Assembly (NCBI RefSeq): GCF_002233675.1
Contig: NZ_NMUQ01000001.1
Location: 127,021 to 191,020, forward strand
Source of the DNA: Paenibacillus herberti
GTDB taxonomy: Bacteria; Bacillota; Bacilli; Paenibacillales; Paenibacillaceae
Length of the DNA stretch: 64,000 bases
Direction: 5' to 3'
The position numbers and the translations under genes were made by a program. Positions 1-64,000 of the stretch are shown one piece after another; within the stretch, counting starts at the first letter, position 1, and the number at the start of each line of letters is the position of its first letter. Under the pieces are notes generated by a model. That model was not told where the DNA came from. It did not search any database and saw nothing but the letters and a program-made list of their open reading frames with translations.

Positions 1-158
1 CTGTTCCGCTGAAGCATCATCCAAATTGGCTCAACAGCATGTTCTGAGGAGTCCTTTCGGCATGTCGAAAGTCGCGAAGTTTTGCTTCCAAAGTCACACC
101 GAGCAATCAACAAATGTCGTGTGAAGTGCGTAAAGTCATGTCTATGTTGCCGTAAAAT

Positions 159-168
159 GTGGTAGAAT
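159..168 (+). promoter_or_regulatory. candidate extended -10 promoter of pyk
   Basis: TGGTAGAAT fits an extended -10 (TGnTAGAAT), about 48 nt before the pyk start. I see no good -35 box. The first 158 bases of the window contain no convincing gene. A GGAGGAATT ribosome site follows just before the ATG at 216. Confidence 0.3.
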
Positions 169-215
169 GATTGATAGTGTTTAAGCAAGCTAATTGATGG
201 AGGAATTATATACCC

Positions 216-1970
216 ATGCGCAAAACGAAAATTGTTTGTACGATCGGCCCATCCAGCGAGTCGCTGGAAAATACAAAAAAACTGATTCTGGCTGGCATGA
301 ACGTTGCCCGTCTGAACTTTTCGCACGGTGATTTCGAGGAGCACGGCAACCGGATTAAAAATATCCGCCAAGCCTGTGGTGAACTCGGCAAAACCGTTGC
401 CATCTTGCTCGACACCAAAGGTCCTGAAATTCGTCTTGGCAAGCTGAAAGAGGAGCCAATCGAGCTCCAACAGGACGATTACATCACTTTGACTACAGAA
501 GAGATTCTTGGCGACCGTCACCGTCTTCCGGTAACGTACAAAAACCTCCCTGCAGACCTCAAAGTCGGCTCCACGGTTCTGATCGATGACGGTCTGATCG
601 GTCTTACGGTTGTTGACATCCAAGGAACAGAAATCAACTGCAAAATCGTTAACAGCGGCCCGATCAAGAGCAAAAAGGGTGTTAACGTACCTGGCGTAGA
701 CATTTCCCTTCCAGGCATCACCGAGAAGGATGCGAATGATATCGTGTTCGGTATCGAGCAAGGCGTTGATTTCATCGCTGCTTCCTTCGTGCGCAAAGCG
801 TCCGACGTACTTGAGATCCGCGAGCTTCTGGAGCAGCATAACGCTGGTCATATCCAGATTATTTCCAAGATCGAGAACCAGCAAGGTGTGGACAACCTCG
901 ATGCAATTCTGGAAGTTTCCGACGGTCTGATGGTAGCTCGTGGCGACCTGGGCGTTGAGATTCCAGCGGAAGAAGTGCCGCTCGTTCAGAAAAACATGAT
1001 TCAAAAGGCGAACCTGGCAGGCAAGCCGGTCATTACGGCTACCCAAATGCTGGATTCCATGCAACGCAACCCGCGTCCTACGCGCGCTGAAGCTAGCGAC
1101 GTAGCTAACGCTATTTTCGACGGTACAGATGCAATCATGCTGTCCGGCGAGACGGCTGCAGGAAAATACCCAATGGAATCCGTTCTGACAATGTCCCGCA
1201 TTGCTGAGCGTGCTGAGTCCGCGCTGGACTACCGCGAGATTCTGACGAAGCAAGCTAGCGCACAACAGACGACGGTTACCGAAGCGATCAGCCAAGCTGT
1301 CGCTAACTCGGCACTGGATTTGAAAGCCAAAGCGATCGTAACTTCCACGGAAAGTGGTTTTACAGCTCGCATGGTATCCAAATACCGTCCGAAGGCTCCA
1401 ATTATTGCTGTTACAACAGATGAGCGCATCATGCGTCGCCTGAATCTTACTTGGGGTGTTATCCCGACTAAGGGTGTTCCAGCGGACACAACGGACGAAA
1501 TGTTCAACTTTGCCGTTGAAGGCGCGCTGAGCACGGGCTTGGTTGGCCTCGGCGATACGATTGTCATCACTGCAGGCGTACCAGTTGGCCGCGCAGGCAC
1601 GACAAACCTGATCAAAGTTCATCATATCGGTGAGCTTGTTGCCAAAGGTCAAGGCATCGGCAGCCAAACAGCAACGGGTAAAGTTGTTGTTGCTCGTACG
1701 CCTGAGGAAGCAATCGCCAAAACGAAGGAAGGTTCCATTCTTGTGACGGTTTCCACCGACAAGGAATATATGCCTGCCATTCAAAAGGCTTCCGCAATCA
1801 TTACCGTTACAGGCGGCATTACTAGCCATGCGGCTGTTGTTGGCCTCAACCTCGGTATCCCAGCCGTTATCGGCATTTCGGATGCACTTGAGCTTCTGCG
1901 TGACGGTATGGAAGTTACCGTTTATGGCGAAATGGGTGTCATTTACACGGGACAATCCAAAGTCCTTTAA
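216..1970 (+). CDS. pyk: pyruvate kinase with C-terminal PEP-utilizer domain
   Basis: Catalyses the last step of glycolysis in the cytosol: phosphoenolpyruvate plus ADP gives pyruvate plus ATP. The protein is 584 aa. It opens with the typical [13 protein letters not shown], has the [12 protein letters not shown] active-site segment near residues 239-250 and the TATQMLDSM segment near 275. About 110 C-terminal residues form an extra PEP-utilizer (swivelling) domain with [11 protein letters not shown] near 533-543; its conserved TSHAA histidine is the one phosphorylated in PEP synthase and PTS enzyme I. This long form is known from Bacillus and Geobacillus, where the extra domain is not needed for catalysis. 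A GGAGG site precedes the ATG. A long hairpin with seven T residues closes the unit. In Bacillales pfkA normally lies just upstream; it would be outside this window. Confidence 0.97.
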
Positions 1971-1981
1971 GTTCATTATCA

Positions 1982-2057
1982 AGGCCGCGTTAATGGCGTC
2001 GTCCACTTCTTCCCCACGGGAGGAACGGTTGGATGCCGCCGTGCGCGGCCTTTTTTT
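1982..2057 (+). terminator. terminator after pyk
   Basis: GGCCGCG at 1983 pairs with CGCGGCC at 2044, followed by TTTTTTT. The roughly 54-nt interior can also pair (GGCG with CGCC), giving a long structured terminator. Confidence 0.7.
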
Positions 2058-2114
2058 GCATCCGGATGGGAATGCGCCGATAATAAGGGTAATAGAAAGG
2101 GGGCTTCCTCGCTT

Positions 2115-2633
2115 ATGGACAAAGTGGCTTGGCATGTTCATCCGCTCCGCGTGCGCTACCAGGAAACCGATGGGATGGGCGTCGTATACCATGCAAATTA
2201 TATGACCTGGTTCGAGATCGGCCGCACAGAGCTGATTCGTGCCGCTGGTTATTCCTATGGCCGGATTGAAGAGGAAGGACTCATGCTCCCTCTGACGGAT
2301 TTGGACAGCATCTTTAAGCTGCCGGCCCGCTATGACGATGCGGTTGCAATTTGCACCCGTGTGGAAAGCTATACACCAATGAGGTTAGCTTTTCGTTATC
2401 AGATTCGTCGACTTCATGTTAACTCGGAGAAGTTGCTATCGGAACTTAGCACGGAGACGAAGGCGGCAGGGGATGGAGAGGGTTTGCCTGGGGAAATGCT
2501 CGCAAGCGGTGGGACAAGGCATGTTTGGGTAGATCGAAGCTTCCGGCCGATGCGGCTGGACCGGCGACTGCCAGAACTATACGGAATTATTCAACAATAC
2601 GGCGCCAAGTCGGCAAAGGGGGAAGAACGATGA
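2115..2633 (+). CDS. acyl-CoA thioesterase, YbgC/4-hydroxybenzoyl-CoA thioesterase hot-dog family
   Basis: A 172-aa single hot-dog domain protein. The N-terminal VRYQETDGMGVVYHANYMTWFEIGR is the family signature: an acidic residue just before the G-VVYHANY helix and the conserved W-E pair. Members hydrolyse acyl-CoA thioesters; the substrate cannot be read from sequence. The final ~45 residues are less conserved. The ATG follows an AAAGGGGGC ribosome site. Its stop overlaps the start of the next gene (ATGA), so the two are translationally coupled. Confidence 0.85.
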   Translation: MDKVAWHVHPLRVRYQETDGMGVVYHANYMTWFEIGRTELIRAAGYSYGRIEEEGLMLPLTDLDSIFKLPARYDDAVAICTRVESYTPMRLAFRYQIRRLHVNSEKLLSELSTETKAAGDGEGLPGEMLASGGTRHVWVDRSFRPMRLDRRLPELYGIIQQYGAKSAKGEER

Positions 2634-3073
2634 AACGTCGGTGGGGACCGTTGCAGAAGGTTTTAGCTGGAGCGGCAGCTTATCTTTTGCTGGAGGTATT
2701 CGCAATGTCGTGGCTCGGCAGCTGGATCGGAATAGGCGGCGTTTTTCTGCTGCTGGCCAGCACCGCTGTAGTTGGCGGTGTCCTGATTCGCACGCGCGGT
2801 CGTCGTGTTTGGGATGAGATTCGGCTGAAAATGCATGGTGGAGAACCGCCAGGCCATGCGCTGCTGAACGGGCTTTGCATTTTTGTCGGCAGCTTGCTTT
2901 TGATTTTTCCAGGCGTTCTCGGAGACCTGGTCGGACTGACCTTAGTGCTGCCGTTGACACGTCGCTTTTACCGCATGCGTTTATACCGCTGGATGGAAAA
3001 GCTGTTCCGTCGTGGCGGAGGCGGCTTCGGGGGAAGCGGTGGAGGCCAGTTTTTCATGATTGGACGGCGCTGA
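2630..3073 (+). CDS. fxsA: FxsA family membrane protein
   Basis: 147 aa with hydrophobic segments near residues 11-28, 30-48 and 73-100, then a basic Gly-rich tail (FRRGGGGFGGSGGGQ). The spacing and the FPGVLGDLVGLTLVLPLTRRFYR block match the FxsA family, small inner-membrane proteins named after E. coli FxsA, whose overexpression relieves phage T7 exclusion by the F plasmid; the function in Firmicutes is unknown. The start is the ATG in the ATGA overlap with the thioesterase gene. A longer reading from 2525 would run through that gene and lacks support. Confidence 0.85.
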   Translation: MKRRWGPLQKVLAGAAAYLLLEVFAMSWLGSWIGIGGVFLLLASTAVVGGVLIRTRGRRVWDEIRLKMHGGEPPGHALLNGLCIFVGSLLLIFPGVLGDLVGLTLVLPLTRRFYRMRLYRWMEKLFRRGGGGFGGSGGGQFFMIGRR

Positions 3074-3170
3074 AAAAATTCAAGTTATTTACTCTACATT
3101 TACAGCATCTTAATATAGAAGAAACAGTCGTAAGGCATAATTGGGACAATGACAAGGAGGCTCCTCACCA

Positions 3171-5267
3171 ATGAGTAAAGTTTTGTCCCCCTATGTGAAT
3201 CGAGATTTGAGCTGGATCGAATTCAATCGCAGGGTGCTGGAGGAAGCGCAGGACCCGTCTACGCCGCTGCTGGATAGGGCCAAGTTCCTGGCCATCGTGT
3301 CCAGCAACTTAGATGAGTTCATGAGCGTACGCATGGCGGGAATTCAGGACCAGCTCAAAGCAGGTTATACCAAGATGGATTTTACCGGTTACACGCCCCA
3401 AGGACTATGGAAACGACTGCTCAAGCGGACAGGACAGATGGTCACGGAGCAGTATCGCACTTATCGCGAAGTCATGAGGGGCTTGGCCAAAGAAAACATA
3501 CATATCCGCGATATGGAGGATCTGAACGCCAGCCAGCAGGGGGCGATGGAAGACTATTTCCGTAAAATCGTCTTTCCGGTACTTACGCCGATGGCGGTTG
3601 ATCAGAGCCGACCGTTCCCACTGCTGCGCACAAAGGAGCTGTACCTTGCGGTGCTGCTTCAGGAGCCGGATGCGGATGAGGACGCGGAGCCTTATTTTGC
3701 AATTGTGCAAGTGCCGTCCATTCTTCCACGCTGTGTTCCTGTACCCGCACACGGAAATAGCAAAAAGCAGGAGTTTGTACTGCTTGAGGATATCATTCAA
3801 ACCTTTATTCAGAATCTGTTTAGTGGATATAAACTGACCGCTGTCGACCCTTTCCGTTTGACCCGCAATGCAGATCTGACGCTCAACGAGGAAGGTGCCG
3901 AGGATCTTCTCGAGGAGATTGAAAAGGAGCTTCGCCGCCGTCGCTGGGGCATGCCGGTCAGGCTTGAGATTGAGGAAGGTTTCCATCCATATGCGCTTGA
4001 TCTGCTGCGCGAAGAGCTGGAAATCGAGGATCATGTCGTTCCGATTGGCGGACCTCTTGATCTGAGCTTTTTAATGCGTTTTACGGGCGTGTTGAAGGGG
4101 CGGGAAGATCTGCGCTATCCGAAGCTGGAGCCGGAATATCCGCGCGAGCTTGAGGAGCATGAGCTTATATTTGATACGATTCGGGAACGGGATGTGCTGC
4201 TGCATCATCCTTATGAATCGTTTGAGCCGTTGACGGAGTTTGTCCAGCAGGCAGCGGAGGACCCACAGGTGCTTGCGGTCAAAATGACGCTCTACCGAGT
4301 GAGTGGCAAGAGTGAAATCGTACAGGCGTTGGCCGCTGCAGCCGAGTCCGGCAAACAGGTAACGGTCGTCGTAGAGCTTAAGGCCCGCTTTGACGAGGAG
4401 CGCAACATCGCCTGGGCGCGTCAACTCGAGAAGGCCGGATGTCATGTCGTTTATGGCCTTGTTGGCCTCAAAACCCATGCCAAGATTCTGCTCGTCGTTC
4501 GGCGGGAGGAAGACCAGCTGCGCCGCTACGTCCATGTCGGGACGGGAAATTACAATGACAGTACGGCCAAGGCCTATACCGATATTGGGCTATTCACTTC
4601 GCATCCGGTTATCGGAGCGGATGCTTCCGCCCTTTTCAACGAGGTGACGGGTTATTCTTCGCCCTATGAATGGCAGGCGTTCGGTGTTGCCCCAAGCGAT
4701 CTGATGGAGAAGCTGTTTCGTTTGATCGATCGCGAGCGGGAGCATGCGGAGGCTGGGCGTGGAGGTTATATTGCGGCTAAAATGAACTCCCTCTCCAATC
4801 AGGAGATGATCGATAAGCTGTACGAGGCTTCCCGTTCCGGGGTGCGCATCGATTTGATCGTGCGCGGCGTTTGCTGCCTGCGCCCGGGTGTCCCAGGTCT
4901 TAGCGAAAACATCCGGGTCGTCAGCATCGTTGACCGTTTTCTAGAACATTCCCGGTTGCTGTATGTGCGCAATGCTGGGGAAGAGCAAGTTTATCTTTCC
5001 AGTGCAGACTGGATGACGCGCAATCTGACGCGGCGGATCGAGCTGATGTGCCCTGTATTCGACCCGAATCTGCGTGAAAGCCTCATCTCGATCATTCGGC
5101 TGCAACTGAGCGACAATGTAAAGGCACGCGAACTGAAATCGACTGGCGGGTATGAGCGCGTACTCCCAGCGGAAGACGAGCAACTGCTGCGCAGCCAGTT
5201 CGAAGCGGAGCGGAATCGCATATGGAAAAAAGAAGAAGATGAAAAAGGCGCTAAGATAAGGGTCTGA
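3171..5267 (+). CDS. ppk: polyphosphate kinase 1
   Basis: Polymerises the gamma-phosphate of ATP into polyphosphate, reversibly. At 698 aa it has the usual PPK1 length. The N domain starts with VNRDLSWIEFNRRVLEEA, followed by NLDEFMSVRMAGI. In the two PLD-like catalytic domains, GLKTHAKILLV carries the histidine (H436) that is autophosphorylated in PPK1, with GTGNYND shortly after and LSSADWMTRNL near the C terminus. AAGGAGG precedes the ATG. It converges with the exopolyphosphatase gene, with a strong terminator between them: synthesis and breakdown genes sit side by side but are transcribed separately. Confidence 0.96.
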   Translation: MSKVLSPYVNRDLSWIEFNRRVLEEAQDPSTPLLDRAKFLAIVSSNLDEFMSVRMAGIQDQLKAGYTKMDFTGYTPQGLWKRLLKRTGQMVTEQYRTYREVMRGLAKENIHIRDMEDLNASQQGAMEDYFRKIVFPVLTPMAVDQSRPFPLLRTKELYLAVLLQEPDADEDAEPYFAIVQVPSILPRCVPVPAHGNSKKQEFVLLEDIIQTFIQNLFSGYKLTAVDPFRLTRNADLTLNEEGAEDLLEEIEKELRRRRWGMPVRLEIEEGFHPYALDLLREELEIEDHVVPIGGPLDLSFLMRFTGVLKGREDLRYPKLEPEYPRELEEHELIFDTIRERDVLLHHPYESFEPLTEFVQQAAEDPQVLAVKMTLYRVSGKSEIVQALAAAAESGKQVTVVVELKARFDEERNIAWARQLEKAGCHVVYGLVGLKTHAKILLVVRREEDQLRRYVHVGTGNYNDSTAKAYTDIGLFTSHPVIGADASALFNEVTGYSSPYEWQAFGVAPSDLMEKLFRLIDREREHAEAGRGGYIAAKMNSLSNQEMIDKLYEASRSGVRIDLIVRGVCCLRPGVPGLSENIRVVSIVDRFLEHSRLLYVRNAGEEQVYLSSADWMTRNLTRRIELMCPVFDPNLRESLISIIRLQLSDNVKARELKSTGGYERVLPAEDEQLLRSQFEAERNRIWKKEEDEKGAKIRV

Positions 5268-5285
5268 TTAGCGACAGTAATACAA

Positions 5286-5335
5286 GGAGCCGCTGAGGCC
5301 GCGCCCCGATAGAGGGGCGGCTTCAGCGGCTCTTT
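5286..5335 (+). terminator. terminator after ppk
   Basis: GAGCCGCTGAGGCCGC pairs with GGCGGCTTCAGCGGCTC around a small CCCC/GGGG inner stem, then CTTT. It lies between the convergent ppk and ppx genes. Confidence 0.8.
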
Positions 5336-5419
5336 CTGTACAAATAGGTTGATGTAGGTTGTATAAGCTGGAACTTTGCAACGAGTTCCACCGTTACATA
5401 GCGCAGCGACTTCTGTGCT

Positions 5420-6964
5420 TCAGCGAACCGACAAAACCGGATGAAGCCTCCACAGCTTCAGGAACTCTTTGCCTGCCTCCTCGACCTCCTGGGACTCCAG
5501 CGCCAGCGAGCCAGCAGGGTGAACGGCGGTGAGCTGCAACTGGCTGGAGGCCGTTGATAGCTCCGACTCCAGCCGACTGATTGGCTGCGTCTCGCTGCGA
5601 TCGAGAGCAACGGCCAGCTGCAGCAGGCTACCCAGCAATGCGGCAGCCTCGATGTCGCCAGGCTCAAGCAGAGCCGCATAAGGCTCAAGCTGGGCTTTGC
5701 AACGGCTGCGGCTGCGGAAGGCGGCGATGGCGGCAGTCAGAACATTTTCGCGATGGGACATACCGTTCAGACTGCAATTGGTCAGCAAATAAAAAGTATG
5801 CATCGAGTAAGCGGCATAGTCGATGGAAGCGCCGATGCGGTACAGCAAGGACGCGGCATCCAGCAGCGTGGCGGCTCTTTCTCCCAGTCCCCTCAGGCCA
5901 TAGTCCGGCGCAGCCCGCTGCAGCTGCTCCAGCAGTTGCAGTGAGAGGCGGTTGACCTGGTTGAGATGAGGAAGTGGGGCCTCCGGGTAAAGAGCGTACG
6001 TGTTGCGAACACTGTAGTCTAGCACACTGTCGAGCCGCGGCCGATCCGGCGATTGTACGGAGAAAAACAGCCCGTCACGCAGACCGGAGGCGCAGACACG
6101 ATATTCCGTAGCGCCGGTCAAACGTTGGAATACCCGAAGCACAGCTAGCCCCGGCACGATCAGATCAACGCGATCCTTGGACAGGCCAGGGAATTTGCGA
6201 CGCTTGTCTAGCGGCATGTCCCGCAGTGTGTCAAAGAGGTGATCGGAATCTCCGGTTGGCATCGCATAGTTATGCGTTTGAGGGAAAGGATATTTTCGTA
6301 CGGCCTGATGGATCTTGGCCAGCGAGCGAATGGTGCCTCCTACGCCGATCAGCGGCAGGCCGGGCGACCAGCGAAGCCAGTCCTCACGCTCGGCGGCCTG
6401 GAGGGCCATCCGCTCCAGCTCTTGCAAACCTTCATCGTTCAGCATTCCGTTGTCCGCATAATTGCGGGCAAGGCTGACACAACCGAATGGGAATGAGATG
6501 CTCTCTACGAGCGTGCGCTCTTTGAAAAGGGATATTTCGGTGCTGCCTCCGCCGATATCGATAAGGAAGCCGTCCCGGACATCCATCGTATTAACCATAC
6601 CAAGGAAGCCAAATCCAGCCTCTTGTTCTCCTGGCAAAAGCTCGATTTCGAGCCCGGTCTCGGCGGTCAGCGCCTGGAGCACTTCCTCACCATTGACGGC
6701 GTTGCGCATGGCCGCCGTAGCTACGGCGCGCACGATGCGCGTCCGGTGATGGGCGCATAATAGGCGGAAATGGCCCAGTGTTTCGGCCAGCTCCCGCACC
6801 GTGTCTTCATCGATGCGGCCGTCTGCGGTGATTCTTTGGCTCAGTCGAGCCGGTCGCTTGCTGCCGTCAATGACGCGATGAGCTCCCGATGCCGTTTGCT
6901 CGTACACGACGAGACGGATGGAGTTGGAGCCTATATCGATGATGCCGATTCGTTGTTCATTCAT
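5420..6964 (-). CDS. ppx: exopolyphosphatase / guanosine pentaphosphatase (Ppx/GppA)
   Basis: Releases terminal phosphate from polyphosphate (and, in some members, from pppGpp). It is 514 aa from the ATG at 6964, chosen because GGAGGA lies 6 nt upstream and the protein then begins NEQRIGIIDIGSNSIRLVVYE, the first phosphate-binding motif of the ASKHA fold. The second signature GFLIDIGGGSTEISLF and the LIGVGGTIRSLAKI motif are present. The C-terminal third is a helical HD-like region (RIGASIDYAAYSMHTFYLLTN) as in Ppx proteins. A longer frame to 7036 has no ribosome site. It converges with ppk. Confidence 0.92.
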   Translation of the reverse strand: MNEQRIGIIDIGSNSIRLVVYEQTASGAHRVIDGSKRPARLSQRITADGRIDEDTVRELAETLGHFRLLCAHHRTRIVRAVATAAMRNAVNGEEVLQALTAETGLEIELLPGEQEAGFGFLGMVNTMDVRDGFLIDIGGGSTEISLFKERTLVESISFPFGCVSLARNYADNGMLNDEGLQELERMALQAAEREDWLRWSPGLPLIGVGGTIRSLAKIHQAVRKYPFPQTHNYAMPTGDSDHLFDTLRDMPLDKRRKFPGLSKDRVDLIVPGLAVLRVFQRLTGATEYRVCASGLRDGLFFSVQSPDRPRLDSVLDYSVRNTYALYPEAPLPHLNQVNRLSLQLLEQLQRAAPDYGLRGLGERAATLLDAASLLYRIGASIDYAAYSMHTFYLLTNCSLNGMSHRENVLTAAIAAFRSRSRCKAQLEPYAALLEPGDIEAAALLGSLLQLAVALDRSETQPISRLESELSTASSQLQLTAVHPAGSLALESQEVEEAGKEFLKLWRLHPVLSVR

Positions 6965-7013
6965 TGGAGTTCCTCCTATCCGCCGCCGCAAGACGGCTAA
7001 ATCTGTAACCAAT

Positions 7014-7043
7014 AGTGTACCATTACGACATCCCAACGTCCAA
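7014..7043 (-). promoter_or_regulatory. candidate promoter of ppx
   Basis: Read on the minus strand: TTGGAC, 18-nt spacer, TACACT, about 50 nt before the ppx ATG. Matches are partial. Confidence 0.4.
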
Positions 7044-7099
7044 AATGGACAGTCTCAGCGATGGTATGAAATGGGCGACAACTAAATTCTATGATGGCG

Positions 7100-7114
7100 A
7101 TAAAGCATTTTTAT
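7100..7114. promoter_or_regulatory. CcpC-type operator (ATAA-N7-TTAT) before citZ
   Basis: ATAAAGCATTTTTAT is an exact match to ATAA-N7-TTAT, the dyad bound by the citrate-responsive LysR-type repressor CcpC at citZ and citB in Bacillus subtilis. It lies 11 nt upstream of the proposed -35 box of citZ. The match is seen directly; CcpC itself is not in this window. Confidence 0.6.
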
Positions 7115-7125
7115 GCGGCAATCTG

Positions 7126-7154
7126 TTGGATTCAGTAGGAAAATACTCTATGAT
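7126..7154 (+). promoter_or_regulatory. candidate sigma-A promoter of citZ
   Basis: TTGGAT, 17-nt spacer, TATGAT. The -10 matches 5 of 6 consensus bases; the -35 is weaker. It predicts a leader of roughly 175 nt before the citZ start. Confidence 0.5.
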
Positions 7155-7226
7155 AGTAAAGACCACTGCGGTTTTGAGCTGATCTATGCCCTTCAAAATT
7201 CGTTCAGAATTCTTCTTTATGTACTC

Positions 7227-7240
7227 TGAATGCGCTGTCA
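7227..7240 (+). promoter_or_regulatory. cre-like site in the citZ leader
   Basis: TGAATGCGCTGTCA matches the CcpA consensus TGWAARCGYTWNCW at all but two positions. It lies downstream of the promoter, where a cre could block elongation. CcpA repression of citZ is established in B. subtilis. No gene is seen in 6965-7337 apart from these control elements. Confidence 0.4.
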
Positions 7241-7337
7241 AGGTCAGAGAGGCGGCCCGTCATCTGCAGTTCCATGTTCGCTTGTCCCATTACCGGCCTC
7301 GGATTCTGCTAAGGCCGAAGACAAAGGAGAGAGTTCA

Positions 7338-8450
7338 ATGACAGCTACCAAAGGTCTCGAAGGCATTGTCGCCACGACCTCATCCATCAGCTCCATCATC
7401 GACGGAGTCCTGACTTATCGCGGCATCGACATTGACGATTTGGCCGTTAATGCGACGTTTGAAGAAGTTGCCTATCTTCTCTGGTATGGCAAGCTGCCTA
7501 CAGCAGCCGAGCTCCAGCAACTGAAATCCAAGTTGGATGCGTTTGCTCCTGTTCCTTCCGAAGTTATCGAAGCGATTAAGCTGTATCCAAAAGATGCGAA
7601 CTCTATGGCGGCGCTCCGCACAGCGGTATCCGCTCTGGCCCTGTACGACCCGGCAGCTCAAGATATGACCCGCGAAGCCAACGTGGATAAAGCGATCCGC
7701 CTGCAGGCACAGCTGCCGACGATCATTGCTGCATTCTCACGCATCCGCGAAGGCCAGGAGCCAGTTGCTCCTAAGGCAGGCCTTTCCGTAGCAGCGAACT
7801 TCCTCTACATGCTGTCCGGTGAGACTCCGGATGACGTAGCTGTGAAGGCGCTTGATCAAGCTCTGGTACTGCATGCCGACCATGAGCTCAACGCTTCCAC
7901 CTTTGCTGGCCGTGTTACGGTTGCAACACTCTCGGATATGTATTCCGGCGTTGTGTCTGCGATCGGCGCCTTGAAGGGGCCACTGCATGGCGGAGCAAAC
8001 GAAGCGGTAATGGTAATGCTGGAGGAGATCGGATCTCCGGATCGCGTTGAATCGATCATCAACGAGAAGCTTAACAACAAAGAGAAAATCATGGGCTTCG
8101 GCCATCGCGTTTATAAAAACGGCGACCCGCGCGCCAAACATCTTCAAAAAATGTCCGAGGAGCTCGGTAAGCTGAAGGGCAATATGGACCTGTACAACAT
8201 GAGCGTGCAAATCGAAGAAATCGTAACCGGCCAAAAGGGTCTGAAGCCTAACGTAGACTTCTACTCCGCATCCGTTTACACAACTCTCGGTATCAAGCGC
8301 GACCTGTTTACGCCGATTTTTGCCATCAGCCGCCTGTCGGGCTGGACAGCGCATATCCTGGAGCAGTACGATAATAATCGTCTGATTCGTCCACGCGCAG
8401 AATACACGGGACCAGTGAACGCTAAGTTCATTCCAATCGAACAGCGTTAA
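7338..8450 (+). CDS. citZ: citrate synthase
   Basis: Condenses acetyl-CoA with oxaloacetate to citrate. It is 370 aa from the ATG at 7338, which has AAAGGAGAG 6 nt upstream; a longer frame from 7230 has no ribosome site. Family motifs are GLEGIVATTSSISSI and YRGIDIDDLA at the N terminus, GPLHGGANEAVM with the first active-site histidine, GFGHRVYKNGDPRA with the second, and VDFYSASVYTTLGI with the catalytic aspartate region. It is the first gene of the citZ-icd-mdh block. The gap of about 140 nt before icd contains a weak GC-rich hairpin (8463-8490) without a T run, so partial read-through is likely. Confidence 0.96.
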   Translation: MTATKGLEGIVATTSSISSIIDGVLTYRGIDIDDLAVNATFEEVAYLLWYGKLPTAAELQQLKSKLDAFAPVPSEVIEAIKLYPKDANSMAALRTAVSALALYDPAAQDMTREANVDKAIRLQAQLPTIIAAFSRIREGQEPVAPKAGLSVAANFLYMLSGETPDDVAVKALDQALVLHADHELNASTFAGRVTVATLSDMYSGVVSAIGALKGPLHGGANEAVMVMLEEIGSPDRVESIINEKLNNKEKIMGFGHRVYKNGDPRAKHLQKMSEELGKLKGNMDLYNMSVQIEEIVTGQKGLKPNVDFYSASVYTTLGIKRDLFTPIFAISRLSGWTAHILEQYDNNRLIRPRAEYTGPVNAKFIPIEQR

Positions 8451-8588
8451 TCCCGAGGTCCCCCTGACCGCTGTGTCGGGGGGTTCAGCTGTGCGCGCAT
8501 CTGTCCCAATTTCGTAATCTCAACTCATGCGTCCTTATAATCGGGACAAGCCCTTTGCACCATTATTTTAAGAGGAGGAATTACCCTA

Positions 8589-9884
8589 ATGGCACAATTC
8601 GAAAAATACGCTCTTCCAACCGAAGGCGAGCAAATTACGATTCAAAACGGCCAACTGCAAGTTCCTAACAACCCGATCCTTCCTTTCATCGAAGGCGACG
8701 GCACTGGCCGCGACATCTGGCGCGCTTCCAAGCGCGTACTTGACTCTGCTGTAGAGAAAGCTTACAAAGGCGAAAAGAAAATCGCTTGGTACGAAGTATT
8801 TGCAGGCGAAAAAGCCTTCAACCAATACGGCGAGTGGCTTCCTGCCGACACGCTGACTGCGATTCGCGAATACATGGTTGCGATCAAAGGACCTCTGACG
8901 ACGCCAATCGGCGGCGGTATCCGTTCCCTGAACGTGGCTCTGCGCCAAGAGCTTGACTTGTACGTCTGCCTGCGCCCTGTGCGTTACTTCGACGGCGTGC
9001 CTTCCCCAGTGAAGCGCCCTGAGCTGGTAAACATGGTTATTTTCCGCGAGAACACGGAAGACATCTATGCTGGCATCGAGTACCAAGAAGGATCCGAAGC
9101 TGTGAAAAAAGTTCTGTCCTTCCTGCAAAATGAGATGGGCGTGAACAAAATCCGCTTCCCGGAAACATCCGGCATCGGCATCAAGCCAGTATCCGCAGAA
9201 GGCTCCAAACGCCTTGTGCGCGCTGCTATTGAGTACGCAATCGAGCATGGCCGCAAGTCCGTAACGCTCGTTCACAAAGGCAACATCATGAAGTTCACCG
9301 AAGGAGCCTTCAAAAACTGGGGCTATGAAGTGGCTGAAGCCGAGTTCGGCGACAAAGTGTTCACTTGGGATCAATATGACCGCATCAAAGAAGAGCAAGG
9401 CGTTGATGCAGCCAACAAGGCTCAAGAACAAGCTCTCGCAGCTGGCAAAATCCTCATCAAGGACGCTATTGCCGACATCGCTCTGCAACAAGTTCTGACT
9501 CGTCCGACCGACTTCGACGTTATCGCGACGCTGAACCTGAACGGCGACTATCTGTCCGACGCTCTGGCTGCTCAAGTCGGCGGCATCGGTATCGCTCCAG
9601 GCGCCAACATCAACTACTTGACTGGACATGCTATCTTCGAAGCTACGCATGGCACAGCTCCTAAGTATGCTGACAAGGACGTTGTTAACCCTGGTTCCGT
9701 TATTCTGTCCGGCGTTATGATGCTTGAGCATCTGGGCTGGCAAGAAGCGGCTGACCTCATCTACAAAGGCATGGCAGCTTCGATCAACAACAAAACAGTT
9801 ACTTACGACTTTGCCCGTCTGATGGATGGCGCCAAAGAAGTGAAGTGCTCCGAGTTCGCGGATCAAGTTATCGCCAACATGTAG
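8589..9884 (+). CDS. icd: NADP-dependent isocitrate dehydrogenase
   Basis: Oxidatively decarboxylates isocitrate to 2-oxoglutarate. 431 aa, the size of the bacterial homodimeric enzyme. Motifs: [14 protein letters not shown] near the N terminus, [25 protein letters not shown] with the isocitrate-binding Ser/Arg residues, [12 protein letters not shown], and [20 protein letters not shown] in the nucleotide-binding region. AGAGGAGG precedes the ATG. Between citZ and mdh. A TATAAT at 8536-8541 could give it its own promoter, although I see no good -35. Confidence 0.96.
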
Positions 9885-9892
9885 GACATACC

Positions 9893-9919
9893 GGGGCCCG
9901 CTTCGGCGGGCCCTTCATT
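9893..9919 (+). terminator. hairpin after icd
   Basis: GGGCCCGC, loop TTCG, GCGGGCCC, then TTCATT. The T run is short, so read-through into mdh is plausible. Confidence 0.6.
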
Positions 9920-10010
9920 CTGCCCAGCCGGGATGACTGGCAACTGGCAGCATAGATGAAATCCATAATCACGCGATAGACCATACCAACTTAAGCGGAG
10001 GTTTTTGATC

Positions 10011-10961
10011 ATGGCGATTAGACGCAATAAAATCACGGTTGTAGGTGCAGGCTTCACAGGTGCAACAACGGCTCTTATGCTGGCTCAAAAGGAACTTGGC
10101 GACGTTGTACTCGTCGACATTCCACAGCTTGAGAATCCGACGAAGGGCAAAGCTCTCGATATGCTGGAGGCTTCCCCGGTTCAAGGGTTTGATTCCAAAA
10201 TTACCGGAACATCCGACTATGCCGACACGAAGGATTCCGACGTTGTCATCATTACGGCCGGTATCGCTCGCAAGCCTGGCATGAGCCGCGACGATCTCGT
10301 GAGCACAAACGCTGGCATCGTGCGTTCCGTTTGCGAAAACATCAAAGTGACGAGCCCGAACGCTTATGTCATCATCTTGTCCAACCCGGTTGATGCGATG
10401 ACTTATGCTGCTTTCGAAACGCTCGGCTTCCCTAAAAACCGCGTTATCGGCCAATCCGGCGTACTCGACACAGCTCGCTACTGCACATTCATCGCGCAAG
10501 AGCTGAACGTATCCGTTGAAGACGTACGTGGCTTCGTGCTCGGCGGCCACGGCGACGACATGGTACCGCTCGTGCGTTACTCCAATGTTGGCGGCATTCC
10601 AATCGAGAAGCTGATTCCAGCTGAGCGTATCGAAGCGATTGTACAACGCACCCGCGTTGGCGGCGGCGAGATCGTCAACCTGCTCGGCAACGGCAGCGCG
10701 TACTACGCTCCAGCAGCTTCCCTCGTGCAGATGGCTGAGGCGATTCTGAAGGACAAAAAACGTATCATTCCTGTTATCGCCCTCCTCGAAGGTGAGTATG
10801 GTTATGATGGCCTATTCCTCGGCGTACCTGCAATTCTGGGCGGCGACGGCATTGAGAAAGTATTCGAGCTGGAGCTGACGGCTGAAGAAAAAGCGGCTCT
10901 GGACAAGTCCGCTGACTCCGTGCGTAATGTCATTAAAGTTGTAGCAGGCGCTGAGGCGTAA
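10011..10961 (+). CDS. mdh: malate dehydrogenase (LDH-like type)
   Basis: Interconverts malate and oxaloacetate with NAD. It is 316 aa from the ATG at 10011, with GCGGAGG 9 nt upstream; a TTG two codons earlier is less well placed. It opens [24 protein letters not shown], the NAD-binding loop. [13 protein letters not shown] carries substrate-binding arginines, as in malate rather than lactate dehydrogenases. [18 protein letters not shown] follows, and [14 protein letters not shown] holds the catalytic histidine. In B. subtilis phoP-phoR come next; here they are replaced by accessory DNA. Confidence 0.96.
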
Positions 10962-10968
10962 AGGATTA

Positions 10969-11012
10969 AAAGGCTGCTTCCCTGTCTTCTGGACAGAGGA
11001 GCAGCTTTTTTT
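10969..11012 (+). terminator. terminator after mdh
   Basis: GGCTGCTTCCCTGTC pairs with GGACAGAGGAGCAGC (one mismatch region), followed by TTTTTTT. The opposing lipoprotein-like gene ends just beyond it. Confidence 0.85.
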
Positions 11013-11014
11013 CG

Positions 11015-11437
11015 TTAATCTATATCGTAAATTTTCCATTGCCCGTTGATTTTATGAAATACATACATTTGAAAACCCTGGGGTAAGCCCTCTGTAGTTA
11101 CTAATGTCTCAATCACGCCCATGGTATCGGAAATGTCACCAATAGCTTTAATACGGATGTCTATGATCTTGTCAGAACCCATCTGCGTAATTGGTGTGTA
11201 TGGCTCATCGCTTATGAGTGCCATATATTCTGCTTCATTTTCCTCATTTCTGTATTTCGTTGACTGATTCAATAATTTTACTAGCGCTAATTCGTCCCCT
11301 TCATATTGAGACTCATCAATGTAGACCTGTTTCTCATTCACTGTTACGTTGGTACTGTTTTGATTTGCTGTCACAGATGAGTTTTTTGCTTTCTCACTTG
11401 CTTTCTCACTTTGGCCGCATCCTGCTAGGAGAAGCAC
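11015..11437 (-). CDS. lipoprotein-like protein of unknown function, 5' end probably frameshifted
   Basis: The reading frame from GTG at 11437 gives 140 aa beginning VLLLAGCGQSEKASEK, i.e. a lipobox (LAGC) directly at the start, then a Ser/Asn-rich linker and a C-terminal alpha/beta domain that ends NGQWKIYDID. Upstream the same frame stays open and encodes a good hydrophobic signal-peptide core (LYLQVIILSVLLLAGC), but contains no ATG, GTG or TTG before a TGA at 11477-11479. The strong GGAGGAG at 11487-11493 is spaced for a TTG at 11480, which is one base out of frame. So either a 1-base indel inactivates the signal peptide or the sequence has an error there. The family is not recognised. Confidence 0.6.
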   Translation of the reverse strand: MLLLAGCGQSEKASEKAKNSSVTANQNSTNVTVNEKQVYIDESQYEGDELALVKLLNQSTKYRNEENEAEYMALISDEPYTPITQMGSDKIIDIRIKAIGDISDTMGVIETLVTTEGLPQGFQMYVFHKINGQWKIYDID

Positions 11438-11601
11438 ACTTAAAATAATAACTTGTAAATAGAGTGCTTTTGATTCTCAATGAAATCTCCTCCTGCATAA
11501 TTATGATGCATACACCCACTAGACGATTTTAACAGATTGATAACCAGAATTCCCCCACCTCTTTAGGTGGCGGGATAAACTTCTCAACGCCTACAAAGCA
11601 C

Positions 11602-11760
11602 TTCTTCTCGACGGATCAAAAAAAGAATTTCCTTCGATTCGGCTTACTCACATCAGTTGGAGCACCCAGCGAAGTCATCCGAGCCTACATGGAGAGCCAG
11701 GGAGAAAGCGAGGTGAGAATATGCTTAGAGCCTACAAATATCGGATCTATCCAACCGTAG
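11602..11760 (+). pseudogene. tnpA: remnant of IS200-type transposase tnpA (C-terminal tail)
   Basis: An open frame running into tnpB encodes [19 protein letters not shown] followed by ESQGESE. This resembles the C-terminal SVG....VI..YIE.Q segment of IS200/IS605 Y1 transposases. Nothing upstream encodes the HUH motif or the catalytic tyrosine, so most of the gene is deleted. The frame overlaps the start of tnpB by about 40 nt, an arrangement seen in intact elements. The assignment rests on a short match from memory. Confidence 0.45.
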
Positions 11761-12794
11761 AGCAAGCACACTTCTTCGCACGAACATTTGGTTGTGTTCG
11801 ATTCATTTACAATAAAATGTTGGCTGACAAGATTAGTCATTATGAAAGCACCGGGAAAGCCTTAAAAAATACGCCTGCACAATACAAAAATGAATTTGAG
11901 TGGCTCAAAGATGTCGATAGTTTAGCCTTAGCAAACGCCCAGCTCAATCTCGAAAAAGCATACAAGAACTTCTTTCGTGATAAGAAAGTAGGCTTTCCTA
12001 GCTTCAAGAGCAAAAAAACGAATCATCACCGTTATACAACGAACAACCAAAAGGGTACCGTTGCAATTGAAGAGGGGCGTTTGAAATTACCTAAGCTAAA
12101 AACAAACATCCGAATCAAGCAGCATCGCCCATTCACAGGTGTGATTAAGTCATGCACCGTATCCAAAACACCTACAGGTAAATACCATGCTTCCATACTA
12201 GTGAGAACAGATCTTGCCGAGTTGCCAAAAATAGATCGCAAGATTGGTGTTGATCTTGGGTTGAAAGATTTTGCTATTACTTCAATGGGTGAAATCATCT
12301 CGAACCCGAACCATATGCGTAAGTCTGAAAACCGACTAGCCAAGCTACAGAAGGACTTATCACGCAAAAAGAAAGGCAGTCAAAACCGCGATAAGGCAAG
12401 GCTAAAAGTGGCTACGTTACATGAAAAGATCAGCAATCAGCGTAAGGATTTTCTTCACAAAACTTCTTCCAGAATGATCAACGAAAACCAAGTGATCGTT
12501 ATGGAGGACCTTCGTGTGAAGAACATGGTGCAAAATCGTAACTTGGCAAAAGCGATTTCCGAAGTATCGTGGAGCCTGTTTCGCTCTATGCTGGAATACA
12601 AGGCGAATTGGTATGGAAGAACCGTCCTTATAGCGCCTAAACATTATGCCAGTAGCCAATTATGCCATGTGTGCGAATACAGGAATGCTGAAACAAAGAA
12701 TTTAGCAATAAGACAATGGCTGTGTCCCGGATGTGGAACGGAGCATGACCGAGATATAAACGCAGCCAAAAACTTGCTTAAATTAGCCATGTAA
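11721..12794 (+). CDS. tnpB: TnpB, RNA-guided nuclease of an IS200/IS605-type element
   Basis: 357 aa. The N terminus [19 protein letters not shown] and the helical wedge region are typical. The RuvC-like triad is complete: D178 in [11 protein letters not shown]262 in VIVMEDLRV and D345 in DRDINAAKN. The zinc ribbon is intact (CHVC at about 312 and CPGC at about 334). TnpB proteins of this family are established DNA endonucleases guided by an omega-RNA made from the 3' end of the element, and help retain the element after excision. GAGGTGAG precedes the ATG. Base composition is more AT-rich than the flanking core genes, consistent with transfer. The absence of a full tnpA is the main oddity. 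Confidence 0.92.
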
Positions 12795-12925
12795 ATGGCA
12801 TATTCTGGGGCTGGAACATCCCTTAGAGCCTAGATAAACTTGGAACGTTAGTTCTATTGACTAGGAAGCACCCACCTCTAAGCGTTAGCGAAGGTGTTGT
12901 GTAGTTCACATACGGTTAGTTACAT
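12700..12925 (+). ncRNA. probable omega-RNA (reRNA) region at the tnpB 3' end
   Basis: In this family the guide RNA covers the 3' end of tnpB and the right end, with the guide reading outward into flanking DNA. Here the roughly 110 nt after the stop are non-coding and structured, including the hairpin at 12867-12893. Limits are inferred from the family, not seen. Confidence 0.4.
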
Positions 12926-12946
12926 ATTTGGATGAATTAACTTTTG

Positions 12947-12996
12947 AAAAACGTCCGAATAATCCTGCGCTGTGCAGGATCATCGGGGCGTTTTTC
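12947..12996 (+). terminator. terminator-like hairpin downstream of the tnpB element
   Basis: AAAAACGTCCGA pairs with TCGGGGCGTTTTT around an inner ATCCTGC/GCAGGAT stem. No complete gene ends here, so it may have belonged to a gene interrupted or lost at this site. Confidence 0.6.
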
Positions 12997-13051
12997 TCTT
13001 CTCGATTTGAATTGAATAGGGTTTGAACTCGGCTTTCGTGGGCAACGCAAC

Positions 13052-13236
13052 TTTTTTTGTACGATTTATCGTATAAAATTCGGTTTATAGCCGCCTCTTT
13101 TCAACACTTTGTGTGATAAAACATACAAAGCCCAGCTTTCGTCGCCTATGCCCAGCCATTTTGAATGATTTATCGTACAATATCCAAAATATCAGCACGG
13201 CCCGAATGCATGTTGAGTGAAAAATCATACAAATTG
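13052..13236. repeat. cluster of four degenerate ~20-bp AT-rich repeats
   Basis: Four related stretches: TGTACGATTTATCGTATAAA (about 13058), TGTGTGATAAAACATACAAA (about 13110), TGAATGATTTATCGTACAAT (about 13162) and GAGTGAAAAATCATACAAAT (about 13215). All have the form TG..(T)GAT..AT.GTA.AAA. The surrounding 12795-13628 interval has no convincing gene; a 76-codon frame at 13256-13486 lacks a ribosome site and starts inside a repeat. Confidence 0.5.
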
Positions 13237-13272
13237 TGCGTGACCACATCAATTTGTGCGTGACCACATCAA
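13234..13272. repeat. tandem duplication of a ~20-bp unit
   Basis: The unit (A)ATTTGTGCGTGACCACATC occurs twice head to tail, differing by one T. Confidence 0.8.
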
Positions 13273-13628
13273 TACGAGACTGACTTGGTGTTACGACTCA
13301 GGCCTATCTAAGCCGCAGTTGCCCCGACAAGGCTTAGACAAGCGAAGGGAGCAGCTCCAGCTACTGCTTCATGATCGTAGAAACCAGACTGCGCTTCGAG
13401 CGAATTGCCGGGCTCCTTTCGTCGCTCGAAAACTCCCGGAAACCTTCTGTTTGACCTTCACCAAACGCGAGTCTCGCTTCGCTTAGTTGTTGTCAAACGG
13501 GATCTGGTCATCATCCGAATAGTGCGCCCTAGCTAAGTTTAGAGGTATCTAAGTAGTAACGATTTTTTTAAAACGATTCTCTTGTTGTATAATTATGGAC
13601 AAATATTAGGCGGTGGGAGAAATATATA

Positions 13629-13970
13629 ATGACGGAAATTGCTTTCATTAGGCATGGAATGACCAACTGGAATAGGGAGAAAAGAGCACAAGGGCAATCT
13701 GATATTCCACTGAACGATGAAGGGAAGTATCAAGCTAAATTATTGGCAGAACGGTTAAAACTGAAACTTGGGATCTAATAATTTCTAGTGATTTGTCTCG
13801 TGCTAGTGAAACTGCAAGTATTATAGCCAGTTCCTTAGGTATATCAGTTCAAGTAGATTAATACACTCTGAACTTGGATGGAAATGCAATCTTATAAACT
13901 GCGCTAAGCACTTAAGTTAAATGAGTTGTACCAAGAGGCGGTTAGTGAGGGTGGGCAGTCCCCGTCCTCA
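13629..13970 (+). pseudogene. decayed histidine phosphatase (phosphoglycerate-mutase-like) gene
   Basis: The first 49 codons encode MTEIAFIRHGMTNWNREKRA, which contains the catalytic RHG motif, then QGQSDIPLNDEGKYQA; a TAA stops the frame at 13776. One frame over, starting near 13761, the protein continues as TETWDLIISSDLSRASETAS, the second family motif, to a stop at 13860. Later, KLNELYQEAVSEGG in another frame also looks like the family. At least two frameshifts are needed, so this is a pseudogene. A TATAAT-like box lies near 13587. Its 3' end runs into the convergent ATPase gene. Confidence 0.7.
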
Positions 13971-14726
13971 CTCCGCAAACAGCTCCTCCAGCATCGCCTT
14001 TTTGTGGTTGACGAACTGTTTCATCAGCGTGAAATGGGAGGTTTGCTCCAGCTCGACCTTCCGCATACCGTCTTGGCTCAGCTCGTAGATGATAGAGTCC
14101 GGGTAGGCCATCAGAATGGGCGAATGAGTCGCGATAATGAACTGGGAATGTTTCTGGACGAGCTCATGTATCCGCGACAGCATCGACAGCTGTCTAAGCG
14201 GAGACAGAGCTGCTTCAGGCTCGTCGAGAATATACAGTCCGCGGCCACCGAAACGGTGTTGAAAGGCGGCGAAGAAAGATTCGCCATGCGACTGTTCATG
14301 CAGCGACTTGCCGCCGTAGGAGGAAATAATCGGCGGGCCATATCGATTGTCTTTATCATTGTCCATTCGATCAATCTCGCTCGCGACATTGTAATAACTT
14401 TCAGCCCGGAAGAAGAATCCGTCCCGAGCCTTGTGTATGCCCCGCGCTAGACGCAGATGGCGATGCAGCTCGGAGTGGGACTCAGCGGTGGAAAAATTGA
14501 AATTGATCGTGCCGCCCTCGGGGTTGAAGCCCCAGGCAACGGCGATTGCTTCCATAAGCGTCGACTTGCCGGTACCATTTTCTCCGACAATGTAAGTGAC
14601 CTTGGGATGGAGGATGAGCCGCTCCAGCGAGCGGACCGCAGGCAATTGAAACGGGTACTGGCTAGGGTCGGATATGCCTCCTCGCAGCAGCTCGATGCTC
14701 TTCAGGTAGCCGGGACCAGAACTCAT
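13968..14726 (-). CDS. AAA/ABC-type predicted ATPase (COG3910-like)
   Basis: 252 aa from the ATG at 14726, which has GGAAGGTGAG upstream; the 42-codon longer frame lacks support. Walker A GENGTGKST is at 48-56, an ABC-like signature SHGESFFAAF follows, then the Walker B LYILDEPEAALSPLRQ and the switch histidine in IATHSPILM. This is the compact SMC/RecF-like ATPase layout, with almost no coiled coil between the halves. Such proteins occur as stand-alone housekeeping ATPases and as parts of defence modules; the cellular role is unknown. It is transcribed away from the unknown gene at 14826 and recQ. Confidence 0.8.
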   Translation of the reverse strand: MSSGPGYLKSIELLRGGISDPSQYPFQLPAVRSLERLILHPKVTYIVGENGTGKSTLMEAIAVAWGFNPEGGTINFNFSTAESHSELHRHLRLARGIHKARDGFFFRAESYYNVASEIDRMDNDKDNRYGPPIISSYGGKSLHEQSHGESFFAAFQHRFGGRGLYILDEPEAALSPLRQLSMLSRIHELVQKHSQFIIATHSPILMAYPDSIIYELSQDGMRKVELEQTSHFTLMKQFVNHKKAMLEELFAE

Positions 14727-14825
14727 TTTAATCTCACCTTCCTTGAAAACCTCACTATGGAACCAGTATACTCGATAAACGGTTTCAAAAACGATCATCA
14801 CCATTAGCAAAGGGGGAAGCTCGGG

Positions 14826-15350
14826 ATGGAAGAGGAGTCCTGGATTACACATGAAGAATATTTGGCAGCTGCGGAGCTTTTCCGCTCGGCATTCCCAGCC
14901 TTTGCGGCTGAGGTGGCAAGGGTTGAAATAATTCGCGGCAAGCTGAATGACTTTCAGCTTAGCCGGGCTGTAACGATGGCGACGGACAGCATCGAGATTC
15001 TTGGCTGGGATAGCCGGCGTACGGTACTTGCGATCTTTGACGTATACGTGGAGCTGTATCGGGGTGAGGGACGTTTAGCGGCGGACCGCTGGGTGGAAGC
15101 GACTTTTGGAGCGGGGCTCATTTATACCGAATCGAATGAGTCAGGAATGGCCGACCCTGGTCTGCTCGCGAGGCTTGCCGAGATTGAGCTGGAAATTGGA
15201 GCTCGTGAAGCAGATTTGCTGGAGCTGTACAGGGAGCTGACAAGGCTGAAGACCGCCGCCAGCGGCACTTCCGTTACGTCCACAGCTGACAGCGAGCAGC
15301 TCTCGGATCGGTGGACACTCTCCCCGGATCATGTCACAATAAAAGAATGA
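14826..15350 (+). CDS. protein of unknown function upstream of recQ
   Basis: 174 aa, not recognised. It is acidic and mostly helical. A central block (FDVYVELYRGEGRLAADRWV) precedes a likely coiled coil near residues 108-145 (LARLAEIELEIGAREADLLE and onward), and the last 25 residues are Ser/Thr-rich. The ATG has AAAGGGGGAAG upstream. It ends 44 nt before recQ in the same direction, so co-transcription is likely; a link to RecQ function is only a guess from position. Confidence 0.7.
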   Translation: MEEESWITHEEYLAAAELFRSAFPAFAAEVARVEIIRGKLNDFQLSRAVTMATDSIEILGWDSRRTVLAIFDVYVELYRGEGRLAADRWVEATFGAGLIYTESNESGMADPGLLARLAEIELEIGAREADLLELYRELTRLKTAASGTSVTSTADSEQLSDRWTLSPDHVTIKE

Positions 15351-15394
15351 ACGCCGGGCTCTCGCCCGGTTATCCAGGAGAGGAAGCTGAACCT

Positions 15395-17581
15395 ATGCTG
15401 CAGGAAGCGCGCGATTTACTGAAGCGCGTCTACGGATACGACTCTTTCCGCCAAGGGCAGGAGGGTATTATCGAGGCGATAACGGGCGGCAGTGATACAC
15501 TGGCTATTTTGCCGACAGGCGGCGGTAAGTCCGTTTGTTACCAGATTCCAGCGATGTTGCTGACGGGTACAACGATTGTCGTTTCGCCGCTTATTTCACT
15601 GATGAAAGATCAGGTTGATGCGCTGCGAAGGGTTGGCGTACCGGCTGCTTTTCTGAACAGCTCACTCGGAGCTGCGGAATATCGGGAAGTGCTGCGCGCG
15701 GCGCTAAATGGAGAATACAAGCTGCTGTACGTCGCACCCGAGCGACTGGATGGCTCGATGTTCGGGGAGCTGTCGGAGCGGATGCGTATCCCGCTAATCG
15801 CCATCGATGAGGCGCATTGCGTATCGCAATGGGGCCATGATTTTCGGCCCAGCTATCGCCAACTGGCGAACTGGATCGGCCGCATGGAGGATCGCCCGCT
15901 GGTGGCGGCGTTCACGGCAACGGCCACGCCAGAGGTAGCTGAGGATATATCAGGCATGCTCGGTCTACGTGATCCAAGCGTATTCATTAGCGGTTTTGCT
16001 AGGGAGAATCTATCGCTGTCGGTCGTAACCGGCGTGGAAAAAAAGCGATTTTTAACCCGCTTCTTGCAGGAGCGGCCAGATCAGTCCGGCATCATCTATG
16101 CCGCAACGCGCAAGGAAACGGAGGCGGTCCATGAGGAGCTGCTGCGCCAGGGTATCCCGGCAGGCAAGTATCATGGCGGACTCGGAGACGCAGAGCGGAG
16201 CGATGCGCAGGAGAAGTTTCGTTTTGACGAGACGCGCGTGATGGTTGCAACGAACGCATTTGGCATGGGTATCGACAAGCCGAATGTGCGCTTTGTGCTG
16301 CACTGGCAAATGCCTGGCGACGTGGAATCCTACTATCAGGAAGCAGGACGTGCGGGACGCGACGGCGAGGAATCCGAATGTGTGCTGCTGTTCGAGCCGC
16401 AGGATGTGCAGATCCAGCGTTTTCTGATTGAGCAGGGAGTCGGAGACGAGGGCAGGAAGTCTGTGCAGATGTCCAAGCTATACTCCATGATGAATTTTGC
16501 GCGTACGGAGCGTTGTTTGCAGCAGTTCATCGTTGATTATTTCGGCGAAAAGGGTGTACAGCCCTGCGGCAAATGTGGCAATTGCCTCGATAAGAGCGAG
16601 CGGCTTGATATGACCAGCGAAGCGCAGAAAGCGCTCAGCTGCGTCGGCCGTATGAAGGGCCGCTTCGGTGTCATAATGGCCGCCAAGGTGCTCAAGGGCT
16701 CCCGAGACAAAAAGATTATCCAGTTCGGTCTCGACCGGCTGTCGACCTACGGTCTGATGAGAGAGTGGCCGGAGCGGGAAATTTCCGATTGGCTGTACTG
16801 GCTTGTGGCCGAGGGTTATATGCGGATGAGCGAGGGTCAATACCCGACCGTATCGCTTACGGCAGAGGCGCTGCCGGTACTGGAAGGCAGCAAAACGGTC
16901 GTGCGGCGCAAGTCGACCTCGGTACGCCGTGCCGCTTCAAATGCTGGTGCGGAAGCATCGCCATTGTTCGAAGCGCTGCGCCAGTGGCGTAAAGAAACGG
17001 CAGCCCGGGAGGGCGTGCCGCCTTTCATGCTGTTTTTCGACGCGACGCTGCGGGAGCTGGCTGCGGCCGCTCCGGCGACGCGGGACGAGCTGCTGCGCGT
17101 CAAAGGCATTGGAGCAGCCAAAGCGGACAAGTATGGCGACGCGCTGCTTGCTATTACGGCCGGTGAGGAGGGGGCGGCTTCTCGCGAGCCGGATCCCTTC
17201 AGCTCATCGGTGGGCGCGGGCGCGGCTGCATCGACAAGATTGGCGTCTCGATCGGATAGCGGTGCTTCCGGCCGCGGAGAGAGCGGCAGCCATCTAGCCA
17301 CGTACGAGATGTTCCAGGGGGGCGGCGAAGTGGCGGATATAGCCGCCGAACGCGGTATCAGCCGCGTCACAGTAGAGAATCATCTGATGCGCTGCGCTGA
17401 CGAGGGTATGGAGTTGGACTGGAGTCGCATCATCCCGGAGGAGCAGGAGCCGCTTATTTTGGAGGTGGTGGAACGCCTTGGAGGGGACAAGCTGCGTCCG
17501 CTCAAAGATGCTTTGCCGCCGGACGTCGATTATTTCGCCATTCACGGCGTTCTGCGAAAACATGGGTTGAAGAGCGGGTGA
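15395..17581 (+). CDS. recQ: ATP-dependent DNA helicase RecQ
   Basis: A 3'-5' helicase of recombination and repair. 728 aa from the ATG at 15395 (CAGGAGAGG upstream). Walker A TGGGKS is at 41-46 and DEAH at 138-141 within AIDEAHCVSQWGHDFRPSY; ATNAFGMGIDKPNVRFV and QEAGRAGRDG are the later helicase motifs. Then come the zinc-binding cysteines (CLQQF, CGKCGNC), a winged-helix region, an HRDC domain near 525-600, a low-complexity Ala/Ser linker, and a C-terminal HTH_40-type domain beginning LATYEMFQGGGEVADIAAER. The extra C-terminal domain is common in Bacillales RecQ proteins. Confidence 0.95.
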   Translation: MLQEARDLLKRVYGYDSFRQGQEGIIEAITGGSDTLAILPTGGGKSVCYQIPAMLLTGTTIVVSPLISLMKDQVDALRRVGVPAAFLNSSLGAAEYREVLRAALNGEYKLLYVAPERLDGSMFGELSERMRIPLIAIDEAHCVSQWGHDFRPSYRQLANWIGRMEDRPLVAAFTATATPEVAEDISGMLGLRDPSVFISGFARENLSLSVVTGVEKKRFLTRFLQERPDQSGIIYAATRKETEAVHEELLRQGIPAGKYHGGLGDAERSDAQEKFRFDETRVMVATNAFGMGIDKPNVRFVLHWQMPGDVESYYQEAGRAGRDGEESECVLLFEPQDVQIQRFLIEQGVGDEGRKSVQMSKLYSMMNFARTERCLQQFIVDYFGEKGVQPCGKCGNCLDKSERLDMTSEAQKALSCVGRMKGRFGVIMAAKVLKGSRDKKIIQFGLDRLSTYGLMREWPEREISDWLYWLVAEGYMRMSEGQYPTVSLTAEALPVLEGSKTVVRRKSTSVRRAASNAGAEASPLFEALRQWRKETAAREGVPPFMLFFDATLRELAAAAPATRDELLRVKGIGAAKADKYGDALLAITAGEEGAASREPDPFSSSVGAGAAASTRLASRSDSGASGRGESGSHLATYEMFQGGGEVADIAAERGISRVTVENHLMRCADEGMELDWSRIIPEEQEPLILEVVERLGGDKLRPLKDALPPDVDYFAIHGVLRKHGLKSG

Positions 17582-17723
17582 CATTGACTGTCAACATATG
17601 GCAACCCACTAGGCACTGACTCCCGAAGTTTGATTCCAAACCATCTATTAGCGGACGTTTTTTGCAGACTTACCCCGAAACCGGAGTAATCAGCCGTAAA
17701 AGGTAGAACGGAAGCGGTTTCTT

Positions 17724-17752
17724 TTGTAAAGGCAGGGCTGATTTAGTATACT
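17724..17752 (+). promoter_or_regulatory. candidate sigma-A promoter of the gene at 17782
   Basis: TTGTAA, 17-nt spacer, TATACT, ending 29 nt before the start codon, with TTAGGAGG in between. Confidence 0.6.
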
Positions 17753-17781
17753 TAAAGAAGAGAAGTTTAGGAGGATGAACA

Positions 17782-18210
17782 ATGACTGATGTAATGGTAT
17801 TTCTGCATGTGCTAGGCGCAGGAGGGCTTGGGTTTTACCTGATCCTTCCTTTCCTGGTCGGCCGTGCATCCCGTCTGGCGGGTGTCGGACAGCAAGGTCT
17901 CGCTGAGGGCCTTATCACGGGTAACCGGGTCGCTCAGTATTTTCTAATTGTACAGTTTATTACCGGAGGATACCTAATTACTGCGGCTGGGGAATACACC
18001 GTTGTTTGGATGGTTATCTCGATCCTGCTGTTCCTGGCTATCGCGGCTCTTGGTGGCATTCAAACCAAGCCGCTCAAAGGTATCGTCAGCCAGATCCAAG
18101 CCGGCCAAAGCGCTGCAGCTAGCATCGCCAAGGTACGCATGTTCAGCTTTATTCTGCTCGCTCTGTACGTAATCATCATGTACTTGATGGTTAATCCGTT
18201 TTACAAGTAA
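17782..18210 (+). CDS. small integral membrane protein, unknown function
   Basis: 142 aa with four hydrophobic helices (about 4-27, 50-70, 72-92 and 115-137). The first contains a histidine (FLHVLGAGGLGF), recalling small haem-binding or DUF2269-like membrane proteins, but I cannot confirm a family. It has its own promoter and TTAGGAGG site and is followed by hairpins, so it appears monocistronic. Confidence 0.75.
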   Translation: MTDVMVFLHVLGAGGLGFYLILPFLVGRASRLAGVGQQGLAEGLITGNRVAQYFLIVQFITGGYLITAAGEYTVVWMVISILLFLAIAALGGIQTKPLKGIVSQIQAGQSAAASIAKVRMFSFILLALYVIIMYLMVNPFYK

Positions 18211-18318
18211 ATCTAATTGGCTCTGACCTTCCGGCTTGTCCTTGGACAAGCGGTAGGATTAGACAAGGCTAGCCTATTCCAATAGGATACATTCTCGCCT
18301 TGTCGCTGCAACCTTATT

Positions 18319-18365
18319 GCAAGCAAACGTATGCCGTCCCAAAAGGGCGGCATACGTTTGCTTGC
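18319..18365. repeat. long near-perfect hairpin before the sugar-kinase gene
   Basis: A 21-bp stem (GCAAGCAAACGTATGCCG... with its complement ...CGGCATACGTTTGCTTGC) has one bulged T and an AAAA loop. No T run follows. It lies in the 200-nt gap between the membrane-protein gene and the kinase, 46 nt before the kinase start. It could be a terminator, an RNA-stability element or an attenuator. A weaker hairpin (GGCTTGTCC/GGACAAGC) lies at about 18232-18250. Confidence 0.75.
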
Positions 18366-18410
18366 TGCATTAAATCCATGTTTCAGTTTGGGAGAGGGGA
18401 AGCTTTACCT

Positions 18411-19367
18411 ATGACTGCTGCATCACCTGATCTCGTTACATTTGGAGAGAGTATGGCTTTGTTCATGCCTCAGGAGAACCGGACGCTCGAACATGCGGAC
18501 TCGCTTCAATCTGCATTCGGAGGAGCCGAAAGCAATCTGGCGATTGGTCTGGCTCGGCTTGGCTGTTCAGTCGGCTGGTGCGGTGCGCTCGGCGACGATC
18601 CGCTCGGCCGTCGTATTCTGAAGGCGCTGCGCGGCGAAGGTGTGGATGTGTCGCGAGCTTCACTCAGCGGGAATGCCCCTACCGGCCTCATGTTCCGCGA
18701 AGAGGTTGCCGGTCGGCTGGCCGTCCATTACCATCGCAGAGGATCGGCTGCAAGCGGGATGACGCCGGGCCATTTAGATACCGCTTACTTGCAAAGCGCT
18801 CGGATGCTGCATGTTACGGGCATCACGATGGCTTTATCGAACAGCGCCCGTGAGTCTGTCCTCCATGCGATGAGAATCGCTAAGGAAGCAGGCGTGAAAA
18901 TCAGCTTTGATCCGAATCTGAGGCTCAAGCTGTGGAGCATCGAGGAGGCGCGTGAAGCGCTGCTGCCGGCTGCGGAGCTGGCCGATTATTTCCTCCCGGG
19001 ATGGGACGAGCTGAAGCTACTGTATGATACGGAAGACGAAGGTGAAATTCTGGATCGTGTCGGTGCGCTGGATGCAACAACCGTCATCAAAAGCAAAGGG
19101 GATGGCTCCTTGCTGCTCCAAGGCGGCTCAAGCATCTTCATTCCCTTTTATCCGGCAGAAAAGGTTGTGGACACAGTAGGTGCGGGCGATGGCTTCTGCT
19201 CTGGCTTCCTGGCTGGAATCCTGAAGGGGATGACGCCAGAGGACGCAGTGCGTCTAGGCAGCATATGCGGATCTTTGGCCGTGCAGGGACGCGGCGATTG
19301 GGAGTCGCTGCCGGACTGGCAAGCGGCCCGGCAGCGGCTGGACAATTCAGTATGGGTGGAGCGTTGA
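18411..19367 (+). CDS. PfkB-family sugar kinase, probably 2-keto-3-deoxygluconate kinase
   Basis: 318 aa from the ATG at 18411 (GGGAGAGGGGAAG upstream). Motifs: VTFGESMALFMP at the N terminus, GGAESNLAIGLARLG (PfkB signature 1) and VDTVGAGDGFCSGFLAGI (signature 2, with the catalytic Asp in the GAGD anion hole). The GES..L.MP start and FREEVAGRLAVHYHRRGSAASG block are most like KdgK, which phosphorylates 2-keto-3-deoxy-D-gluconate, but substrate specificity in PfkB kinases is hard to read. No KDPG aldolase is adjacent. The next gene, a DeoR-type regulator, starts 1-4 nt after the stop, so the two form an operon. Confidence 0.85.
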   Translation: MTAASPDLVTFGESMALFMPQENRTLEHADSLQSAFGGAESNLAIGLARLGCSVGWCGALGDDPLGRRILKALRGEGVDVSRASLSGNAPTGLMFREEVAGRLAVHYHRRGSAASGMTPGHLDTAYLQSARMLHVTGITMALSNSARESVLHAMRIAKEAGVKISFDPNLRLKLWSIEEAREALLPAAELADYFLPGWDELKLLYDTEDEGEILDRVGALDATTVIKSKGDGSLLLQGGSSIFIPFYPAEKVVDTVGAGDGFCSGFLAGILKGMTPEDAVRLGSICGSLAVQGRGDWESLPDWQAARQRLDNSVWVER

Positions 19368-19371
19368 TGTG

Positions 19372-20184
19372 ATGACTGAACTACCGAATAAAGGCGAGCG
19401 TCGGCGCGAGGGCATCCTGAATGTGCTCAAGCAGCAAGGACGCGTAACGATCGCTGAGATTGTGGAGAGATTCGGCTGCTCCGAAGCGACGGCCAGACGT
19501 GATCTCGAGCTGCTTGAGCGCACGGGCCCGCTTGTTCGGACGATTGGCGGAGCACTGTATGACGGGATGAATCCGGTGCGTGACAGCTCTTTTGCTGAGC
19601 GTCAGGGCATCTCTCTACTAGAAAAAGAGAATATCGCCGCAGAGGCGGCACGCCATATCGTGGAAGGCGATGTCGTCGGTCTCTCCGGCGGTTCGACCAA
19701 TTATTTGATTGCCAAGCTGATCAAGATGCGGCGCGGCATTACGGTCGTGACCAATGCCGTCAACATCGCGATGGAGCTTGCCGGCAGCGATATTCAAGTT
19801 GTCGTGACCGGCGGCATGATGCGTCACAACAGCTTTGAGTTATGTGGACCGCTCGGCGAGGGTATGGTATCCCATCTGAACATCGGCAAGATGTTCATTG
19901 GCGTCGACGGAATTTCCGAGAACGGCGGCATTACGACTTACTCGGAACAGGAAGCACAAATCGCCAAAGCGCTTATCAGCCGCTCCCAGATTACATATGC
20001 GGTATTCGATCAGAGCAAGGTCGGACGCACTTCGCTGTTCTCCATCACGCAACTCAAGGATCTTAACGCAGTCATAACCGATCGACCGCTTGGGGCCTCC
20101 CTATCAGAGTATGCGAGGCGCAGCGGCGTTACGGTCTATCTGGCCGGCGATGGGGAGTATGATGAGACGGAAGATCAGGGCTGA
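19372..20184 (+). CDS. DeoR-family transcriptional regulator
   Basis: 270 aa. The N-terminal helix-turn-helix reads RREGILNVLKQQGRVTIAEI, then VERFGCSEATARRDLELLER, the DeoR signature. The C-terminal DeoRC domain, related to phosphosugar isomerases, includes GDVVGLSGGSTNYLIAKLI and KMFIGVDGISENGGITTY, with KVGRTSLFSI near the end. Members sense phosphorylated sugars and usually repress neighbouring catabolic genes, so this one probably controls the kinase gene in front of it and itself. GTG at 19369 is an equally possible start. Confidence 0.88.
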   Translation: MTELPNKGERRREGILNVLKQQGRVTIAEIVERFGCSEATARRDLELLERTGPLVRTIGGALYDGMNPVRDSSFAERQGISLLEKENIAAEAARHIVEGDVVGLSGGSTNYLIAKLIKMRRGITVVTNAVNIAMELAGSDIQVVVTGGMMRHNSFELCGPLGEGMVSHLNIGKMFIGVDGISENGGITTYSEQEAQIAKALISRSQITYAVFDQSKVGRTSLFSITQLKDLNAVITDRPLGASLSEYARRSGVTVYLAGDGEYDETEDQG

Positions 20185-20210
20185 ACAGAGAGGGATGCAT
20201 TCAATAATAA

Positions 20211-20260
20211 GGGGCTGTCCCAAAAGTCATCTTTAGATGATTTAGGGGCGCCCCTTATTT
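20211..20260. repeat. 50-bp palindromic repeat, copy A
   Basis: GGGGC...GCCCC ends enclose AAGTCATCTTTAGATGATTT, itself a hairpin, and the right arm runs into TTATTTATTTA. A second diverged copy lies at 33408-33458. The outer end GGGGCTGTCCCAAAAGTC resembles terminal repeats of some Bacillales insertion sequences (recalled). It can act as the terminator of the kinase-regulator operon. Confidence 0.7.
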
Positions 20261-20328
20261 ATTTAGGCCGCCAGATAGGCTGATGGCGCTGCATCGTTAT
20301 CGAATCTGGGGCGTTTTGACTTTCCCTA

Positions 20329-20535
20329 GTGTTGAAGCGAAGCGATAGGAACTTTCACAAAGGGGCGCCAAGGCCGTTCGGGAGCCCGAGCTTGGTGAAG
20401 CTTCGGAGATCCACAGCAGAGAAACTGGAGCAAGCCGTTTCAAAGCTAGAGGAGACCTTGCAAGAGAAGCCCAAGGGCAAGCCGCTGAAAAAAGCGGTCC
20501 GCGTTCTTCGCAAATATCTTCTGCTGCGTCTGTGA
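20329..20535 (+). CDS. doubtful small basic ORF
   Basis: 68 codons from GTG, ending in a Lys/Glu-rich helical stretch (STAEKLEQAVSKLEETLQEK and a basic tail). There is no ribosome site and the N-terminal half looks random, so it may be a fragment of a lost gene. I do not recognise it. The rest of 20185-20738 holds only the two hairpins. Confidence 0.2.
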   Translation: MLKRSDRNFHKGAPRPFGSPSLVKLRRSTAEKLEQAVSKLEETLQEKPKGKPLKKAVRVLRKYLLLRL

Positions 20536-20604
20536 CGTATAACGAAGTCGGGTGGCTTTGCCTTGCCCATAATTTGCTGAAGAAGCCGTTATGGTAGATA
20601 AACG

Positions 20605-20647
20605 AAGACGGGAGGAAACTGAGCTTGGCTCAGTTTCCTCCCGTCTT
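20605..20647. terminator. perfect 20-bp hairpin between the DeoR region and nagA
   Basis: AAGACGGGAGGAAACTGAGC, loop TTG, and an exact complement. It has no long T run on either strand. It lies downstream of nagA (minus strand) and probably ends that transcript. Confidence 0.6.
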
Positions 20648-20738
20648 GGTTGACTGCCAACGTGTCACCCCACCGCGCGCTGGGAGCTGCGCGGCGAAAC
20701 TTCATTTCGTGTAGGTATTGTGTATGAGATGGTTGAGA

Positions 20739-21911
20739 TTAAGCCTCTTCCGATTGGAAAACACTTTGTCCGCCAACCCATGTTTGCTGTACTTCCAGCT
20801 CGTCCGTCAACAGGACGAGATCGGCCCATTTGCCTGCATGGATGCTGCCTGTCTGCTCGGCAAGCCCGATCAGCGCTGCTGGATTGGTGCTTGTCAGCAA
20901 GCTGGCCTGCGGCACCGTCCAGCCGGAAGCCTGGATGAAGCGCTTCAGCGCTGCTTCCATCGTCAGCGTACTGCCGGCCAGGTTGCCGGCATGTGTAAGG
21001 CGGCATACGCCGTCTTTCATTGTGACGGGTTGACCGCCAAGCTCATACTGGCCGTCCTCCAAGCCGGCGGCCGACATGGCGTCTGTGATGAGTGACAGCT
21101 TGCCGGCTGGCTTCGCGCGTCCGATCAGTTTCATCACGGCATCATGCACATGATGGCCGTCGGCGATTAGCTCTGCATGGATGCGATCATCCGTCAGTAC
21201 AGCTCCGACGGTGCCGGGCTCGCGGTGATGCAAACCGCGGCAAGCGTTAAACGTGTGCACCGCGCTGTTCAGTCCTGCATCGGCTGCGGCCTCCATAACG
21301 TCATAACGTGCATCCGTATGCCCCGCAGCCGCTACGATTCCATGCTTAGCAAGCCAATCGATCATCTTCAGCGCGCCTTCACGCTCTGGTGCGAGCGTAA
21401 GCTGCTTGATCAGGTCAGGATAGGCGGCATGCCATTCCTCCAGCAAGTCAAGATCTGGATCGATGCGGAATTCCGGGTTCTGTGCGCCCATCCAGTCTGG
21501 GCTTATGAACGGCCCTTCCAGGTGCACGCCGCCCAGGCGGGCGTAGGGCATTGGCGCGCTGCGGTATTCATCAGCTGCTTCCAGCACTTTGCGAATCCGC
21601 TCCGACGGTTCGGTCATCGTCGTGGCGAGCATCGTCGTAGTGCCATGCTGGGAGTGATATTTTGTAATGGTGTCATAGGCTTCGCGGTTCGCATCCATGA
21701 AGTCGGCGCCAAAGCCGCCATGAACATGAACATCGATGAAACCTGGGAGCAGCCAACCGCCCTGCCCGTCAATGACCGACTCGTCTGAAGCAGATGTCTC
21801 GAGAACGCCTGCCTGGACAGAGGTGATGAGTCCATCCTTTACTGTAACGGAGCCGGAAACAGCTTCGCCGTCTACTGCGATATTTACATTGCTGATGCGA
21901 AAGTGTTGCAT
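20739..21911 (-). CDS. nagA: N-acetylglucosamine-6-phosphate deacetylase
   Basis: Removes acetate from GlcNAc-6-P to give glucosamine-6-P. 390 aa, amidohydrolase fold. Visible are DVHVHGGFGADFMD with the first metal-ligand histidines, HLEGPFI, AAGHTDARYDVMEAA, HTFNACRGLHHREPG, ELIADGHHVHDAV, and LITDAMSAAGLEDG with the catalytic aspartate. AGGAGG lies 9 nt before the ATG. The start overlaps the end of nagB by 28 nt, so the two are translationally coupled; nagB comes first, the reverse of the more common nagAB order. Confidence 0.95.
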   Translation of the reverse strand: MQHFRISNVNIAVDGEAVSGSVTVKDGLITSVQAGVLETSASDESVIDGQGGWLLPGFIDVHVHGGFGADFMDANREAYDTITKYHSQHGTTTMLATTMTEPSERIRKVLEAADEYRSAPMPYARLGGVHLEGPFISPDWMGAQNPEFRIDPDLDLLEEWHAAYPDLIKQLTLAPEREGALKMIDWLAKHGIVAAAGHTDARYDVMEAAADAGLNSAVHTFNACRGLHHREPGTVGAVLTDDRIHAELIADGHHVHDAVMKLIGRAKPAGKLSLITDAMSAAGLEDGQYELGGQPVTMKDGVCRLTHAGNLAGSTLTMEAALKRFIQASGWTVPQASLLTSTNPAALIGLAEQTGSIHAGKWADLVLLTDELEVQQTWVGGQSVFQSEEA

Positions 21912-22651
21912 CCTTCATTACCTCCTGTAGCGAGCAAGCTAGCTGCTTCTCTATCCAGCAGAACCGTGACGCGGGCATGCAGTTGCAGTAGGGAGGCTGG
22001 GCAGTCTGTCGTGACTGGGCCGGTAAGCGCCCGCCGTACGATGGAGGCTTTATCTGTACCGCGGACGACAAGCAGAATCCGCTCCGCCTTGAGAATGGAA
22101 CCGACTCCCATCGTAACTGCTTGGGTCGGCACCTCGTCGATAGAGGCGAAGAAACGTGCATTAGCTTCGCGAGTCGCCTCGTCCAGTGTCACGACATGTG
22201 TACCGGCGCTCAGCTCGGAAGCAGGCTCATTGAAGCCGATATGGCCATTGTGTCCCAGTCCGAGCAGCTGCAGGTCTACGTGGGCGCCTTCAAGCATGCG
22301 GTCATACTTGTTGCAGAAGGCATCAAGATGGGATGCCATGCCGTCTGGCAGATGCGTCTGGTTCAGTGGAATATCGATCTTGGAGAACAGATGCTCGTTC
22401 ATGTAATAAGCGTAGCTCTGATCATTGTCCGGCGTCAATCCGACGTATTCATCGAGATTATAACTCGAAACTCCCTTGTAACTGATGCTTTCTTTGTTGG
22501 AGAGCTCCACCAGGCTGCGGTAGATGCCAATCGGAGTTGAGCCAGTAGCGAGGCCGAGCACAGCATTCGGCTTCGTTGTGACGAGGTCCGCAATAAGGCG
22601 GGCCGCTGCCGTATCCAATTCCAGGTTATCTTCAAACACGCGAATATCCAT
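21884..22651 (-). CDS. nagB: glucosamine-6-phosphate deaminase
   Basis: Converts glucosamine-6-P to fructose-6-P and ammonia, feeding amino-sugar carbon into glycolysis. 255 aa, slightly longer than typical Bacillus NagB because of a short tail overlapping nagA. Motifs: VLGLATGSTPIGIYRSL near the N terminus, SYNLDEYVGL with the catalytic aspartate, LGLGHNGHIGFNEP with the active-site histidine, and VTMGVGSILKAERI. ATG with GGGAGG upstream. No NagR/YvoA-type regulator is nearby. Confidence 0.95.
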   Translation of the reverse strand: MDIRVFEDNLELDTAAARLIADLVTTKPNAVLGLATGSTPIGIYRSLVELSNKESISYKGVSSYNLDEYVGLTPDNDQSYAYYMNEHLFSKIDIPLNQTHLPDGMASHLDAFCNKYDRMLEGAHVDLQLLGLGHNGHIGFNEPASELSAGTHVVTLDEATREANARFFASIDEVPTQAVTMGVGSILKAERILLVVRGTDKASIVRRALTGPVTTDCPASLLQLHARVTVLLDREAASLLATGGNEGCNTFASAM

Positions 22652-22719
22652 CCAAGTATCCTCCCGAAGTCACGCCATATTTTATAACTCTAGCTTACGA
22701 CTTTTTTGGATAAATGACA

Positions 22720-22766
22720 ACAAAAATGATTTTTGTGAACATGAAAATGATTATAACAATCATTTT
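22720..22766. promoter_or_regulatory. two palindromic operator candidates between nagB and fni
   Basis: ACAAAAA-TGA-TTTTTGT (22720-22736) and AAAATGATT-ATAAC-AATCATTTT (22744-22766) are inverted repeats in the divergent nagB/fni control region. The second is loosely like a Fur or related metal-regulator site but does not match the 7-1-7 consensus well. The regulator is unknown. Confidence 0.45.
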
Positions 22767-22857
22767 ATCTATTCCATTGAGCTGATTTGCCCGGCCATCA
22801 CCACAGCGAGTATGATGAAGGGAATAAACATACGCGAACGGATCTGGAAGGGAGATT

Positions 22858-23940
22858 ATGATGACTCTGAACAGCAATCGTCAGGGAGCAAGCAATGCGG
22901 ATGCAGATACAGAGACACGCAAAGCCGAGCATATCCGCATCTGTCTCGAAGAGGAGGTCGGAAGCTCAATCGGCGGCAGTGGTTTTGAACGGTACCGCTT
23001 CGAGCATGAGGCACTTCCCGAGCTGAATTGGAAGGAAGTAGACCTGTCTACAAGCTGGCTCGGCAGAAGGCTCAAAGCTCCCCTGTTAGTAAGCTCCATG
23101 ACGGGGGGGACAGATGAAGCGGGACGCATCAATCGCGGCCTAGCCGAGGCGGCTCAAAAAAGGGGCTGGGCCATCGGACTTGGCTCCATGCGCGCGGTGT
23201 GGGAAAAGCCGGAGCTGGCAGCCTCGTTTCAGATTCGGCGAGAAGCCCCTGATGTACCGATCATCGCCAATGTCGGCGCTGTGCAGCTCAATTATGGCCT
23301 GAACGCAGACGCTTGCCGCAGGCTTGTGGAGCTGGCCGAGGCAGATGCACTTGTGCTGCATCTCAATGCGCTGCAGGAGGTATTCCAGCCCGAAGGAGAC
23401 ACCAACTTCCGTCATCTGCTTCGCCTTATCGAGGAAGTATGCCGCAAGAGCGGCGTGCCGGTTGGTGTCAAAGAGGTCGGCTGGGGAATATCAGCCTCGA
23501 CAGCGGCCAAGCTTGCAGATGCCGGAGCAGCCTTCATTGACTGCGCCGGAGCCGGAGGCACTTCCTGGAGCCAAGTTGAAAAATTCCGTGCCCGTAGTCC
23601 GCTGCATGCTTCAGCGGCAGAGGCGTTCGCCGATTGGGGCATTCCTACCGCAGAAAGCGTGCAGGCGATTCGGTTGCAGCTACCGCATGCGACGCTCATC
23701 GCTTCTGGCGGGCTGATAAGCGGAGTGGATGCCGCCAAGGCAATCGCCCTCGGTGCAGACCTGGCCGGCTATGGGCGTGTACTGCTGCCGCAAGCAGCCT
23801 CAGGACCGGACGCCGCAGAGGCAATCGGCAACCAGATGGAGCGGATCGAGTTCGAGCTGCGAACAGCGATGTTCGCCAGCGGCGCTGGCTCGATTCGGGA
23901 GCTGGCAAAGGGTGAAAAATTAAAGCCTGTCCGCCCATGA
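22858..23940 (+). CDS. fni: type 2 isopentenyl-diphosphate delta-isomerase (FMN-dependent)
   Basis: Interconverts IPP and DMAPP, the isoprenoid building blocks. 360 aa TIM-barrel flavoenzyme. Motifs: RKAEHIRICLEE at the start, LLVSSMTGGTDEAGRINRGL, AIGLGSMRAVWE, ANVGAVQLNYG, LHLNALQEVFQPEGDTNF, VGVKEVGWGIS and LIASGGLISGVDAAKAIALGA. GGAAGGGAG precedes two adjacent ATG codons (22858, 22861). ispG of the same MEP pathway is also in this window at 46.9 kb. Confidence 0.94.
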   Translation: MMTLNSNRQGASNADADTETRKAEHIRICLEEEVGSSIGGSGFERYRFEHEALPELNWKEVDLSTSWLGRRLKAPLLVSSMTGGTDEAGRINRGLAEAAQKRGWAIGLGSMRAVWEKPELAASFQIRREAPDVPIIANVGAVQLNYGLNADACRRLVELAEADALVLHLNALQEVFQPEGDTNFRHLLRLIEEVCRKSGVPVGVKEVGWGISASTAAKLADAGAAFIDCAGAGGTSWSQVEKFRARSPLHASAAEAFADWGIPTAESVQAIRLQLPHATLIASGGLISGVDAAKAIALGADLAGYGRVLLPQAASGPDAAEAIGNQMERIEFELRTAMFASGAGSIRELAKGEKLKPVRP

Positions 23941-23958
23941 GGGGGATAGGCTTCTTTT
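23923..23958 (+). terminator. terminator after fni
   Basis: AAGCCTGTCC pairs with GGGGATAGGCTT, followed by CTTTT. It overlaps the last codons of the convergent gerC-type gene. Confidence 0.75.
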
Positions 23959-25066
23959 AATGGATTCGTCCTGCGCTCTGAATGCGTACGGTTGAGTGGA
24001 CATCGAATTGCAGCGTCGGGTACAATTCCTGCCATTCCTCGAAAGCGGTGCTGCTCTTATGAGTGGCTCGATACCGAAGTCCAAAATGCAGCGGATCGAC
24101 GCCAGCCCGTTGGATACGCTTGAGCAGCTTAATGGTGTTTTTTTCAACATCCTGCCCTAGCTTCCGCTCGACCTCTTCGGAATGCAGGCTAAGAATATCG
24201 CTTGGTCCCTCCTCGATCGTGCCGCCTATATGAATGTGCATGGAGAGTTTCCCCCGTCCGTCCGGTAAACGTTGGATTTTATATTGAACACGCAGATCGG
24301 TCACCGCGAGCATGACGGAATTGTCCTTGTAGGTAGTTTTGAACGTGGAATTAATAGTCTCTTTATCAATTTGGTTGAACAACTGAGTTTCGTCCGGGCT
24401 CAATAACAGACGAATTCGCTTTTTGTCCAACAGGTTCAATTGGTCGACCTCATAACCGTTCTTCGACACACGGATAAGCGGCAGATAAGGGTCCATGCCA
24501 TTTTCGTTGATGCGCCGGAACAGATCGAACAGCTTCTCAGGGCGAATGAAAGAGGACTTGGTTCCGTCGCTTCCGAACGTCAGAAACAGCGTATTGCCGG
24601 AGTACCGCTCAGATAGTGGCATCTTTTTCAAAATAGACATGCCGTCCGGATACCCCACCGCCACAAAAGCGGAGGATTGGATATCCCTGCGGCGAATCAT
24701 CCATTCCGTTGCCGACGTTATATCATCACGTGCCAGTTCGTCGCCAAGCACGAACACTTTGCAATGGCCGAGGTCGATCTCTTTGTCCACGTGGGACTTA
24801 AGAATCCGCAACCCCTCTGAAATTTCCTTGGCGTCGATAGTCTCAATCTGAGATTTTTCCATGCCGGGTTCGGTTTTTGAGCTGGGAATGGACAGCCGAA
24901 TCGTGACACGGTATGGCTTCTTCTCGTTGCCGGATTTGTCAATCGCGATGGCGACTACAAAAAATCGCTTGTCAATATCGATAAAGCCGCAACCTGTAGT
25001 AGGAACGAGTATCACAAATGCTAGCAAAAGGCAGAGAAAGCGCGCACTAATTTTGTAAATGCTCAT
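23957..25066 (-). CDS. gerC: germinant receptor subunit C, Ger(x)C lipoprotein
   Basis: 369 aa lipoprotein of the spore inner membrane. An N-terminal signal peptide ends in a lipobox (VPTTGCG, Cys about residue 26), followed by FIDIDKRFFVVAIAIDKSG, the typical opening of the mature Ger(x)C domain. The C-terminal domain ends with GLRYRATHKSSTAFEEWQEL and the beta strand FDVHSTVRI. It is the last gene of a three-gene operon and overlaps the permease gene by 4 nt. Which germinant it serves cannot be told. Confidence 0.93.
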   Translation of the reverse strand: MSIYKISARFLCLLLAFVILVPTTGCGFIDIDKRFFVVAIAIDKSGNEKKPYRVTIRLSIPSSKTEPGMEKSQIETIDAKEISEGLRILKSHVDKEIDLGHCKVFVLGDELARDDITSATEWMIRRRDIQSSAFVAVGYPDGMSILKKMPLSERYSGNTLFLTFGSDGTKSSFIRPEKLFDLFRRINENGMDPYLPLIRVSKNGYEVDQLNLLDKKRIRLLLSPDETQLFNQIDKETINSTFKTTYKDNSVMLAVTDLRVQYKIQRLPDGRGKLSMHIHIGGTIEEGPSDILSLHSEEVERKLGQDVEKNTIKLLKRIQRAGVDPLHFGLRYRATHKSSTAFEEWQELYPTLQFDVHSTVRIQSAGRIH

Positions 25067-26256
25067 GCCTTCGCCTCCCCTTTCGCGCTCTTTTTTGAGT
25101 CGCCCTTGGAGTCCCCCATCGCATCTCCCTGAGTGCTCCCAATCGAGTCCCCCATCGCATCGGCGGCGGGTCTCTTCCGGGTTAACACGAGCAAGAATAT
25201 GGCGGTAGCCAGCTCAACGAACATGCGAAAGATGAGCCAGCGCTCGGCGATAATCTGATTCGTTTGCTCATTCAGGACAAACATCGACGCGATGCAAATG
25301 CCGAAAAAGACGCAGCTGATCCACCAGTTGGCCTTAGGTGTTTTGCTGAAGTCAACTTCAAAACGGTAACTTTTACTCATACTTCTCAAAAACTCGATCG
25401 ATTGATGCCAGCCCACGCTCGTATAAAGCAGCGTCAGACCTAGATACACGAGCAGGAAAAGAAACAGTACCCGCTCGATGAAGCCGAAGCTCATCGTCAT
25501 TGAATCCGCAGTTTGAGCCCAAACATATGTATAGCGATCCACCGCCATTGTCCCATGGTATCCAATTGGCAGAAAAAAGGTTGTCAGCAGGATGCCGCTG
25601 CCAAAAAGCGGAATGAGCCATCTTCCTTTCAGCCGGAAATTGGGTGGATTGAGCCGATTGAAAATCGCCATATTGGTGTAGCCGGTAAAAATAAACGTCC
25701 CCGCTGCAATGCTCGAGAGGGTAGGAGGGACATTAACATAGCGAGCTACAGCGTAGATCGCATTCCATGCCACATCAGGACTGCGGAAGCCTTTGAACAG
25801 GACGAACAGGACAAGCGGTGTTAACAGCAGGATCGTAATTTCCATCATGAACAACAGCGTCATCGAAGAGCGTGTTGAACCGTAGATGCATAAAACGCCG
25901 AGGATTAACATCAGGTTCCAGACAGGCAGATCCGGTGTCAACACTCGGTTTAGAAGAATCGTGAAGGCGATCAGCGCGAAGCTGGAGGCAAAAAAGAACA
26001 TGAACGCGTAAATCGCGAGTATCATTTTAACGATCCATTCTGGCAGACGAAGCCGTAGAATTTCCGGCACTCCTCTACCCGGATAGCGCGCAAGAGCGCT
26101 AGTGGCTGCATATGCGGTCAAGGTGCCGACTACGATCGCGACCAGCATCGAGGAAACGGCGCCTGTCGTTCGCTCGCTGAGCAGCACGGACGGTACGAAC
26201 AGCATCAGATTGAGCATTGCGACCATGACAAAGCTGTAGTAGAAATAACGGTTCAT
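25063..26256 (-). CDS. gerB: germinant receptor subunit B, spore permease family
   Basis: 397 aa with about ten hydrophobic helices, related to APC-type amino-acid transporters (Spore_permease family). In germinant receptors the B subunit binds the germinant. The last ~30 residues are an unusual hydrophilic tail made of near-repeats (GDSIGSTQ, GDAMGDSK, GDSKKSAK, GEAKA), which looks like expansion of a short codon block. It overlaps gerA-type and gerC-type genes by 4 nt each (ATGA). Confidence 0.93.
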   Translation of the reverse strand: MNRYFYYSFVMVAMLNLMLFVPSVLLSERTTGAVSSMLVAIVVGTLTAYAATSALARYPGRGVPEILRLRLPEWIVKMILAIYAFMFFFASSFALIAFTILLNRVLTPDLPVWNLMLILGVLCIYGSTRSSMTLLFMMEITILLLTPLVLFVLFKGFRSPDVAWNAIYAVARYVNVPPTLSSIAAGTFIFTGYTNMAIFNRLNPPNFRLKGRWLIPLFGSGILLTTFFLPIGYHGTMAVDRYTYVWAQTADSMTMSFGFIERVLFLFLLVYLGLTLLYTSVGWHQSIEFLRSMSKSYRFEVDFSKTPKANWWISCVFFGICIASMFVLNEQTNQIIAERWLIFRMFVELATAIFLLVLTRKRPAADAMGDSIGSTQGDAMGDSKGDSKKSAKGEAKA

Positions 26257-27584
26257 TTCGACTTCACCTCGCCGATATCAGTATCCTTCCAGTCCTTAGG
26301 CAGTACCAGTCTGAAATACGGCTTGCCGAAGCTGCGCTGGCTGCACAGATAGATCAGCAGTGCAAACACGCCGCAAGCTACTCCAGGTAGGCCGAAAAAG
26401 ATGGCAATTACGATGAGCGGGTACTTAATAAAGCGGACGGACAGCGACAAGGAATAGACGGGAATAACAAAGTTGGAAATGGCCATTACGGAAGTGACGA
26501 TAATCATAATGCTGCTGACAAGTCCCGCCTGCTGAGCGGCCTGGCCGAGAATGAGACCGCCGACGGTAGTTGCAGTGGAGCCGATATATTTGGGCAGGCG
26601 AACGCTGGCCTCCACGAGCATTTCGATCATGAACAGCATGATGAACACTTCAATGAAGGATGGATAAGGCACGGACGCCCGGCTGCCGGCGATGGAAAAG
26701 GCGAGCTGCACGCGAAACAGCTCCGGGTTGTAGGAGATGACCGCAATGTATAGGGCAGGCAGCGTCGTTGTCATAAACAAGGCGATAAAGCGAAGCGACA
26801 GCAGCAGTGCAGAGGTCCAAAACGACTCATATCGGTCTTCGGTTGCTGTCATCAGCTCGGTAAAAGTTATCGGGATCAGGATAGCGAACATGCTGCCCTG
26901 CATTAACACGATAATTTTTCCTTTGGACATACCTTTAGTAAGCCGATCGACCCGTTCCGTTATCATCTCAACTGGGAACAACCGCTTGCGGTTGTCGTTC
27001 ATGAACTTGGAGAGCTCACCTGATGCGCTTAGCACATCGGTTTGAATGCTGCGAAGCTTGAGGCGCGCAATGTCCAGCACTGCGGGATCCACGCGAGTAT
27101 GGTCGTAGAGAAGTACAACTCTGGTTTTGGATAAGGAGCCGACTGTGAACTCCTCGCTCTCCAAATCCGGACTTGCGTAGCGGCTACGGATGATATTGAT
27201 GGAATCCATCAAATCCTCGCTGAGTGCGATCTGTGGTCCCTCAATCGTGCTCTCCACGGTAGTCTGAGGAGCTGTATTGCGGATGACGCGCGCAGCATCC
27301 ATTGTGTAAATGGTTGCTTCAAGCTTGATCAGCACAAAGCCGCGCAGCATCATATCCGTCCACCGAGCAGAGTCATCGAGCTTCGAGAAGTTCGGATTGG
27401 AACTGAGCAAGTCGTTGAAGGGAACCTCTTCTTTGGCAAAGGGGATGAGCACGAGCTCACTGACCTTACTCTCGTCCACGAGCGTTGCGATATAGGCTAT
27501 CTCGGCAGAAAATTGGCTGTTGGTCATTCGGTGGGTTTTGACATCCGATGCATTCGCGAAACGCTCGTGAATGGCCTGAAGCAT
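26253..27584 (-). CDS. gerA: germinant receptor subunit A, GerA family
   Basis: 443 aa, a little shorter than the usual 480-530. A soluble N-terminal part (to about 220) contains TRVVLLYDHTRVDPAVLDIA; the membrane part carries the conserved PFPSFIEVF-like segment (here VPYPSFIEVFIMLFMIEMLV), then EASVRLPKYIGSTATTVGGL and LGQAAQQAGLVSSIMIIV. It ends with a basic hydrophilic tail. AAGGAGGAGG precedes the ATG. First gene of the operon, with a sigma-G-like promoter upstream. Confidence 0.94.
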   Translation of the reverse strand: MLQAIHERFANASDVKTHRMTNSQFSAEIAYIATLVDESKVSELVLIPFAKEEVPFNDLLSSNPNFSKLDDSARWTDMMLRGFVLIKLEATIYTMDAARVIRNTAPQTTVESTIEGPQIALSEDLMDSINIIRSRYASPDLESEEFTVGSLSKTRVVLLYDHTRVDPAVLDIARLKLRSIQTDVLSASGELSKFMNDNRKRLFPVEMITERVDRLTKGMSKGKIIVLMQGSMFAILIPITFTELMTATEDRYESFWTSALLLSLRFIALFMTTTLPALYIAVISYNPELFRVQLAFSIAGSRASVPYPSFIEVFIMLFMIEMLVEASVRLPKYIGSTATTVGGLILGQAAQQAGLVSSIMIIVTSVMAISNFVIPVYSLSLSVRFIKYPLIVIAIFFGLPGVACGVFALLIYLCSQRSFGKPYFRLVLPKDWKDTDIGEVKSK

Positions 27585-27612
27585 CTTCTTCCTCCTCCTT
27601 CCAGTTCAGGAG

Positions 27613-27642
27613 TAGTATGCCGCCTCTGTCAATAAAGTATGT
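27613..27642 (-). promoter_or_regulatory. sigma-G-like promoter of the ger operon
   Basis: Read on the minus strand: ACATA (-35, 4 of 5 to GHATR), 18-nt spacer, CATACTA (-10, fits CATNHTA). It ends about 28 nt before the first ger start. ger operons are transcribed in the forespore by sigma-G in B. subtilis. Confidence 0.55.
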
Positions 27643-27732
27643 TCCTGATTTTGCCGGATAAGTGGGTCATGCAGTACAATAGCAGGACAAAGAGATCGGT
27701 GGGCCCATAGCCCGGACGAAGGAGTGGAAAGT

Positions 27733-28476
27733 TTGTCAGAATGGTATGAACGCAGTTTTGGAGAAGATTATTTAATCGTATACAGACATAGGGATTGGAA
27801 ACAGGCGGAGCGGGAGGTAGCCCTTCTGGTAGCTGGCTTGGATCTTAGGCCGGGGGCACGAATTGCTGATATCGGCTGCGGCATGGGCCGTCATTCCTTG
27901 GCGCTCAGCAAGCTAGGGTACAGTGTTGTTGGCATGGATCTGTCCGAAGCTTTGCTAGAGGAGGCTCGCAATCAGGAGGAGAGCGAAGCCGTAACGTGGG
28001 TACACGGCGATATGCGCCAGATTCCCTTTGAAGACGAGGAGTTTGACGCTGTTGTGAATCTGTTCACTTCCTTTGGCTATTTTGAAAAGGACGAAGAGCA
28101 TGTTCAGGTGCTGCGCGAAATGAGGCGAATTCTCAAGCCGGGAGGACGCTTCCTGATTGATTTTTTGAATTCAGAGCAGGTAAAAGCGACGCTCGTACCG
28201 GAATCCCATCGAAACGACGAGGAAAGTGATACGGTAATCGTAGAGAAAAGGAAGATCGAACAGGGCAGAGTCGTTAAATGTATCAGGCTTTCAAATTCGG
28301 AGGGCGGCGATATTCGGGAATATACCGAAAATGTCTCTCTACTGGATGAGGACTGGTTCCGCGCTGCGCTCGAAAGAGCGGGGCTGGAGCTAGGCTCTGT
28401 ATGTGGAGGTTATGGCCGGGAGCCTTATGACCGAGCGTCCTCGAAACGACTGATTATGACTGGGAGACGGCCATGA
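27733..28476 (+). CDS. class I SAM-dependent methyltransferase
   Basis: 247 aa from a TTG at 27733, placed 9 nt after AAGGAG; GTG at 27724 sits directly on the ribosome site. It begins SEWYERSFGEDYLIVYRHRD. The SAM-binding motif I is ADIGCGMGRHSLALSKLG, followed by the acidic end of strand 2 (VVGMDLS), HGDMRQIPFEDEEFDAVVNL, and RRILKPGGRFLIDFLN. Substrate unknown. It overlaps the metallo-hydrolase gene by 4 nt. Confidence 0.85.
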   Translation: MSEWYERSFGEDYLIVYRHRDWKQAEREVALLVAGLDLRPGARIADIGCGMGRHSLALSKLGYSVVGMDLSEALLEEARNQEESEAVTWVHGDMRQIPFEDEEFDAVVNLFTSFGYFEKDEEHVQVLREMRRILKPGGRFLIDFLNSEQVKATLVPESHRNDEESDTVIVEKRKIEQGRVVKCIRLSNSEGGDIREYTENVSLLDEDWFRAALERAGLELGSVCGGYGREPYDRASSKRLIMTGRRP

Positions 28477-29534
28477 TCGAGCGGCTTCCGGAGGAATCGC
28501 CAGGAGAGGCGACTGTAGTGACGGAGCTGCTCCCGAGCGGATGGCTGCGGGTATGCGTTCCATTGCCGTACTCCTTGCGGTTCGTCAACAGTTATCTCGT
28601 GCCGGAGCCGGAAGGCGACTGGACGGTTATCGATCCCGGTTTGAATACAGAGGAGGCCCGTGCTCTGTGGCTTGCGGAGCTGGATAAGCTGGGCATCCGG
28701 CAGGGAGCGCTGCGCCGCGTGCTGCTGACGCATCAGCATCCAGACCATTATGGACTGGCTGGATGGTTCCAGCAGCAGTTTGCTTGTCCCGTATGGATGA
28801 CGGAGAAGGCGCATCGCTATGCTAAGCGAATGTGGGGGGCGGGCAGCCGTTTTCCATTGGAGCTGGGGGATTGGTTCGGGCGGCATGGCATGCCGGCGGA
28901 GCTGCTGGAACAGCTGGAGCCTCATCTGCAATCGTTCCGGGAGCGAGTCGAGCCGCAGCCGGAAGTGTCCTATTTGACGGCGGGCAGTCGTCTAGAGCTA
29001 GGAGGCGAGAACTGGAGCCTGATTGATGCTCCAGGCCATGCTGGCGGGGCGCTGTGCTTTTATAGTGAGAGCAGCCGTACAATGGTTGTGGGCGACCAGG
29101 TGTTACTGCGTATTACTCCGAACATCAGCCTTGTGCCGGGTCCGGAGGAAGATGCAAATCCGTTGCACTCCTATTTGACGAGTCTGCAGGATCTCTCCGG
29201 TTATGTGACGGAAAGAGTGTATCCTGGCCATCGCGCGCCGTTCACTGATCTGGCCCGGCGAGCGAGAGAGATCACTGGACATCATGAGCGCCGACTGGAG
29301 CATCTGCTGGGGCTGCTGCGGCAACGTGAGGCGGCAACCGCATTCGAGCTATGTGAGCTTGAATTCGGCTCCCATTTGCGTCGCAACATCCACAATCTGA
29401 GGTTCGCGATGTCTGAAACGTTGGCCCATCTAGCCTATCTCGAAAATGAAGGAAAGGCAGAACAGGGGGACGAAGGAGGCTTTGTGCGCTTCCGGGCTGT
29501 GACGGCAGGAGATCCAGAGAGAGGCGGCGAATAG
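28473..29534 (+). CDS. metallo-beta-lactamase-fold hydrolase
   Basis: 353 aa. The metal-binding motif LLTHQHPDHYGLAGWF has the HxHxDH pattern; further ligands are in LIDAPGHAGGALCFY, VVGDQVL and VYPGHRAPFTDL. The C-terminal ~80 residues form a helical winged-helix-like region (REAATAFELCELEFG... NIHNLRFAMSETLAHLAYLE), as in LACTB2/YqgX-like MBL hydrolases. The natural substrate is unknown. Coupled to the methyltransferase. Confidence 0.88.
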   Translation: MIERLPEESPGEATVVTELLPSGWLRVCVPLPYSLRFVNSYLVPEPEGDWTVIDPGLNTEEARALWLAELDKLGIRQGALRRVLLTHQHPDHYGLAGWFQQQFACPVWMTEKAHRYAKRMWGAGSRFPLELGDWFGRHGMPAELLEQLEPHLQSFRERVEPQPEVSYLTAGSRLELGGENWSLIDAPGHAGGALCFYSESSRTMVVGDQVLLRITPNISLVPGPEEDANPLHSYLTSLQDLSGYVTERVYPGHRAPFTDLARRAREITGHHERRLEHLLGLLRQREAATAFELCELEFGSHLRRNIHNLRFAMSETLAHLAYLENEGKAEQGDEGGFVRFRAVTAGDPERGGE

Positions 29535-29574
29535 TCGTAGTCCGCAGCAGCCTGCGGGAGGGGGATGAGAGCCG

Positions 29575-29931
29575 ATGAAGATCTACGAATTGCCGGGACA
29601 GGAACGTCCTGTAGATGCTTTTGAGAGCAAGGGCGTTATGTTCTCCGGTATTACTCGGCATGATGGCCGCATCCAGATTAGCAGTTTACATTTGGAAGCG
29701 GGGGGAGTCGTCGGCCGTCATCCGGCCGCGGTCAGCCAGCTGTTCCTGTTGATCGACGGAGAGGGCTGGGTCAGCGGACCGGACCGTCAGCGGATTGCAA
29801 TTCGTGCTGGACAAGCAGCTTTTTGGGAAGCTGGAGAGGAACATGAATCCGGTACAAAAAGCGGCATGACCGTCATTATGGCCGAAGGCGAAGAGCTTGT
29901 CATTGAGATGGAGGAGCTGGCTTCATTCTGA
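29575..29931 (+). CDS. cupin-domain protein
   Basis: 118 aa single cupin barrel. HPAAVSQLFLLIDGEGWVSG and AGQAAFWEAGEEHESG follow the two cupin motifs, but the first motif lacks the usual HxH pair, so metal binding is uncertain. It starts 40 nt after the hydrolase and probably belongs to the same transcript, which a strong terminator closes. Confidence 0.8.
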   Translation: MKIYELPGQERPVDAFESKGVMFSGITRHDGRIQISSLHLEAGGVVGRHPAAVSQLFLLIDGEGWVSGPDRQRIAIRAGQAAFWEAGEEHESGTKSGMTVIMAEGEELVIEMEELASF

Positions 29932-29944
29932 AGGGAAAACGATA

Positions 29945-29997
29945 AAAAGACTGTTTCTGTTTGCCGCCGTAGGCGGTATGCAGAAACAGTCTTTTTT
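29945..29997 (+). terminator. terminator after the cupin gene
   Basis: AAAAGACTGTTTCTG pairs with CAGAAACAGTCTTTT around an inner GCCGCC/GGCGG stem, with a T run. The A-rich other side makes it usable in both directions, so it may also serve the convergent gene. Confidence 0.85.
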
Positions 29998-30014
29998 CAT
30001 GGCCTATATCAACC

Positions 30015-30569
30015 TTAAGGGAGTTGAACATCCTCGCCGCGCTCTCCGCGGGCCTCTTCACGCTCGGCCTGTTTGCGATGGGCGATACGGCTCGCTGCAG
30101 CAGCGGCAATTGCACCGACAATGTCATCGAGGAACGTATGAATTTCTCCGTCATGTTTGTCGTTCAGACGCACGAGAATGCCTGGCTTCAGTTTGTCGAC
30201 GTAACCGAAGTTCGTGAGTCCAATGCTTCCATATACATTAACGATGGATAGAGCAAGAATTTCGTCACAGCCGTAAAGGCCCTCATCGTTGTGGATCATC
30301 TCTTGCAGCGGAGCCATCAGCTTGCCTTCCTCAGCCAGCAAATCGAGCTGGATGCCGGTCAGAACCGCATTTTGCACTTCGCGCTTGGAGAGCACCGCAT
30401 CTACGTTCTCTTCACATTCTCGGAGCGTAAGATCGGGATAGTAATCCTTTTGCAAGAACAAGGTCAGCTCAGCTATCTCACGCTTGGTCACACCTCGCTT
30501 GGCCAGCCACTCTGCGGTAGCTTGGGCGACAGCTTTGCTGTTGAGGGCATATTCTCCGGGATTGGACAT
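30015..30569 (-). CDS. phosphatidylglycerophosphatase A-like protein (YutG type)
   Basis: 184 aa from the ATG at 30569 (GGGGGATAA upstream). The C-terminal two thirds match the PgpA family: EMIHNDEGLYGCDEILALSI, VNVYGSIGLTNFGYVDK, DGEIHTFLDDIVGAIAAAAA with the conserved acidic residues. The N-terminal 70 residues are a helical extension. It has no clear hydrophobic membrane spans, unlike E. coli PgpA; this fits the Bacillus YutG subgroup, whose precise substrate is less certain. Confidence 0.8.
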   Translation of the reverse strand: MSNPGEYALNSKAVAQATAEWLAKRGVTKREIAELTLFLQKDYYPDLTLRECEENVDAVLSKREVQNAVLTGIQLDLLAEEGKLMAPLQEMIHNDEGLYGCDEILALSIVNVYGSIGLTNFGYVDKLKPGILVRLNDKHDGEIHTFLDDIVGAIAAAAASRIAHRKQAEREEARGERGEDVQLP

Positions 30570-30714
30570 GCGGTTATCCCCCTTGGGTAGATTTTTGTGT
30601 TTTTGGAACAAGCTGGTCTAAAAGTCTGGTACAACCCATACAAATAGTACTACAAAAGGGCTAGTACCACCAGGCAGCGCAAAAGCGGCCGGTAACCAAG
30701 GGAGGATATTGGAA

Positions 30715-31797
30715 ATGAAAAAGCAGCGCTACAAATGGATTCGGAGGGCAGCTTTGACGGGGGCCCTTACATTGCCGGTTGTAGTTGCCGGTTGCGGTTG
30801 GTTCTCTCCATCTGAAAGCAAAGAAATCGACCCGCCTCAAGGAGTAAATGGCTCTGTTATTACTGGAATAGACGGAGAGAACGCAGCAGCAGGAACCGGC
30901 TCCGCCGAAGTATCCGCACAAGGAACAGGGACCGGGCTGACGGTATACCTCAAGGACGAAAGCGGTTATTTGGCTCCGGTTACGATCCAGGCCAAGCTGG
31001 ACAGCAAGCTTACACCTCAGGCTCAGGCACTGGAGCTGCTCGTAGACGGCGGAGCTTATTCTAAGCTGTTGCCAGCGGGATTCACCGCTGTGTTGCCTAA
31101 AGGAACCCAGATTCTGAATGTCGCAGTTGATGCTAAAACAAAGCTGGCCTCGGTTGAATTCTCTAAGCAGTTTGCCGATTACAATGAGCAGGATGAGCGT
31201 CGTATTCTCGAGGCTATCACCTATACGTTGACGGGAATGGAAGGCATCCAGAGCGTAGAGCTGTGGGAGGAAGGCGAAAAGCTGCCGGAAATGCCGATAG
31301 GCCAATTCCCGCTGGATCGCGCGCTTTCCCGCTCTATCGGCATTAATCTGGAAGCGGAGGACGGCGTCGACTATACCCTGTCCACTCCGGTAACCTTGTA
31401 CTTCTCCAGCAAGACGGAAGCCGGAGATCCATACTTCGTACCTGTAACACGTCTCGTACCACGCACAACCGACAAGCTGACTGCAGCGCTGGATCAGCTG
31501 GCGGCAGGCCCGCTGGAGGAAAGCAGTCTTATTCCGGTGTGGCTGCCTAATGTGAGCGCGAAAGTCACCCAGAACAAAGGTACCCTAACGCTGGACTTGT
31601 TGGATGCAGAGTACAAAAAGGGTGATGTTGCTCCGTCCGAAATGATGAACGCCGTTGTGCTGTCGCTCACAGAGAACGCCGGAATCGGCCAGGTACAGAT
31701 CAAGCTGAACGGTGCATCCGACTTCAAAGATGACCTTAATATGTCCTACACGGAGCCGGTTAGCCGTCCGGAACAGCTAAACGCGTTCAAGTCCTAG
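30715..31797 (+). CDS. gerM: GerM-like lipoprotein with two GerMN domains
   Basis: 360 aa. A twin-basic N region is followed by a hydrophobic signal and a lipobox (VVAGCG). Two GerMN (sporulation/germination) repeats follow: the first near 75-185 (LTVYLKDESGYLAPVTI and EFSKQFADYNEQDERRILEA) and the second near 215-345 (VTLYFSSK, YFVPVTRLVP, VKLSLTENAGIGQVQIKLN-like end). In B. subtilis GerM is needed for normal sporulation and germination and is followed by rph and ysnA, the same order as here. GGGAGG lies 9 nt before the ATG. Confidence 0.9.
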   Translation: MKKQRYKWIRRAALTGALTLPVVVAGCGWFSPSESKEIDPPQGVNGSVITGIDGENAAAGTGSAEVSAQGTGTGLTVYLKDESGYLAPVTIQAKLDSKLTPQAQALELLVDGGAYSKLLPAGFTAVLPKGTQILNVAVDAKTKLASVEFSKQFADYNEQDERRILEAITYTLTGMEGIQSVELWEEGEKLPEMPIGQFPLDRALSRSIGINLEAEDGVDYTLSTPVTLYFSSKTEAGDPYFVPVTRLVPRTTDKLTAALDQLAAGPLEESSLIPVWLPNVSAKVTQNKGTLTLDLLDAEYKKGDVAPSEMMNAVVLSLTENAGIGQVQIKLNGASDFKDDLNMSYTEPVSRPEQLNAFKS

Positions 31798-31844
31798 TCT
31801 GATCGTCAAATAGCTTAGCGCTTTTTCGATTAGGTTGAATCAAC

Positions 31845-31873
31845 AGACCCATGCCCTTGCGCATGGGTCTTTA
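31845..31873 (+). terminator. terminator after gerM
   Basis: AGACCCATGC pairs with GCATGGGTCT, followed by TT; short T run. Confidence 0.65.
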
Positions 31874-31991
31874 CTGATTTCTGGAGCTTTTATCAAGTTG
31901 CTTATCAGATGGGGCCGGGATGATTTTCCTGTTCGGGTCTGCTACAATGGGGGCTATTGCAGTCATGCCTTTAAGGAGGAGTACAGTTAAA

Positions 31992-32738
31992 ATGAGATCC
32001 GATGGACGGGAACCGGGGCAGCTTAGACCGGTACAGATGGCGATAAATGTGAACAAATACGCAGAGGGCTCCGTGTTAATAGAGGCCGGCGATACGCGGG
32101 TGCTGTGCACCGCCTCTTTGGAAGAGCGGGTACCGCCCTTCATGAAAGGGCAGGGAAAGGGCTGGGTAACCGCCGAGTATTCGATGCTTCCTCGCGCCAC
32201 GCATACGCGTAACCAGCGTGAATCCCAGCGCGGCAAAGTGAACGGCCGCACGATGGAGATCCAGCGGCTGATCGGACGCGCGCTGCGTTCCGTCGTTAAT
32301 CTGCAGGCGCTCGGCGAGCGTACGCTGACGCTGGACTGCGACGTGCTGCAAGCGGATGGAGGCACGCGCACAACCGCCATCACAGGCAGTTACGTCGCGC
32401 TTGCTTTGGCCATTGACAAGCTGGCTAAAACGGTCAATTTCCCCGTTTATCCTTTGACGGATTTTCTAGCCTCCACGAGCGTAGGAGTCATCGACGGTGA
32501 GCCACGTCTGGACCTGCATTACGAGGAGGATTCCCGTGCGAAGGTCGATATGAATTTGGTGATGACCGGCAGCGGTAAGTTTGTTGAGCTGCAGGGCACC
32601 GGTGAGGACGAGCCTTTTTCCCGTGAGGAGCTTAACGCACTGTTGGAGCTTGGAGAAAAAGGTATCCGCGAATTGATCACCATTCAAAAAGAAACGCTCG
32701 GCGCTGCGGGAGCCCGCATCGGGACGGTGCAGGCATGA
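31992..32738 (+). CDS. rph: ribonuclease PH
   Basis: Phosphorolytic 3'-5' exoribonuclease that trims tRNA 3' ends. 248 aa from the ATG at 31992 (AAGGAGG upstream); the longer frame to 31920 covers the leader. Motifs: [86 protein letters not shown]. Overlaps rdgB by 4 nt. Confidence 0.96.
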
Positions 32739-33388
32739 GCGGAGGCTGCGTCGTCGTCGCCACTGGCAATGCCGGCAAAATAAAAGAATTCGCCCATGCC
32801 TTCGCCAAGCTTAACCTTCAGGTGCGCAGCATGAAGGATTATCCCGCCGTACCGGATATCGTTGAGGACGGCGACAGTTTTGCCGCCAACGCCCGCATCA
32901 AGGCCGGAACGCTTGGGCGCTTGCTGAACGCTCCAGTGCTGGCCGACGATTCCGGCCTCATCGTCGATGCGCTCGGCGGCGCGCCAGGCATCTATTCCGC
33001 CCGGTACTCCGGTCCTGGAGCGACGGATGCCGCCAACAACGCTAAGCTGCTGCAGGAGCTTGGCGTTGTTGGCGCGGAAGTCGCAAGCGAAGCTGCAGAG
33101 CGCCCGGAAGGCGAGCGACTGCTCAGCTCGGCCCGGTTCTGGTGTGCGCTGGCGCTGTACATGCCGGAGCAGGACGATTTTATCGAGAGCGAGGGCGCGC
33201 TGGAAGGTTATATTCTGGAGCGTCCGCGCGGCGATTATGGCTTCGGCTACGACCCGCTGTTATGGATTCCCGGGCAGGGACGCAGCGCTGCCGAACTGAG
33301 CGTCGAGGAAAAGCAACGGATCGGCCATCGCGGCGGGGCGCTGCGTCAGCTGCTGGACAAACTGGAGCAAACCGGCGTCCGGCTATAA
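32735..33388 (+). CDS. rdgB: XTP/dITP diphosphatase (RdgB/HAM1)
   Basis: Hydrolyses non-canonical purine nucleotides such as ITP and XTP to keep them out of DNA and RNA. 217 aa. Motifs: [73 protein letters not shown] and [15 protein letters not shown] short insert ([20 protein letters not shown]) sits mid-protein. Coupled to rph. Confidence 0.95.
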
Positions 33389-33407
33389 CACGCTCAACGA
33401 AAAGAAC

Positions 33408-33458
33408 GGGCCGTCCATGAAAGTCATCGTTAGATGGCCTAGGGACGGCCCCTTATTT
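33408..33458. repeat. 50-bp palindromic repeat, copy B (terminator of gerM-rph-rdgB)
   Basis: GGGCCGTCC pairs with GGACGGCCC around AAGTCATCGTTAGATGG, then TTATTTACC. It aligns over its full length with copy A at 20211 (shared AAAGTCATC.TTAGATG...TAGGG.C and CCCCTTATTT). Confidence 0.7.
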
Positions 33459-33461
33459 ACC

Positions 33462-33974
33462 TTATAGCGATGGATTTTGGATTTCGACGAAAGTATCGCC
33501 TCTTCTGTATTGAAAGGGGTCGGTTACAGTAGCGGCGCTTCTTGGCAAAAGACCATTACCGATCCCGTTTGGTATGACATGCATGATAAACTCAACAGTA
33601 CCCACAATATCATTTGTTCGGGAAACTATATCATATCTAGCGACAGCCCTTCCATCGCACTCATATAACAATCCACAGTTAGGAGCTTTATTTGAAGTTA
33701 CTTGAAAGTTATAGCGACTGCCCGGACCGATTTCATGCAGCGGAGGAGCAGGCGATTCAAAGCTTCCAGTTAATTCTGTTGCAATTAATGTGTATTCGCT
33801 GGTGCTGTTTAGAACGTTAAATCCTATGGATCTCTCTGTTATCTGAACATAGTCCCCCTGTAAATTACTCTTTTGAAAGAGACGCTCCACAATGACCAGC
33901 AGAATAAATAAAACCAGAATTAGCCCCCATGTAGAACCTCTAAAGGTACTGATTTCAGCTCGTTTGTCACTCAT
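33462..33974 (-). CDS. single-span protein with YjcZ-like membrane segment and unknown outer domain
   Basis: 170 aa from the ATG at 33974 (AAGGAG 8 nt upstream; an ATG two codons earlier is too close). Near the N terminus is one membrane helix, WGLILVLFILLVIVERLF, strikingly like the FALILVLFILLVIV helix of YjcZ/SscA-type sporulation micro-proteins. The remaining ~130 residues are beta-rich, with two cysteines (NCGLLYEC) that could form a disulfide outside the membrane. I do not recognise that domain. Confidence 0.65.
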   Translation of the reverse strand: MSDKRAEISTFRGSTWGLILVLFILLVIVERLFQKSNLQGDYVQITERSIGFNVLNSTSEYTLIATELTGSFESPAPPLHEIGPGSRYNFQVTSNKAPNCGLLYECDGRAVARYDIVSRTNDIVGTVEFIMHVIPNGIGNGLLPRSAATVTDPFQYRRGDTFVEIQNPSL

Positions 33975-34082
33975 ATCCATTTCTCCTTATTACGTCTATT
34001 TAATAACAAAATATGAGGAATTCGTAGAATAGTTCAGACTGATAGAAAAATTGGGTTTCTGGCGAACGGCAGTAAGGGAAGA

Positions 34083-34132
34083 AAAAAAAGCCATAGCGGC
34101 CAGGATTAATTATCCTGAGCGGCGCTATAGCT
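34083..34132 (-). terminator. terminator after asnB
   Basis: On the minus strand AAGC.ATAGCG-type arms with an inner CAGGAT/ATCCTG stem are followed by eight T residues. Confidence 0.75.
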
Positions 34133-34162
34133 TATTTGGCTCACTTTTCTACCATCATGATT

Positions 34163-36007
34163 TTATTTAATTGAAACGTTGTATTGCATCAGCCAGCGAT
34201 TCACTTGGTACAGGTAAGCGAACAACTGCGGACCGCTCATCAGCTGGCCGAACCAGGGGATGTTGGAGCTGGCCGCATCGGATTGGGCAATTTCGCGCAC
34301 CTTGGCGGCATTGATCAGCGGCAGAATCGGGGAGCTGGAGTCATCCAATATATCCAACAGTTTTGAACGAACTGCGTTCAAATAGTTTGGATTATGCGTC
34401 TTTGGATAGGGGCTTTTTTTGCGGTAAAGCACATCATTCGGCAGCACGCCGCGCAGCGCCTGGCGCAGAATGCCTTTCTCACGGTCGCCGGACGATTTGA
34501 TCTCCCAGGGGACATTAAATACATACTCGATCAGTCTATGATCGCAAAAGGGAACCCGAACCTCCAGCCCCGCACCCATACTCATGCGATCCTTGCGGTC
34601 GAGCAGTGTCGGCATGAAACGCGTGATGTTGAGGTACGACATTACGCGCATTTTGCGTTGCAGCTCGTTCTCGCCGCTCAGATGGGGGACAGCTGCTACG
34701 GCCTCGCTGTAACGGTCGCCGATATAATCGAGCGGTTTCGTCCATTCGCGCATTTCCGGCGACAGCAGCTCCGCCCGCATCGGGGAAGCGAGCGCCCAGG
34801 GGAACGTTTCGGCGTTCAGCGATTCCTCGCGATGGAACCATGGATAACCGCCAAACACCTCATCCGCAGCCTCGCCGGAGATGGCGACGGTGACATGCTT
34901 TTTGATTTCACGGCAGAACAGCAGCAGCGAAGCGTCCACGTCGGCCATGCCAGGCAGGTCGCGTGCGCTCAAGGCGTCGTCCAGAGCAGCGACCAGCTCA
35001 GGCGTATCGAACTTGATGTCATGCTGCAAGGTGCCGAGATACTCCACCATTTTTTGAATCCAGGGCTCATCGGCGTTGGGCTGGAAGGCATGCGACTTGA
35101 AATGTTTGTCGTTGTCCACATAATCGACCGAGAATGTATCTATTGATCCGGCGCCAGCCCGGTTGTAAAAGTCCACCGCAAGCGTCGTCAGCGCGCTGGA
35201 ATCTAGCCCGCCGGACAAAAGCGTGCCAACAGGCACATCGGAAGCCAATTGGCGCTCCACCGTATCCCGCAGCAGCTCGCCGATACGCTGTGCCGTCTCC
35301 TCGACGTTATGCTCATGCTCCCAGCTGGTCAGCTCCCAATACGTATGCACGCGCGTACCGCTGCGGTCAACAGTCATGCATTTGCCCGGCAGCAGCTCGG
35401 TCAGATCCTTATAGACGCCAACGCCCGGCGTCCGGGCTGGGCCAACGATGAACAGCTCGGCGATGCCTTCAGCGCCGACATCGCTCTTAACTGCCGGGTG
35501 GGCCAGCAGCGCCTTCGGCTCCGAGCCAAAAATAAACTGTCCGCCAGCCTGGCTGACGAACAGCGGCTTGACGCCAACGCGGTCGCGCGCAAGAAAAAGC
35601 TTCTGCTCCTTGTCGTCCCAGATGGCAAAAGCAAAAATGCCGTTGAATTTTTCTACGGCAGCCGGTCCCCACTCCATATAGGCGGTCAGCAGCACCTCGG
35701 TGTCGCAGGTTGTCGTGAAGCTGCGGCCTCTGCTTTCAAGCTCCCGCTTTAGCTCTGGGGCATTGTACAACTCCCCGTTATAAACGATGACGAATTTATT
35801 TTCGTCCTGACTGCGAATCATCGGCTGAGCGCCGTTTTCAGGGTCCATAACCGACAGACGCCGATGACCAAGGGCGCATGGGCCAGAAATCCATGTTCCT
35901 GAAGCATCGGGTCCCCGGAGCGCTAGAGTTGTGGTCATTTTTTCCAAGTCCTCGCTGTGCAAGGTCAGGTCGCGAGTCCAATCGATCCATCCGGTGAATC
36001 CGCACAT
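34163..36007 (-). CDS. asnB: asparagine synthetase (glutamine-hydrolysing)
   Basis: Makes asparagine from aspartate, ATP and glutamine. 614 aa from the ATG at 36007, which places the nucleophilic cysteine directly after Met (MCGFTGWIDW), as required in class II glutamine amidotransferases. The N-terminal glutaminase domain (ALRGPDASGTW, GHRRLSVMD, IVYNGELYN) is followed by the synthetase domain with PP-loop LLSGGLDSSALTTLA and EVRVPFCDHRLIEYVF. The ribosome site (GAGAGG, about 12 nt away) is weak. The extra 26 codons to 36085 are unlikely to be translated. Confidence 0.95.
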   Translation of the reverse strand: MCGFTGWIDWTRDLTLHSEDLEKMTTTLALRGPDASGTWISGPCALGHRRLSVMDPENGAQPMIRSQDENKFVIVYNGELYNAPELKRELESRGRSFTTTCDTEVLLTAYMEWGPAAVEKFNGIFAFAIWDDKEQKLFLARDRVGVKPLFVSQAGGQFIFGSEPKALLAHPAVKSDVGAEGIAELFIVGPARTPGVGVYKDLTELLPGKCMTVDRSGTRVHTYWELTSWEHEHNVEETAQRIGELLRDTVERQLASDVPVGTLLSGGLDSSALTTLAVDFYNRAGAGSIDTFSVDYVDNDKHFKSHAFQPNADEPWIQKMVEYLGTLQHDIKFDTPELVAALDDALSARDLPGMADVDASLLLFCREIKKHVTVAISGEAADEVFGGYPWFHREESLNAETFPWALASPMRAELLSPEMREWTKPLDYIGDRYSEAVAAVPHLSGENELQRKMRVMSYLNITRFMPTLLDRKDRMSMGAGLEVRVPFCDHRLIEYVFNVPWEIKSSGDREKGILRQALRGVLPNDVLYRKKSPYPKTHNPNYLNAVRSKLLDILDDSSSPILPLINAAKVREIAQSDAASSNIPWFGQLMSGPQLFAYLYQVNRWLMQYNVSIK

Positions 36008-36168
36008 GGGGGGTTCAGTCCTCTCTTGTTCGTAAGCTTGCGACGCAAAGCGACATATGACCATGAATATGCAGAATCGGGGCATAACATGTCTGTCCGC
36101 AGGGAGAAACTACGGGGGAAATGACGGATTAACGTGGATACGGGACAAGGAAGGAGCGTTGGCGAGCG

Positions 36169-36513
36169 ATGAGCCATAACAATCAGGAAGGTCAACGCAA
36201 GACCTATTATGTGGCGGTTGGCGCTGGTCAGGTGTTGGAGGATTCCGAGGCGGCTGCCTATGAGCTTGCCATCTATGCGACCGAGGAGGAAAAGGATGGG
36301 CTCAAAGCGTTGTTTGCGGAGCTTTCCAGTATGGACGAAGCATCGATGGTTCATTTTCATAGAAGTCCATTTGGGTCAGCCAGCCTGGAGGAAATCAATC
36401 AGGGCTATGAAGGGATTCTCAAGCAAATCTACACGCTGGTCAACCGGCTCGGCACAGAGGAAACCCGGCGGCATATCGCCACCATGAATCTCAACATCGG
36501 AGGGCTCCAGTAA
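36169..36513 (+). CDS. small protein of unknown function, first of a pair
   Basis: 114 aa, not recognised. Acidic and soluble: a short beta start (KTYYVAVGAGQVLED) then helices (AAYELAIYATEEEKDGLKAL, EEINQGYEGILKQIYTLVNR). GGAGCG weakly precedes the ATG. Its stop overlaps the next start by one base (TAATG), so the two small genes are coupled. Confidence 0.7.
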   Translation: MSHNNQEGQRKTYYVAVGAGQVLEDSEAAAYELAIYATEEEKDGLKALFAELSSMDEASMVHFHRSPFGSASLEEINQGYEGILKQIYTLVNRLGTEETRRHIATMNLNIGGLQ

Positions 36514-36854
36514 TGAATGTCATTGAGGCTCATGTCAGTCGCGTGGTGGACAAGGAAGGCAGGCCAAGCGGTGAGGTAAAGGTGCAGACGGATGACCCTC
36601 AGTGCGAACAGGTGCTGGCTTATTTTCAACATTCGGAGGATCGGGACTACGATCTCGTGTCCATTGTGCGCAGCGATGCCGATCTGTTGACAGACTGGTT
36701 CGACAACAGCATGCACACAGCTTATGAGGATATTACGATGCAATGGTTTGAAAATGAATCCCTAAAAACGGACTGGGGCCGCCGCGAGACCTTCAAGCAG
36801 CAAGTGCTGGAAAGCGGCCAAGTCCGTGAAGATTTGAAACGATTGCTCCGCTAA
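36513..36854 (+). CDS. small protein of unknown function, second of a pair
   Basis: 113 aa, not recognised. It starts with a beta-rich half (VIEAHVSRVVDKEGRPSGEV) and ends with a charged helix. The central DADLLTDWFDNSMHTAYEDI block is acidic. No signal peptide or membrane segment. Co-transcribed with the preceding gene, followed by a terminator. Confidence 0.7.
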   Translation: MNVIEAHVSRVVDKEGRPSGEVKVQTDDPQCEQVLAYFQHSEDRDYDLVSIVRSDADLLTDWFDNSMHTAYEDITMQWFENESLKTDWGRRETFKQQVLESGQVREDLKRLLR

Positions 36855-36882
36855 GCGGCTGGACGAATAAGCTGAATATAAA

Positions 36883-36916
36883 GAGCCCGCCGGGATGGGA
36901 ATCCTGGCGGGCTTTT
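36883..36916 (+). terminator. terminator after the small gene pair
   Basis: GAGCCCGCCGGGATT-type arm pairs with ATCCTGGCGGGCT, followed by TTTT. Confidence 0.8.
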
Positions 36917-36950
36917 GGATTACCTGAGCGAATATAGAAAACCCAACCCA

Positions 36951-37883
36951 CTAAAAGGGAATATGTTTATCACCACCTGGGCCTCGGTTCGCGGGTTTGC
37001 GGAAAAATTTGAACCCGAATGACTTGATGGGCGGTCTTTTTTTAATCCCCTCTTGATCGAAACGAAGCGCCGCATTGATCTCACCGCCCAGCACGATGAT
37101 GATGGAGCTGAGATAGAGCCAGACCAGCAGCACGATGACACCTCCAAGACTGCCGTAAGTTTTCGTATAGTTGCCGAACTGATTGACATAAAACGAAAAC
37201 AGAATAGAGGTAACGATCCAACCAATCGTGGCAAAACATGCTCCCGGCAGCACATCCCGAAAGTTCAGCTTGCGATTCGGCGTGATCCAGTAGAGCAGTG
37301 TGAATACCAAAATCATCGCGGCCAGCGGCAGAAGGAAGCTGACGACGGTCCAGATCGGTTCGAAGCCAGCGGGATAATCCAGCTTTTGAAACATATATTC
37401 ACCGATGACGCGGCCGAAAATAAGCAGCACAACAACAAGGATAATCACGATTGCCAGTACGAGTGTAGCCAGCAGCGAGATGCCGCGCACTTTCCAGAAA
37501 GGGCGGTTCTCTTCCTCGTCATAGGCTTTGTTGATGCCTTTAATGACCGCATTGATCCCATTGGAGGCTGCCCATATGGTGCCCATCATCCCGATCGACA
37601 GGAGCGTTCCGCTGCTTCCGACGGATACCTCGCTGAGAATAGTACGGACTGTGTTACCTCCATCCTGGGGCAGCATTTGAATGAATTCATTGATGAGCTC
37701 ATCCCCGTTGAGATTCAAATATCCGAGCAAGCTGACCAGGAAGATGAGAAACGGAAAGAACGATAACAGTAAGTAATAGGTTATCTGAGCGCCCAGAGCG
37801 GGAACCTCATCATCCTGAAACCGGGAAAACATATTTTTGCCGAATGCGATGGTTTTCGTCGTGAAGGACGATTTTGACGGCAT
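36951..37883 (-). CDS. YihY/virulence-factor BrkB family membrane protein
   Basis: 310 aa from the ATG at 37883 (GGAGGGG upstream); a longer frame to 37934 has no ribosome site. About six membrane helices. Family features: ALGAQITYYLLLSFFPFLIFLVSLLGY near residues 25-50, SNGINAVIKGINKAYD, RNRKLNFRDVLPGACFA-like NPxRxxxxxxxxxGA block, and GSLGGVIVLLVWLYLSSIIIVLGGEINA. Often labelled ribonuclease BN in error; the true role of the family is unknown. Confidence 0.9.
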   Translation of the reverse strand: MPSKSSFTTKTIAFGKNMFSRFQDDEVPALGAQITYYLLLSFFPFLIFLVSLLGYLNLNGDELINEFIQMLPQDGGNTVRTILSEVSVGSSGTLLSIGMMGTIWAASNGINAVIKGINKAYDEEENRPFWKVRGISLLATLVLAIVIILVVVLLIFGRVIGEYMFQKLDYPAGFEPIWTVVSFLLPLAAMILVFTLLYWITPNRKLNFRDVLPGACFATIGWIVTSILFSFYVNQFGNYTKTYGSLGGVIVLLVWLYLSSIIIVLGGEINAALRFDQEGIKKRPPIKSFGFKFFRKPANRGPGGDKHIPF

Positions 37884-38062
37884 CGGAACCCCTCCGTTTC
37901 TAATTAGGTTATTTGCAACTCCATTACCCCTCAACTATGGACTGAAAACGCCCCAGCAGAGAGCTTGTCATACATGATCTGGAATTTCCATTGCTTTTCA
38001 CTACTAAAGGATTTTATAATTTACCCATAAATCCAGTTACGGATCGGATACGGAGTGGGGAT

Positions 38063-39016
38063 ATGTCAGAAAAGCTGGAGAAGATTGTGGAAGCGGCGAG
38101 ACTTTACTATCAGATGGACTTCAGCCAGCAGGATATCGCTAAGAAGCTGGGAGTTTCACGGCCTACGGTATCGAGATTCCTTCAGCAGGCTAAGGCGGAC
38201 GGCATCGTGCAGATTACGATTCATGATCCGCTGGAGAACAACGACATGATCTGTCGGCATCTGGAGCGGCGCTTTGGCTTGGAGAAAGCAATTGTCGTGA
38301 GCACCCCGTCCCATGAGGACAACGTTGTTAAAAAGTATATTGGAGAAGCGGCGGCCCAATACCTATATGAGATCGTTCGGGACGGCGATACGATTGCCGT
38401 TACATGGGGAACAACGCTGTACGAGATCGCACAACGACTGCCGGTCAAAAATGTGCGTGGCGTCAATGTCGTACAATTGAATGGCGGACTTAGCTATTCG
38501 GAGACGAACACCTATGCTTCCGAAATCATGCATCTTCTTGGAGGCGCATTCAATACGACGCCGCATCTGCTGCCGTTGCCGGCAATAGTTGACCAGCCGC
38601 TTGTTAAGCAGGCGATCGAGGCTGACCGTCACATATCCAAAATTCTCGAAATTGGACGGAAGGCGAATATTGCTGTATTTACGGTAGGCGTGCCTACAGT
38701 GGATTCCGTGCTTGTCAGAGCCAACTATCTTAGTAAAACTGAGCTTGATGTTATTCACCGCCTCGGTAAAGGAGATATCTGCTCGCGCTTCATCGATATC
38801 GATGGGGAGATCTGCCTAAAGGAATTGGATGCGCGCACGATTGGCATTGAGCTGGAAGAGCTAAAAAGCAAGAAACATGCGATTCTAGTCGCAGGCGGCA
38901 TTAATAAAGCCGATGCGGTTTATGCCGCAGTTCGGGGTGGCTATCCCAAAACGATAGTAACCGATACATTTACGGCCCTGTATCTGTTAGAGCGGGAACA
39001 GTCTGTTTCCAGCTAG
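38063..39016 (+). CDS. SorC/DeoR-type transcriptional regulator
   Basis: 317 aa from the ATG at 38063 (GGAGTGGGG upstream). The N-terminal helix-turn-helix region is MDFSQQDIAKKLGVSRPTVS. The effector domain (SorC C-terminal, sugar-phosphate-isomerase-like) has GDTIAVTWGTTLYEIAQ and FTVGVPTVDSVLVRANY, and ends with ILVAGGINKADAVYAAVRGG. It resembles B. subtilis DeoR, which senses deoxyribose-5-phosphate, but no deo genes follow here; the next genes are iron-uptake permeases read after a hairpin. Its target is unknown. Confidence 0.87.
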   Translation: MSEKLEKIVEAARLYYQMDFSQQDIAKKLGVSRPTVSRFLQQAKADGIVQITIHDPLENNDMICRHLERRFGLEKAIVVSTPSHEDNVVKKYIGEAAAQYLYEIVRDGDTIAVTWGTTLYEIAQRLPVKNVRGVNVVQLNGGLSYSETNTYASEIMHLLGGAFNTTPHLLPLPAIVDQPLVKQAIEADRHISKILEIGRKANIAVFTVGVPTVDSVLVRANYLSKTELDVIHRLGKGDICSRFIDIDGEICLKELDARTIGIELEELKSKKHAILVAGGINKADAVYAAVRGGYPKTIVTDTFTALYLLEREQSVSS

Positions 39017-39038
39017 GTGGAAAGGTACGTATTAATTG

Positions 39039-39068
39039 ACGCCAGGCTGCCTGAGGGCAGCCTGGCGT
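39039..39068 (+). terminator. perfect hairpin after the SorC-type regulator
   Basis: ACGCCAGGCTGCC, loop TGAG, GGCAGCCTGGCGT. No T run, but it sits where a terminator is expected. Confidence 0.6.
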
Positions 39069-39199
39069 AAGTTTGCGAGCTGAGCTAAGTAGCTCCATCC
39101 ATTCACCCTAAAGTTCGAAGCATCTCGGCACATATTAGAGCGGACAAACTTTCTTCATGGGGTATCCATATGGTCTATCATCGCTTATAATTACCTTTT

Positions 39200-39218
39200 G
39201 ATAATGATAATCTTTTTC
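39200..39218. promoter_or_regulatory. Fur box before the siderophore permease genes
   Basis: GATAATGATAATCTTTTTC matches the 19-bp Fur consensus GATAATGATAATCATTATC at most positions, including the entire left half. It lies 27 nt before the start codon. Confidence 0.8.
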
Positions 39219-39244
39219 AACTAGAAACGGGGATTGGATTTTTC

Positions 39245-40309
39245 ATGCCTACTACTTCACCATCTGCCTTGCGGGAAGGCGGCTCTAATCAGGGTGACAC
39301 TCTGCCCGTCAAATCGAGACCGGCAATTGCCGTTGTCGTAATTTTGGGAGGGCTGATAGCACTAGCATTCTCTCTGGCGCTCTCTATTTCGGTCGGCGCG
39401 GCGAATGTTTCGCTCGCTACAGTTTGGGAAGCCGTGTTCAATTACAATCCCGAGTTGCAAGAGCATCTGATCGTTCACGAGCTGCGAATGCCTAGAGCAC
39501 TGGCCGGAGCATTGACTGGGGCTTGCTTCGCTGTTGCCGGAGCGCTAATGCAAGGGATGACGCGTAATCCACTGGCCGATTCCGGCCTTTTAGGGCTCAA
39601 TTCAGGTGCTGCCTTGGCTTTGGCGCTCTGTTTTGCTTTTGCTCCTGGAATGCCGTTTATGTTGATCATTGTATGGTGTTTCGTTGGCGCAGGCGTAGCC
39701 TCAGGGATCGTCTATGGCATCGGGTCGCTGTCGCGCGGCGGTCTAACGCCGGTACGTCTTGTGCTGGCTGGAGCAGCCGTATCGGCCCTGTTTACGGCGC
39801 TTAGCGAAGGGATTGCGATTTATTACCGCATCGGGCAGGAGTTGGCCTTCTGGTATGCGGGAGGTTTGGCTGGCACCAAATGGCTGCAACTTGATGCCAT
39901 TCTACCTTGGACCGCCGCGGCGCTGGCCGGAGCGATGATGATGTCACGCTCGATTACGATGTTAAGCCTCGGGGAAGAAGTCGCCTCGGGCCTCGGCTTG
40001 AACATCGGGCGAACCCGTGTGCTCGCTCTTATTCTGGTGCTTGTACTGGCAGGCACAGCTGTATCCGCTGTGGGCGCAGTTGCTTTTGTTGGCTTGCTAA
40101 TTCCTCATGTAGCGCGCTATATGGTCGGAGTGGATTATCGCTACATCATTCCGGCTTCCGCTGTGCTCGGCGCGCTTCTGATCGTGCTGGCTGATATCGC
40201 CTCCCGTATGATCGCTCCGCCTTTTGAATCTCCGATTGGGGCTTTGATCGCGTTGATCGGCGTTCCTTTCTTCCTCTATTTGGCGCGTCGCGAAAGGAGG
40301 GAGCTGTAA
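39245..40309 (+). CDS. iron-siderophore ABC transporter permease (FecCD family)
   Basis: 354 aa with about ten membrane helices. Family motifs: HELRMPRALAGALTGACFAVAGALMQG, TRNPLADSGLLGLNSGAALA, LVLAGAAVSALFTALSEG, YAGGLAGTKWLQL, VGAVAFVGLLIPHVARYMVG, and PFESPIGALIALIGVPFFLYLARR. It would form a heterodimer with the next permease. GGATTGGA-type ribosome site; ATG at 39245. Preceded by a Fur box, so iron-repressed. Confidence 0.93.
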   Translation: MPTTSPSALREGGSNQGDTLPVKSRPAIAVVVILGGLIALAFSLALSISVGAANVSLATVWEAVFNYNPELQEHLIVHELRMPRALAGALTGACFAVAGALMQGMTRNPLADSGLLGLNSGAALALALCFAFAPGMPFMLIIVWCFVGAGVASGIVYGIGSLSRGGLTPVRLVLAGAAVSALFTALSEGIAIYYRIGQELAFWYAGGLAGTKWLQLDAILPWTAAALAGAMMMSRSITMLSLGEEVASGLGLNIGRTRVLALILVLVLAGTAVSAVGAVAFVGLLIPHVARYMVGVDYRYIIPASAVLGALLIVLADIASRMIAPPFESPIGALIALIGVPFFLYLARRERREL

Positions 40310-41343
40310 TGGATACTGAAATGTTACATCAGTCGGCACGCCGCCGCAGAAGTAAGGCGCTGTTTATGCTGGCTGTGCTGCTCATTCTTATTGCGATTGT
40401 TTTCCTGATCAGTATGAATGCCGGGTCCTTCCGCATGTCAGCGGGAACGGTTCTGAACACGTTGTTCGGTGGCGGTACGGACAAGGAGGAGCTCATTTTA
40501 TTCGAATTCCGTCTGCCGCGTATTTGTATCGCGCTGCTGGTGGGCGCCGGTTTGGCTCTTTCAGGCTGTGTTCTGCAAGGAATTTCGCGCAATGGGTTGT
40601 CTGATCCCGGTATCCTCGGCATCAATGCCGGTTCAGGACTCGTCGTTTTACTGTTCATCGCGTTTTATCCAACGACCGACGCGGCTCCCGTTTTTGCACT
40701 ACCGATACTAGCCCTCGTCGGCGCTTGCGTGACGGCGCTTATTATTTTTGGACTAGCCTACAAAAAGGGTGAGGGAATCATGCCGTCCAGGCTGATTCTT
40801 ACCGGGATCGCGATCGCCGCTGCGATCAGTTCCGTGACCATCGTACTGATGCTCCGGATCAGCCCGGAAAAATATCAATTCGCCGCCACCTGGATGGCGG
40901 GAAGCATCTGGGGCTCCACCTGGACTTTTGTGCTCGCCCTGCTACCTTGGGTTATTGTTTTAGGCGCTTACATGATGGTAAAGGCTCGCTCTCTTAATGT
41001 GCTCGCTCTTGGCGATCAGCTTGCCAGCGGCCTTGGAGCCAGAGTTGGCGGTGATCGCAGCCGCCTGTTGCTGGTAGCCGCTGGCCTGGCTGGCGCCTGC
41101 GTCGCGGTGAGCGGCGGTATTGGCTTCGTCGGCCTGATCGGGCCTCATATCGCCCGCCGACTCGTTGGCCCGCGGCATGAGGCGCTGTTACCGACTTCAG
41201 CCCTGTGCGGAGCGTTGCTGATGCTCGTCGCCGATACGGTTTCCCGCGCTCTACCGATGAGCTCTGAGATTCCAACTGGGATCGTCGTTGCGGTCATCGG
41301 GGCTCCTTATTTCCTGTATCTGATGGCCCGTTCTCGTGCCTAA
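40309..41343 (+). CDS. iron-siderophore ABC transporter permease (FecCD family)
   Basis: 344 aa, second permease half. Motifs: FEFRLPRICIALLVGAGLALSGCVLQG, SRNGLSDPGILGINAGSGL, LILTGIAIAAAISSVTIVL, WMAGSIWGSTW, VSGGIGFVGLIGPHIARRLVG, and PTGIVVAVIGAPYFLYLMAR. AAAGGAGG precedes the ATG, which overlaps the stop of the first permease by one base. No binding protein or ATPase gene is adjacent; they must be encoded elsewhere. Confidence 0.93.
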   Translation: MDTEMLHQSARRRRSKALFMLAVLLILIAIVFLISMNAGSFRMSAGTVLNTLFGGGTDKEELILFEFRLPRICIALLVGAGLALSGCVLQGISRNGLSDPGILGINAGSGLVVLLFIAFYPTTDAAPVFALPILALVGACVTALIIFGLAYKKGEGIMPSRLILTGIAIAAAISSVTIVLMLRISPEKYQFAATWMAGSIWGSTWTFVLALLPWVIVLGAYMMVKARSLNVLALGDQLASGLGARVGGDRSRLLLVAAGLAGACVAVSGGIGFVGLIGPHIARRLVGPRHEALLPTSALCGALLMLVADTVSRALPMSSEIPTGIVVAVIGAPYFLYLMARSRA

Positions 41344-41365
41344 GATTTACTCTTATGTACATCAA

Positions 41366-41421
41366 AGAGGCTCCATTCTACTACCGCAGCCGTTGCGGTA
41401 GTAATGGAGCCTTATTTTTTT
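41366..41421 (+). terminator. terminator after the permease pair
   Basis: AGGCTCCATT and TACTACCGCA pair with TGCGGTAGTA and ATGGAGCCT; followed by TATTTTTTT. Very strong. Confidence 0.9.
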
Positions 41422-41425
41422 GCAT

Positions 41426-41851
41426 CTATTTAATCGAGGTTAAAATTGCGCCGACGGCTATCATAACGACGCCGATGCCGTTCCACACGGTAATCTTTTC
41501 ACCAAGGAACAGCATAGCGAGCACAATCGCAAACACGACGCTTAGCTTGTCGATCGGACCGACCTGGGATACAGCGCCGACCTTCAGCGCCATAAAATAA
41601 AACAGCCAGGAGAGCGCACCAGCGGCACCGCTCATAGCGATAAAGGTTAGCGCCTTGCGCTGGCCGAGAATTTCTCCCATCTGTCCGAATTTTCCTTGGA
41701 CGATGACAACCGCAACGAGGAAGGCCGCCATAATGATGGCGCGAAGCGCCGTGGCGGAATTCGCGTCCAGATCCTTCAGCCCAATTTTGCCGAAAATCGA
41801 GACTAGCGCTGCAAATACAGCGGAGAGCAAAGCGTAGGGAAGCCACATCAT
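41426..41851 (-). CDS. small EamA/DMT-family membrane transporter
   Basis: 141 aa with four or five membrane helices, equal to one EamA repeat, so it probably works as a dimer. Family features: ALLSAVFAALVSIFGKIGLK at the start, a central ALSWLFYFMALKVG..S.V.PIDKLSVVFAIVL and the C-terminal LGEKITVWNGIGVVMIAVGA. Substrate unknown. It converges with the permease operon. Confidence 0.88.
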   Translation of the reverse strand: MMWLPYALLSAVFAALVSIFGKIGLKDLDANSATALRAIIMAAFLVAVVIVQGKFGQMGEILGQRKALTFIAMSGAAGALSWLFYFMALKVGAVSQVGPIDKLSVVFAIVLAMLFLGEKITVWNGIGVVMIAVGAILTSIK

Positions 41852-42000
41852 ACGTAAAACCTCCTATGCCCGAGCGGGCTGGGTTACTGGTTCGGATGTT
41901 TTATAGTTTGCATGGTATGGCTGAAATAATCCAAAATCCCATAGAAATGGCGAGGGGTACTGAAAAAAGGTTCGAGCTTGCCGAGGTGAATTAAGAACCC

Positions 42001-42044
42001 AAAAAAGCCCGTAACCCTTGATAATCAAGGGTTACGGGCTTTTG
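42001..42044 (-). terminator. terminator downstream of tRNA-Arg
   Basis: A nearly perfect palindrome (AGCCCGTAACCCTTGAT and complement) gives a T run on the minus strand (CTTTTTT) and TTTT on the plus strand. Confidence 0.8.
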
Positions 42045-42078
42045 CTTGATCTATTAAATTGAACTTAATTGAACGCTA

Positions 42079-42155
42079 TGGCGTCCCGGAAGGGATTCGA
42101 ACCCCTGACCGTGCGCTTAGAAGGCGCATGCTCTATCCGACTGAGCTACCGGGAC
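42079..42155 (-). tRNA. tRNA-Arg (anticodon TCT)
   Basis: Read on the minus strand: acceptor GTCCCGG pairs with CCGGGAC; D-arm AGCTCAGTCGGATAGAGC; anticodon loop CTTCTAA (anticodon TCT) on stem TGCGC/GCGCA; T-arm with GGTTCGAATCC. A discriminator G and an encoded CCA follow. 77 nt, reads AGA codons. Confidence 0.97.
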
Positions 42156-42323
42156 AAAAACAAGCAGTGGCTCAACGCCGACAAGATCAAAAAACGATAC
42201 TTCCTGATATTACAGGAAGATCATGTATTAATCAAGTCTTTTTCTAAACGGCATGTCCACTTCCGTTGAATCAGGTAGCGAATCTGCCACAAGCACTGTA
42301 ATTTTTCCTTTTAACGGGCGCGT

Positions 42324-42331
42324 GTTATAAT
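42324..42331 (+). promoter_or_regulatory. extended -10 promoter before the gene at 42385
   Basis: TGTTATAAT is a perfect extended -10 (TGnTATAAT); the -35 is weak. The predicted transcript begins near 42338. Confidence 0.5.
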
Positions 42332-42384
42332 GTAGCCAAACTTTGGTGAATGAAGGGCGTCACAGATGATGAGGCGGTGGTAGC

Positions 42385-43308
42385 ATTACGACATCCAATG
42401 ATTCTTCCCGAGGGGAAAAAGACAACCTTTACTTATTTCCAAATACGCTGGATCATTACCAGGAACAGTTGACCCGTCTGCTGGAAGCGGAACAATACAG
42501 CGAGGCTAAACGTGTGCTCCAATTCCTCCTTCAATGCCGTGGAGAGGATCAGCGACATTATGAAGAATGGGGCAATCTGCTCTCTTGGCTTGAGATGGCT
42601 TTTCCCGATAGCGACGGGCAGGGCGCGGGTGCACCTGATGATCCTAGTGAGGAGGACCTTCGTCAAACAGCTCTGAATCCGTCGGAACAAGATGAATCTT
42701 ATGTGCAACAGGTGCTCTACATCATGAAGAATCATCCAATGTTGGATCAACAGTTGTTAGCATTGGAACGGGCCGCCCATTTGCGCAGCCCGGAGGTGGA
42801 CGTGACAATTCGGGAATGGCTGGGGCAGGAGCCGTTGCATCCGGTGGTGCAATTCAAAGCTTTGCAATGTTTGCGTCGTCGGGGCGATTCCGGCACGCTT
42901 CGACTGGATCGGCTTGGAGAGTCCACTGAGCTAGAGATCGAGTGGACGCCGCTGGACCTGGATGACTATCCGGAACCGGTACGACGGATTCTTGGCCGGG
43001 TTGAGAGCGTGACGGAGACGATGGATCCGACACTGCCTCATTTTGCGCGCGAGCTATGGAAAGAATGTCTCCAGTATCTATACGGCAGCTCCGCCTATAC
43101 CCGCATGCTCAGCGAGGAGGAGGCTGTTGTCGATAGTTACGCGGCAGCACTGCATCAAACGCTCCTGCTTGCAGTATACGGGACGGCAGATGAAGACGAG
43201 ATCAGGCATACATATGGCATTACCGATGAACTTCGCTTCCGCTATGAGCAGGCCAGCCGGTCCATGCGGCAAATTACGGATTTACAGGAAGGTTACGGCG
43301 AGAATTGA
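42385..43308 (+). CDS. helical (TPR-like) protein of unknown function, possible ATT start
   Basis: The frame is open from 42373 to the stop at 43308 but contains no ATG or GTG near its 5' end; the first standard start is TTG at 42469 (279 aa) with a weak AGGA. The codons before it encode plausible protein (NLYLFPNTLDHYQEQ) continuous with the helical region TRLLEAEQYSEAKRVLQFLL. GAGGCGGTGG is spaced for an ATT at 42385, giving 307 aa. The promoter near 42326 also favours an upstream start. The rest is helical and acidic, with TPR-like periodicity at the N terminus. It directly precedes trigger factor. Confidence 0.75.
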   Translation: MTTSNDSSRGEKDNLYLFPNTLDHYQEQLTRLLEAEQYSEAKRVLQFLLQCRGEDQRHYEEWGNLLSWLEMAFPDSDGQGAGAPDDPSEEDLRQTALNPSEQDESYVQQVLYIMKNHPMLDQQLLALERAAHLRSPEVDVTIREWLGQEPLHPVVQFKALQCLRRRGDSGTLRLDRLGESTELEIEWTPLDLDDYPEPVRRILGRVESVTETMDPTLPHFARELWKECLQYLYGSSAYTRMLSEEEAVVDSYAAALHQTLLLAVYGTADEDEIRHTYGITDELRFRYEQASRSMRQITDLQEGYGEN

Positions 43309-43314
43309 CTTGTC

Positions 43315-43343
43315 TTGTAATCATGCGCCCAGTTTATTATAAT
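43315..43343 (+). promoter_or_regulatory. candidate sigma-A promoter of tig
   Basis: TTGTAA, 17-nt spacer, TATAAT. Confidence 0.65.
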
Positions 43344-43406
43344 GGAATGGTTTATTAAACGTGGATAATCAGCGCCTGGCGCCTATTTTTGGAGGGGAAA
43401 GCATAA

Positions 43407-44708
43407 ATGACAGCTACATGGGAGAAAATAGAAAAGAACGTCGTGTCTATCGACGTTGAAGTTGGGTCCGAGCAAGTGAAGGACGCACTTGATCAAGCTT
43501 TCAAAAAAGTGGTAGGAAAAGTTAATGTTCCTGGTTTCCGTAAAGGCAAAGTGCCTCGCTCCATCTTTGAATCCCGCTTCGGCGTGGAAAGCCTGTACCA
43601 AGATGCAATTGACATCCTGCTGCCTGTAGCTTACTCCGATGCTCTGAAAGAATCCGGCATCGAGGCAGTTGACCGTCCAGAGATCGACGTCGAGCAATTC
43701 GGCAAAGGCCAATCGTTCAAGTTCAAGGCAAAAGTTACGGTTAAACCTGAAGTGACACTCGGCGACTACAGGGGCATCGAAATTCCTGCAGCAAACAGCG
43801 AAGTTTCCGAAGAAGAGCTGGCGGCTGAGCTGGAGCGTCTGCAACAGCGTCATGCAGAACTCGTTGTCGTAGAAGAAGGCGCGGCTGAGAATGGCGATAC
43901 GGTTGTAATCGACTTCGATGGTTTCGTGGACGGAGAGGCTTTCGAAGGCGGACAAGCGGAGCGTTATTCCCTTGAACTCGGTTCGAACTCCTTCATTCCT
44001 GGCTTCGAGGAGCAGGTTGTAGGTCTTGCTACTGGTGATTTCAAGGATGTTGAAGTTTCCTTCCCTGAGGACTACCATGCTGAGAACCTTGCTGGCAAGC
44101 CAGCCGTGTTCAAAGTGAAGCTGCATGAGATTAAACGCAAAAACCTGCCGGCTCTTGACGATGAGTTCGCAAAAGACGTCAGCGAGTTCGACACGCTTGA
44201 CGAGTACAAACAAGATCTTTCCGCTAAGCTGAAAGAGCGCAAAGAGAAAGAAGACGAGCAAGCTCGCGAGACGGCTCTCGTTGACAAGATTGCTGCTTCC
44301 GCAGAAGTAGAGATTCCGGAAGCAATGATCAACAGCGAAGTAGATTTCCTGCTGCGCGACTTCGAAAACCGTATCAAACAACAAGGTCTGAACATGGAGC
44401 TGTACTTCCAGTTCTCCGGCCAAGACGAGGCGGCTCTGCGCGATCAAATGCGTGCTGATGGCGAGAAGCGCGTTCTGAACAATCTTGTTCTTGACGCTAT
44501 CGCTAAGCAAGAGTCCATCGAAGTTTCCGAAGAAGAAGTGAACGAGGAACTCGAGAACCTCTCCAAAATGTACAGCCGTCCGGCAGCTGAACTGCGCGAG
44601 ATTTTCGAGCGCAATGGCAACCTGGACAACATGAAGGAAGATCTGAAGCTTCGCAAAACGATCAAGTTCCTTCTTGATAACAGTAAAACAGCAACGGAAG
44701 TCGCTTAA
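43407..44708 (+). CDS. tig: trigger factor
   Basis: Ribosome-associated chaperone and prolyl isomerase. 433 aa. The N-terminal ribosome-binding domain has the signature FRKGKVPRSIFESRFG (GFRxGKxP loop near residue 45). The FKBP-type PPIase domain starts near 150 (ENGDTVVIDFDGFVDGEAFE, GSNSFIPGFEEQVVG). The C-terminal chaperone domain is helical and Gln/Glu-rich. GGAGGGG precedes the ATG. Own promoter and terminator; followed by clpP and clpX as in many bacteria. Confidence 0.97.
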   Translation: MTATWEKIEKNVVSIDVEVGSEQVKDALDQAFKKVVGKVNVPGFRKGKVPRSIFESRFGVESLYQDAIDILLPVAYSDALKESGIEAVDRPEIDVEQFGKGQSFKFKAKVTVKPEVTLGDYRGIEIPAANSEVSEEELAAELERLQQRHAELVVVEEGAAENGDTVVIDFDGFVDGEAFEGGQAERYSLELGSNSFIPGFEEQVVGLATGDFKDVEVSFPEDYHAENLAGKPAVFKVKLHEIKRKNLPALDDEFAKDVSEFDTLDEYKQDLSAKLKERKEKEDEQARETALVDKIAASAEVEIPEAMINSEVDFLLRDFENRIKQQGLNMELYFQFSGQDEAALRDQMRADGEKRVLNNLVLDAIAKQESIEVSEEEVNEELENLSKMYSRPAAELREIFERNGNLDNMKEDLKLRKTIKFLLDNSKTATEVA

Positions 44709-44730
44709 TTCGACTTTCCATGCATTCCGT

Positions 44731-44761
44731 AAGGCACGTGTTCTGCACGTGTCTTATTTTT
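44731..44761 (+). terminator. terminator after tig
   Basis: CACGTG, loop TTCTG, CACGTG extended by AAG/CTT, then TTATTTTT. Confidence 0.7.
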
Positions 44762-44868
44762 ACCAGTATATCTCACATAAGTTAAACCTCCTGCCGTCCG
44801 CAGGAATGGGGATGCTTCCCCGTACATAAGAATGGAATCACAGCAGCGCCAGCCTAGAATCGGCAAAA

Positions 44869-44898
44869 ATGACATGGGTACTTCAAACGTGTTAAAAT
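44869..44898 (+). promoter_or_regulatory. candidate promoter of clpP
   Basis: ATGACA, 18-nt spacer, TAAAAT, about 42 nt before the start. I looked for the CtsR heptad repeat (GGTCAAA) and did not see it. Confidence 0.45.
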
Positions 44899-44940
44899 GA
44901 AGATGTATCTGAACTCCAAAGTGGAAAGTAGGTTGGTCGC

Positions 44941-45537
44941 ATGAATTTGGTACCGATCGTAGTCGAACAGACAAATCGCGGTGAGCGTTCTTACGATATC
45001 TATTCCCGTCTTCTCAAAGACAGGATCGTTTTCCTGGGCAGCGCAATCGATGATGATGTTGCGAATTCCGTCATTGCCCAGCTGCTCTTCCTCGCGGCCG
45101 ACGATCCGGAGAAAGATATTCATCTGTATATCAACTCTCCCGGCGGTTCGGTAACCGCGGGCATGGGTATCTATGATACAATGCAGTTCATCAAGCCGGA
45201 TGTATCAACAATTTGCGTCGGCATGGCGGCGAGCATGGGCTCCCTGTTGCTGACAGCAGGAACCAAAGGCAAGCGCTTCTCGCTTCCTAACAGTGAGGTT
45301 ATGATCCATCAGCCGCTTGGCGGCGTTCGCGGGCAGGCTTCGGATATTAAGATCCACGCGGACTGGATTATCAAAACCAAGCAGAAGCTTAACCAGATTT
45401 ACGTCGACCGTACGGGACAGCCGTATGAGAAGATTGAGCGCGATACCGATCGCGACAACTTCCTCAGCGCCGACGAGGCTCTTGCCTACGGTCTGATCGA
45501 CAAGGTCATTGCCGTGCCGGAAGCGGGTATCTTGTAA
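44941..45537 (+). CDS. clpP: ATP-dependent Clp protease proteolytic subunit
   Basis: 198 aa serine protease that forms a 14-mer chamber working with ClpX or ClpC. The catalytic triad is complete: S98 in [12 protein letters not shown]123 in MIHQPLGG and D172 in [29 protein letters not shown] is the oligomer/substrate-groove motif. clpX follows 24 nt later in the same direction. Confidence 0.98.
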
Positions 45538-45561
45538 CATCTTCCTTTAAGGGGTGATTGA

Positions 45562-46818
45562 GTGTTTAAATTCAACGAAGAGAAGGGCCAGTTGAAGTGC
45601 TCTTTTTGCGGTAAGTCTCAGGATCAGGTCCGCAAGCTAGTTGCGGGTCCTGGCGTCTATATATGCGATGAATGTATCGAGCTTTGCACGGAGATCGTCG
45701 AAGAGGAGCTCGGCCATGAGGAAGAGCTTGACCTCAAGGACATTCCGAAGCCAAAAGATATTCGCGCCATTTTGGATTCTTATGTTATCGGTCAAGAAGC
45801 TGCGAAGAAGTCTCTGTGTGTAGCGGTTTACAACCACTACAAGCGGGTTAACTCGCAGAATAAGCTTGAGGATGTCGAGCTGCAGAAGAGTAATATTATG
45901 CTGGTTGGTCCTACGGGCTCCGGTAAAACATTGCTTGCACAGACGATGGCTAAAATTCTTAATGTTCCGTTTGCGATTGCCGATGCAACTTCCCTTACGG
46001 AAGCCGGCTACGTGGGCGAGGATGTTGAAAACATCCTGCTTAAGCTGATCCAAGCTGCGGACTACGATGTGGAGAAGGCCGAACGCGGCATCATCTACAT
46101 CGATGAGATCGATAAGGTCGCTCGCAAATCCGAAAACCCATCCATCACTCGTGATGTATCCGGTGAAGGTGTACAGCAAGCGTTGCTCAAAATTCTCGAA
46201 GGTACGGTTGCATCTGTTCCTCCTCAAGGTGGACGCAAGCATCCGCATCAAGAGTTCATTCAGATCGATACGACGAACATTCTGTTCATCTGCGGCGGTG
46301 CCTTTGACGGCCTGGAGCAGATCATCAAGCGTCGTATTGGCAAAAAAGTCATCGGCTTCAGCACTGGAGGCGACGGCACCAAAGATATGAAAGCCGGCGA
46401 GTACCTTTCCCTGGTGTTGCCAGAGGATCTGCTGAAGTTCGGTCTTATTCCAGAGTTTGTCGGCCGTCTGCCGGTCATCTCCACTTTGGAGCCATTGGAT
46501 GAGCCTGCTTTGGTACGTATTCTGTCCGAGCCGAAGAATGCTTTGGTGAAGCAGTACCAGAAGCTGCTTGAGATGGATAACGTGAAGCTTGAGTTTGAAG
46601 CTAGCGCGCTTGATGCCATCGCCAAGGAAGCGATTAAGCGTAATACAGGAGCTCGTGGCTTGCGTGCGATCATCGAAGGCATCATGCTGGAAATTATGTA
46701 CGAAGCTCCGTCTCGCGATGAGCTCAGCACCTGTGTCATTACCGAGAAGGTTGTGCAGGATCGGGTCATTCCGGAGCTCACCACCAAAAAAGGCAAGAAA
46801 AAAGAAGAGAGCGCCTGA
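45562..46818 (+). CDS. clpX: ATP-dependent Clp protease ATP-binding subunit ClpX
   Basis: 418 aa AAA+ unfoldase feeding ClpP. It starts at a GTG with GGGGTGA upstream. The N-terminal zinc-binding domain has CSFCGKSQ and CDECIELC. Walker A is [10 protein letters not shown], Walker B IIYIDEID, and the pore loop region follows GYVGEDVE; the ClpP-binding loop shows as an IGF motif in [10 protein letters not shown]. Co-transcribed with clpP. Confidence 0.98.
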
Positions 46819-46944
46819 TCTGAACGCTGTAAAGGCATAGGATGACGGCTGCATCGTCCAAACCCGTCATCGTTCCACCCTCCCTGGCTCTTCAGAAGCT
46901 GGGACGGGGTGGACTTTGACATTTCATAGGGAGAGATGACGTCT

Positions 46945-48054
46945 ATGTATTCTCGCAAGGACACTGTCCCCGTCCGTGTTGGTGATCTGACCATCGGCGG
47001 CAGCAATGAAGTAATCATCCAGAGTATGTGTACAACGAAAACGGCGGATGTGGAAGCAACTGTCGCCGAGATTCTTCGTCTTGAGGAAGCCGGTTGCCAA
47101 GTCGTACGTGTAACGGTCAACAACAAAGAGGCAGCTGAAGCGATCAAGGCTATCAAAAGCCGGATTAACATTCCGCTAGTTGCTGATATTCACTTTGACT
47201 ACCGCCTTGCCCTGCTGTCCATTGAAAATGGGGTAGACAAGGTCCGGATCAATCCTGGTAATATCGGTCGTCGCGAGAAAGTGGAAGCGGTCGTTAAGGC
47301 TTGTAAGGAAAAAGGCATTCCAATTCGAATCGGCGTTAATGCTGGTTCTCTAGAGAATCATTTGCTGGAGAAGTACGGCTATCCGACGCCAGAGGCGATG
47401 GTGGAGAGTGCTTTGTTCCATATTGGTATTCTCGAAGAGCTCGATTTCCACGACATTATCGTGTCCCTGAAGGCATCCGATGTGCCAATGGCAATCGCCG
47501 CTTACAGCATGGCTGCCGAAAAAATCAAATACCCGCTCCATCTGGGTATTACTGAGGCCGGTACGCTGCACTCCGGTACGATTAAGAGCTCGGCTGGCAT
47601 TGGAGCGCTACTCGCGATGGGCATCGGCAACACGGTGCGCATTTCGCTCAGCGCCGATCCAGTTGAGGAAGTTAAAGTCGCCCGCGAACTGCTCAAAACG
47701 TTTGGTCTCATTACGAACGCAGCGACGCTCATTTCATGCCCGACTTGCGGCAGACTTGATATCGATTTGTTCTCCATTGCCAATGAGGTAGAGGAGTACA
47801 TTTCCAAAATCAAGGTGCCGATCAAAGTATCGGTGCTTGGCTGCGCAGTTAATGGACCTGGTGAAGCTCGCGAGGCTGATATCGGCATCGCTGGTGCGCG
47901 CGGAGAGGGAATGCTCTTCCGTTATGGGGAGATGATCCGCAAAGTTCCGGAGACTGAGCTGCTGTCCGAGCTCAAAAAAGAAATCGACGAGATCGTTCGG
48001 GTGTATGAAGCGACCGGAGAAATTCCGGGCCGCAAAGAACATCTGCCTGCCTAA
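46945..48054 (+). CDS. ispG: 4-hydroxy-3-methylbut-2-enyl diphosphate synthase (GcpE)
   Basis: Penultimate MEP-pathway enzyme, reducing MEcPP to HMBPP with a [4Fe-4S] cluster. 369 aa from the ATG at 46945; an ATG at 46936 is too close to GGGAGAG. Motifs: [53 protein letters not shown], and the cluster cysteines in [12 protein letters not shown] and [13 protein letters not shown] structured spacer without a T run separates it from clpX. It supplies the precursors that fni (22.9 kb) isomerises. Confidence 0.96.
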
Positions 48055-48065
48055 TTCGTATGAAC

Positions 48066-48100
48066 AAGCCGTTCGGCCCATCTGGGTTGGACGGCTTTTT
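48066..48100 (+). terminator. terminator after ispG
   Basis: AAGCCGTTCGGCCCA pairs with GGGTTGGACGGCTT, followed by TTT. Confidence 0.8.
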
Positions 48101-48217
48101 AGCAATTACTCCTCAAATTGTTCAATTTGCTGCCGTAACGACTAACACCTGCCGGTACAGGCAATACTATCCGGTATGGGTCTTTTATTCCGGCAAGCTT
48201 GAGAGGAGCGGTTGAGC

Positions 48218-49921
48218 ATGACATTAAGTTTATTTTTGATGTTGGTGCAGGTATTTTTCGCGGTCGTAATCGGGGTTTACTTTTGGAATATGCTGCGCAG
48301 CCAGCGCACGAACAAGTCGGCTGTAGACAAGGAATCCCGCAAGGAAATGGACAAGCTGCGTAAGCTCCGTTCCATCTCCCTGACTAAGCCGCTTGCGGAG
48401 AAAACTCGCCCGCAGTCGATGCAGGACATCGTCGGCCAGCGTGATGGGCTGCGCGCGATGAAAGCTGCACTATGCAGCGCCAATCCGCAGCATGTTATCG
48501 TTTATGGACCTCCAGGTGTCGGCAAAACCGCTGCGGCCCGCGTTGTGCTTGAGGAAGCTAAGAAAAATCCGACTTCGCCATTTCTGGCCGAAGCCAAATT
48601 CACAGAAATTGACGCTACGACAGCCCGCTTTGACGAGCGTGGCATCGCCGATCCGCTGATCGGCTCGGTTCATGATCCAATTTATCAAGGTGCGGGAGCA
48701 ATGGGTGTGGCAGGTATTCCCCAGCCTAAGCCCGGAGCGGTGACCAAGGCTCATGGCGGCATGCTGTTTATTGACGAGATTGGGGAATTACACCCCATCC
48801 AGATGAATAAATTGTTAAAAGTGCTGGAGGATCGCAAAGTATTTCTCGAGAGTGCCTACTATCACTCCGAGGACCCCAACATTCCGATGTATATTCATGA
48901 CATTTTCCAAAACGGGCTCCCGGCAGATTTCCGTCTTGTTGGAGCGACGACGCGTTCACCACAGGAGCTTCCGCCTGCTCTGCGGTCGCGTTGTATGGAA
49001 ATTTACTTCCGGCCGTTGCTGCCCGAAGAAGTTTCGGAAATTGCCGTCAATGCCGTCAAAAAGATCGGCTTTTCCCCTTGCCCGGAGGCGGTCGGTGTCG
49101 TGAAGCGTTATGCCACGAATGGACGCGAGGCCGTCAACATTATCCAACTCGCAGCCGGTCTTGCCTTGTCTGAGAAACGCGAAACGATCAGTGCCGCCGA
49201 CATTGAGTGGGTTGTAAACAGCAGTCAGATTCCACCGCGCCCAGACCGCAAGGTCCCAGCTGCGCCACAGGTTGGTTTCGTCAACGGTCTCGCTGTGTAT
49301 GGCCCGAACATGGGTACGCTGCTGGAGATTGAAGTCAGTGCTATTCCAACCGCATCTGGCAAAGGCAACTTCACTATCACCGGTGTTGTGGACGAGGAGG
49401 AGCTCGGAGGTGGTCAGCGCACGCTGCGCCGTAAGAGCATGGCCAAGGGTTCGGTCGAAAATGTCATCACCATGCTCCGCCGCGCCGGCCTACGTCCGCA
49501 TGACTACGATCTCCACATCAATTTCCCTGGAGGCACGCCAATTGACGGGCCATCCGCTGGTGTGGCAATGGCGACAGCAATTACCTCGGCTATCCGCGGC
49601 ATCCCCGTCGAGCATACCATTGCTATGACAGGCGAGGTTGGCATTCACGGCAACGTCAAGCCGGTTGGGGGCGTACTTGCTAAGGTAGAGGCAGCTTTTC
49701 AGGCTGGCGCACTTACCGTGTACATTCCAAAAGACAATTGGCAGGTTATCTTTGCCGATCTGAACGGGCTGAAAGTCATCGCCGTCGATCGAGTTGAGGA
49801 GATCTTCAACGATCTTTTTCCAGGAGAAAGTCGGCGGGACGAGGCGCAGGAGCTATCGCCTATTGCAGATCTGTTCCTGACCCCGCAAGTACCCTATTTG
49901 CAGGCGGATTCCCGAGAATGA
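48218..49921 (+). CDS. lonB: ATP-dependent protease LonB
   Basis: 567 aa. An N-terminal membrane helix (TLSLFLMLVQVFFAVVIGVY) is followed by an AAA domain with Walker [16 protein letters not shown] near residue 95, Walker B GMLFIDEIGELH, and a C-terminal Lon protease domain with catalytic Ser in DGPSAGVAMATA and Lys in the following GGVLAKVEAA segment. In B. subtilis LonB is a sporulation (forespore) protease next to lonA and engB, the same order as here. GAGAGGAG precedes ATG 48218; TTG at 48212 is an alternative. Confidence 0.95.
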   Translation: MTLSLFLMLVQVFFAVVIGVYFWNMLRSQRTNKSAVDKESRKEMDKLRKLRSISLTKPLAEKTRPQSMQDIVGQRDGLRAMKAALCSANPQHVIVYGPPGVGKTAAARVVLEEAKKNPTSPFLAEAKFTEIDATTARFDERGIADPLIGSVHDPIYQGAGAMGVAGIPQPKPGAVTKAHGGMLFIDEIGELHPIQMNKLLKVLEDRKVFLESAYYHSEDPNIPMYIHDIFQNGLPADFRLVGATTRSPQELPPALRSRCMEIYFRPLLPEEVSEIAVNAVKKIGFSPCPEAVGVVKRYATNGREAVNIIQLAAGLALSEKRETISAADIEWVVNSSQIPPRPDRKVPAAPQVGFVNGLAVYGPNMGTLLEIEVSAIPTASGKGNFTITGVVDEEELGGGQRTLRRKSMAKGSVENVITMLRRAGLRPHDYDLHINFPGGTPIDGPSAGVAMATAITSAIRGIPVEHTIAMTGEVGIHGNVKPVGGVLAKVEAAFQAGALTVYIPKDNWQVIFADLNGLKVIAVDRVEEIFNDLFPGESRRDEAQELSPIADLFLTPQVPYLQADSRE

Positions 49922-49959
49922 TACAATAGGAAGACTATCTTAAGGTGGGAGGTATTGGC

Positions 49960-52350
49960 ATGGGACCTGCCAAAGGAAGAGGCCGTCGATTGCCGCTGCT
50001 CCCTCTGCGGGGACTTCTGGTTTACCCCAGCATGGTGCTTCATCTCGACGTGGGAAGGGAAAAATCCGTCAAGGCGCTTGATCGGGCAATGCTCGATGAT
50101 CATATGATTTTGTTATGCTCCCAATCCGAAGTCAACATTGAGGAGCCGAACGAGGAAGATATCTATCGCATCGGCACGATTGCCAAGGTGCGGCAGATGC
50201 TCAAGCTGCCCAACGGCACGATTCGCGTACTAGTTGAGGGAGTGACTCGGGCGGAGATTCAGGACTACCTGCCGCAAGAAGACTTCTACGAGGTATCCGT
50301 TCGCGAGCTGCCGGAAGAAGAATCGACCGATCCGGAGATCGATGCGCTGATGCGTACGGTACTCAATCAGTTCGAGCATTACATCACACTTTCCAAAAAG
50401 GTTACACCAGAGACGCATGCCGCTGTCTCCGACATCGATGAGCCGGGTCGGCTCGCCGATGTCATCACCAGTCATTTATCGCTCAAGATCAAGGACAAAC
50501 AGGAAATTCTAGAGACGGTGGATGTACGCGCCCGACTGGAAAAACTGCTCGATCTGCTCGGTAACGAGCGCGAAGTGCTGGAGCTTGAGCGCAAGATCAG
50601 TCAACGCGTCAAGAAGCAGATGGAGAAAACACAGAAGGAATACTATCTGCGCGAACAGATGAAAGCCATCCAGAAGGAGCTTGGCGATCGTGAAGGCCGC
50701 GCCGGAGAAGTGGAGGAGCTTCGCTCCCAGCTTGAAAGCGCACAGTTGCCTGAGAAGGTGAACGAGAAAGTTCTCAAGGAGATTGACCGTCTGGAAAAGA
50801 TGCCGGCGTCCTCAGCCGAGGGCGGCGTCATTCGCAATTATATCGATTGGTTGTTATCGCTTCCATGGGGCAAAAAGACAGAAGACCATCTGGATCTCGC
50901 CAAAGCCGAAGAGGTTCTGGAAGGGGATCATTACGGTCTGGAAAAACCGAAAGAGCGGGTGCTGGAATATTTGGCCGTTCAGCAGCTCGTCCAGAAGCTG
51001 AAGGGGCCGATTCTATGTCTCGTCGGACCGCCAGGTGTCGGTAAAACATCGCTGGCTCGCTCCATCGGCAAATCGCTTGGCCGTGAATTCGTCCGCATCT
51101 CGCTCGGCGGCGTTCGTGACGAAGCCGAAATTCGCGGTCATCGGCGCACCTATGTAGGCGCGATGCCTGGGCGGATCATTCAAGGCATGAAAACGGCCGG
51201 TTCTATGAACCCAGTTTTCCTGCTTGATGAGATTGATAAGATGGCTTCAGACTTCCGCGGTGATCCCGCATCGGCGCTTTTGGAGGTGCTGGATCCAGAG
51301 CAGAACAATAGCTTCAGCGACCATTTCATCGAGACGCCGTTTGACCTCAGCTCCGTTATGTTCGTCACGACGGCCAATGCGCTGCACAATATTCCGCGTC
51401 CGCTGCTCGACCGGATGGAAGTGTTATACATCCCTGGGTATACGGAGCTGGAGAAGGAACAGATCGCCCGTCGCTACTTGCTGCCGAAGCAGAAGCGCGA
51501 GCATGGCCTGCGGGAAGATCAACTGGAGCTGCAACCAGAAGCGCTGCTCGCACTTATCCGGGAGTATACCCGCGAGTCTGGTGTGCGGAACCTCGAGCAG
51601 CAGGTAGCTTCGATTTGTCGGAAGGCGGCCAAGCGACTTGTGTCCAATCCGGACAGTGAAGTGCTTACGGTAGATCTGCCGCAACTCAAGGAATGGCTCG
51701 GCCCGGCCAAGTTCCGTTACGGCCTTGCTGAAGCAGAGGATCAGATCGGCGCTGTGACCGGTCTCGCGTGGACCGAGGTTGGCGGAGATACGCTCGTTAT
51801 CGAGGTAACCGTGCTTCCTGGCACCGGCAAGCTGACGCTTACCGGCAAGCTTGGTGATGTTATGAAGGAATCTGCACAGGCGGCGTTCAGCTACACCCGT
51901 TCTCGCGCAGCGGAGCTTGGTCTTGATCCCCAGTTCCATGAGAAAAACGATATTCACATCCATATACCGGAAGGGGCAATCCCGAAGGATGGCCCTTCTG
52001 CTGGCATCACGATGGCCACTGCACTGATCTCGGCGCTGACTGGCCGTAAGGTGAGCAAAATAGTGGCAATGACCGGAGAGATTACGCTGCGCGGTAGAGT
52101 GTTACCAATCGGCGGTCTCAAAGAGAAGTCGCTGGCCGCGCATCGCGCTGGCATCCGCAAGGTTTTGCTCCCGGCTGACAACGAGCGGGATCTGCGGGAC
52201 ATTCCGGACAGCGTGCGGGGTGACATGGAGTTCGTGCCTGTTGCTCATATGGATGAGGTACTCAGCCATGCGCTGTTGCCGAAAGAAACACCAGCTGAGG
52301 CCAGTGGCGCCGAAGCGACCGAAGAGAAAGCAGGGACACCAATTTTATGA
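49960..52350 (+). CDS. lonA: ATP-dependent protease LonA
   Basis: 796 aa soluble AAA+ protease for misfolded proteins. GGGAGG places the start at ATG 49960. It has the N-terminal LAN domain ([20 protein letters not shown]), a coiled-coil stretch near 190-260, Walker [14 protein letters not shown], Walker [11 protein letters not shown], and the protease dyad S680 ([11 protein letters not shown]) and K723 ([14 protein letters not shown]). The last 20 residues are Ala/Glu-rich. Stop overlaps engB by 4 nt. Confidence 0.97.
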
Positions 52351-52967
52351 AAATTATGAATGCTGAATTCATCATCAGTGCGGTTGAGCCGCATCAATAT
52401 CCTAGCGACGCCTTGCCAGAGATTGCTCTGGCAGGGCGTTCCAATGTAGGCAAGTCCTCTTTGATCAACAAACTTATTTTGCGTAAAAATCTGGCGCGGA
52501 CAAGCTCCCAGCCCGGAAAAACCCAGCAGCTCAACTATTACCGCGTCAATGAAGCGCTCTATTTTGTCGACTTCCCTGGTTACGGTTACGCCAAAGTATC
52601 CAAAACCGAGCGCGAAGCCTGGGGCAAAATGATCGAGCGCTACTTGCAGAACCGGGATGAACTTAAGCTGGTGCTGCTTATTATCGATATCCGGCATGAT
52701 CCATCTAAAGATGATATTTTGATGTACCAGTGGCTCAAACATTATGATATTCCACTATGCATCGTATGTACCAAAGCGGACAAGATTCCAAGGAGCAAAT
52801 GGGACAAGCACAAGAAGGCTGTCCGAACAACACTCGGAGCCGATGCGCGCGACCTGTTTGTTTTGTTCTCCTCCGATACGGGTATGGGAAGAGAAGAGCT
52901 TTGGAATATACTTGCCGAATCTGCTGAAATAGCTAAAGAAGAGCCGCAAGTGAGGCCGGAATCGTAA
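52347..52967 (+). CDS. engB: ribosome-biogenesis GTPase EngB (YsxC)
   Basis: 206 aa essential GTPase for large-subunit assembly in Bacillus. G1 GRSNVGKSS at 30-38, G2-region T in [15 protein letters not shown]3 DFPGYGYA, G4 TKADK and G5 FSSDTGMG are all present. The ATG lies within the lonA stop overlap. Confidence 0.97.
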
Positions 52968-53120
52968 GGAAACTGCATCCTATCTCCTTCCAATCGCGGC
53001 TGGCAGCGGAAAATTCTGAAATACGGCGGATTATAAGGGTCGGCAGGCAGGAAACAATGATCTAAATCACGTATAATGGAAGCAAGCAAGTTTTCAAAAC
53101 AAAGAATTGAGGAGATTTTT

Positions 53121-53711
53121 ATGGCTCAGCGGATAGCCACAGAGTATGTAAACGCCAAACTGCAATTGACCCGTGAAGAGATGACCCGTTTTTACCGTTT
53201 TATCAAGGAGCAGCAAGTGCGCTTTAGCGTCATGGTGCTTGATAACGGCAGCCAAGAGGCGGTTCTCGAAGACAGCGCAGGGAGGGAAAAAGTCCGCTTT
53301 GTATTCCAACAAGAGGATGATCGCTTTATATGCCAATGGTCCTGCCGAATTACGCAGCCAGCACTAACCAACGTCATGCGCAAAGTTGTTTCGGTATTCA
53401 AGGGCGATGCGGTTGTCAACAGAATCTACAGCCATTATACGATGATTTATCATTATCAGGCCGGTGCCGTGCAGCGCATCGTGGAGCAGACTGCCAATGG
53501 AGACCGCCTTGTGTTCCAGTTCAAGGACACTCTGGGCGAGCTGGAGCGGACCTTCCGCATGAAATCGGTGGAAGGCGAAATCGAGTGGTTGAAGAGAGCC
53601 GTCAACCGGCTGTTGGATCAACGACTGGCTGCTTCTACGGAGCAAGCTAAACAGGAAGTCGATCAACAGCTAGCGGAGTTATCCAACCAACTGTTCGCCT
53701 TGGAAGCTTAA
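53121..53711 (+). CDS. protein of unknown function between engB and speD
   Basis: 196 aa from the ATG at 53121 (GAGGAG upstream); I do not recognise the family. An N-terminal helical segment (TEYVNAKLQLTREEMTRFYR) is followed by a beta-rich middle with paired hydrophobic strands, and a C-terminal coiled-coil-like helix (EWLKRAVNRLLDQRLAASTE onward). No signal peptide. A TATAAT at 53072 suggests its own promoter; a terminator follows. Confidence 0.75.
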   Translation: MAQRIATEYVNAKLQLTREEMTRFYRFIKEQQVRFSVMVLDNGSQEAVLEDSAGREKVRFVFQQEDDRFICQWSCRITQPALTNVMRKVVSVFKGDAVVNRIYSHYTMIYHYQAGAVQRIVEQTANGDRLVFQFKDTLGELERTFRMKSVEGEIEWLKRAVNRLLDQRLAASTEQAKQEVDQQLAELSNQLFALEA

Positions 53712-53750
53712 GCCCGCTGCAAACTTAATTAGCCTAATTGATTTAATCAT

Positions 53751-53780
53751 TGAACCGCCTCTTCGGAGGCGGTTTCTTTC
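53751..53780 (+). terminator. terminator after the gene at 53121
   Basis: GAACCGCCTC, loop TTC, GGAGGCGGTTTC, then TTTC. Confidence 0.8.
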
Positions 53781-53872
53781 ATAATTAGGAGCGTGGTGCT
53801 CGCTGCAACTGGGATTTGTGAAAAATGCTGATCAACTGGGCCGAGGCGCCGCCCAATTTACCGAAAAAAAGG

Positions 53873-53901
53873 TTGCAATTAAGTGGTATAGATGTTATTT
53901 T
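53873..53901 (+). promoter_or_regulatory. candidate extended -10 promoter of speD
   Basis: TTGCAA, 17-nt spacer, TATTTT preceded by TGT (extended -10). Predicts a transcript start near 53908 and a leader of about 148 nt. Confidence 0.5.
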
Positions 53902-53926
53902 TAATTTCGTTGAAAAAAACCCAATA

Positions 53927-54046
53927 TAGGAACCAGGATTCACTCAGGACATGGATATGTTGCGAGAGAGAGTTATCCCTCGGGAAGTGAATGACGTAGG
54001 TCCTAGCGGATGAAATTTCTAATTCATTTTATTCCTAGGAAGGGGG
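53927..54046 (+). promoter_or_regulatory. structured, riboswitch-like leader of speD
   Basis: P1: TAGGA-a-CC (53927-53934) with GGTCCTA (53999-54005). P2: ATTCACT (53938-53944) with AGTGAAT (53986-53992). Inside P2, two small hairpins: ACAT/ATGT (from 53949) and CGAG/CTCG (53963-53982). Alternative: the same TCCTAG (54001-54006) pairs with CTAGGA (54035-54040), with an inner ATGAA/TTCAT stem; its 3' arm abuts and partly covers the AGGAAGGGGG ribosome site. The two folds exclude each other. It matches no riboswitch consensus I know. Confidence 0.5.
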
Positions 54047-54055
54047 AACCGGAAG

Positions 54056-54454
54056 ATGGAATACTCAACTTTCGGAAGACATGTTGCGGTTGATGCTTGG
54101 GGAGTAGATTTCGAACTCATTAACAATGCAGAGTTTCTGCAAGCCCACATGGTAGAGGCTGCAGAAGCATGCGGCGCATCTGTACTCTCAGTTCAAGCCC
54201 AGCAATTCGAGCCACAAGGCGCAACGGTACTGGTGCTCTTGTCAGAGAGTCATCTCTCGATTCACACGTATCCAGAAAGAGGCTTTGCCGCACTTGATTG
54301 TTACACCTGCGGCGAGACGGTGGATCCGCAGCTGGCGATTGACTATATGCTCGCTGTTCTCAAACCTAAAACGACTCACGCCAAGAAGCTTATCCGCGGC
54401 ATGGGAGAGCTTCAGGTAGTAGAACCGGAAATGAAAGCAACTGAACTGGTTTAA
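54056..54454 (+). CDS. speD: S-adenosylmethionine decarboxylase proenzyme (prokaryotic class 1B)
   Basis: Makes decarboxylated SAM, the aminopropyl donor for spermidine. 132 aa. The proenzyme cleaves itself at LLSE-SHLSIHTYPE; the cut falls between E64 and S65, and the serine becomes the pyruvoyl group. The proton donor histidine (H70) and catalytic Cys in CYTCG (C85) are present. The start GRHVAVDAWG is typical. AGGAAGGGGG ribosome site, possibly masked by leader pairing. A strong terminator follows. No speE (spermidine synthase) is adjacent. Confidence 0.96.
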   Translation: MEYSTFGRHVAVDAWGVDFELINNAEFLQAHMVEAAEACGASVLSVQAQQFEPQGATVLVLLSESHLSIHTYPERGFAALDCYTCGETVDPQLAIDYMLAVLKPKTTHAKKLIRGMGELQVVEPEMKATELV

Positions 54455-54472
54455 TAGCCGGGACTCTGTACA

Positions 54473-54506
54473 AATAACCATGGAACGTTCCATGGTTATT
54501 TTTTTT
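54473..54506 (+). terminator. terminator after speD
   Basis: A perfect palindrome (AATAACCATGGAAC and complement) followed by TTTTTT. Confidence 0.9.
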
Positions 54507-54648
54507 AGCCTGTGACAAATTCCAACTGTGGAATAGAAAGCCAACACGGGGTCAACACTATTTCATAGACCATACATGAAGGCTGTCCAGCAAGGAAAAG
54601 GCCTTCAACAATCCGTCATAAATCGCTTAAATCGGGCTTATCGAACTA

Positions 54649-54657
54649 TGCTATACT
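54649..54657 (+). promoter_or_regulatory. extended -10 promoter of the heme operon
   Basis: TGCTATACT fits TGnTATAAT closely, 66 nt before hemA. I looked for a PerR box (TTATAATTATTATAA), known before hemA in B. subtilis, and did not find one. Confidence 0.5.
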
Positions 54658-54722
54658 AGTGAACGAACCTTTTGTACGCGTTTTTTTGTTTGGAATTTTC
54701 TTGTGGAAGGCGGTGATGTCAC

Positions 54723-56090
54723 ATGCATATTGTTGTGGTCGGTCTCAATTATCGGACATCTCCAGTTGAGGTGCGCGAAAACTTCGCGATCTCGGACGAG
54801 GAACTGCCGCGCGCAGTAGAAGCGCTCAAGGCGACCCCAAGCATTCTTGAATGTGTCATCGTCGCGACCTGCAACCGAACGGAAATTTATGCGGTCGTTG
54901 ACCGGCATCAACTTTGCGCCCACCATATCCGCACGTTCATGGAGCAGTGGTTCCGTTTGCCACGGCAGGAATTTACAAATCATTTATATATGTACGAAGA
55001 CGATCAGGCCATCGAGCATCTATTCCGCGTTACAAGCGGTCTGGACTCTATGGTTATCGGTGAGACTCAGATTCTGGGGCAGGTGCGCAGTGCATGGCTG
55101 CTTTCCCAGCAGAAGCGGGCCACCGGTACGATTTTCAACATGCTGTTCAAACAGGCGGTTACGCTCGCCAAAACAGCTCACTCCGAAACGTCGATCGGCG
55201 AGTCCGCCGTGTCGGTGAGTTATGCGGCAGTTGAGCTTGGCAAGCGTATTTTCGGCCAGTTCAATCGCAAGACGGTTATGATTATCGGCGCGGGCAAGAT
55301 GAGCGAACTTACCGCCAAGCATCTGTATGCAAACGGTGCTGACCGAGTGCTCGTCGTCAATCGAACCTTTGAGCGAGCTTCGGAACTAGCTGAGAAGTTC
55401 AACGGCATTCCATGCTCGATGGAAGAGGCGGAGCGTAAGCTGCATGAGGCTGATATTATTATCAGCTCTACGGGGGCTTCTGGTTATGTACTACGTCGCG
55501 ATCAGGTCGCTGCCGCTATGCAGCGCCGCCGCTCGCGGCCGATGTTCATGATCGATATCGCAGTTCCGCGCGATCTGGATCCGGCAATCGCTTCGGTAGA
55601 TAATGTGTTTCTTTATGATATTGACGACCTGGAGGGAATTGTGGAAATGAATCTGGAGCATCGCCGCCAGGAGGCGGAGAAGATAGAAACCATGATTGCT
55701 TCCACGCTGGACGAGTTCCACCAGTGGTACCGCACGCTTGGTGTCGTACCGCTTATCCGTTCCCTCCAGGAGAAGGCGGATGATATTCACCGCCAGACGA
55801 TGGACAGTTTATCCAAAAAGCTGCCTGGCTTGGATGAGCGGGAGCTCAAGGTGATTCAAAAGCTGACCAAGAGCATGCTGAATCAAATGGTTCAAGATCC
55901 GATCCACGGCATCAAAGAGCTTGCAGGTGAGAAAAAAGCGGACGAGGCAATGGAATTATTCGCTAAGCTGTTTGACCTGCAGGAGCAGCCCTCGGAGCCA
56001 AAAGGCGCAGCCAAAGGGGAGACTCTATCTGCCAAACCTGGCAGCGTACAACCTCTAGCCAAGTCTACTCTGGCGGTCGCAGCTCCTTAA
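54723..56090 (+). CDS. hemA: glutamyl-tRNA reductase
   Basis: First committed step of C5-pathway tetrapyrrole synthesis: Glu-tRNA to glutamate-1-semialdehyde, with NADPH. 455 aa. The catalytic C50 lies in VATCNRTEIYAV; HLFRVTSGLDSMVIGETQILGQ and the NADPH loop MIIGAGKMSELTAKHL follow; a helical dimerisation domain occupies the C terminus. The last ~35 residues are a Pro/Ala/Lys-rich tail. GAAGGCGGTG precedes the ATG. First gene of the heme operon. Confidence 0.97.
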   Translation: MHIVVVGLNYRTSPVEVRENFAISDEELPRAVEALKATPSILECVIVATCNRTEIYAVVDRHQLCAHHIRTFMEQWFRLPRQEFTNHLYMYEDDQAIEHLFRVTSGLDSMVIGETQILGQVRSAWLLSQQKRATGTIFNMLFKQAVTLAKTAHSETSIGESAVSVSYAAVELGKRIFGQFNRKTVMIIGAGKMSELTAKHLYANGADRVLVVNRTFERASELAEKFNGIPCSMEEAERKLHEADIIISSTGASGYVLRRDQVAAAMQRRRSRPMFMIDIAVPRDLDPAIASVDNVFLYDIDDLEGIVEMNLEHRRQEAEKIETMIASTLDEFHQWYRTLGVVPLIRSLQEKADDIHRQTMDSLSKKLPGLDERELKVIQKLTKSMLNQMVQDPIHGIKELAGEKKADEAMELFAKLFDLQEQPSEPKGAAKGETLSAKPGSVQPLAKSTLAVAAP

Positions 56091-56147
56091 GTATTATCGA
56101 CCGCACCCGAGGTCCAGCCCTGCATCTTTATCGGACAGGAGGGCGCC

Positions 56148-56969
56148 ATGGATACCACATATTGGTTATATGATATGATTTTGTATATATACGCCCTGGG
56201 CCTTCTGTTTTACTTCTCTGACTTCGTGGATGCGAACCGGAGAGCGAAGCGGATGGGTGCAGGGCTGCTTGTGTTCGTATGGATGCTGCAGACAGGCTTT
56301 GTATTGAGTCGGATCTGGGGACATATGGACATGTCGCTATTTTCGCGATTTGAATATTGGCTAGGTGTGTCTTGGCTGCTGCTTACCGCATCTCTAGTCA
56401 TAAGCCGCTTTTTCCGGATCGAATTTATCGTTTTCCTCGTCAATCTGATCGGTTTCAGCGTTCTCGCGCTCAATCTGTTCAGCAATCCGAACTCTGAAAT
56501 TCCGCTCGAGCCGTGGAAGCTGGCCCAAGAGCTGCTTATTTTACATATCAGCCTTGTGCTTTGTTCCTTCGCGGTGTTGGCGATCGCGGCCGTATTTTCC
56601 GGTATGTACCTGTTTCTCCACAGCAGGCTTAAGTCTCGCAAATGGAGCCGCTCTATGGCCAGGCTGCCGAGTCTAGACCAGCTTGATCGCTTTTCCTATC
56701 GGCTGGTGCTGATTGGTGTGCCGCTGCTAGCCCTGTCCTTATCCGTTGCTGTTTCCTCAGTCATTGTGGAAGATCGCTTAAATTATCTGCTCGACTGGAA
56801 AGTAATCACTTCTTTCGGAGCATTGATCATGTACGGATTTTATCTGTTCAAAAGAGTAGTCCAGCACAAGCCGGGCATGGAGGCAGCGCGCTGGAATCTG
56901 ATCTGCTTCGCGCTTCTCGTTTTGAATACGTTGATTAATCCGGCTTCGAATTTTCATCGCTGGTCCTGA
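56148..56969 (+). CDS. hemX: HemX-type cytochrome assembly membrane protein (CcsA family)
   Basis: 273 aa with eight hydrophobic segments. The CcsA/HemX family is shown by WMLQTGFVLSRIW, HISLVLCSFAVLAIAAVFSGMYLFL and the late SFGALIMYGFYLFKR block. In B. subtilis HemX lowers the amount of HemA protein. It lacks the tryptophan-rich WWD motif of full cytochrome c synthases. GACAGGAGG-type ribosome site. Second gene, 57 nt after hemA. Confidence 0.9.
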   Translation: MDTTYWLYDMILYIYALGLLFYFSDFVDANRRAKRMGAGLLVFVWMLQTGFVLSRIWGHMDMSLFSRFEYWLGVSWLLLTASLVISRFFRIEFIVFLVNLIGFSVLALNLFSNPNSEIPLEPWKLAQELLILHISLVLCSFAVLAIAAVFSGMYLFLHSRLKSRKWSRSMARLPSLDQLDRFSYRLVLIGVPLLALSLSVAVSSVIVEDRLNYLLDWKVITSFGALIMYGFYLFKRVVQHKPGMEAARWNLICFALLVLNTLINPASNFHRWS

Positions 56970-56993
56970 TGCTTGTGCTAGGAGGTCGCCTTG

Positions 56994-57614
56994 ATGAATG
57001 GTTATCCCGTGGTGCTTCGCTTAAAGGGCAGGCGCTGCTTGATTGCGGGTGGAGGGCCGATTGCCGAGCGCAAGGCGCTGGGCTTGCTGGACGGAGGAGC
57101 GGATCAATTGACCGTTATCAGTCCATCTTTCACACCGCAGCTATTGCAGCTGGCTAATGAGGGGCGGCTTGAGCTAATCCAGAGAGAGTACCAATCCGGA
57201 GACGCTGGAGGCCAATTCCTGATCATTGCCGCTACAGGAGATATGGCTATTAATGGGCAAATTGGGCTTGAGGCGGAGGAAGCAAGCGCGCTGTTCAACG
57301 ATGCTTCGAACGCAGAGCTCAGTGCTTTTGCCACCTCGGCTGCAGTCCGACAAGGCAACCTGCTCCTGTCGGTTAACACAGGAGGCGAGGCTCCGGCGCT
57401 CTCGGCCGTGCTGCGCGAGGAGCTGGCGCAGCTTTACGGCAGTTCGCGGTACGCGGAAGCGGCTGCCCTGCTGGGCGAGCTGCGCCGTTTGCTCGCCGCC
57501 GAGGAACGGCCGGCGGCCGAGCGTCGAGAGAGGCTTCGCCTCGAGGCACAGCGCCTGGCCCACTGGGCTGCCGCTGATCGGCAGCGTTCCGCAGAGCGGA
57601 CGGATCGCTTATGA
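56994..57614 (+). CDS. precorrin-2 dehydrogenase (Met8/SirC-like)
   Basis: 206 aa. Oxidises precorrin-2 to sirohydrochlorin with NAD in siroheme synthesis. The NAD-binding loop CLIAGGGPIAERKALGLLDGGA sits at the N terminus, followed by FNDASNAELSAFATSAAVRQGNLLLSVNTGGEAPALS, the Met8/CysG central region. GGAGG lies 8 nt before ATG 56994 (TTG at 56991 also possible). Not part of hemAXCDBL in B. subtilis, where this function (YlnF) is elsewhere; its place here links siroheme to the heme operon. Whether it also inserts iron is unknown. Confidence 0.88.
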   Translation: MNGYPVVLRLKGRRCLIAGGGPIAERKALGLLDGGADQLTVISPSFTPQLLQLANEGRLELIQREYQSGDAGGQFLIIAATGDMAINGQIGLEAEEASALFNDASNAELSAFATSAAVRQGNLLLSVNTGGEAPALSAVLREELAQLYGSSRYAEAAALLGELRRLLAAEERPAAERRERLRLEAQRLAHWAAADRQRSAERTDRL

Positions 57615-57685
57615 GGGATTATTTTAAACCGGCTAAGGAAGGCTTGGATGAATAGAAGTTCTCATAACTAGGAGGGAGCGACAAC

Positions 57686-58648
57686 ATGGGGCATAATTCG
57701 ACGGGTGGGCGCGTGATCGTTGTCGGCACACGCCAAAGCGCACTTGCGCTTACTCAGACCGGTCATGTCATCGATGCGCTTAAGCAGCTATGCCAGCATC
57801 ATGGTTTCAGCCATACGTTCGAGATCCGCAAAATTGTCACCAAGGGAGATCGGATTCTCGATGTGACTTTGTCCAAGGTAGGCGGCAAAGGCCTGTTCGT
57901 CAAGGAAATTGAGCAGGCGCTGCTAGACGGAGAGATCGATTTGGCTGTGCACAGCATGAAAGACATGCCTTCCGAGCTACCGGATGGTCTGCTGAATGGC
58001 GCGGTGCCAAAACGCGAGGATCCACGGGACTGCCTTATTACTCGTAACGGCGGCGGAATCGAAGACTTGCCGAGAGGGGCTTCGGTTGGGACGAGCAGTC
58101 TGCGGCGGGCGAGCCAGCTCAAGGCTTATCGGCCAGACTTGGAAATCCGCTCGATTCGCGGCAATATCGATTCTCGCATACGCAAGCTGGAGACGGAAGG
58201 GCTGGATGCTATCGTTTTGGCAACTGCAGGCCTGAAGCGGATGGGCTGGGAGGAGCGGATCAGCTCTCCGGTTGGTGTCGATATTTGTATTCCTGCTGTT
58301 GGGCAGGGAGCGCTCGGTATCGAATGTCGCGAGGGTGATGCTGAAGTTCGTGCGCTGCTGGCGTTGCTCAACGATTCGGATACGGAGCAAACGGTTGCGG
58401 CCGAGCGGACGTTTCTCGCAGCGCTCAACGGAGGCTGCCAGATTCCGATCGGCGCTTATGCGGTCATTACCGACCGAGATACAAACGGCCTGACATTCAT
58501 GCTGACGGGCATGGTAGGATCGCCGGATGGTAGTACCATTCTTAAGGAGATCCGCAGCGGACGGGATCCGCAGCAGTTGGGCCTGGAAGTAGCGCAAGCG
58601 CTGCGCGACCAAGGAGCAGACCGCATTTTAGCGGATATCGGAGGCTAA
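57686..58648 (+). CDS. hemC: hydroxymethylbilane synthase (porphobilinogen deaminase)
   Basis: Polymerises four porphobilinogens to hydroxymethylbilane. 320 aa. Motifs: VVGTRQSALALTQT, VGGKGLFVKEIEQALLDGEIDLAVHSMKDMP, GTSSLRRASQL, RGNIDSRIRKLE, and the dipyrromethane-cofactor cysteine C251 in LNGGCQIPIGAY. GGAGGG ribosome site. Ends one base before the next start. Confidence 0.97.
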   Translation: MGHNSTGGRVIVVGTRQSALALTQTGHVIDALKQLCQHHGFSHTFEIRKIVTKGDRILDVTLSKVGGKGLFVKEIEQALLDGEIDLAVHSMKDMPSELPDGLLNGAVPKREDPRDCLITRNGGGIEDLPRGASVGTSSLRRASQLKAYRPDLEIRSIRGNIDSRIRKLETEGLDAIVLATAGLKRMGWEERISSPVGVDICIPAVGQGALGIECREGDAEVRALLALLNDSDTEQTVAAERTFLAALNGGCQIPIGAYAVITDRDTNGLTFMLTGMVGSPDGSTILKEIRSGRDPQQLGLEVAQALRDQGADRILADIGG

Positions 58649-58649
58649 C

Positions 58650-60215
58650 ATGTCGAAGGGGATTGTTTATTTAGTGGGCGCGGGGCCGGGAGACCCTAAG
58701 CTCATTACTGTACGCGGCATGGAGCTGCTCTCCCGCAGCGATGTAATCGTTTATGACCGGTTAGCAAGCCCTAGATTGCTGCGCAAGCTGAAGCCAGGCG
58801 CGGAGAAAATCTATGTGGGCAAGCTGCCGGACCGCCACACCATGAAACAAGAAGAGATCAATCAGCTGCTCGTGGATCTTGCTCTGCAAGGCAAAACGGT
58901 CACCCGCCTCAAAGGTGGCGATCCCACCATATTCGGCCGTGTTGGTGAGGAAGCGGGTTTGCTTGCCGAGCATGACATTCCGTTTGAGATCGTACCGGGT
59001 ATAACTTCGGCGATCGCTGTTCCGGCGTATGCTGGCATGCCGGTGACTCATCGCGACCATGCCTCTTCTTTTTCCGTCATTACGGGACATGAGAGCCCTG
59101 ACAAGCTTGACCAGGTCATCGATTGGGACAAGGTGACGAATGCGACTGGAACACTGCTGTTCTTGATGGGCGTCGCCAAAATTGGCCACATAAGCGGTCA
59201 GCTCATCAAACATGGCCGCCCTCAAGAGACGCCGGTGGCGCTAGTACGCTGGGGGACGAGGCCGGAGCAGCAGACGTTGACCGGGACGCTCGGTGACATC
59301 GCAGAGAAGGTGGAGGCGGCAGGTTTCATGCCGCCGGCTGTGATCATCGTCGGCGAAGTCGTCAAACAGCGGGAAATGCTGCAATGGTATGAGCGCAAGC
59401 CGCTTTTTGGATGCAGAGTGTTAGTTACTCGCTCACGTGATCAGGCCAGTACGCTTTCGGATCTGATCGAAGAGATGGGCGGCGAGCCCTGCGAGTACCC
59501 GGTGATTGAAACGAGAGCTTGCCCCGATGACTCCCTGTCTGCCGTAATGGAAGCTGCCCCTTCTTATGACTGGATGTTTTTCACCAGCGTTAACGGAGTG
59601 GAGTATTTCTTCCACCAGTTAGCGGAAGCGGGCTATGATATTCGTCGTTTCCATCGGGCCCGGATTGCAGCAGTCGGACCCAAAACGAGAGATGCGCTAC
59701 AGGCGCGCGGCCTTCAAGCCGAGACGCTGCCCGGCTCATTCCAGGCGGAGGGCATGCTGGAGCATCTGGCGCCGCTGCTCTTGCCGGGACAGCGCGCGCT
59801 GTTTGTACGAGGCGCGCTGGCGCGTGATACGCTGCTGCAGGATTTCGAGCAGCGCGGTATGGAAGCCGATACTTTGACGGTGTATGATACGCTGCTCCCC
59901 GAGCAGCAGGACGAGTACGCGCTGGAATGCATTCGCGAAGGGCGCGTTCAAGCCATCACCTTTACGAGTTCGTCGACGGTGACCAATCTGCTGGAGATGT
60001 TGCGGCGCGCAGGCGAGCATGATCCTCTGCGATTGCTTATCGGTTGCGAGATTGCCTGCATCGGACCCATTACCGCGCGGACTGCCCGCGAGGCAGGCTT
60101 GGAGCCGACCGTGCTCTCACAGGAGGCGACGATGGAATCGCTCGCCGCCGCGTTGGCGGAGCGGATGGCACTTCGCCGGTTGGAACAGCAGACCGACCGG
60201 CCATTAACGATTTAG
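58650..60215 (+). CDS. cobA-hemD: fused uroporphyrinogen-III C-methyltransferase and uroporphyrinogen-III synthase
   Basis: 521 aa in two parts. Residues 1-245 are the SUMT methyltransferase (VYLVGAGPGDPKLIT, LKGGDPTIFGRVGEEA, VPGITSAIAVPAYAGMPVTHR), which makes precorrin-2 from uroporphyrinogen III. From about 255 the HemD domain follows (GCRVLVTRSRDQASTLSDLI, WMFFTSVNGVEYFF, ITFTSSSTVTNLLE), which cyclises hydroxymethylbilane. The fusion joins the common intermediate to the siroheme branch; it is known in clostridia and some Bacillales. A hairpin (ACGGCGGC/GCCGCCGT, 60225-60248) with TTTTC follows. Confidence 0.95.
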   Translation: MSKGIVYLVGAGPGDPKLITVRGMELLSRSDVIVYDRLASPRLLRKLKPGAEKIYVGKLPDRHTMKQEEINQLLVDLALQGKTVTRLKGGDPTIFGRVGEEAGLLAEHDIPFEIVPGITSAIAVPAYAGMPVTHRDHASSFSVITGHESPDKLDQVIDWDKVTNATGTLLFLMGVAKIGHISGQLIKHGRPQETPVALVRWGTRPEQQTLTGTLGDIAEKVEAAGFMPPAVIIVGEVVKQREMLQWYERKPLFGCRVLVTRSRDQASTLSDLIEEMGGEPCEYPVIETRACPDDSLSAVMEAAPSYDWMFFTSVNGVEYFFHQLAEAGYDIRRFHRARIAAVGPKTRDALQARGLQAETLPGSFQAEGMLEHLAPLLLPGQRALFVRGALARDTLLQDFEQRGMEADTLTVYDTLLPEQQDEYALECIREGRVQAITFTSSSTVTNLLEMLRRAGEHDPLRLLIGCEIACIGPITARTAREAGLEPTVLSQEATMESLAAALAERMALRRLEQQTDRPLTI

Positions 60216-60222
60216 TCCGCGT

Positions 60223-60256
60223 GAACGGCGGCGGCCACTTGCCGCCGTCGTTTTCA
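60223..60256 (+). terminator. hairpin inside the heme operon
   Basis: ACGGCGGC, 8-nt loop, GCCGCCGT, CGTTTTC. Short T run, likely partial attenuation before hemB. Confidence 0.5.
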
Positions 60257-60354
60257 TTAGGCTATCTAAGATGAACAAGAGAAGCGAACACTACTCCGTT
60301 CCTGCAAGCGCCAATCGGCGCTTAGCCTGATATTTTGACAAGGAGGCTGTACCC

Positions 60355-61359
60355 ATGACTTATCCTCTCGTACGTCACCGCCGTCTGCGCCGCACATCCG
60401 TGCTGCGCTCCATGGTGCGGGAAACGATTCTGACAGCAAGCGACTTCATCTATCCGGTCTATGTTACCCATGGCGAGAACAAGGTGGAGGAAATCTCCTC
60501 TATGCCAGGTGTATACCGTTATACGTTGGACCATCTAGAGGCGGAAATCCGCGACATCGTCGCTCACGGTATTCCGTCTATCATGCTGTTCGGCATTCCG
60601 GAGCATAAGGACGAGGTTGGAACGTCGGCCTATGACAGCAACGGAATCGTGCAGCAAGCGACGCGCCGGATTAAGGAATGGGCGCCGGAGTTGATCGTTA
60701 TGGCTGACACCTGTCTTTGCCAATTCACGGACCATGGCCATTGCGGAGTTGTAAAAAAGAACGAGCATACAGGAGAAGCCCAGGTGGACAATGATCCATC
60801 GCTTGAGCTGCTTGTCCGCACTGCGGTGTCCCAGGCCCAGGCTGGCGCTGATGTGATCGCTCCTTCCAACATGATGGACGGTTTTGTCACTGGCATCCGT
60901 GCCGGGCTGGATGAAGCGGGCTACAGTGAAATTCCGATTCTGTCCTATTCGGTCAAATATGCGTCTGCCTATTACGGTCCTTTCCGCGAGGCGGCGAATT
61001 CCGCTCCTCAATATGGAGACCGCAAGTCATACCAGATGGACCCGGCTAACTTCCGGGAGGCGCTGCGCGAAGCGGAATCTGATGTGGCCGAAGGTGCGGA
61101 CATGCTGATGGTCAAGCCGGCGCTCGCTTATTTGGACGTCGTGCGTGCCTTGAAGGAAAACTTCGATCTTCCGCTTGTTGCCTATAACGTCAGCGGAGAA
61201 TACGCGATGGTCAAGGCGGCTGCTGCGAACGGCTGGGTTGATGAGCGCAAAATTGTGCTGGAAACGCTGCTCGGCATGAAGCGTGCTGGAGCGGATCTGA
61301 TCATAACGTACCACGCCAAGGATGCGGCGCGGTGGCTGCGGGAGGTGCAGAACGGATGA
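60355..61359 (+). CDS. hemB: delta-aminolevulinic acid dehydratase (porphobilinogen synthase)
   Basis: Condenses two 5-aminolevulinates to porphobilinogen. 334 aa. The start [18 protein letters not shown] is typical. [14 protein letters not shown] carries the three cysteines of the zinc-type active site; the two Schiff-base lysines lie in [15 protein letters not shown] and [20 protein letters not shown] precedes the ATG. Its stop overlaps hemL (ATGA). Confidence 0.97.
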
Positions 61360-62681
61360 GCGAGCAGGAGCAAGCAAGGAACGAAGCCGTTTTTGGGCGG
61401 AAGGATGATACGCGGTCTAGGGCTGCTTTTGAGGAGGCCAAACGTTTCATTCCCGGCGGTGTGAACAGTCCGGTGCGCGCGTTCAAGTCGGTTGGGCTGA
61501 CACCAGCCTATATGGAGCGCGGCGAGGGGCCGATTGTATACGACATCGATGGCAATAAGTATATCGACTATATCGGCTCTTGGGGGCCGCTCATTCTCGG
61601 GCATGCTCATCCAGAAGTGGTCGAGGCGATCAAGCGCGTAGCCGAAAAAGGAACCAGCTTCGGCGCGCCGACGCTGATCGAGACTGAAATGGCCAAGCTC
61701 GTCTGCGAGCGTGTGCCTTCCTGCGACATCGTGCGCATGGTCAATAGCGGCACGGAAGCGACGATGAGCGCGCTGCGACTTGCGCGTGGGTATACGGGCC
61801 GCAGCAAGATTTTGAAATTCGAAGGCTCGTATCACGGCCATGCCGACAGCCTGCTCATTAAAGCGGGCTCCGGCGTAGCCACGCTTGGCTTGCCGGACAG
61901 CCCAGGCGTGCCGGAGACGGTCGCTGCGCATACGATTACGGTTCCTTATAATGATCTGGAGTCGGTGGAGCTGGCATTCGAGAAGTTCGGCGAGCAAATT
62001 GCCTGCATCATCGTTGAGCCAATCGCCGGCAATATGGGTGTCGTGCCGCCGCTGCCTGGCTTCTTGCAAGGACTGCGCGACGTGACTACGCAGTATGGCA
62101 GCCTTTTGATTTTTGATGAAGTGATGACTGGCTTCCGTGTTCACTACAACTGCGCGCAAGGGTTGTATGACATTACACCGGATTTGACCTGCCTCGGTAA
62201 AGTTATCGGCGGTGGGCTTCCGGTCGGAGCCTACGGCGGACGCCGCGATATTATGGAGCGTATGGCTCCAGCGGGACCGATTTATCAGGCGGGTACGCTT
62301 TCGGGCAATCCGCTGGCGATGACGGCGGGTTATACAACCCTCAGCCTGCTGACTCCAGAGACATATGAGCTGCTGGAGCGCCTCTCCGTGCGCTTGCAGG
62401 CAGGTTTTGAGGATAATGCACGTGAGCTTGGCATTCCGGTTACGATCAACCGTGTTGGTTCCATGGTATGTCCGTTCTTCAGCGAGACGCATGTGATCAA
62501 TTTTGATACGGCTCAGCTTAGCGATCTCGGTCGGTTCCGCGCTTATTTTGGCTCCATGCTCCAGCTTGGAGTGAGCATTGCTCCTTCGCAATATGAGGGT
62601 ATGTTCGTGTCAGCGGCACATACGCCAGAGCTGATTGACCGTACGATCGAGGCGAACCGCGAAGCGCTGAGACGACTGTAG
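61356..62681 (+). CDS. hemL: glutamate-1-semialdehyde 2,1-aminomutase
   Basis: PLP enzyme that converts glutamate-1-semialdehyde to 5-aminolevulinate. 441 aa from the ATG in the hemB overlap (GGGAGGTG upstream). Motifs: [64 protein letters not shown], and the PLP lysine in [17 protein letters not shown] (about K282). An N-terminal extension of about 15 residues compared with E. coli HemL. Last heme gene; the next gene starts 4 nt later. Confidence 0.97.
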
Positions 62682-62685
62682 CCGC

Positions 62686-63795
62686 ATGGCGACCGTTAAT
62701 GTGTTGAATATGGAGGGAGCGTGCCGCCGGGGTGAATGGCTGCATGTTCCGCTTCTCCCGGATGCGGAGGCTATTGGGCTTAGACCAGGACTTCATGCGC
62801 ATGAGGTCAGGCTGCGGCTGCTGGAGCTCGGTATATGGCCTGCAAAATGGCTCGGAGCTCTGCTCTCCACCGGCGGTATTCGGTGGGGAGGGGAGCCGGG
62901 GGAAGAGCCGGCTCTGATGGTAAGGATTTTTCCGGCGGCCGATGCGGCCGCCGATCCTTTGTTGCGCCGCGCCCGCGCCCTGCTGGCGGGGAACGGCGGT
63001 AGCTATGCAACGGCATGGCCGGAGGTGCTGTACGAGGACGACTGGTGCCTCGTACTGAGCAAGCCGGCCGGCTTGCCGGTGCATGGTAGTGGAGCTCCTC
63101 CCGGGCATGGATCGGGAGGGATTAGCGGTGCGCCGGCTGGAGCGCGGCGCGAAGGTTTTGCCCCCGCCGCCGCTGGGAAGCGGCGGGTTGGCGCTGGGGA
63201 TGCGGCGCTCGCGCCGGCAACGCTGGACGAGGCCGCGGCTTGCCTTTGCTTGGCGGCAGGAGATCCGTTGCTGGTCCGGCATGTGCATCGGCTCGACGAT
63301 GATACCTCCGGGCCGGTTCTTTACACGAAGAACGACCTGGCTCAGCAGGTGCTCGATGCGGCGATGCGGGACAAAACGATCGGTAGGATTTACTGGGCGG
63401 CCGTGCAAGGCGTTCCACGCCCCTCTTCAGGCGTCATCAACGCTGATATCGGCCGCGACCGGCATCACCCGTCGCGCCGCCGCGTTTCCCCGGGTGGCGA
63501 TCACGCTGTCACCCGCTACCAAGTGCTGGATGCATGGGGAAAAGCGGCACTGGTCGAGTTAGAACTGGAAACAGGGCGCACGCATCAAATTCGCGTTCAT
63601 ATGAGCCATGCCGGCCACCCGTTGATCGGCGACGCTCTTTACGGCGGCTCGACGCAGCTGTTGCAGCGTCAGGCGCTGCATGGAAGGCGGCTGGAGTTCC
63701 GCCACCCGTGGAGCGGGCTGGCGATAGCCGTCGATTGCCCTCTACCAACTGATATGGCCCAACTGCTCCAGCACCTGAGTGGCTCGCGTGGATAG
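62686..63795 (+). CDS. RluA-family pseudouridine synthase
   Basis: 369 aa. After an S4-like N-terminal region (RPGLHAHEVRLRLLELGIWP) comes the catalytic domain: VLSKPAGLPVHGSG, HRLDDDTSGPVLY with the catalytic aspartate, RIYWAAVQG, LETGRTHQIRVHMSHAGHPLIGD and LYGG. It modifies uridine in rRNA or tRNA; the target is unknown. Between VHGSG and HRLD there are about 30 extra residues, rich in Gly/Ala/Pro/Arg and encoded by very GC-rich DNA. No ribosome site is obvious in the 4-nt gap after hemL, so coupling is likely. Confidence 0.92.
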   Translation: MATVNVLNMEGACRRGEWLHVPLLPDAEAIGLRPGLHAHEVRLRLLELGIWPAKWLGALLSTGGIRWGGEPGEEPALMVRIFPAADAAADPLLRRARALLAGNGGSYATAWPEVLYEDDWCLVLSKPAGLPVHGSGAPPGHGSGGISGAPAGARREGFAPAAAGKRRVGAGDAALAPATLDEAAACLCLAAGDPLLVRHVHRLDDDTSGPVLYTKNDLAQQVLDAAMRDKTIGRIYWAAVQGVPRPSSGVINADIGRDRHHPSRRRVSPGGDHAVTRYQVLDAWGKAALVELELETGRTHQIRVHMSHAGHPLIGDALYGGSTQLLQRQALHGRRLEFRHPWSGLAIAVDCPLPTDMAQLLQHLSGSRG

Positions 63796-63828
63796 CCCCA
63801 CTTGGCCCGAATGTCCTTGAGAAACAAT

Positions 63829-63876
63829 GATGCCCAAAAAGACAGTTTAACCCTGTCTTTTGGGCATCTTTTTTTG
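63829..63876 (+). terminator. terminator closing the heme/RluA operon
   Basis: GATGCCCAAAA(A)GACAG pairs with CTGTCTTTTGGGCATC, followed by TTTTTTT. Nothing further is recognised up to the end of the window. Confidence 0.92.
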
Positions 63877-64000
63877 TTTTCAGTGACACTGTCATCCCGG
63901 TCTCTTGCGGCTTATATGGCAAAGTAGTCATGTCCCCCGCATCCCAGCCATATAGATGGTAGGGAGTAAACCTATTTGCCCAAGCATTAGCAAGGGAAGG

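Follow-up and report, generated by a model that had tools for sequence, protein, structure and literature searches.

We identified a conserved, structured RNA leader directly upstream of speD in the window, a 64,000-nucleotide stretch of the Paenibacillus herberti genome (coordinates below are positions in this window). Judging from sequence comparison, the leader is very probably a cis-acting translational switch. The features of a translational riboswitch were found together, namely a covarying structured domain, a mutually exclusive helix at the ribosome site and a fitting metabolic gene, and we lean towards reading the leader as a new class of two-state translational element, a riboswitch that would sense a metabolite directly. 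Control of spermidine level in Bacilli is poorly known, and convincing riboswitches of the polyamine pathway are rare. An RNA this invariant, found in front of one gene throughout a class and missing from Rfam, makes an unusually clear candidate for an orphan; if B. subtilis carries the leader, as expected, its ligand and direction of control could be tested there directly.

An earlier note on this DNA had proposed a riboswitch-like leader for speD. The version that it described is nearly invariant in its own family, and the element as a whole is class-wide and includes a second conserved core that is absent from the window.

Leader architecture

Direct reading and a coordinate check placed every stem named in the earlier note where it had been drawn. 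All features of the leader are on the forward strand. Helix P1 joins TAGGAACC (53927-53934), invariant in the 110 loci first fetched, to GGTCCTA (53999-54005), the putative switching strand, in seven pairs with one bulged A. Inside it, P2 is formed by ATTCACT (53938-53944) and AGTGAAT (53986-53992). P2 in turn encloses two hairpins. The first, GACAT/ATGTT (53948-53961; arms 53948-53952 and 53957-53961), was kept in 57 of 59 distinct close versions, a few of which differ slightly in it, and is variable in distant relatives; it seems dispensable, because its GACAU side is deleted in P. radicis and P. gorillae (L032 and L034), where the remaining leader is nearly unchanged. The second, CGAG/CTCG (53963-53982; arms 53963-53966 and 53979-53982), comes from the consensus fold, and its 3' side includes CCCTC (53977-53981), for which an alternative pairing with the ribosome-site GGGGG is possible. 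Between P2 and P1 lies the junction GACGTA (53993-53998), invariant in close relatives and with few changes in the wider, frame-type set; together with AGG (53935-53937) it is a candidate pocket.

The competing stem has as its core TCCTAG (54001-54006) paired with CTAGGA (54035-54040), and it proved longer than had been claimed. Consensus fold and arm permutation point to a ribosome-site hairpin TCCTAGCGGATGAAA ... TTTTATTCCTAGGA (54001-54040), in which UCCUAG(C)GGAUGAAA pairs with UUUUAUUCCUAGGA in 14 pairs with one bulged C; this hairpin covers the AGGA of the ribosome site and excludes P1, the strand common to both being 54001-54005, inside GGUCCUAG. The Shine-Dalgarno region AGGAAGGGGG (54037-54046) is followed by speD (54056-54454, ATG at 54056), an adenosylmethionine decarboxylase gene according to a TIGR03330 match above cut-off, whose product is 97-98% identical to those of the P. 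pasadenensis and P. humicus loci. By eye, a hairpin and T stretch around 53750-53785 seems to end the preceding gene, and a terminator-like hairpin, a consensus match only, lies 3' of speD (54472-54501); speD therefore looks like a single-gene unit.

A predicted promoter, TTGCAA-N17-TATTTT with an extended -10 (TGT), spans 53873-53901 on the same strand (-35 at 53873-53878, -10 at 53896-53901), and position 53873, at which the earlier note had begun the leader, falls at its -35. Because of this promoter-like pair, the RNA is predicted to start near 53908, upstream of P1, giving about 148 nt of leader before the ATG; a start downstream of 53950, which the note had regarded as speaking against its own reading, is not what the sequence predicts. 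Among the 80 named loci, a pattern script matched such a pair in 78, with the spacer 17 bases long in 77; a stricter general promoter scan found none at the leader. By eye, UCGUGAACUUC recurs directly after the -10 region (L215, L232 and L242, from families f24, f47 and f54) and may pair with a GAA..UUCA-like stretch 3' of P2.

Conservation in close relatives

The leader was present in all 110 speD loci first fetched, which comprise 80 named loci (the best 80 of 337 SpeD relatives) and 30 further loci, partly of the same species. Its 59 distinct versions differ almost only in three loops. Across the 80 named loci, three fixed blocks of 21, 31 and 20 columns had mean pairwise identities of 1.000, 0.999 and 0.999, with 21, 30 and 19 invariant columns, respectively. 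Mean identity in the same loci was 0.578 at speD codon position 3 and 0.267 at 120-180 bases before P1; silent sites of the gene are thus under far weaker constraint than the leader. Alignment A1 and covariance model R1 were built from 30 of the 59 distinct versions. Lack of variation among close leaders means lack of covariation in this set, and distant relatives were needed.

Close versions also bear on a quite different mechanism, in which a short upstream reading frame with ribosome stalling would control speD. Mammalian AMD1 is regulated by polyamines through such an upstream frame. In 50 of the 59 distinct close versions, P2 contains an 11-codon reading frame (MLREIIPSGSE type), and in most of them an AGGA stands about 7 bases before its ATG (by eye). 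However, the window and its nearest relatives (4 versions) have another frame, 3 more versions differ in length or frame, and 2 are devoid of ATGTT. In the wider set, an ATG occurs within P2 in only 28 of 67 rows, and the inner core of B. subtilis-type leaders (below) has none. Moreover, paired and junction bases outside the frame are equally invariant. A peptide frame conserved throughout the class was not found, and we rejected this mechanism as a general one; we consider it very improbable.

Folding and the two states

Folding energy of the window leader alone did not stand out from that of shuffled sequences (z 0.58; 150 of 200 folded at least as well), so that a single sequence could not have established the leader. 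A chance fold was ruled out by conservation and covariation in relatives.

When P1 and P2 were forced (state A), the window RNA had a predicted energy of -30.2 kcal/mol and the AGGA an unpaired probability of 0.98. With the ribosome-site hairpin forced (state B), these values were -32.0 kcal/mol and 0.00, and in the unforced ensemble -33.1 kcal/mol and 0.49. The constrained states are thus within 2 kcal/mol of each other, although such predicted energies are rough. L005, L037, L070 and L081 gave the same AGGA pattern with state gaps of 0.4 to 2.8 kcal/mol, L081 being the window's own RNA with other ends. The layout of a translational riboswitch claimed in the earlier note thus stood for AGGA, which the exclusive helix is predicted to cover or free, but not for the adjoining GGGG, whose predicted unpaired probability was 0.31 in state A and 0.41 in state B.

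The closeness of the two predicted energies would also suit a bistable ribosome-site hairpin that has no specific sensor and answers general polyamine, Mg2+ or temperature. For such a device pairing would suffice, yet loops and junctions are invariant throughout the class, and we regard it as quite unlikely.

Covariation

The earlier note had asked for preserved pairings and compensatory changes in homologous leaders. Pairings are kept in the 110 close loci, and those of P2 largely across a tree of 125 loci, all of which have a SpeD match, and compensatory changes are clear for P2 and the ribosome-site hairpin and weaker for P1. On the SpeD protein tree, 15 branches change both sides of a P2 pair with pairing kept; in 200 simulations that placed the 3' changes randomly on the tree, the mean was 0.47 and the maximum 3 such double events. 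Pairs of P2 were broken on 16 branches (null mean 28.6), and 96.3% of cells were paired versus 61.6% in the null. Permutation of its arms (34 arm pairs) gave 0 of 5000 permutations as good. Among 55 inner-type sequences, P2 had 102 double-change cells compared with 35.7 in shuffles and at most 12 in slid controls; the number of pairs with a double change (6) was not unusual in this set (142 of 500 shuffles).

For the ribosome-site hairpin, 43 distinct arm pairs had a native duplex energy of -4.22 versus -2.58 when swapped, and 0 of 5000 permutations were as good. The P1 test was confined to 73 loci in which the script found the P1 frame and yielded 12 distinct arm pairs, with 1 of 5000 permutations as good. 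Its second pair, A-U, is replaced by G-C in two lineages (L237/L272 and L213/L214), and pairs 1-2 are broken in some relatives. These permutation tests ignore relatedness, which the P2 tree test models. A few mis-registered arms were kept in the P2 and ribosome-site permutations and work against the result. The P2 tree, P1 and C-rich/GGGGG tests were run without the false match L187:221, L172 and L203; the last also omitted L207 and L208, and the first L208 and rows gapped in a P2 arm. For L213 and L214, P2 arms in the tree test and P1 arms in the P1 test were set by hand, and the tree test used a one-base shift for the arms of L284 and L287.

Divergent leaders L213 and L214 carry a triple change. 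In CCUAG the U has become C, and at both positions that pair with it, in P1 and at the ribosome site, G replaces A, so that GGUCCCG pairs with UGGGAACC and CCCGGC with GCUGGG. At the level of sequence, this change, found in one lineage, is the best single evidence that both helices matter. Together with the shared strand, it agrees with the two mutually exclusive helices, one at the ribosome site, that the earlier note had drawn, and sequence and comparison show that the two helices exist and share one strand. The C-rich strand could pair with GGGGG in every sequence and showed no covariation in doing so (1667 of 5000 permutations as good).

Invariance by itself is silent on which molecule acts, and a DNA-level or trans-acting RNA element might merely overlap the speD leader. 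Against this, the arms covary as RNA helices that end at the speD ribosome site, and the element usually occurs once per genome, on the speD strand. We consider this the least probable of the explanations.

Distribution in Bacilli and a second core

Groups for sampling follow from the window's own placement, and we take them to be class Bacilli and order Paenibacillales. In the order sample, model R1 matched 210 of 296 genomes, and in the class sample 102 of 299. For alignment A2 we chose 66 fetched loci and left out near-duplicate or truncated ones (e.g., L149, L151, L155, L156, L163 and L169-L171). A SpeD frame lies directly behind 64 of the 67 aligned matches, the other three being a contig end, a frame unresolved by the script and a false match. 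Alignment A3 and model R2 comprise 60 of the 67 A2 rows.

Examination of speD genes missed by R1 revealed a shorter leader with a different invariant core, CUUAAAGGGUURGGACCUCnnnGGACUAACYUUCCCCCGUGG, enclosed by P2. A 22-base pattern of this inner core (2 mismatches allowed) occurred in 133 of 298 class genomes versus 7 for its backward control. The script's core expression matched 39 of the 40 loci that the pattern had yielded; L269 fails on one base. Alignment A4 contains 55 of 62 distinct inner segments; L174, L204, L212, L284 and L287-L289 were left out for their length or register. For the inner core, the register GGG/CCC plus AG/CU was preferred to AAAG/CUUU, UUAG/CUAA; in it, the pair A18-U37 is replaced by G-C in 9 of the 55 sequences, all from apparently related lineages.

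PF02675 detected SpeD-family genes in 223 of 299 class genomes. Either leader signature occurred in 194 of these 223, and a signature was also found in 2 class genomes with no listed SpeD. Where SpeD coordinates were listed, a SpeD domain followed on the same strand 73-115 bases downstream at 95 of 98 core-pattern places and 23-40 bases downstream at 31 of 32 R1 places, a count that covers 98 of 134 listed pattern places, 32 of the listed R1 class places and the 150 SpeD places with listed coordinates. Of the three core-pattern places that lack it, one is at a contig end (G623), one is an additional 2-mismatch place in G440 and the third is G537; the one R1 place without it (G393:C18) corresponds to L175, where SpeD is in fact present.

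Intermediate families carry both the P1-P2 frame and the inner core (e.g., L198-L201, L205, L207, L234, L237, L238 and L243), and the two leader forms therefore look like one RNA lineage. Kept together in these families, the cores occur singly elsewhere: B. subtilis-type leaders lack the frame, and those of Paenibacillaceae lack the inner core. In L238 (family f31), an insertion of about 50 bases occupies the otherwise three-base loop of the inner core. As a rule, a genome has one copy of the leader, on the speD strand. Family f21 has two speD genes per genome, each with a leader (L175/L176, L177/L178, L179/L180 and L181/L182), and the paired leaders keep the frame and differ in the part inside P2.

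In a search of 398 phylum genomes at E up to 0.1, model R2 hit 29 (2 in its own family, 7 elsewhere in the class and 20 outside). Nine of these 20 outside matches were inspected: two, in two genomes of family f110 (E about 2e-9), precede speD, and seven weaker ones (L222-L228) had no SpeD in the fetched stretch. Among the stretches fetched from these genomes, the leader was thus found outside Bacilli only in family f110. The 2.1 kb stretch L213, which holds the divergent speD leader of that family, also contains a cobalamin riboswitch (RF00174, positions 1291-1472, 142.8 bits). The inner pattern gave 2 matches in 169 phylum genomes, one of the class and one with 2 mismatches, versus 6 for the backward control.

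B. subtilis-type leaders precede speD in family f24, whose SpeD we take to be very close to that of B. subtilis, and because of this an Hfq-associated RNA from B. subtilis is probably the same leader. It comes from the speD-gapB gap and is entered in a table as "Unknown or speD leader region", a name given there with no structure or function (PMC3574147, accessible text). Together, these observations suggest that B. subtilis very probably carries the leader and that the Hfq-associated RNA is probably its B. subtilis form.

The same RNA adds to the case for a protein signal, in which SpeD itself or an RNA-binding protein would act on the invariant core of the same two-state leader. Extreme invariance of single-stranded as well as paired bases fits a protein site as well as a pocket, and the checked copies precede one gene only, as in autoregulatory leaders. 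However, no regulator has been linked to the leader, and paired leaders of family f21 keep the frame but not the same inner part. We judge a protein signal possible but less likely than a metabolite.

Proposed mechanism

In the metabolite-sensing reading that we prefer, P1 and P2 would form in state A, with the UCCUA(G) strand held in P1 and the ribosome-site AGGA accessible. In state B, that strand would pair with CUAGGA, extended by eight flanking pairs, and the resulting 14-pair hairpin would hide AGGA. A signal would shift the balance between A and B and, through it, translation. This signal may be a small molecule of the SAM-polyamine pathway that binds the folded core, predicted to be the P1-P2 junction AGG/GACGUA in the window and the inner GGG..CCC core in B. 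subtilis-type leaders. In the latter, in which the P1 frame is gone, the inner GGG/CCC helix would hold the C-rich strand, and the covering hairpin may be CUUUG(A)/(U)CAAAG before GGGGG (by eye in L240, L265-L268, L270 and L271).

Because the core holds the strand that would otherwise hide the ribosome site, ligand binding should turn SpeD on. With an on switch, a precursor (SAM, agmatine or putrescine) is a likelier ligand than the product; an off switch, with feedback by spermidine, would need a ligand that favours state B. A single binding pocket would be odd, since the P1-P2 frame and the inner core are each missing in one group. A more tentative but plausible reading is a Bacilli-wide riboswitch class that is close to obligatory wherever speD heads its own transcript; it would bind SAM or a diamine precursor and turn spermidine synthesis on, and the two cores could be separate sensing modules.

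Relation to known RNAs

In agreement with the earlier note, which knew of no such class, the leader fits none listed in Rfam. In a search of the whole window against Rfam 15, the sole match at gathering score was a tRNA gene (42082-42155, reverse strand), and the leader matched no family. Five sub-threshold matches up to E 10 all fell at 53712-53788, upstream of the leader, and nine relatives searched up to E 1 gave one neighbouring cobalamin riboswitch and four sub-threshold matches. A known Rfam class was thus ruled out for the window leader.

Among translational riboswitches, SAM-III (SMK box) uses an exclusive fold that pairs or frees the ribosome-site strand. The speD leader appears to share this principle, but differs from SAM-III in fold and gene and has no Rfam match. 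Fission yeast spe2 is presumably a SAM decarboxylase gene, and its 5' UTR is then likewise the leader of a SAM decarboxylase mRNA, although eukaryotic and unrelated to the speD leader. That 5' UTR has been said to bind spermidine, and a review judges the support insufficient (PMC10043782, accessible text).

A spermidine riboswitch has been described as a SAM-I variant on spermidine-pathway genes, with speE, speB and speD named in the accessible text (Salvail et al. 2023, PMC10853860). The speD leader would likewise be a cis-acting RNA on a spermidine-pathway gene. Unlike that riboswitch, which keeps the SAM-I aptamer, it has no SAM-I match in Rfam, its checked copies precede speD, and the proposed on switch contrasts with the known spermidine off switch.

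No speD leader RNA class in Bacilli was described in the literature searched, which comprised main texts and left the 2017 catalogue of 224 motifs outside. Within main texts, speD is absent from PMC8632094, PMC11109978, PMC2864571 and PMC6429828 and appears in PMC4448311 only as an E. coli row; the word riboswitch is absent from the accessible text of PMC5519356 and PMC10407285, and that of PMC2965389 likewise describes no speD leader in Bacilli.

speD genes with no recognised leader and searches of mobile elements

In the class sample, 29 of the 223 SpeD genomes had no leader signature. In fifteen, PF02675 matched only weakly (E 7.6e-9 to 6.3e-14), and the genes are probably other paralogues. 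Inspection, which covered 11 of the other 14 (all but G422, G463 and G648), found the core with a changed loop in four (G403, L238; G412, G558 and G655, L288-L290); in L290 the core itself is unchanged, yet it was unmatched in the class pattern search. G407 and G439 (L244 and L294) have P2-like and ribosome-site hairpins and no P1 (by eye). G458, G500, G536 and G616 (L236 and L291-L293) have no leader and carry speD closely behind a coding sequence (by eye), and none was seen in G397 (L239). It may be that only a speD at the head of its transcript retains the leader.

A second copy in the same genome was rejected, the sole near match (2 mismatches) being inside an apparent ABC-transporter coding stretch. 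Viral contigs gave no leader match, nor did phages, which were searched with the Paenibacillus leader only, or plasmids searched with that leader. Plasmids searched with the B. subtilis-type leader gave one match, before speD of a 258 kb Anoxybacillus plasmid record. With this as the only match, these viral, phage and plasmid searches ruled out a phage or plasmid element. The record (NZ_CP015439.1, Anoxybacillus amylolyticus, L247), although filed as a plasmid, carries speD and its leader together with mutM, coaE, a GAPDH gene and nrdR.
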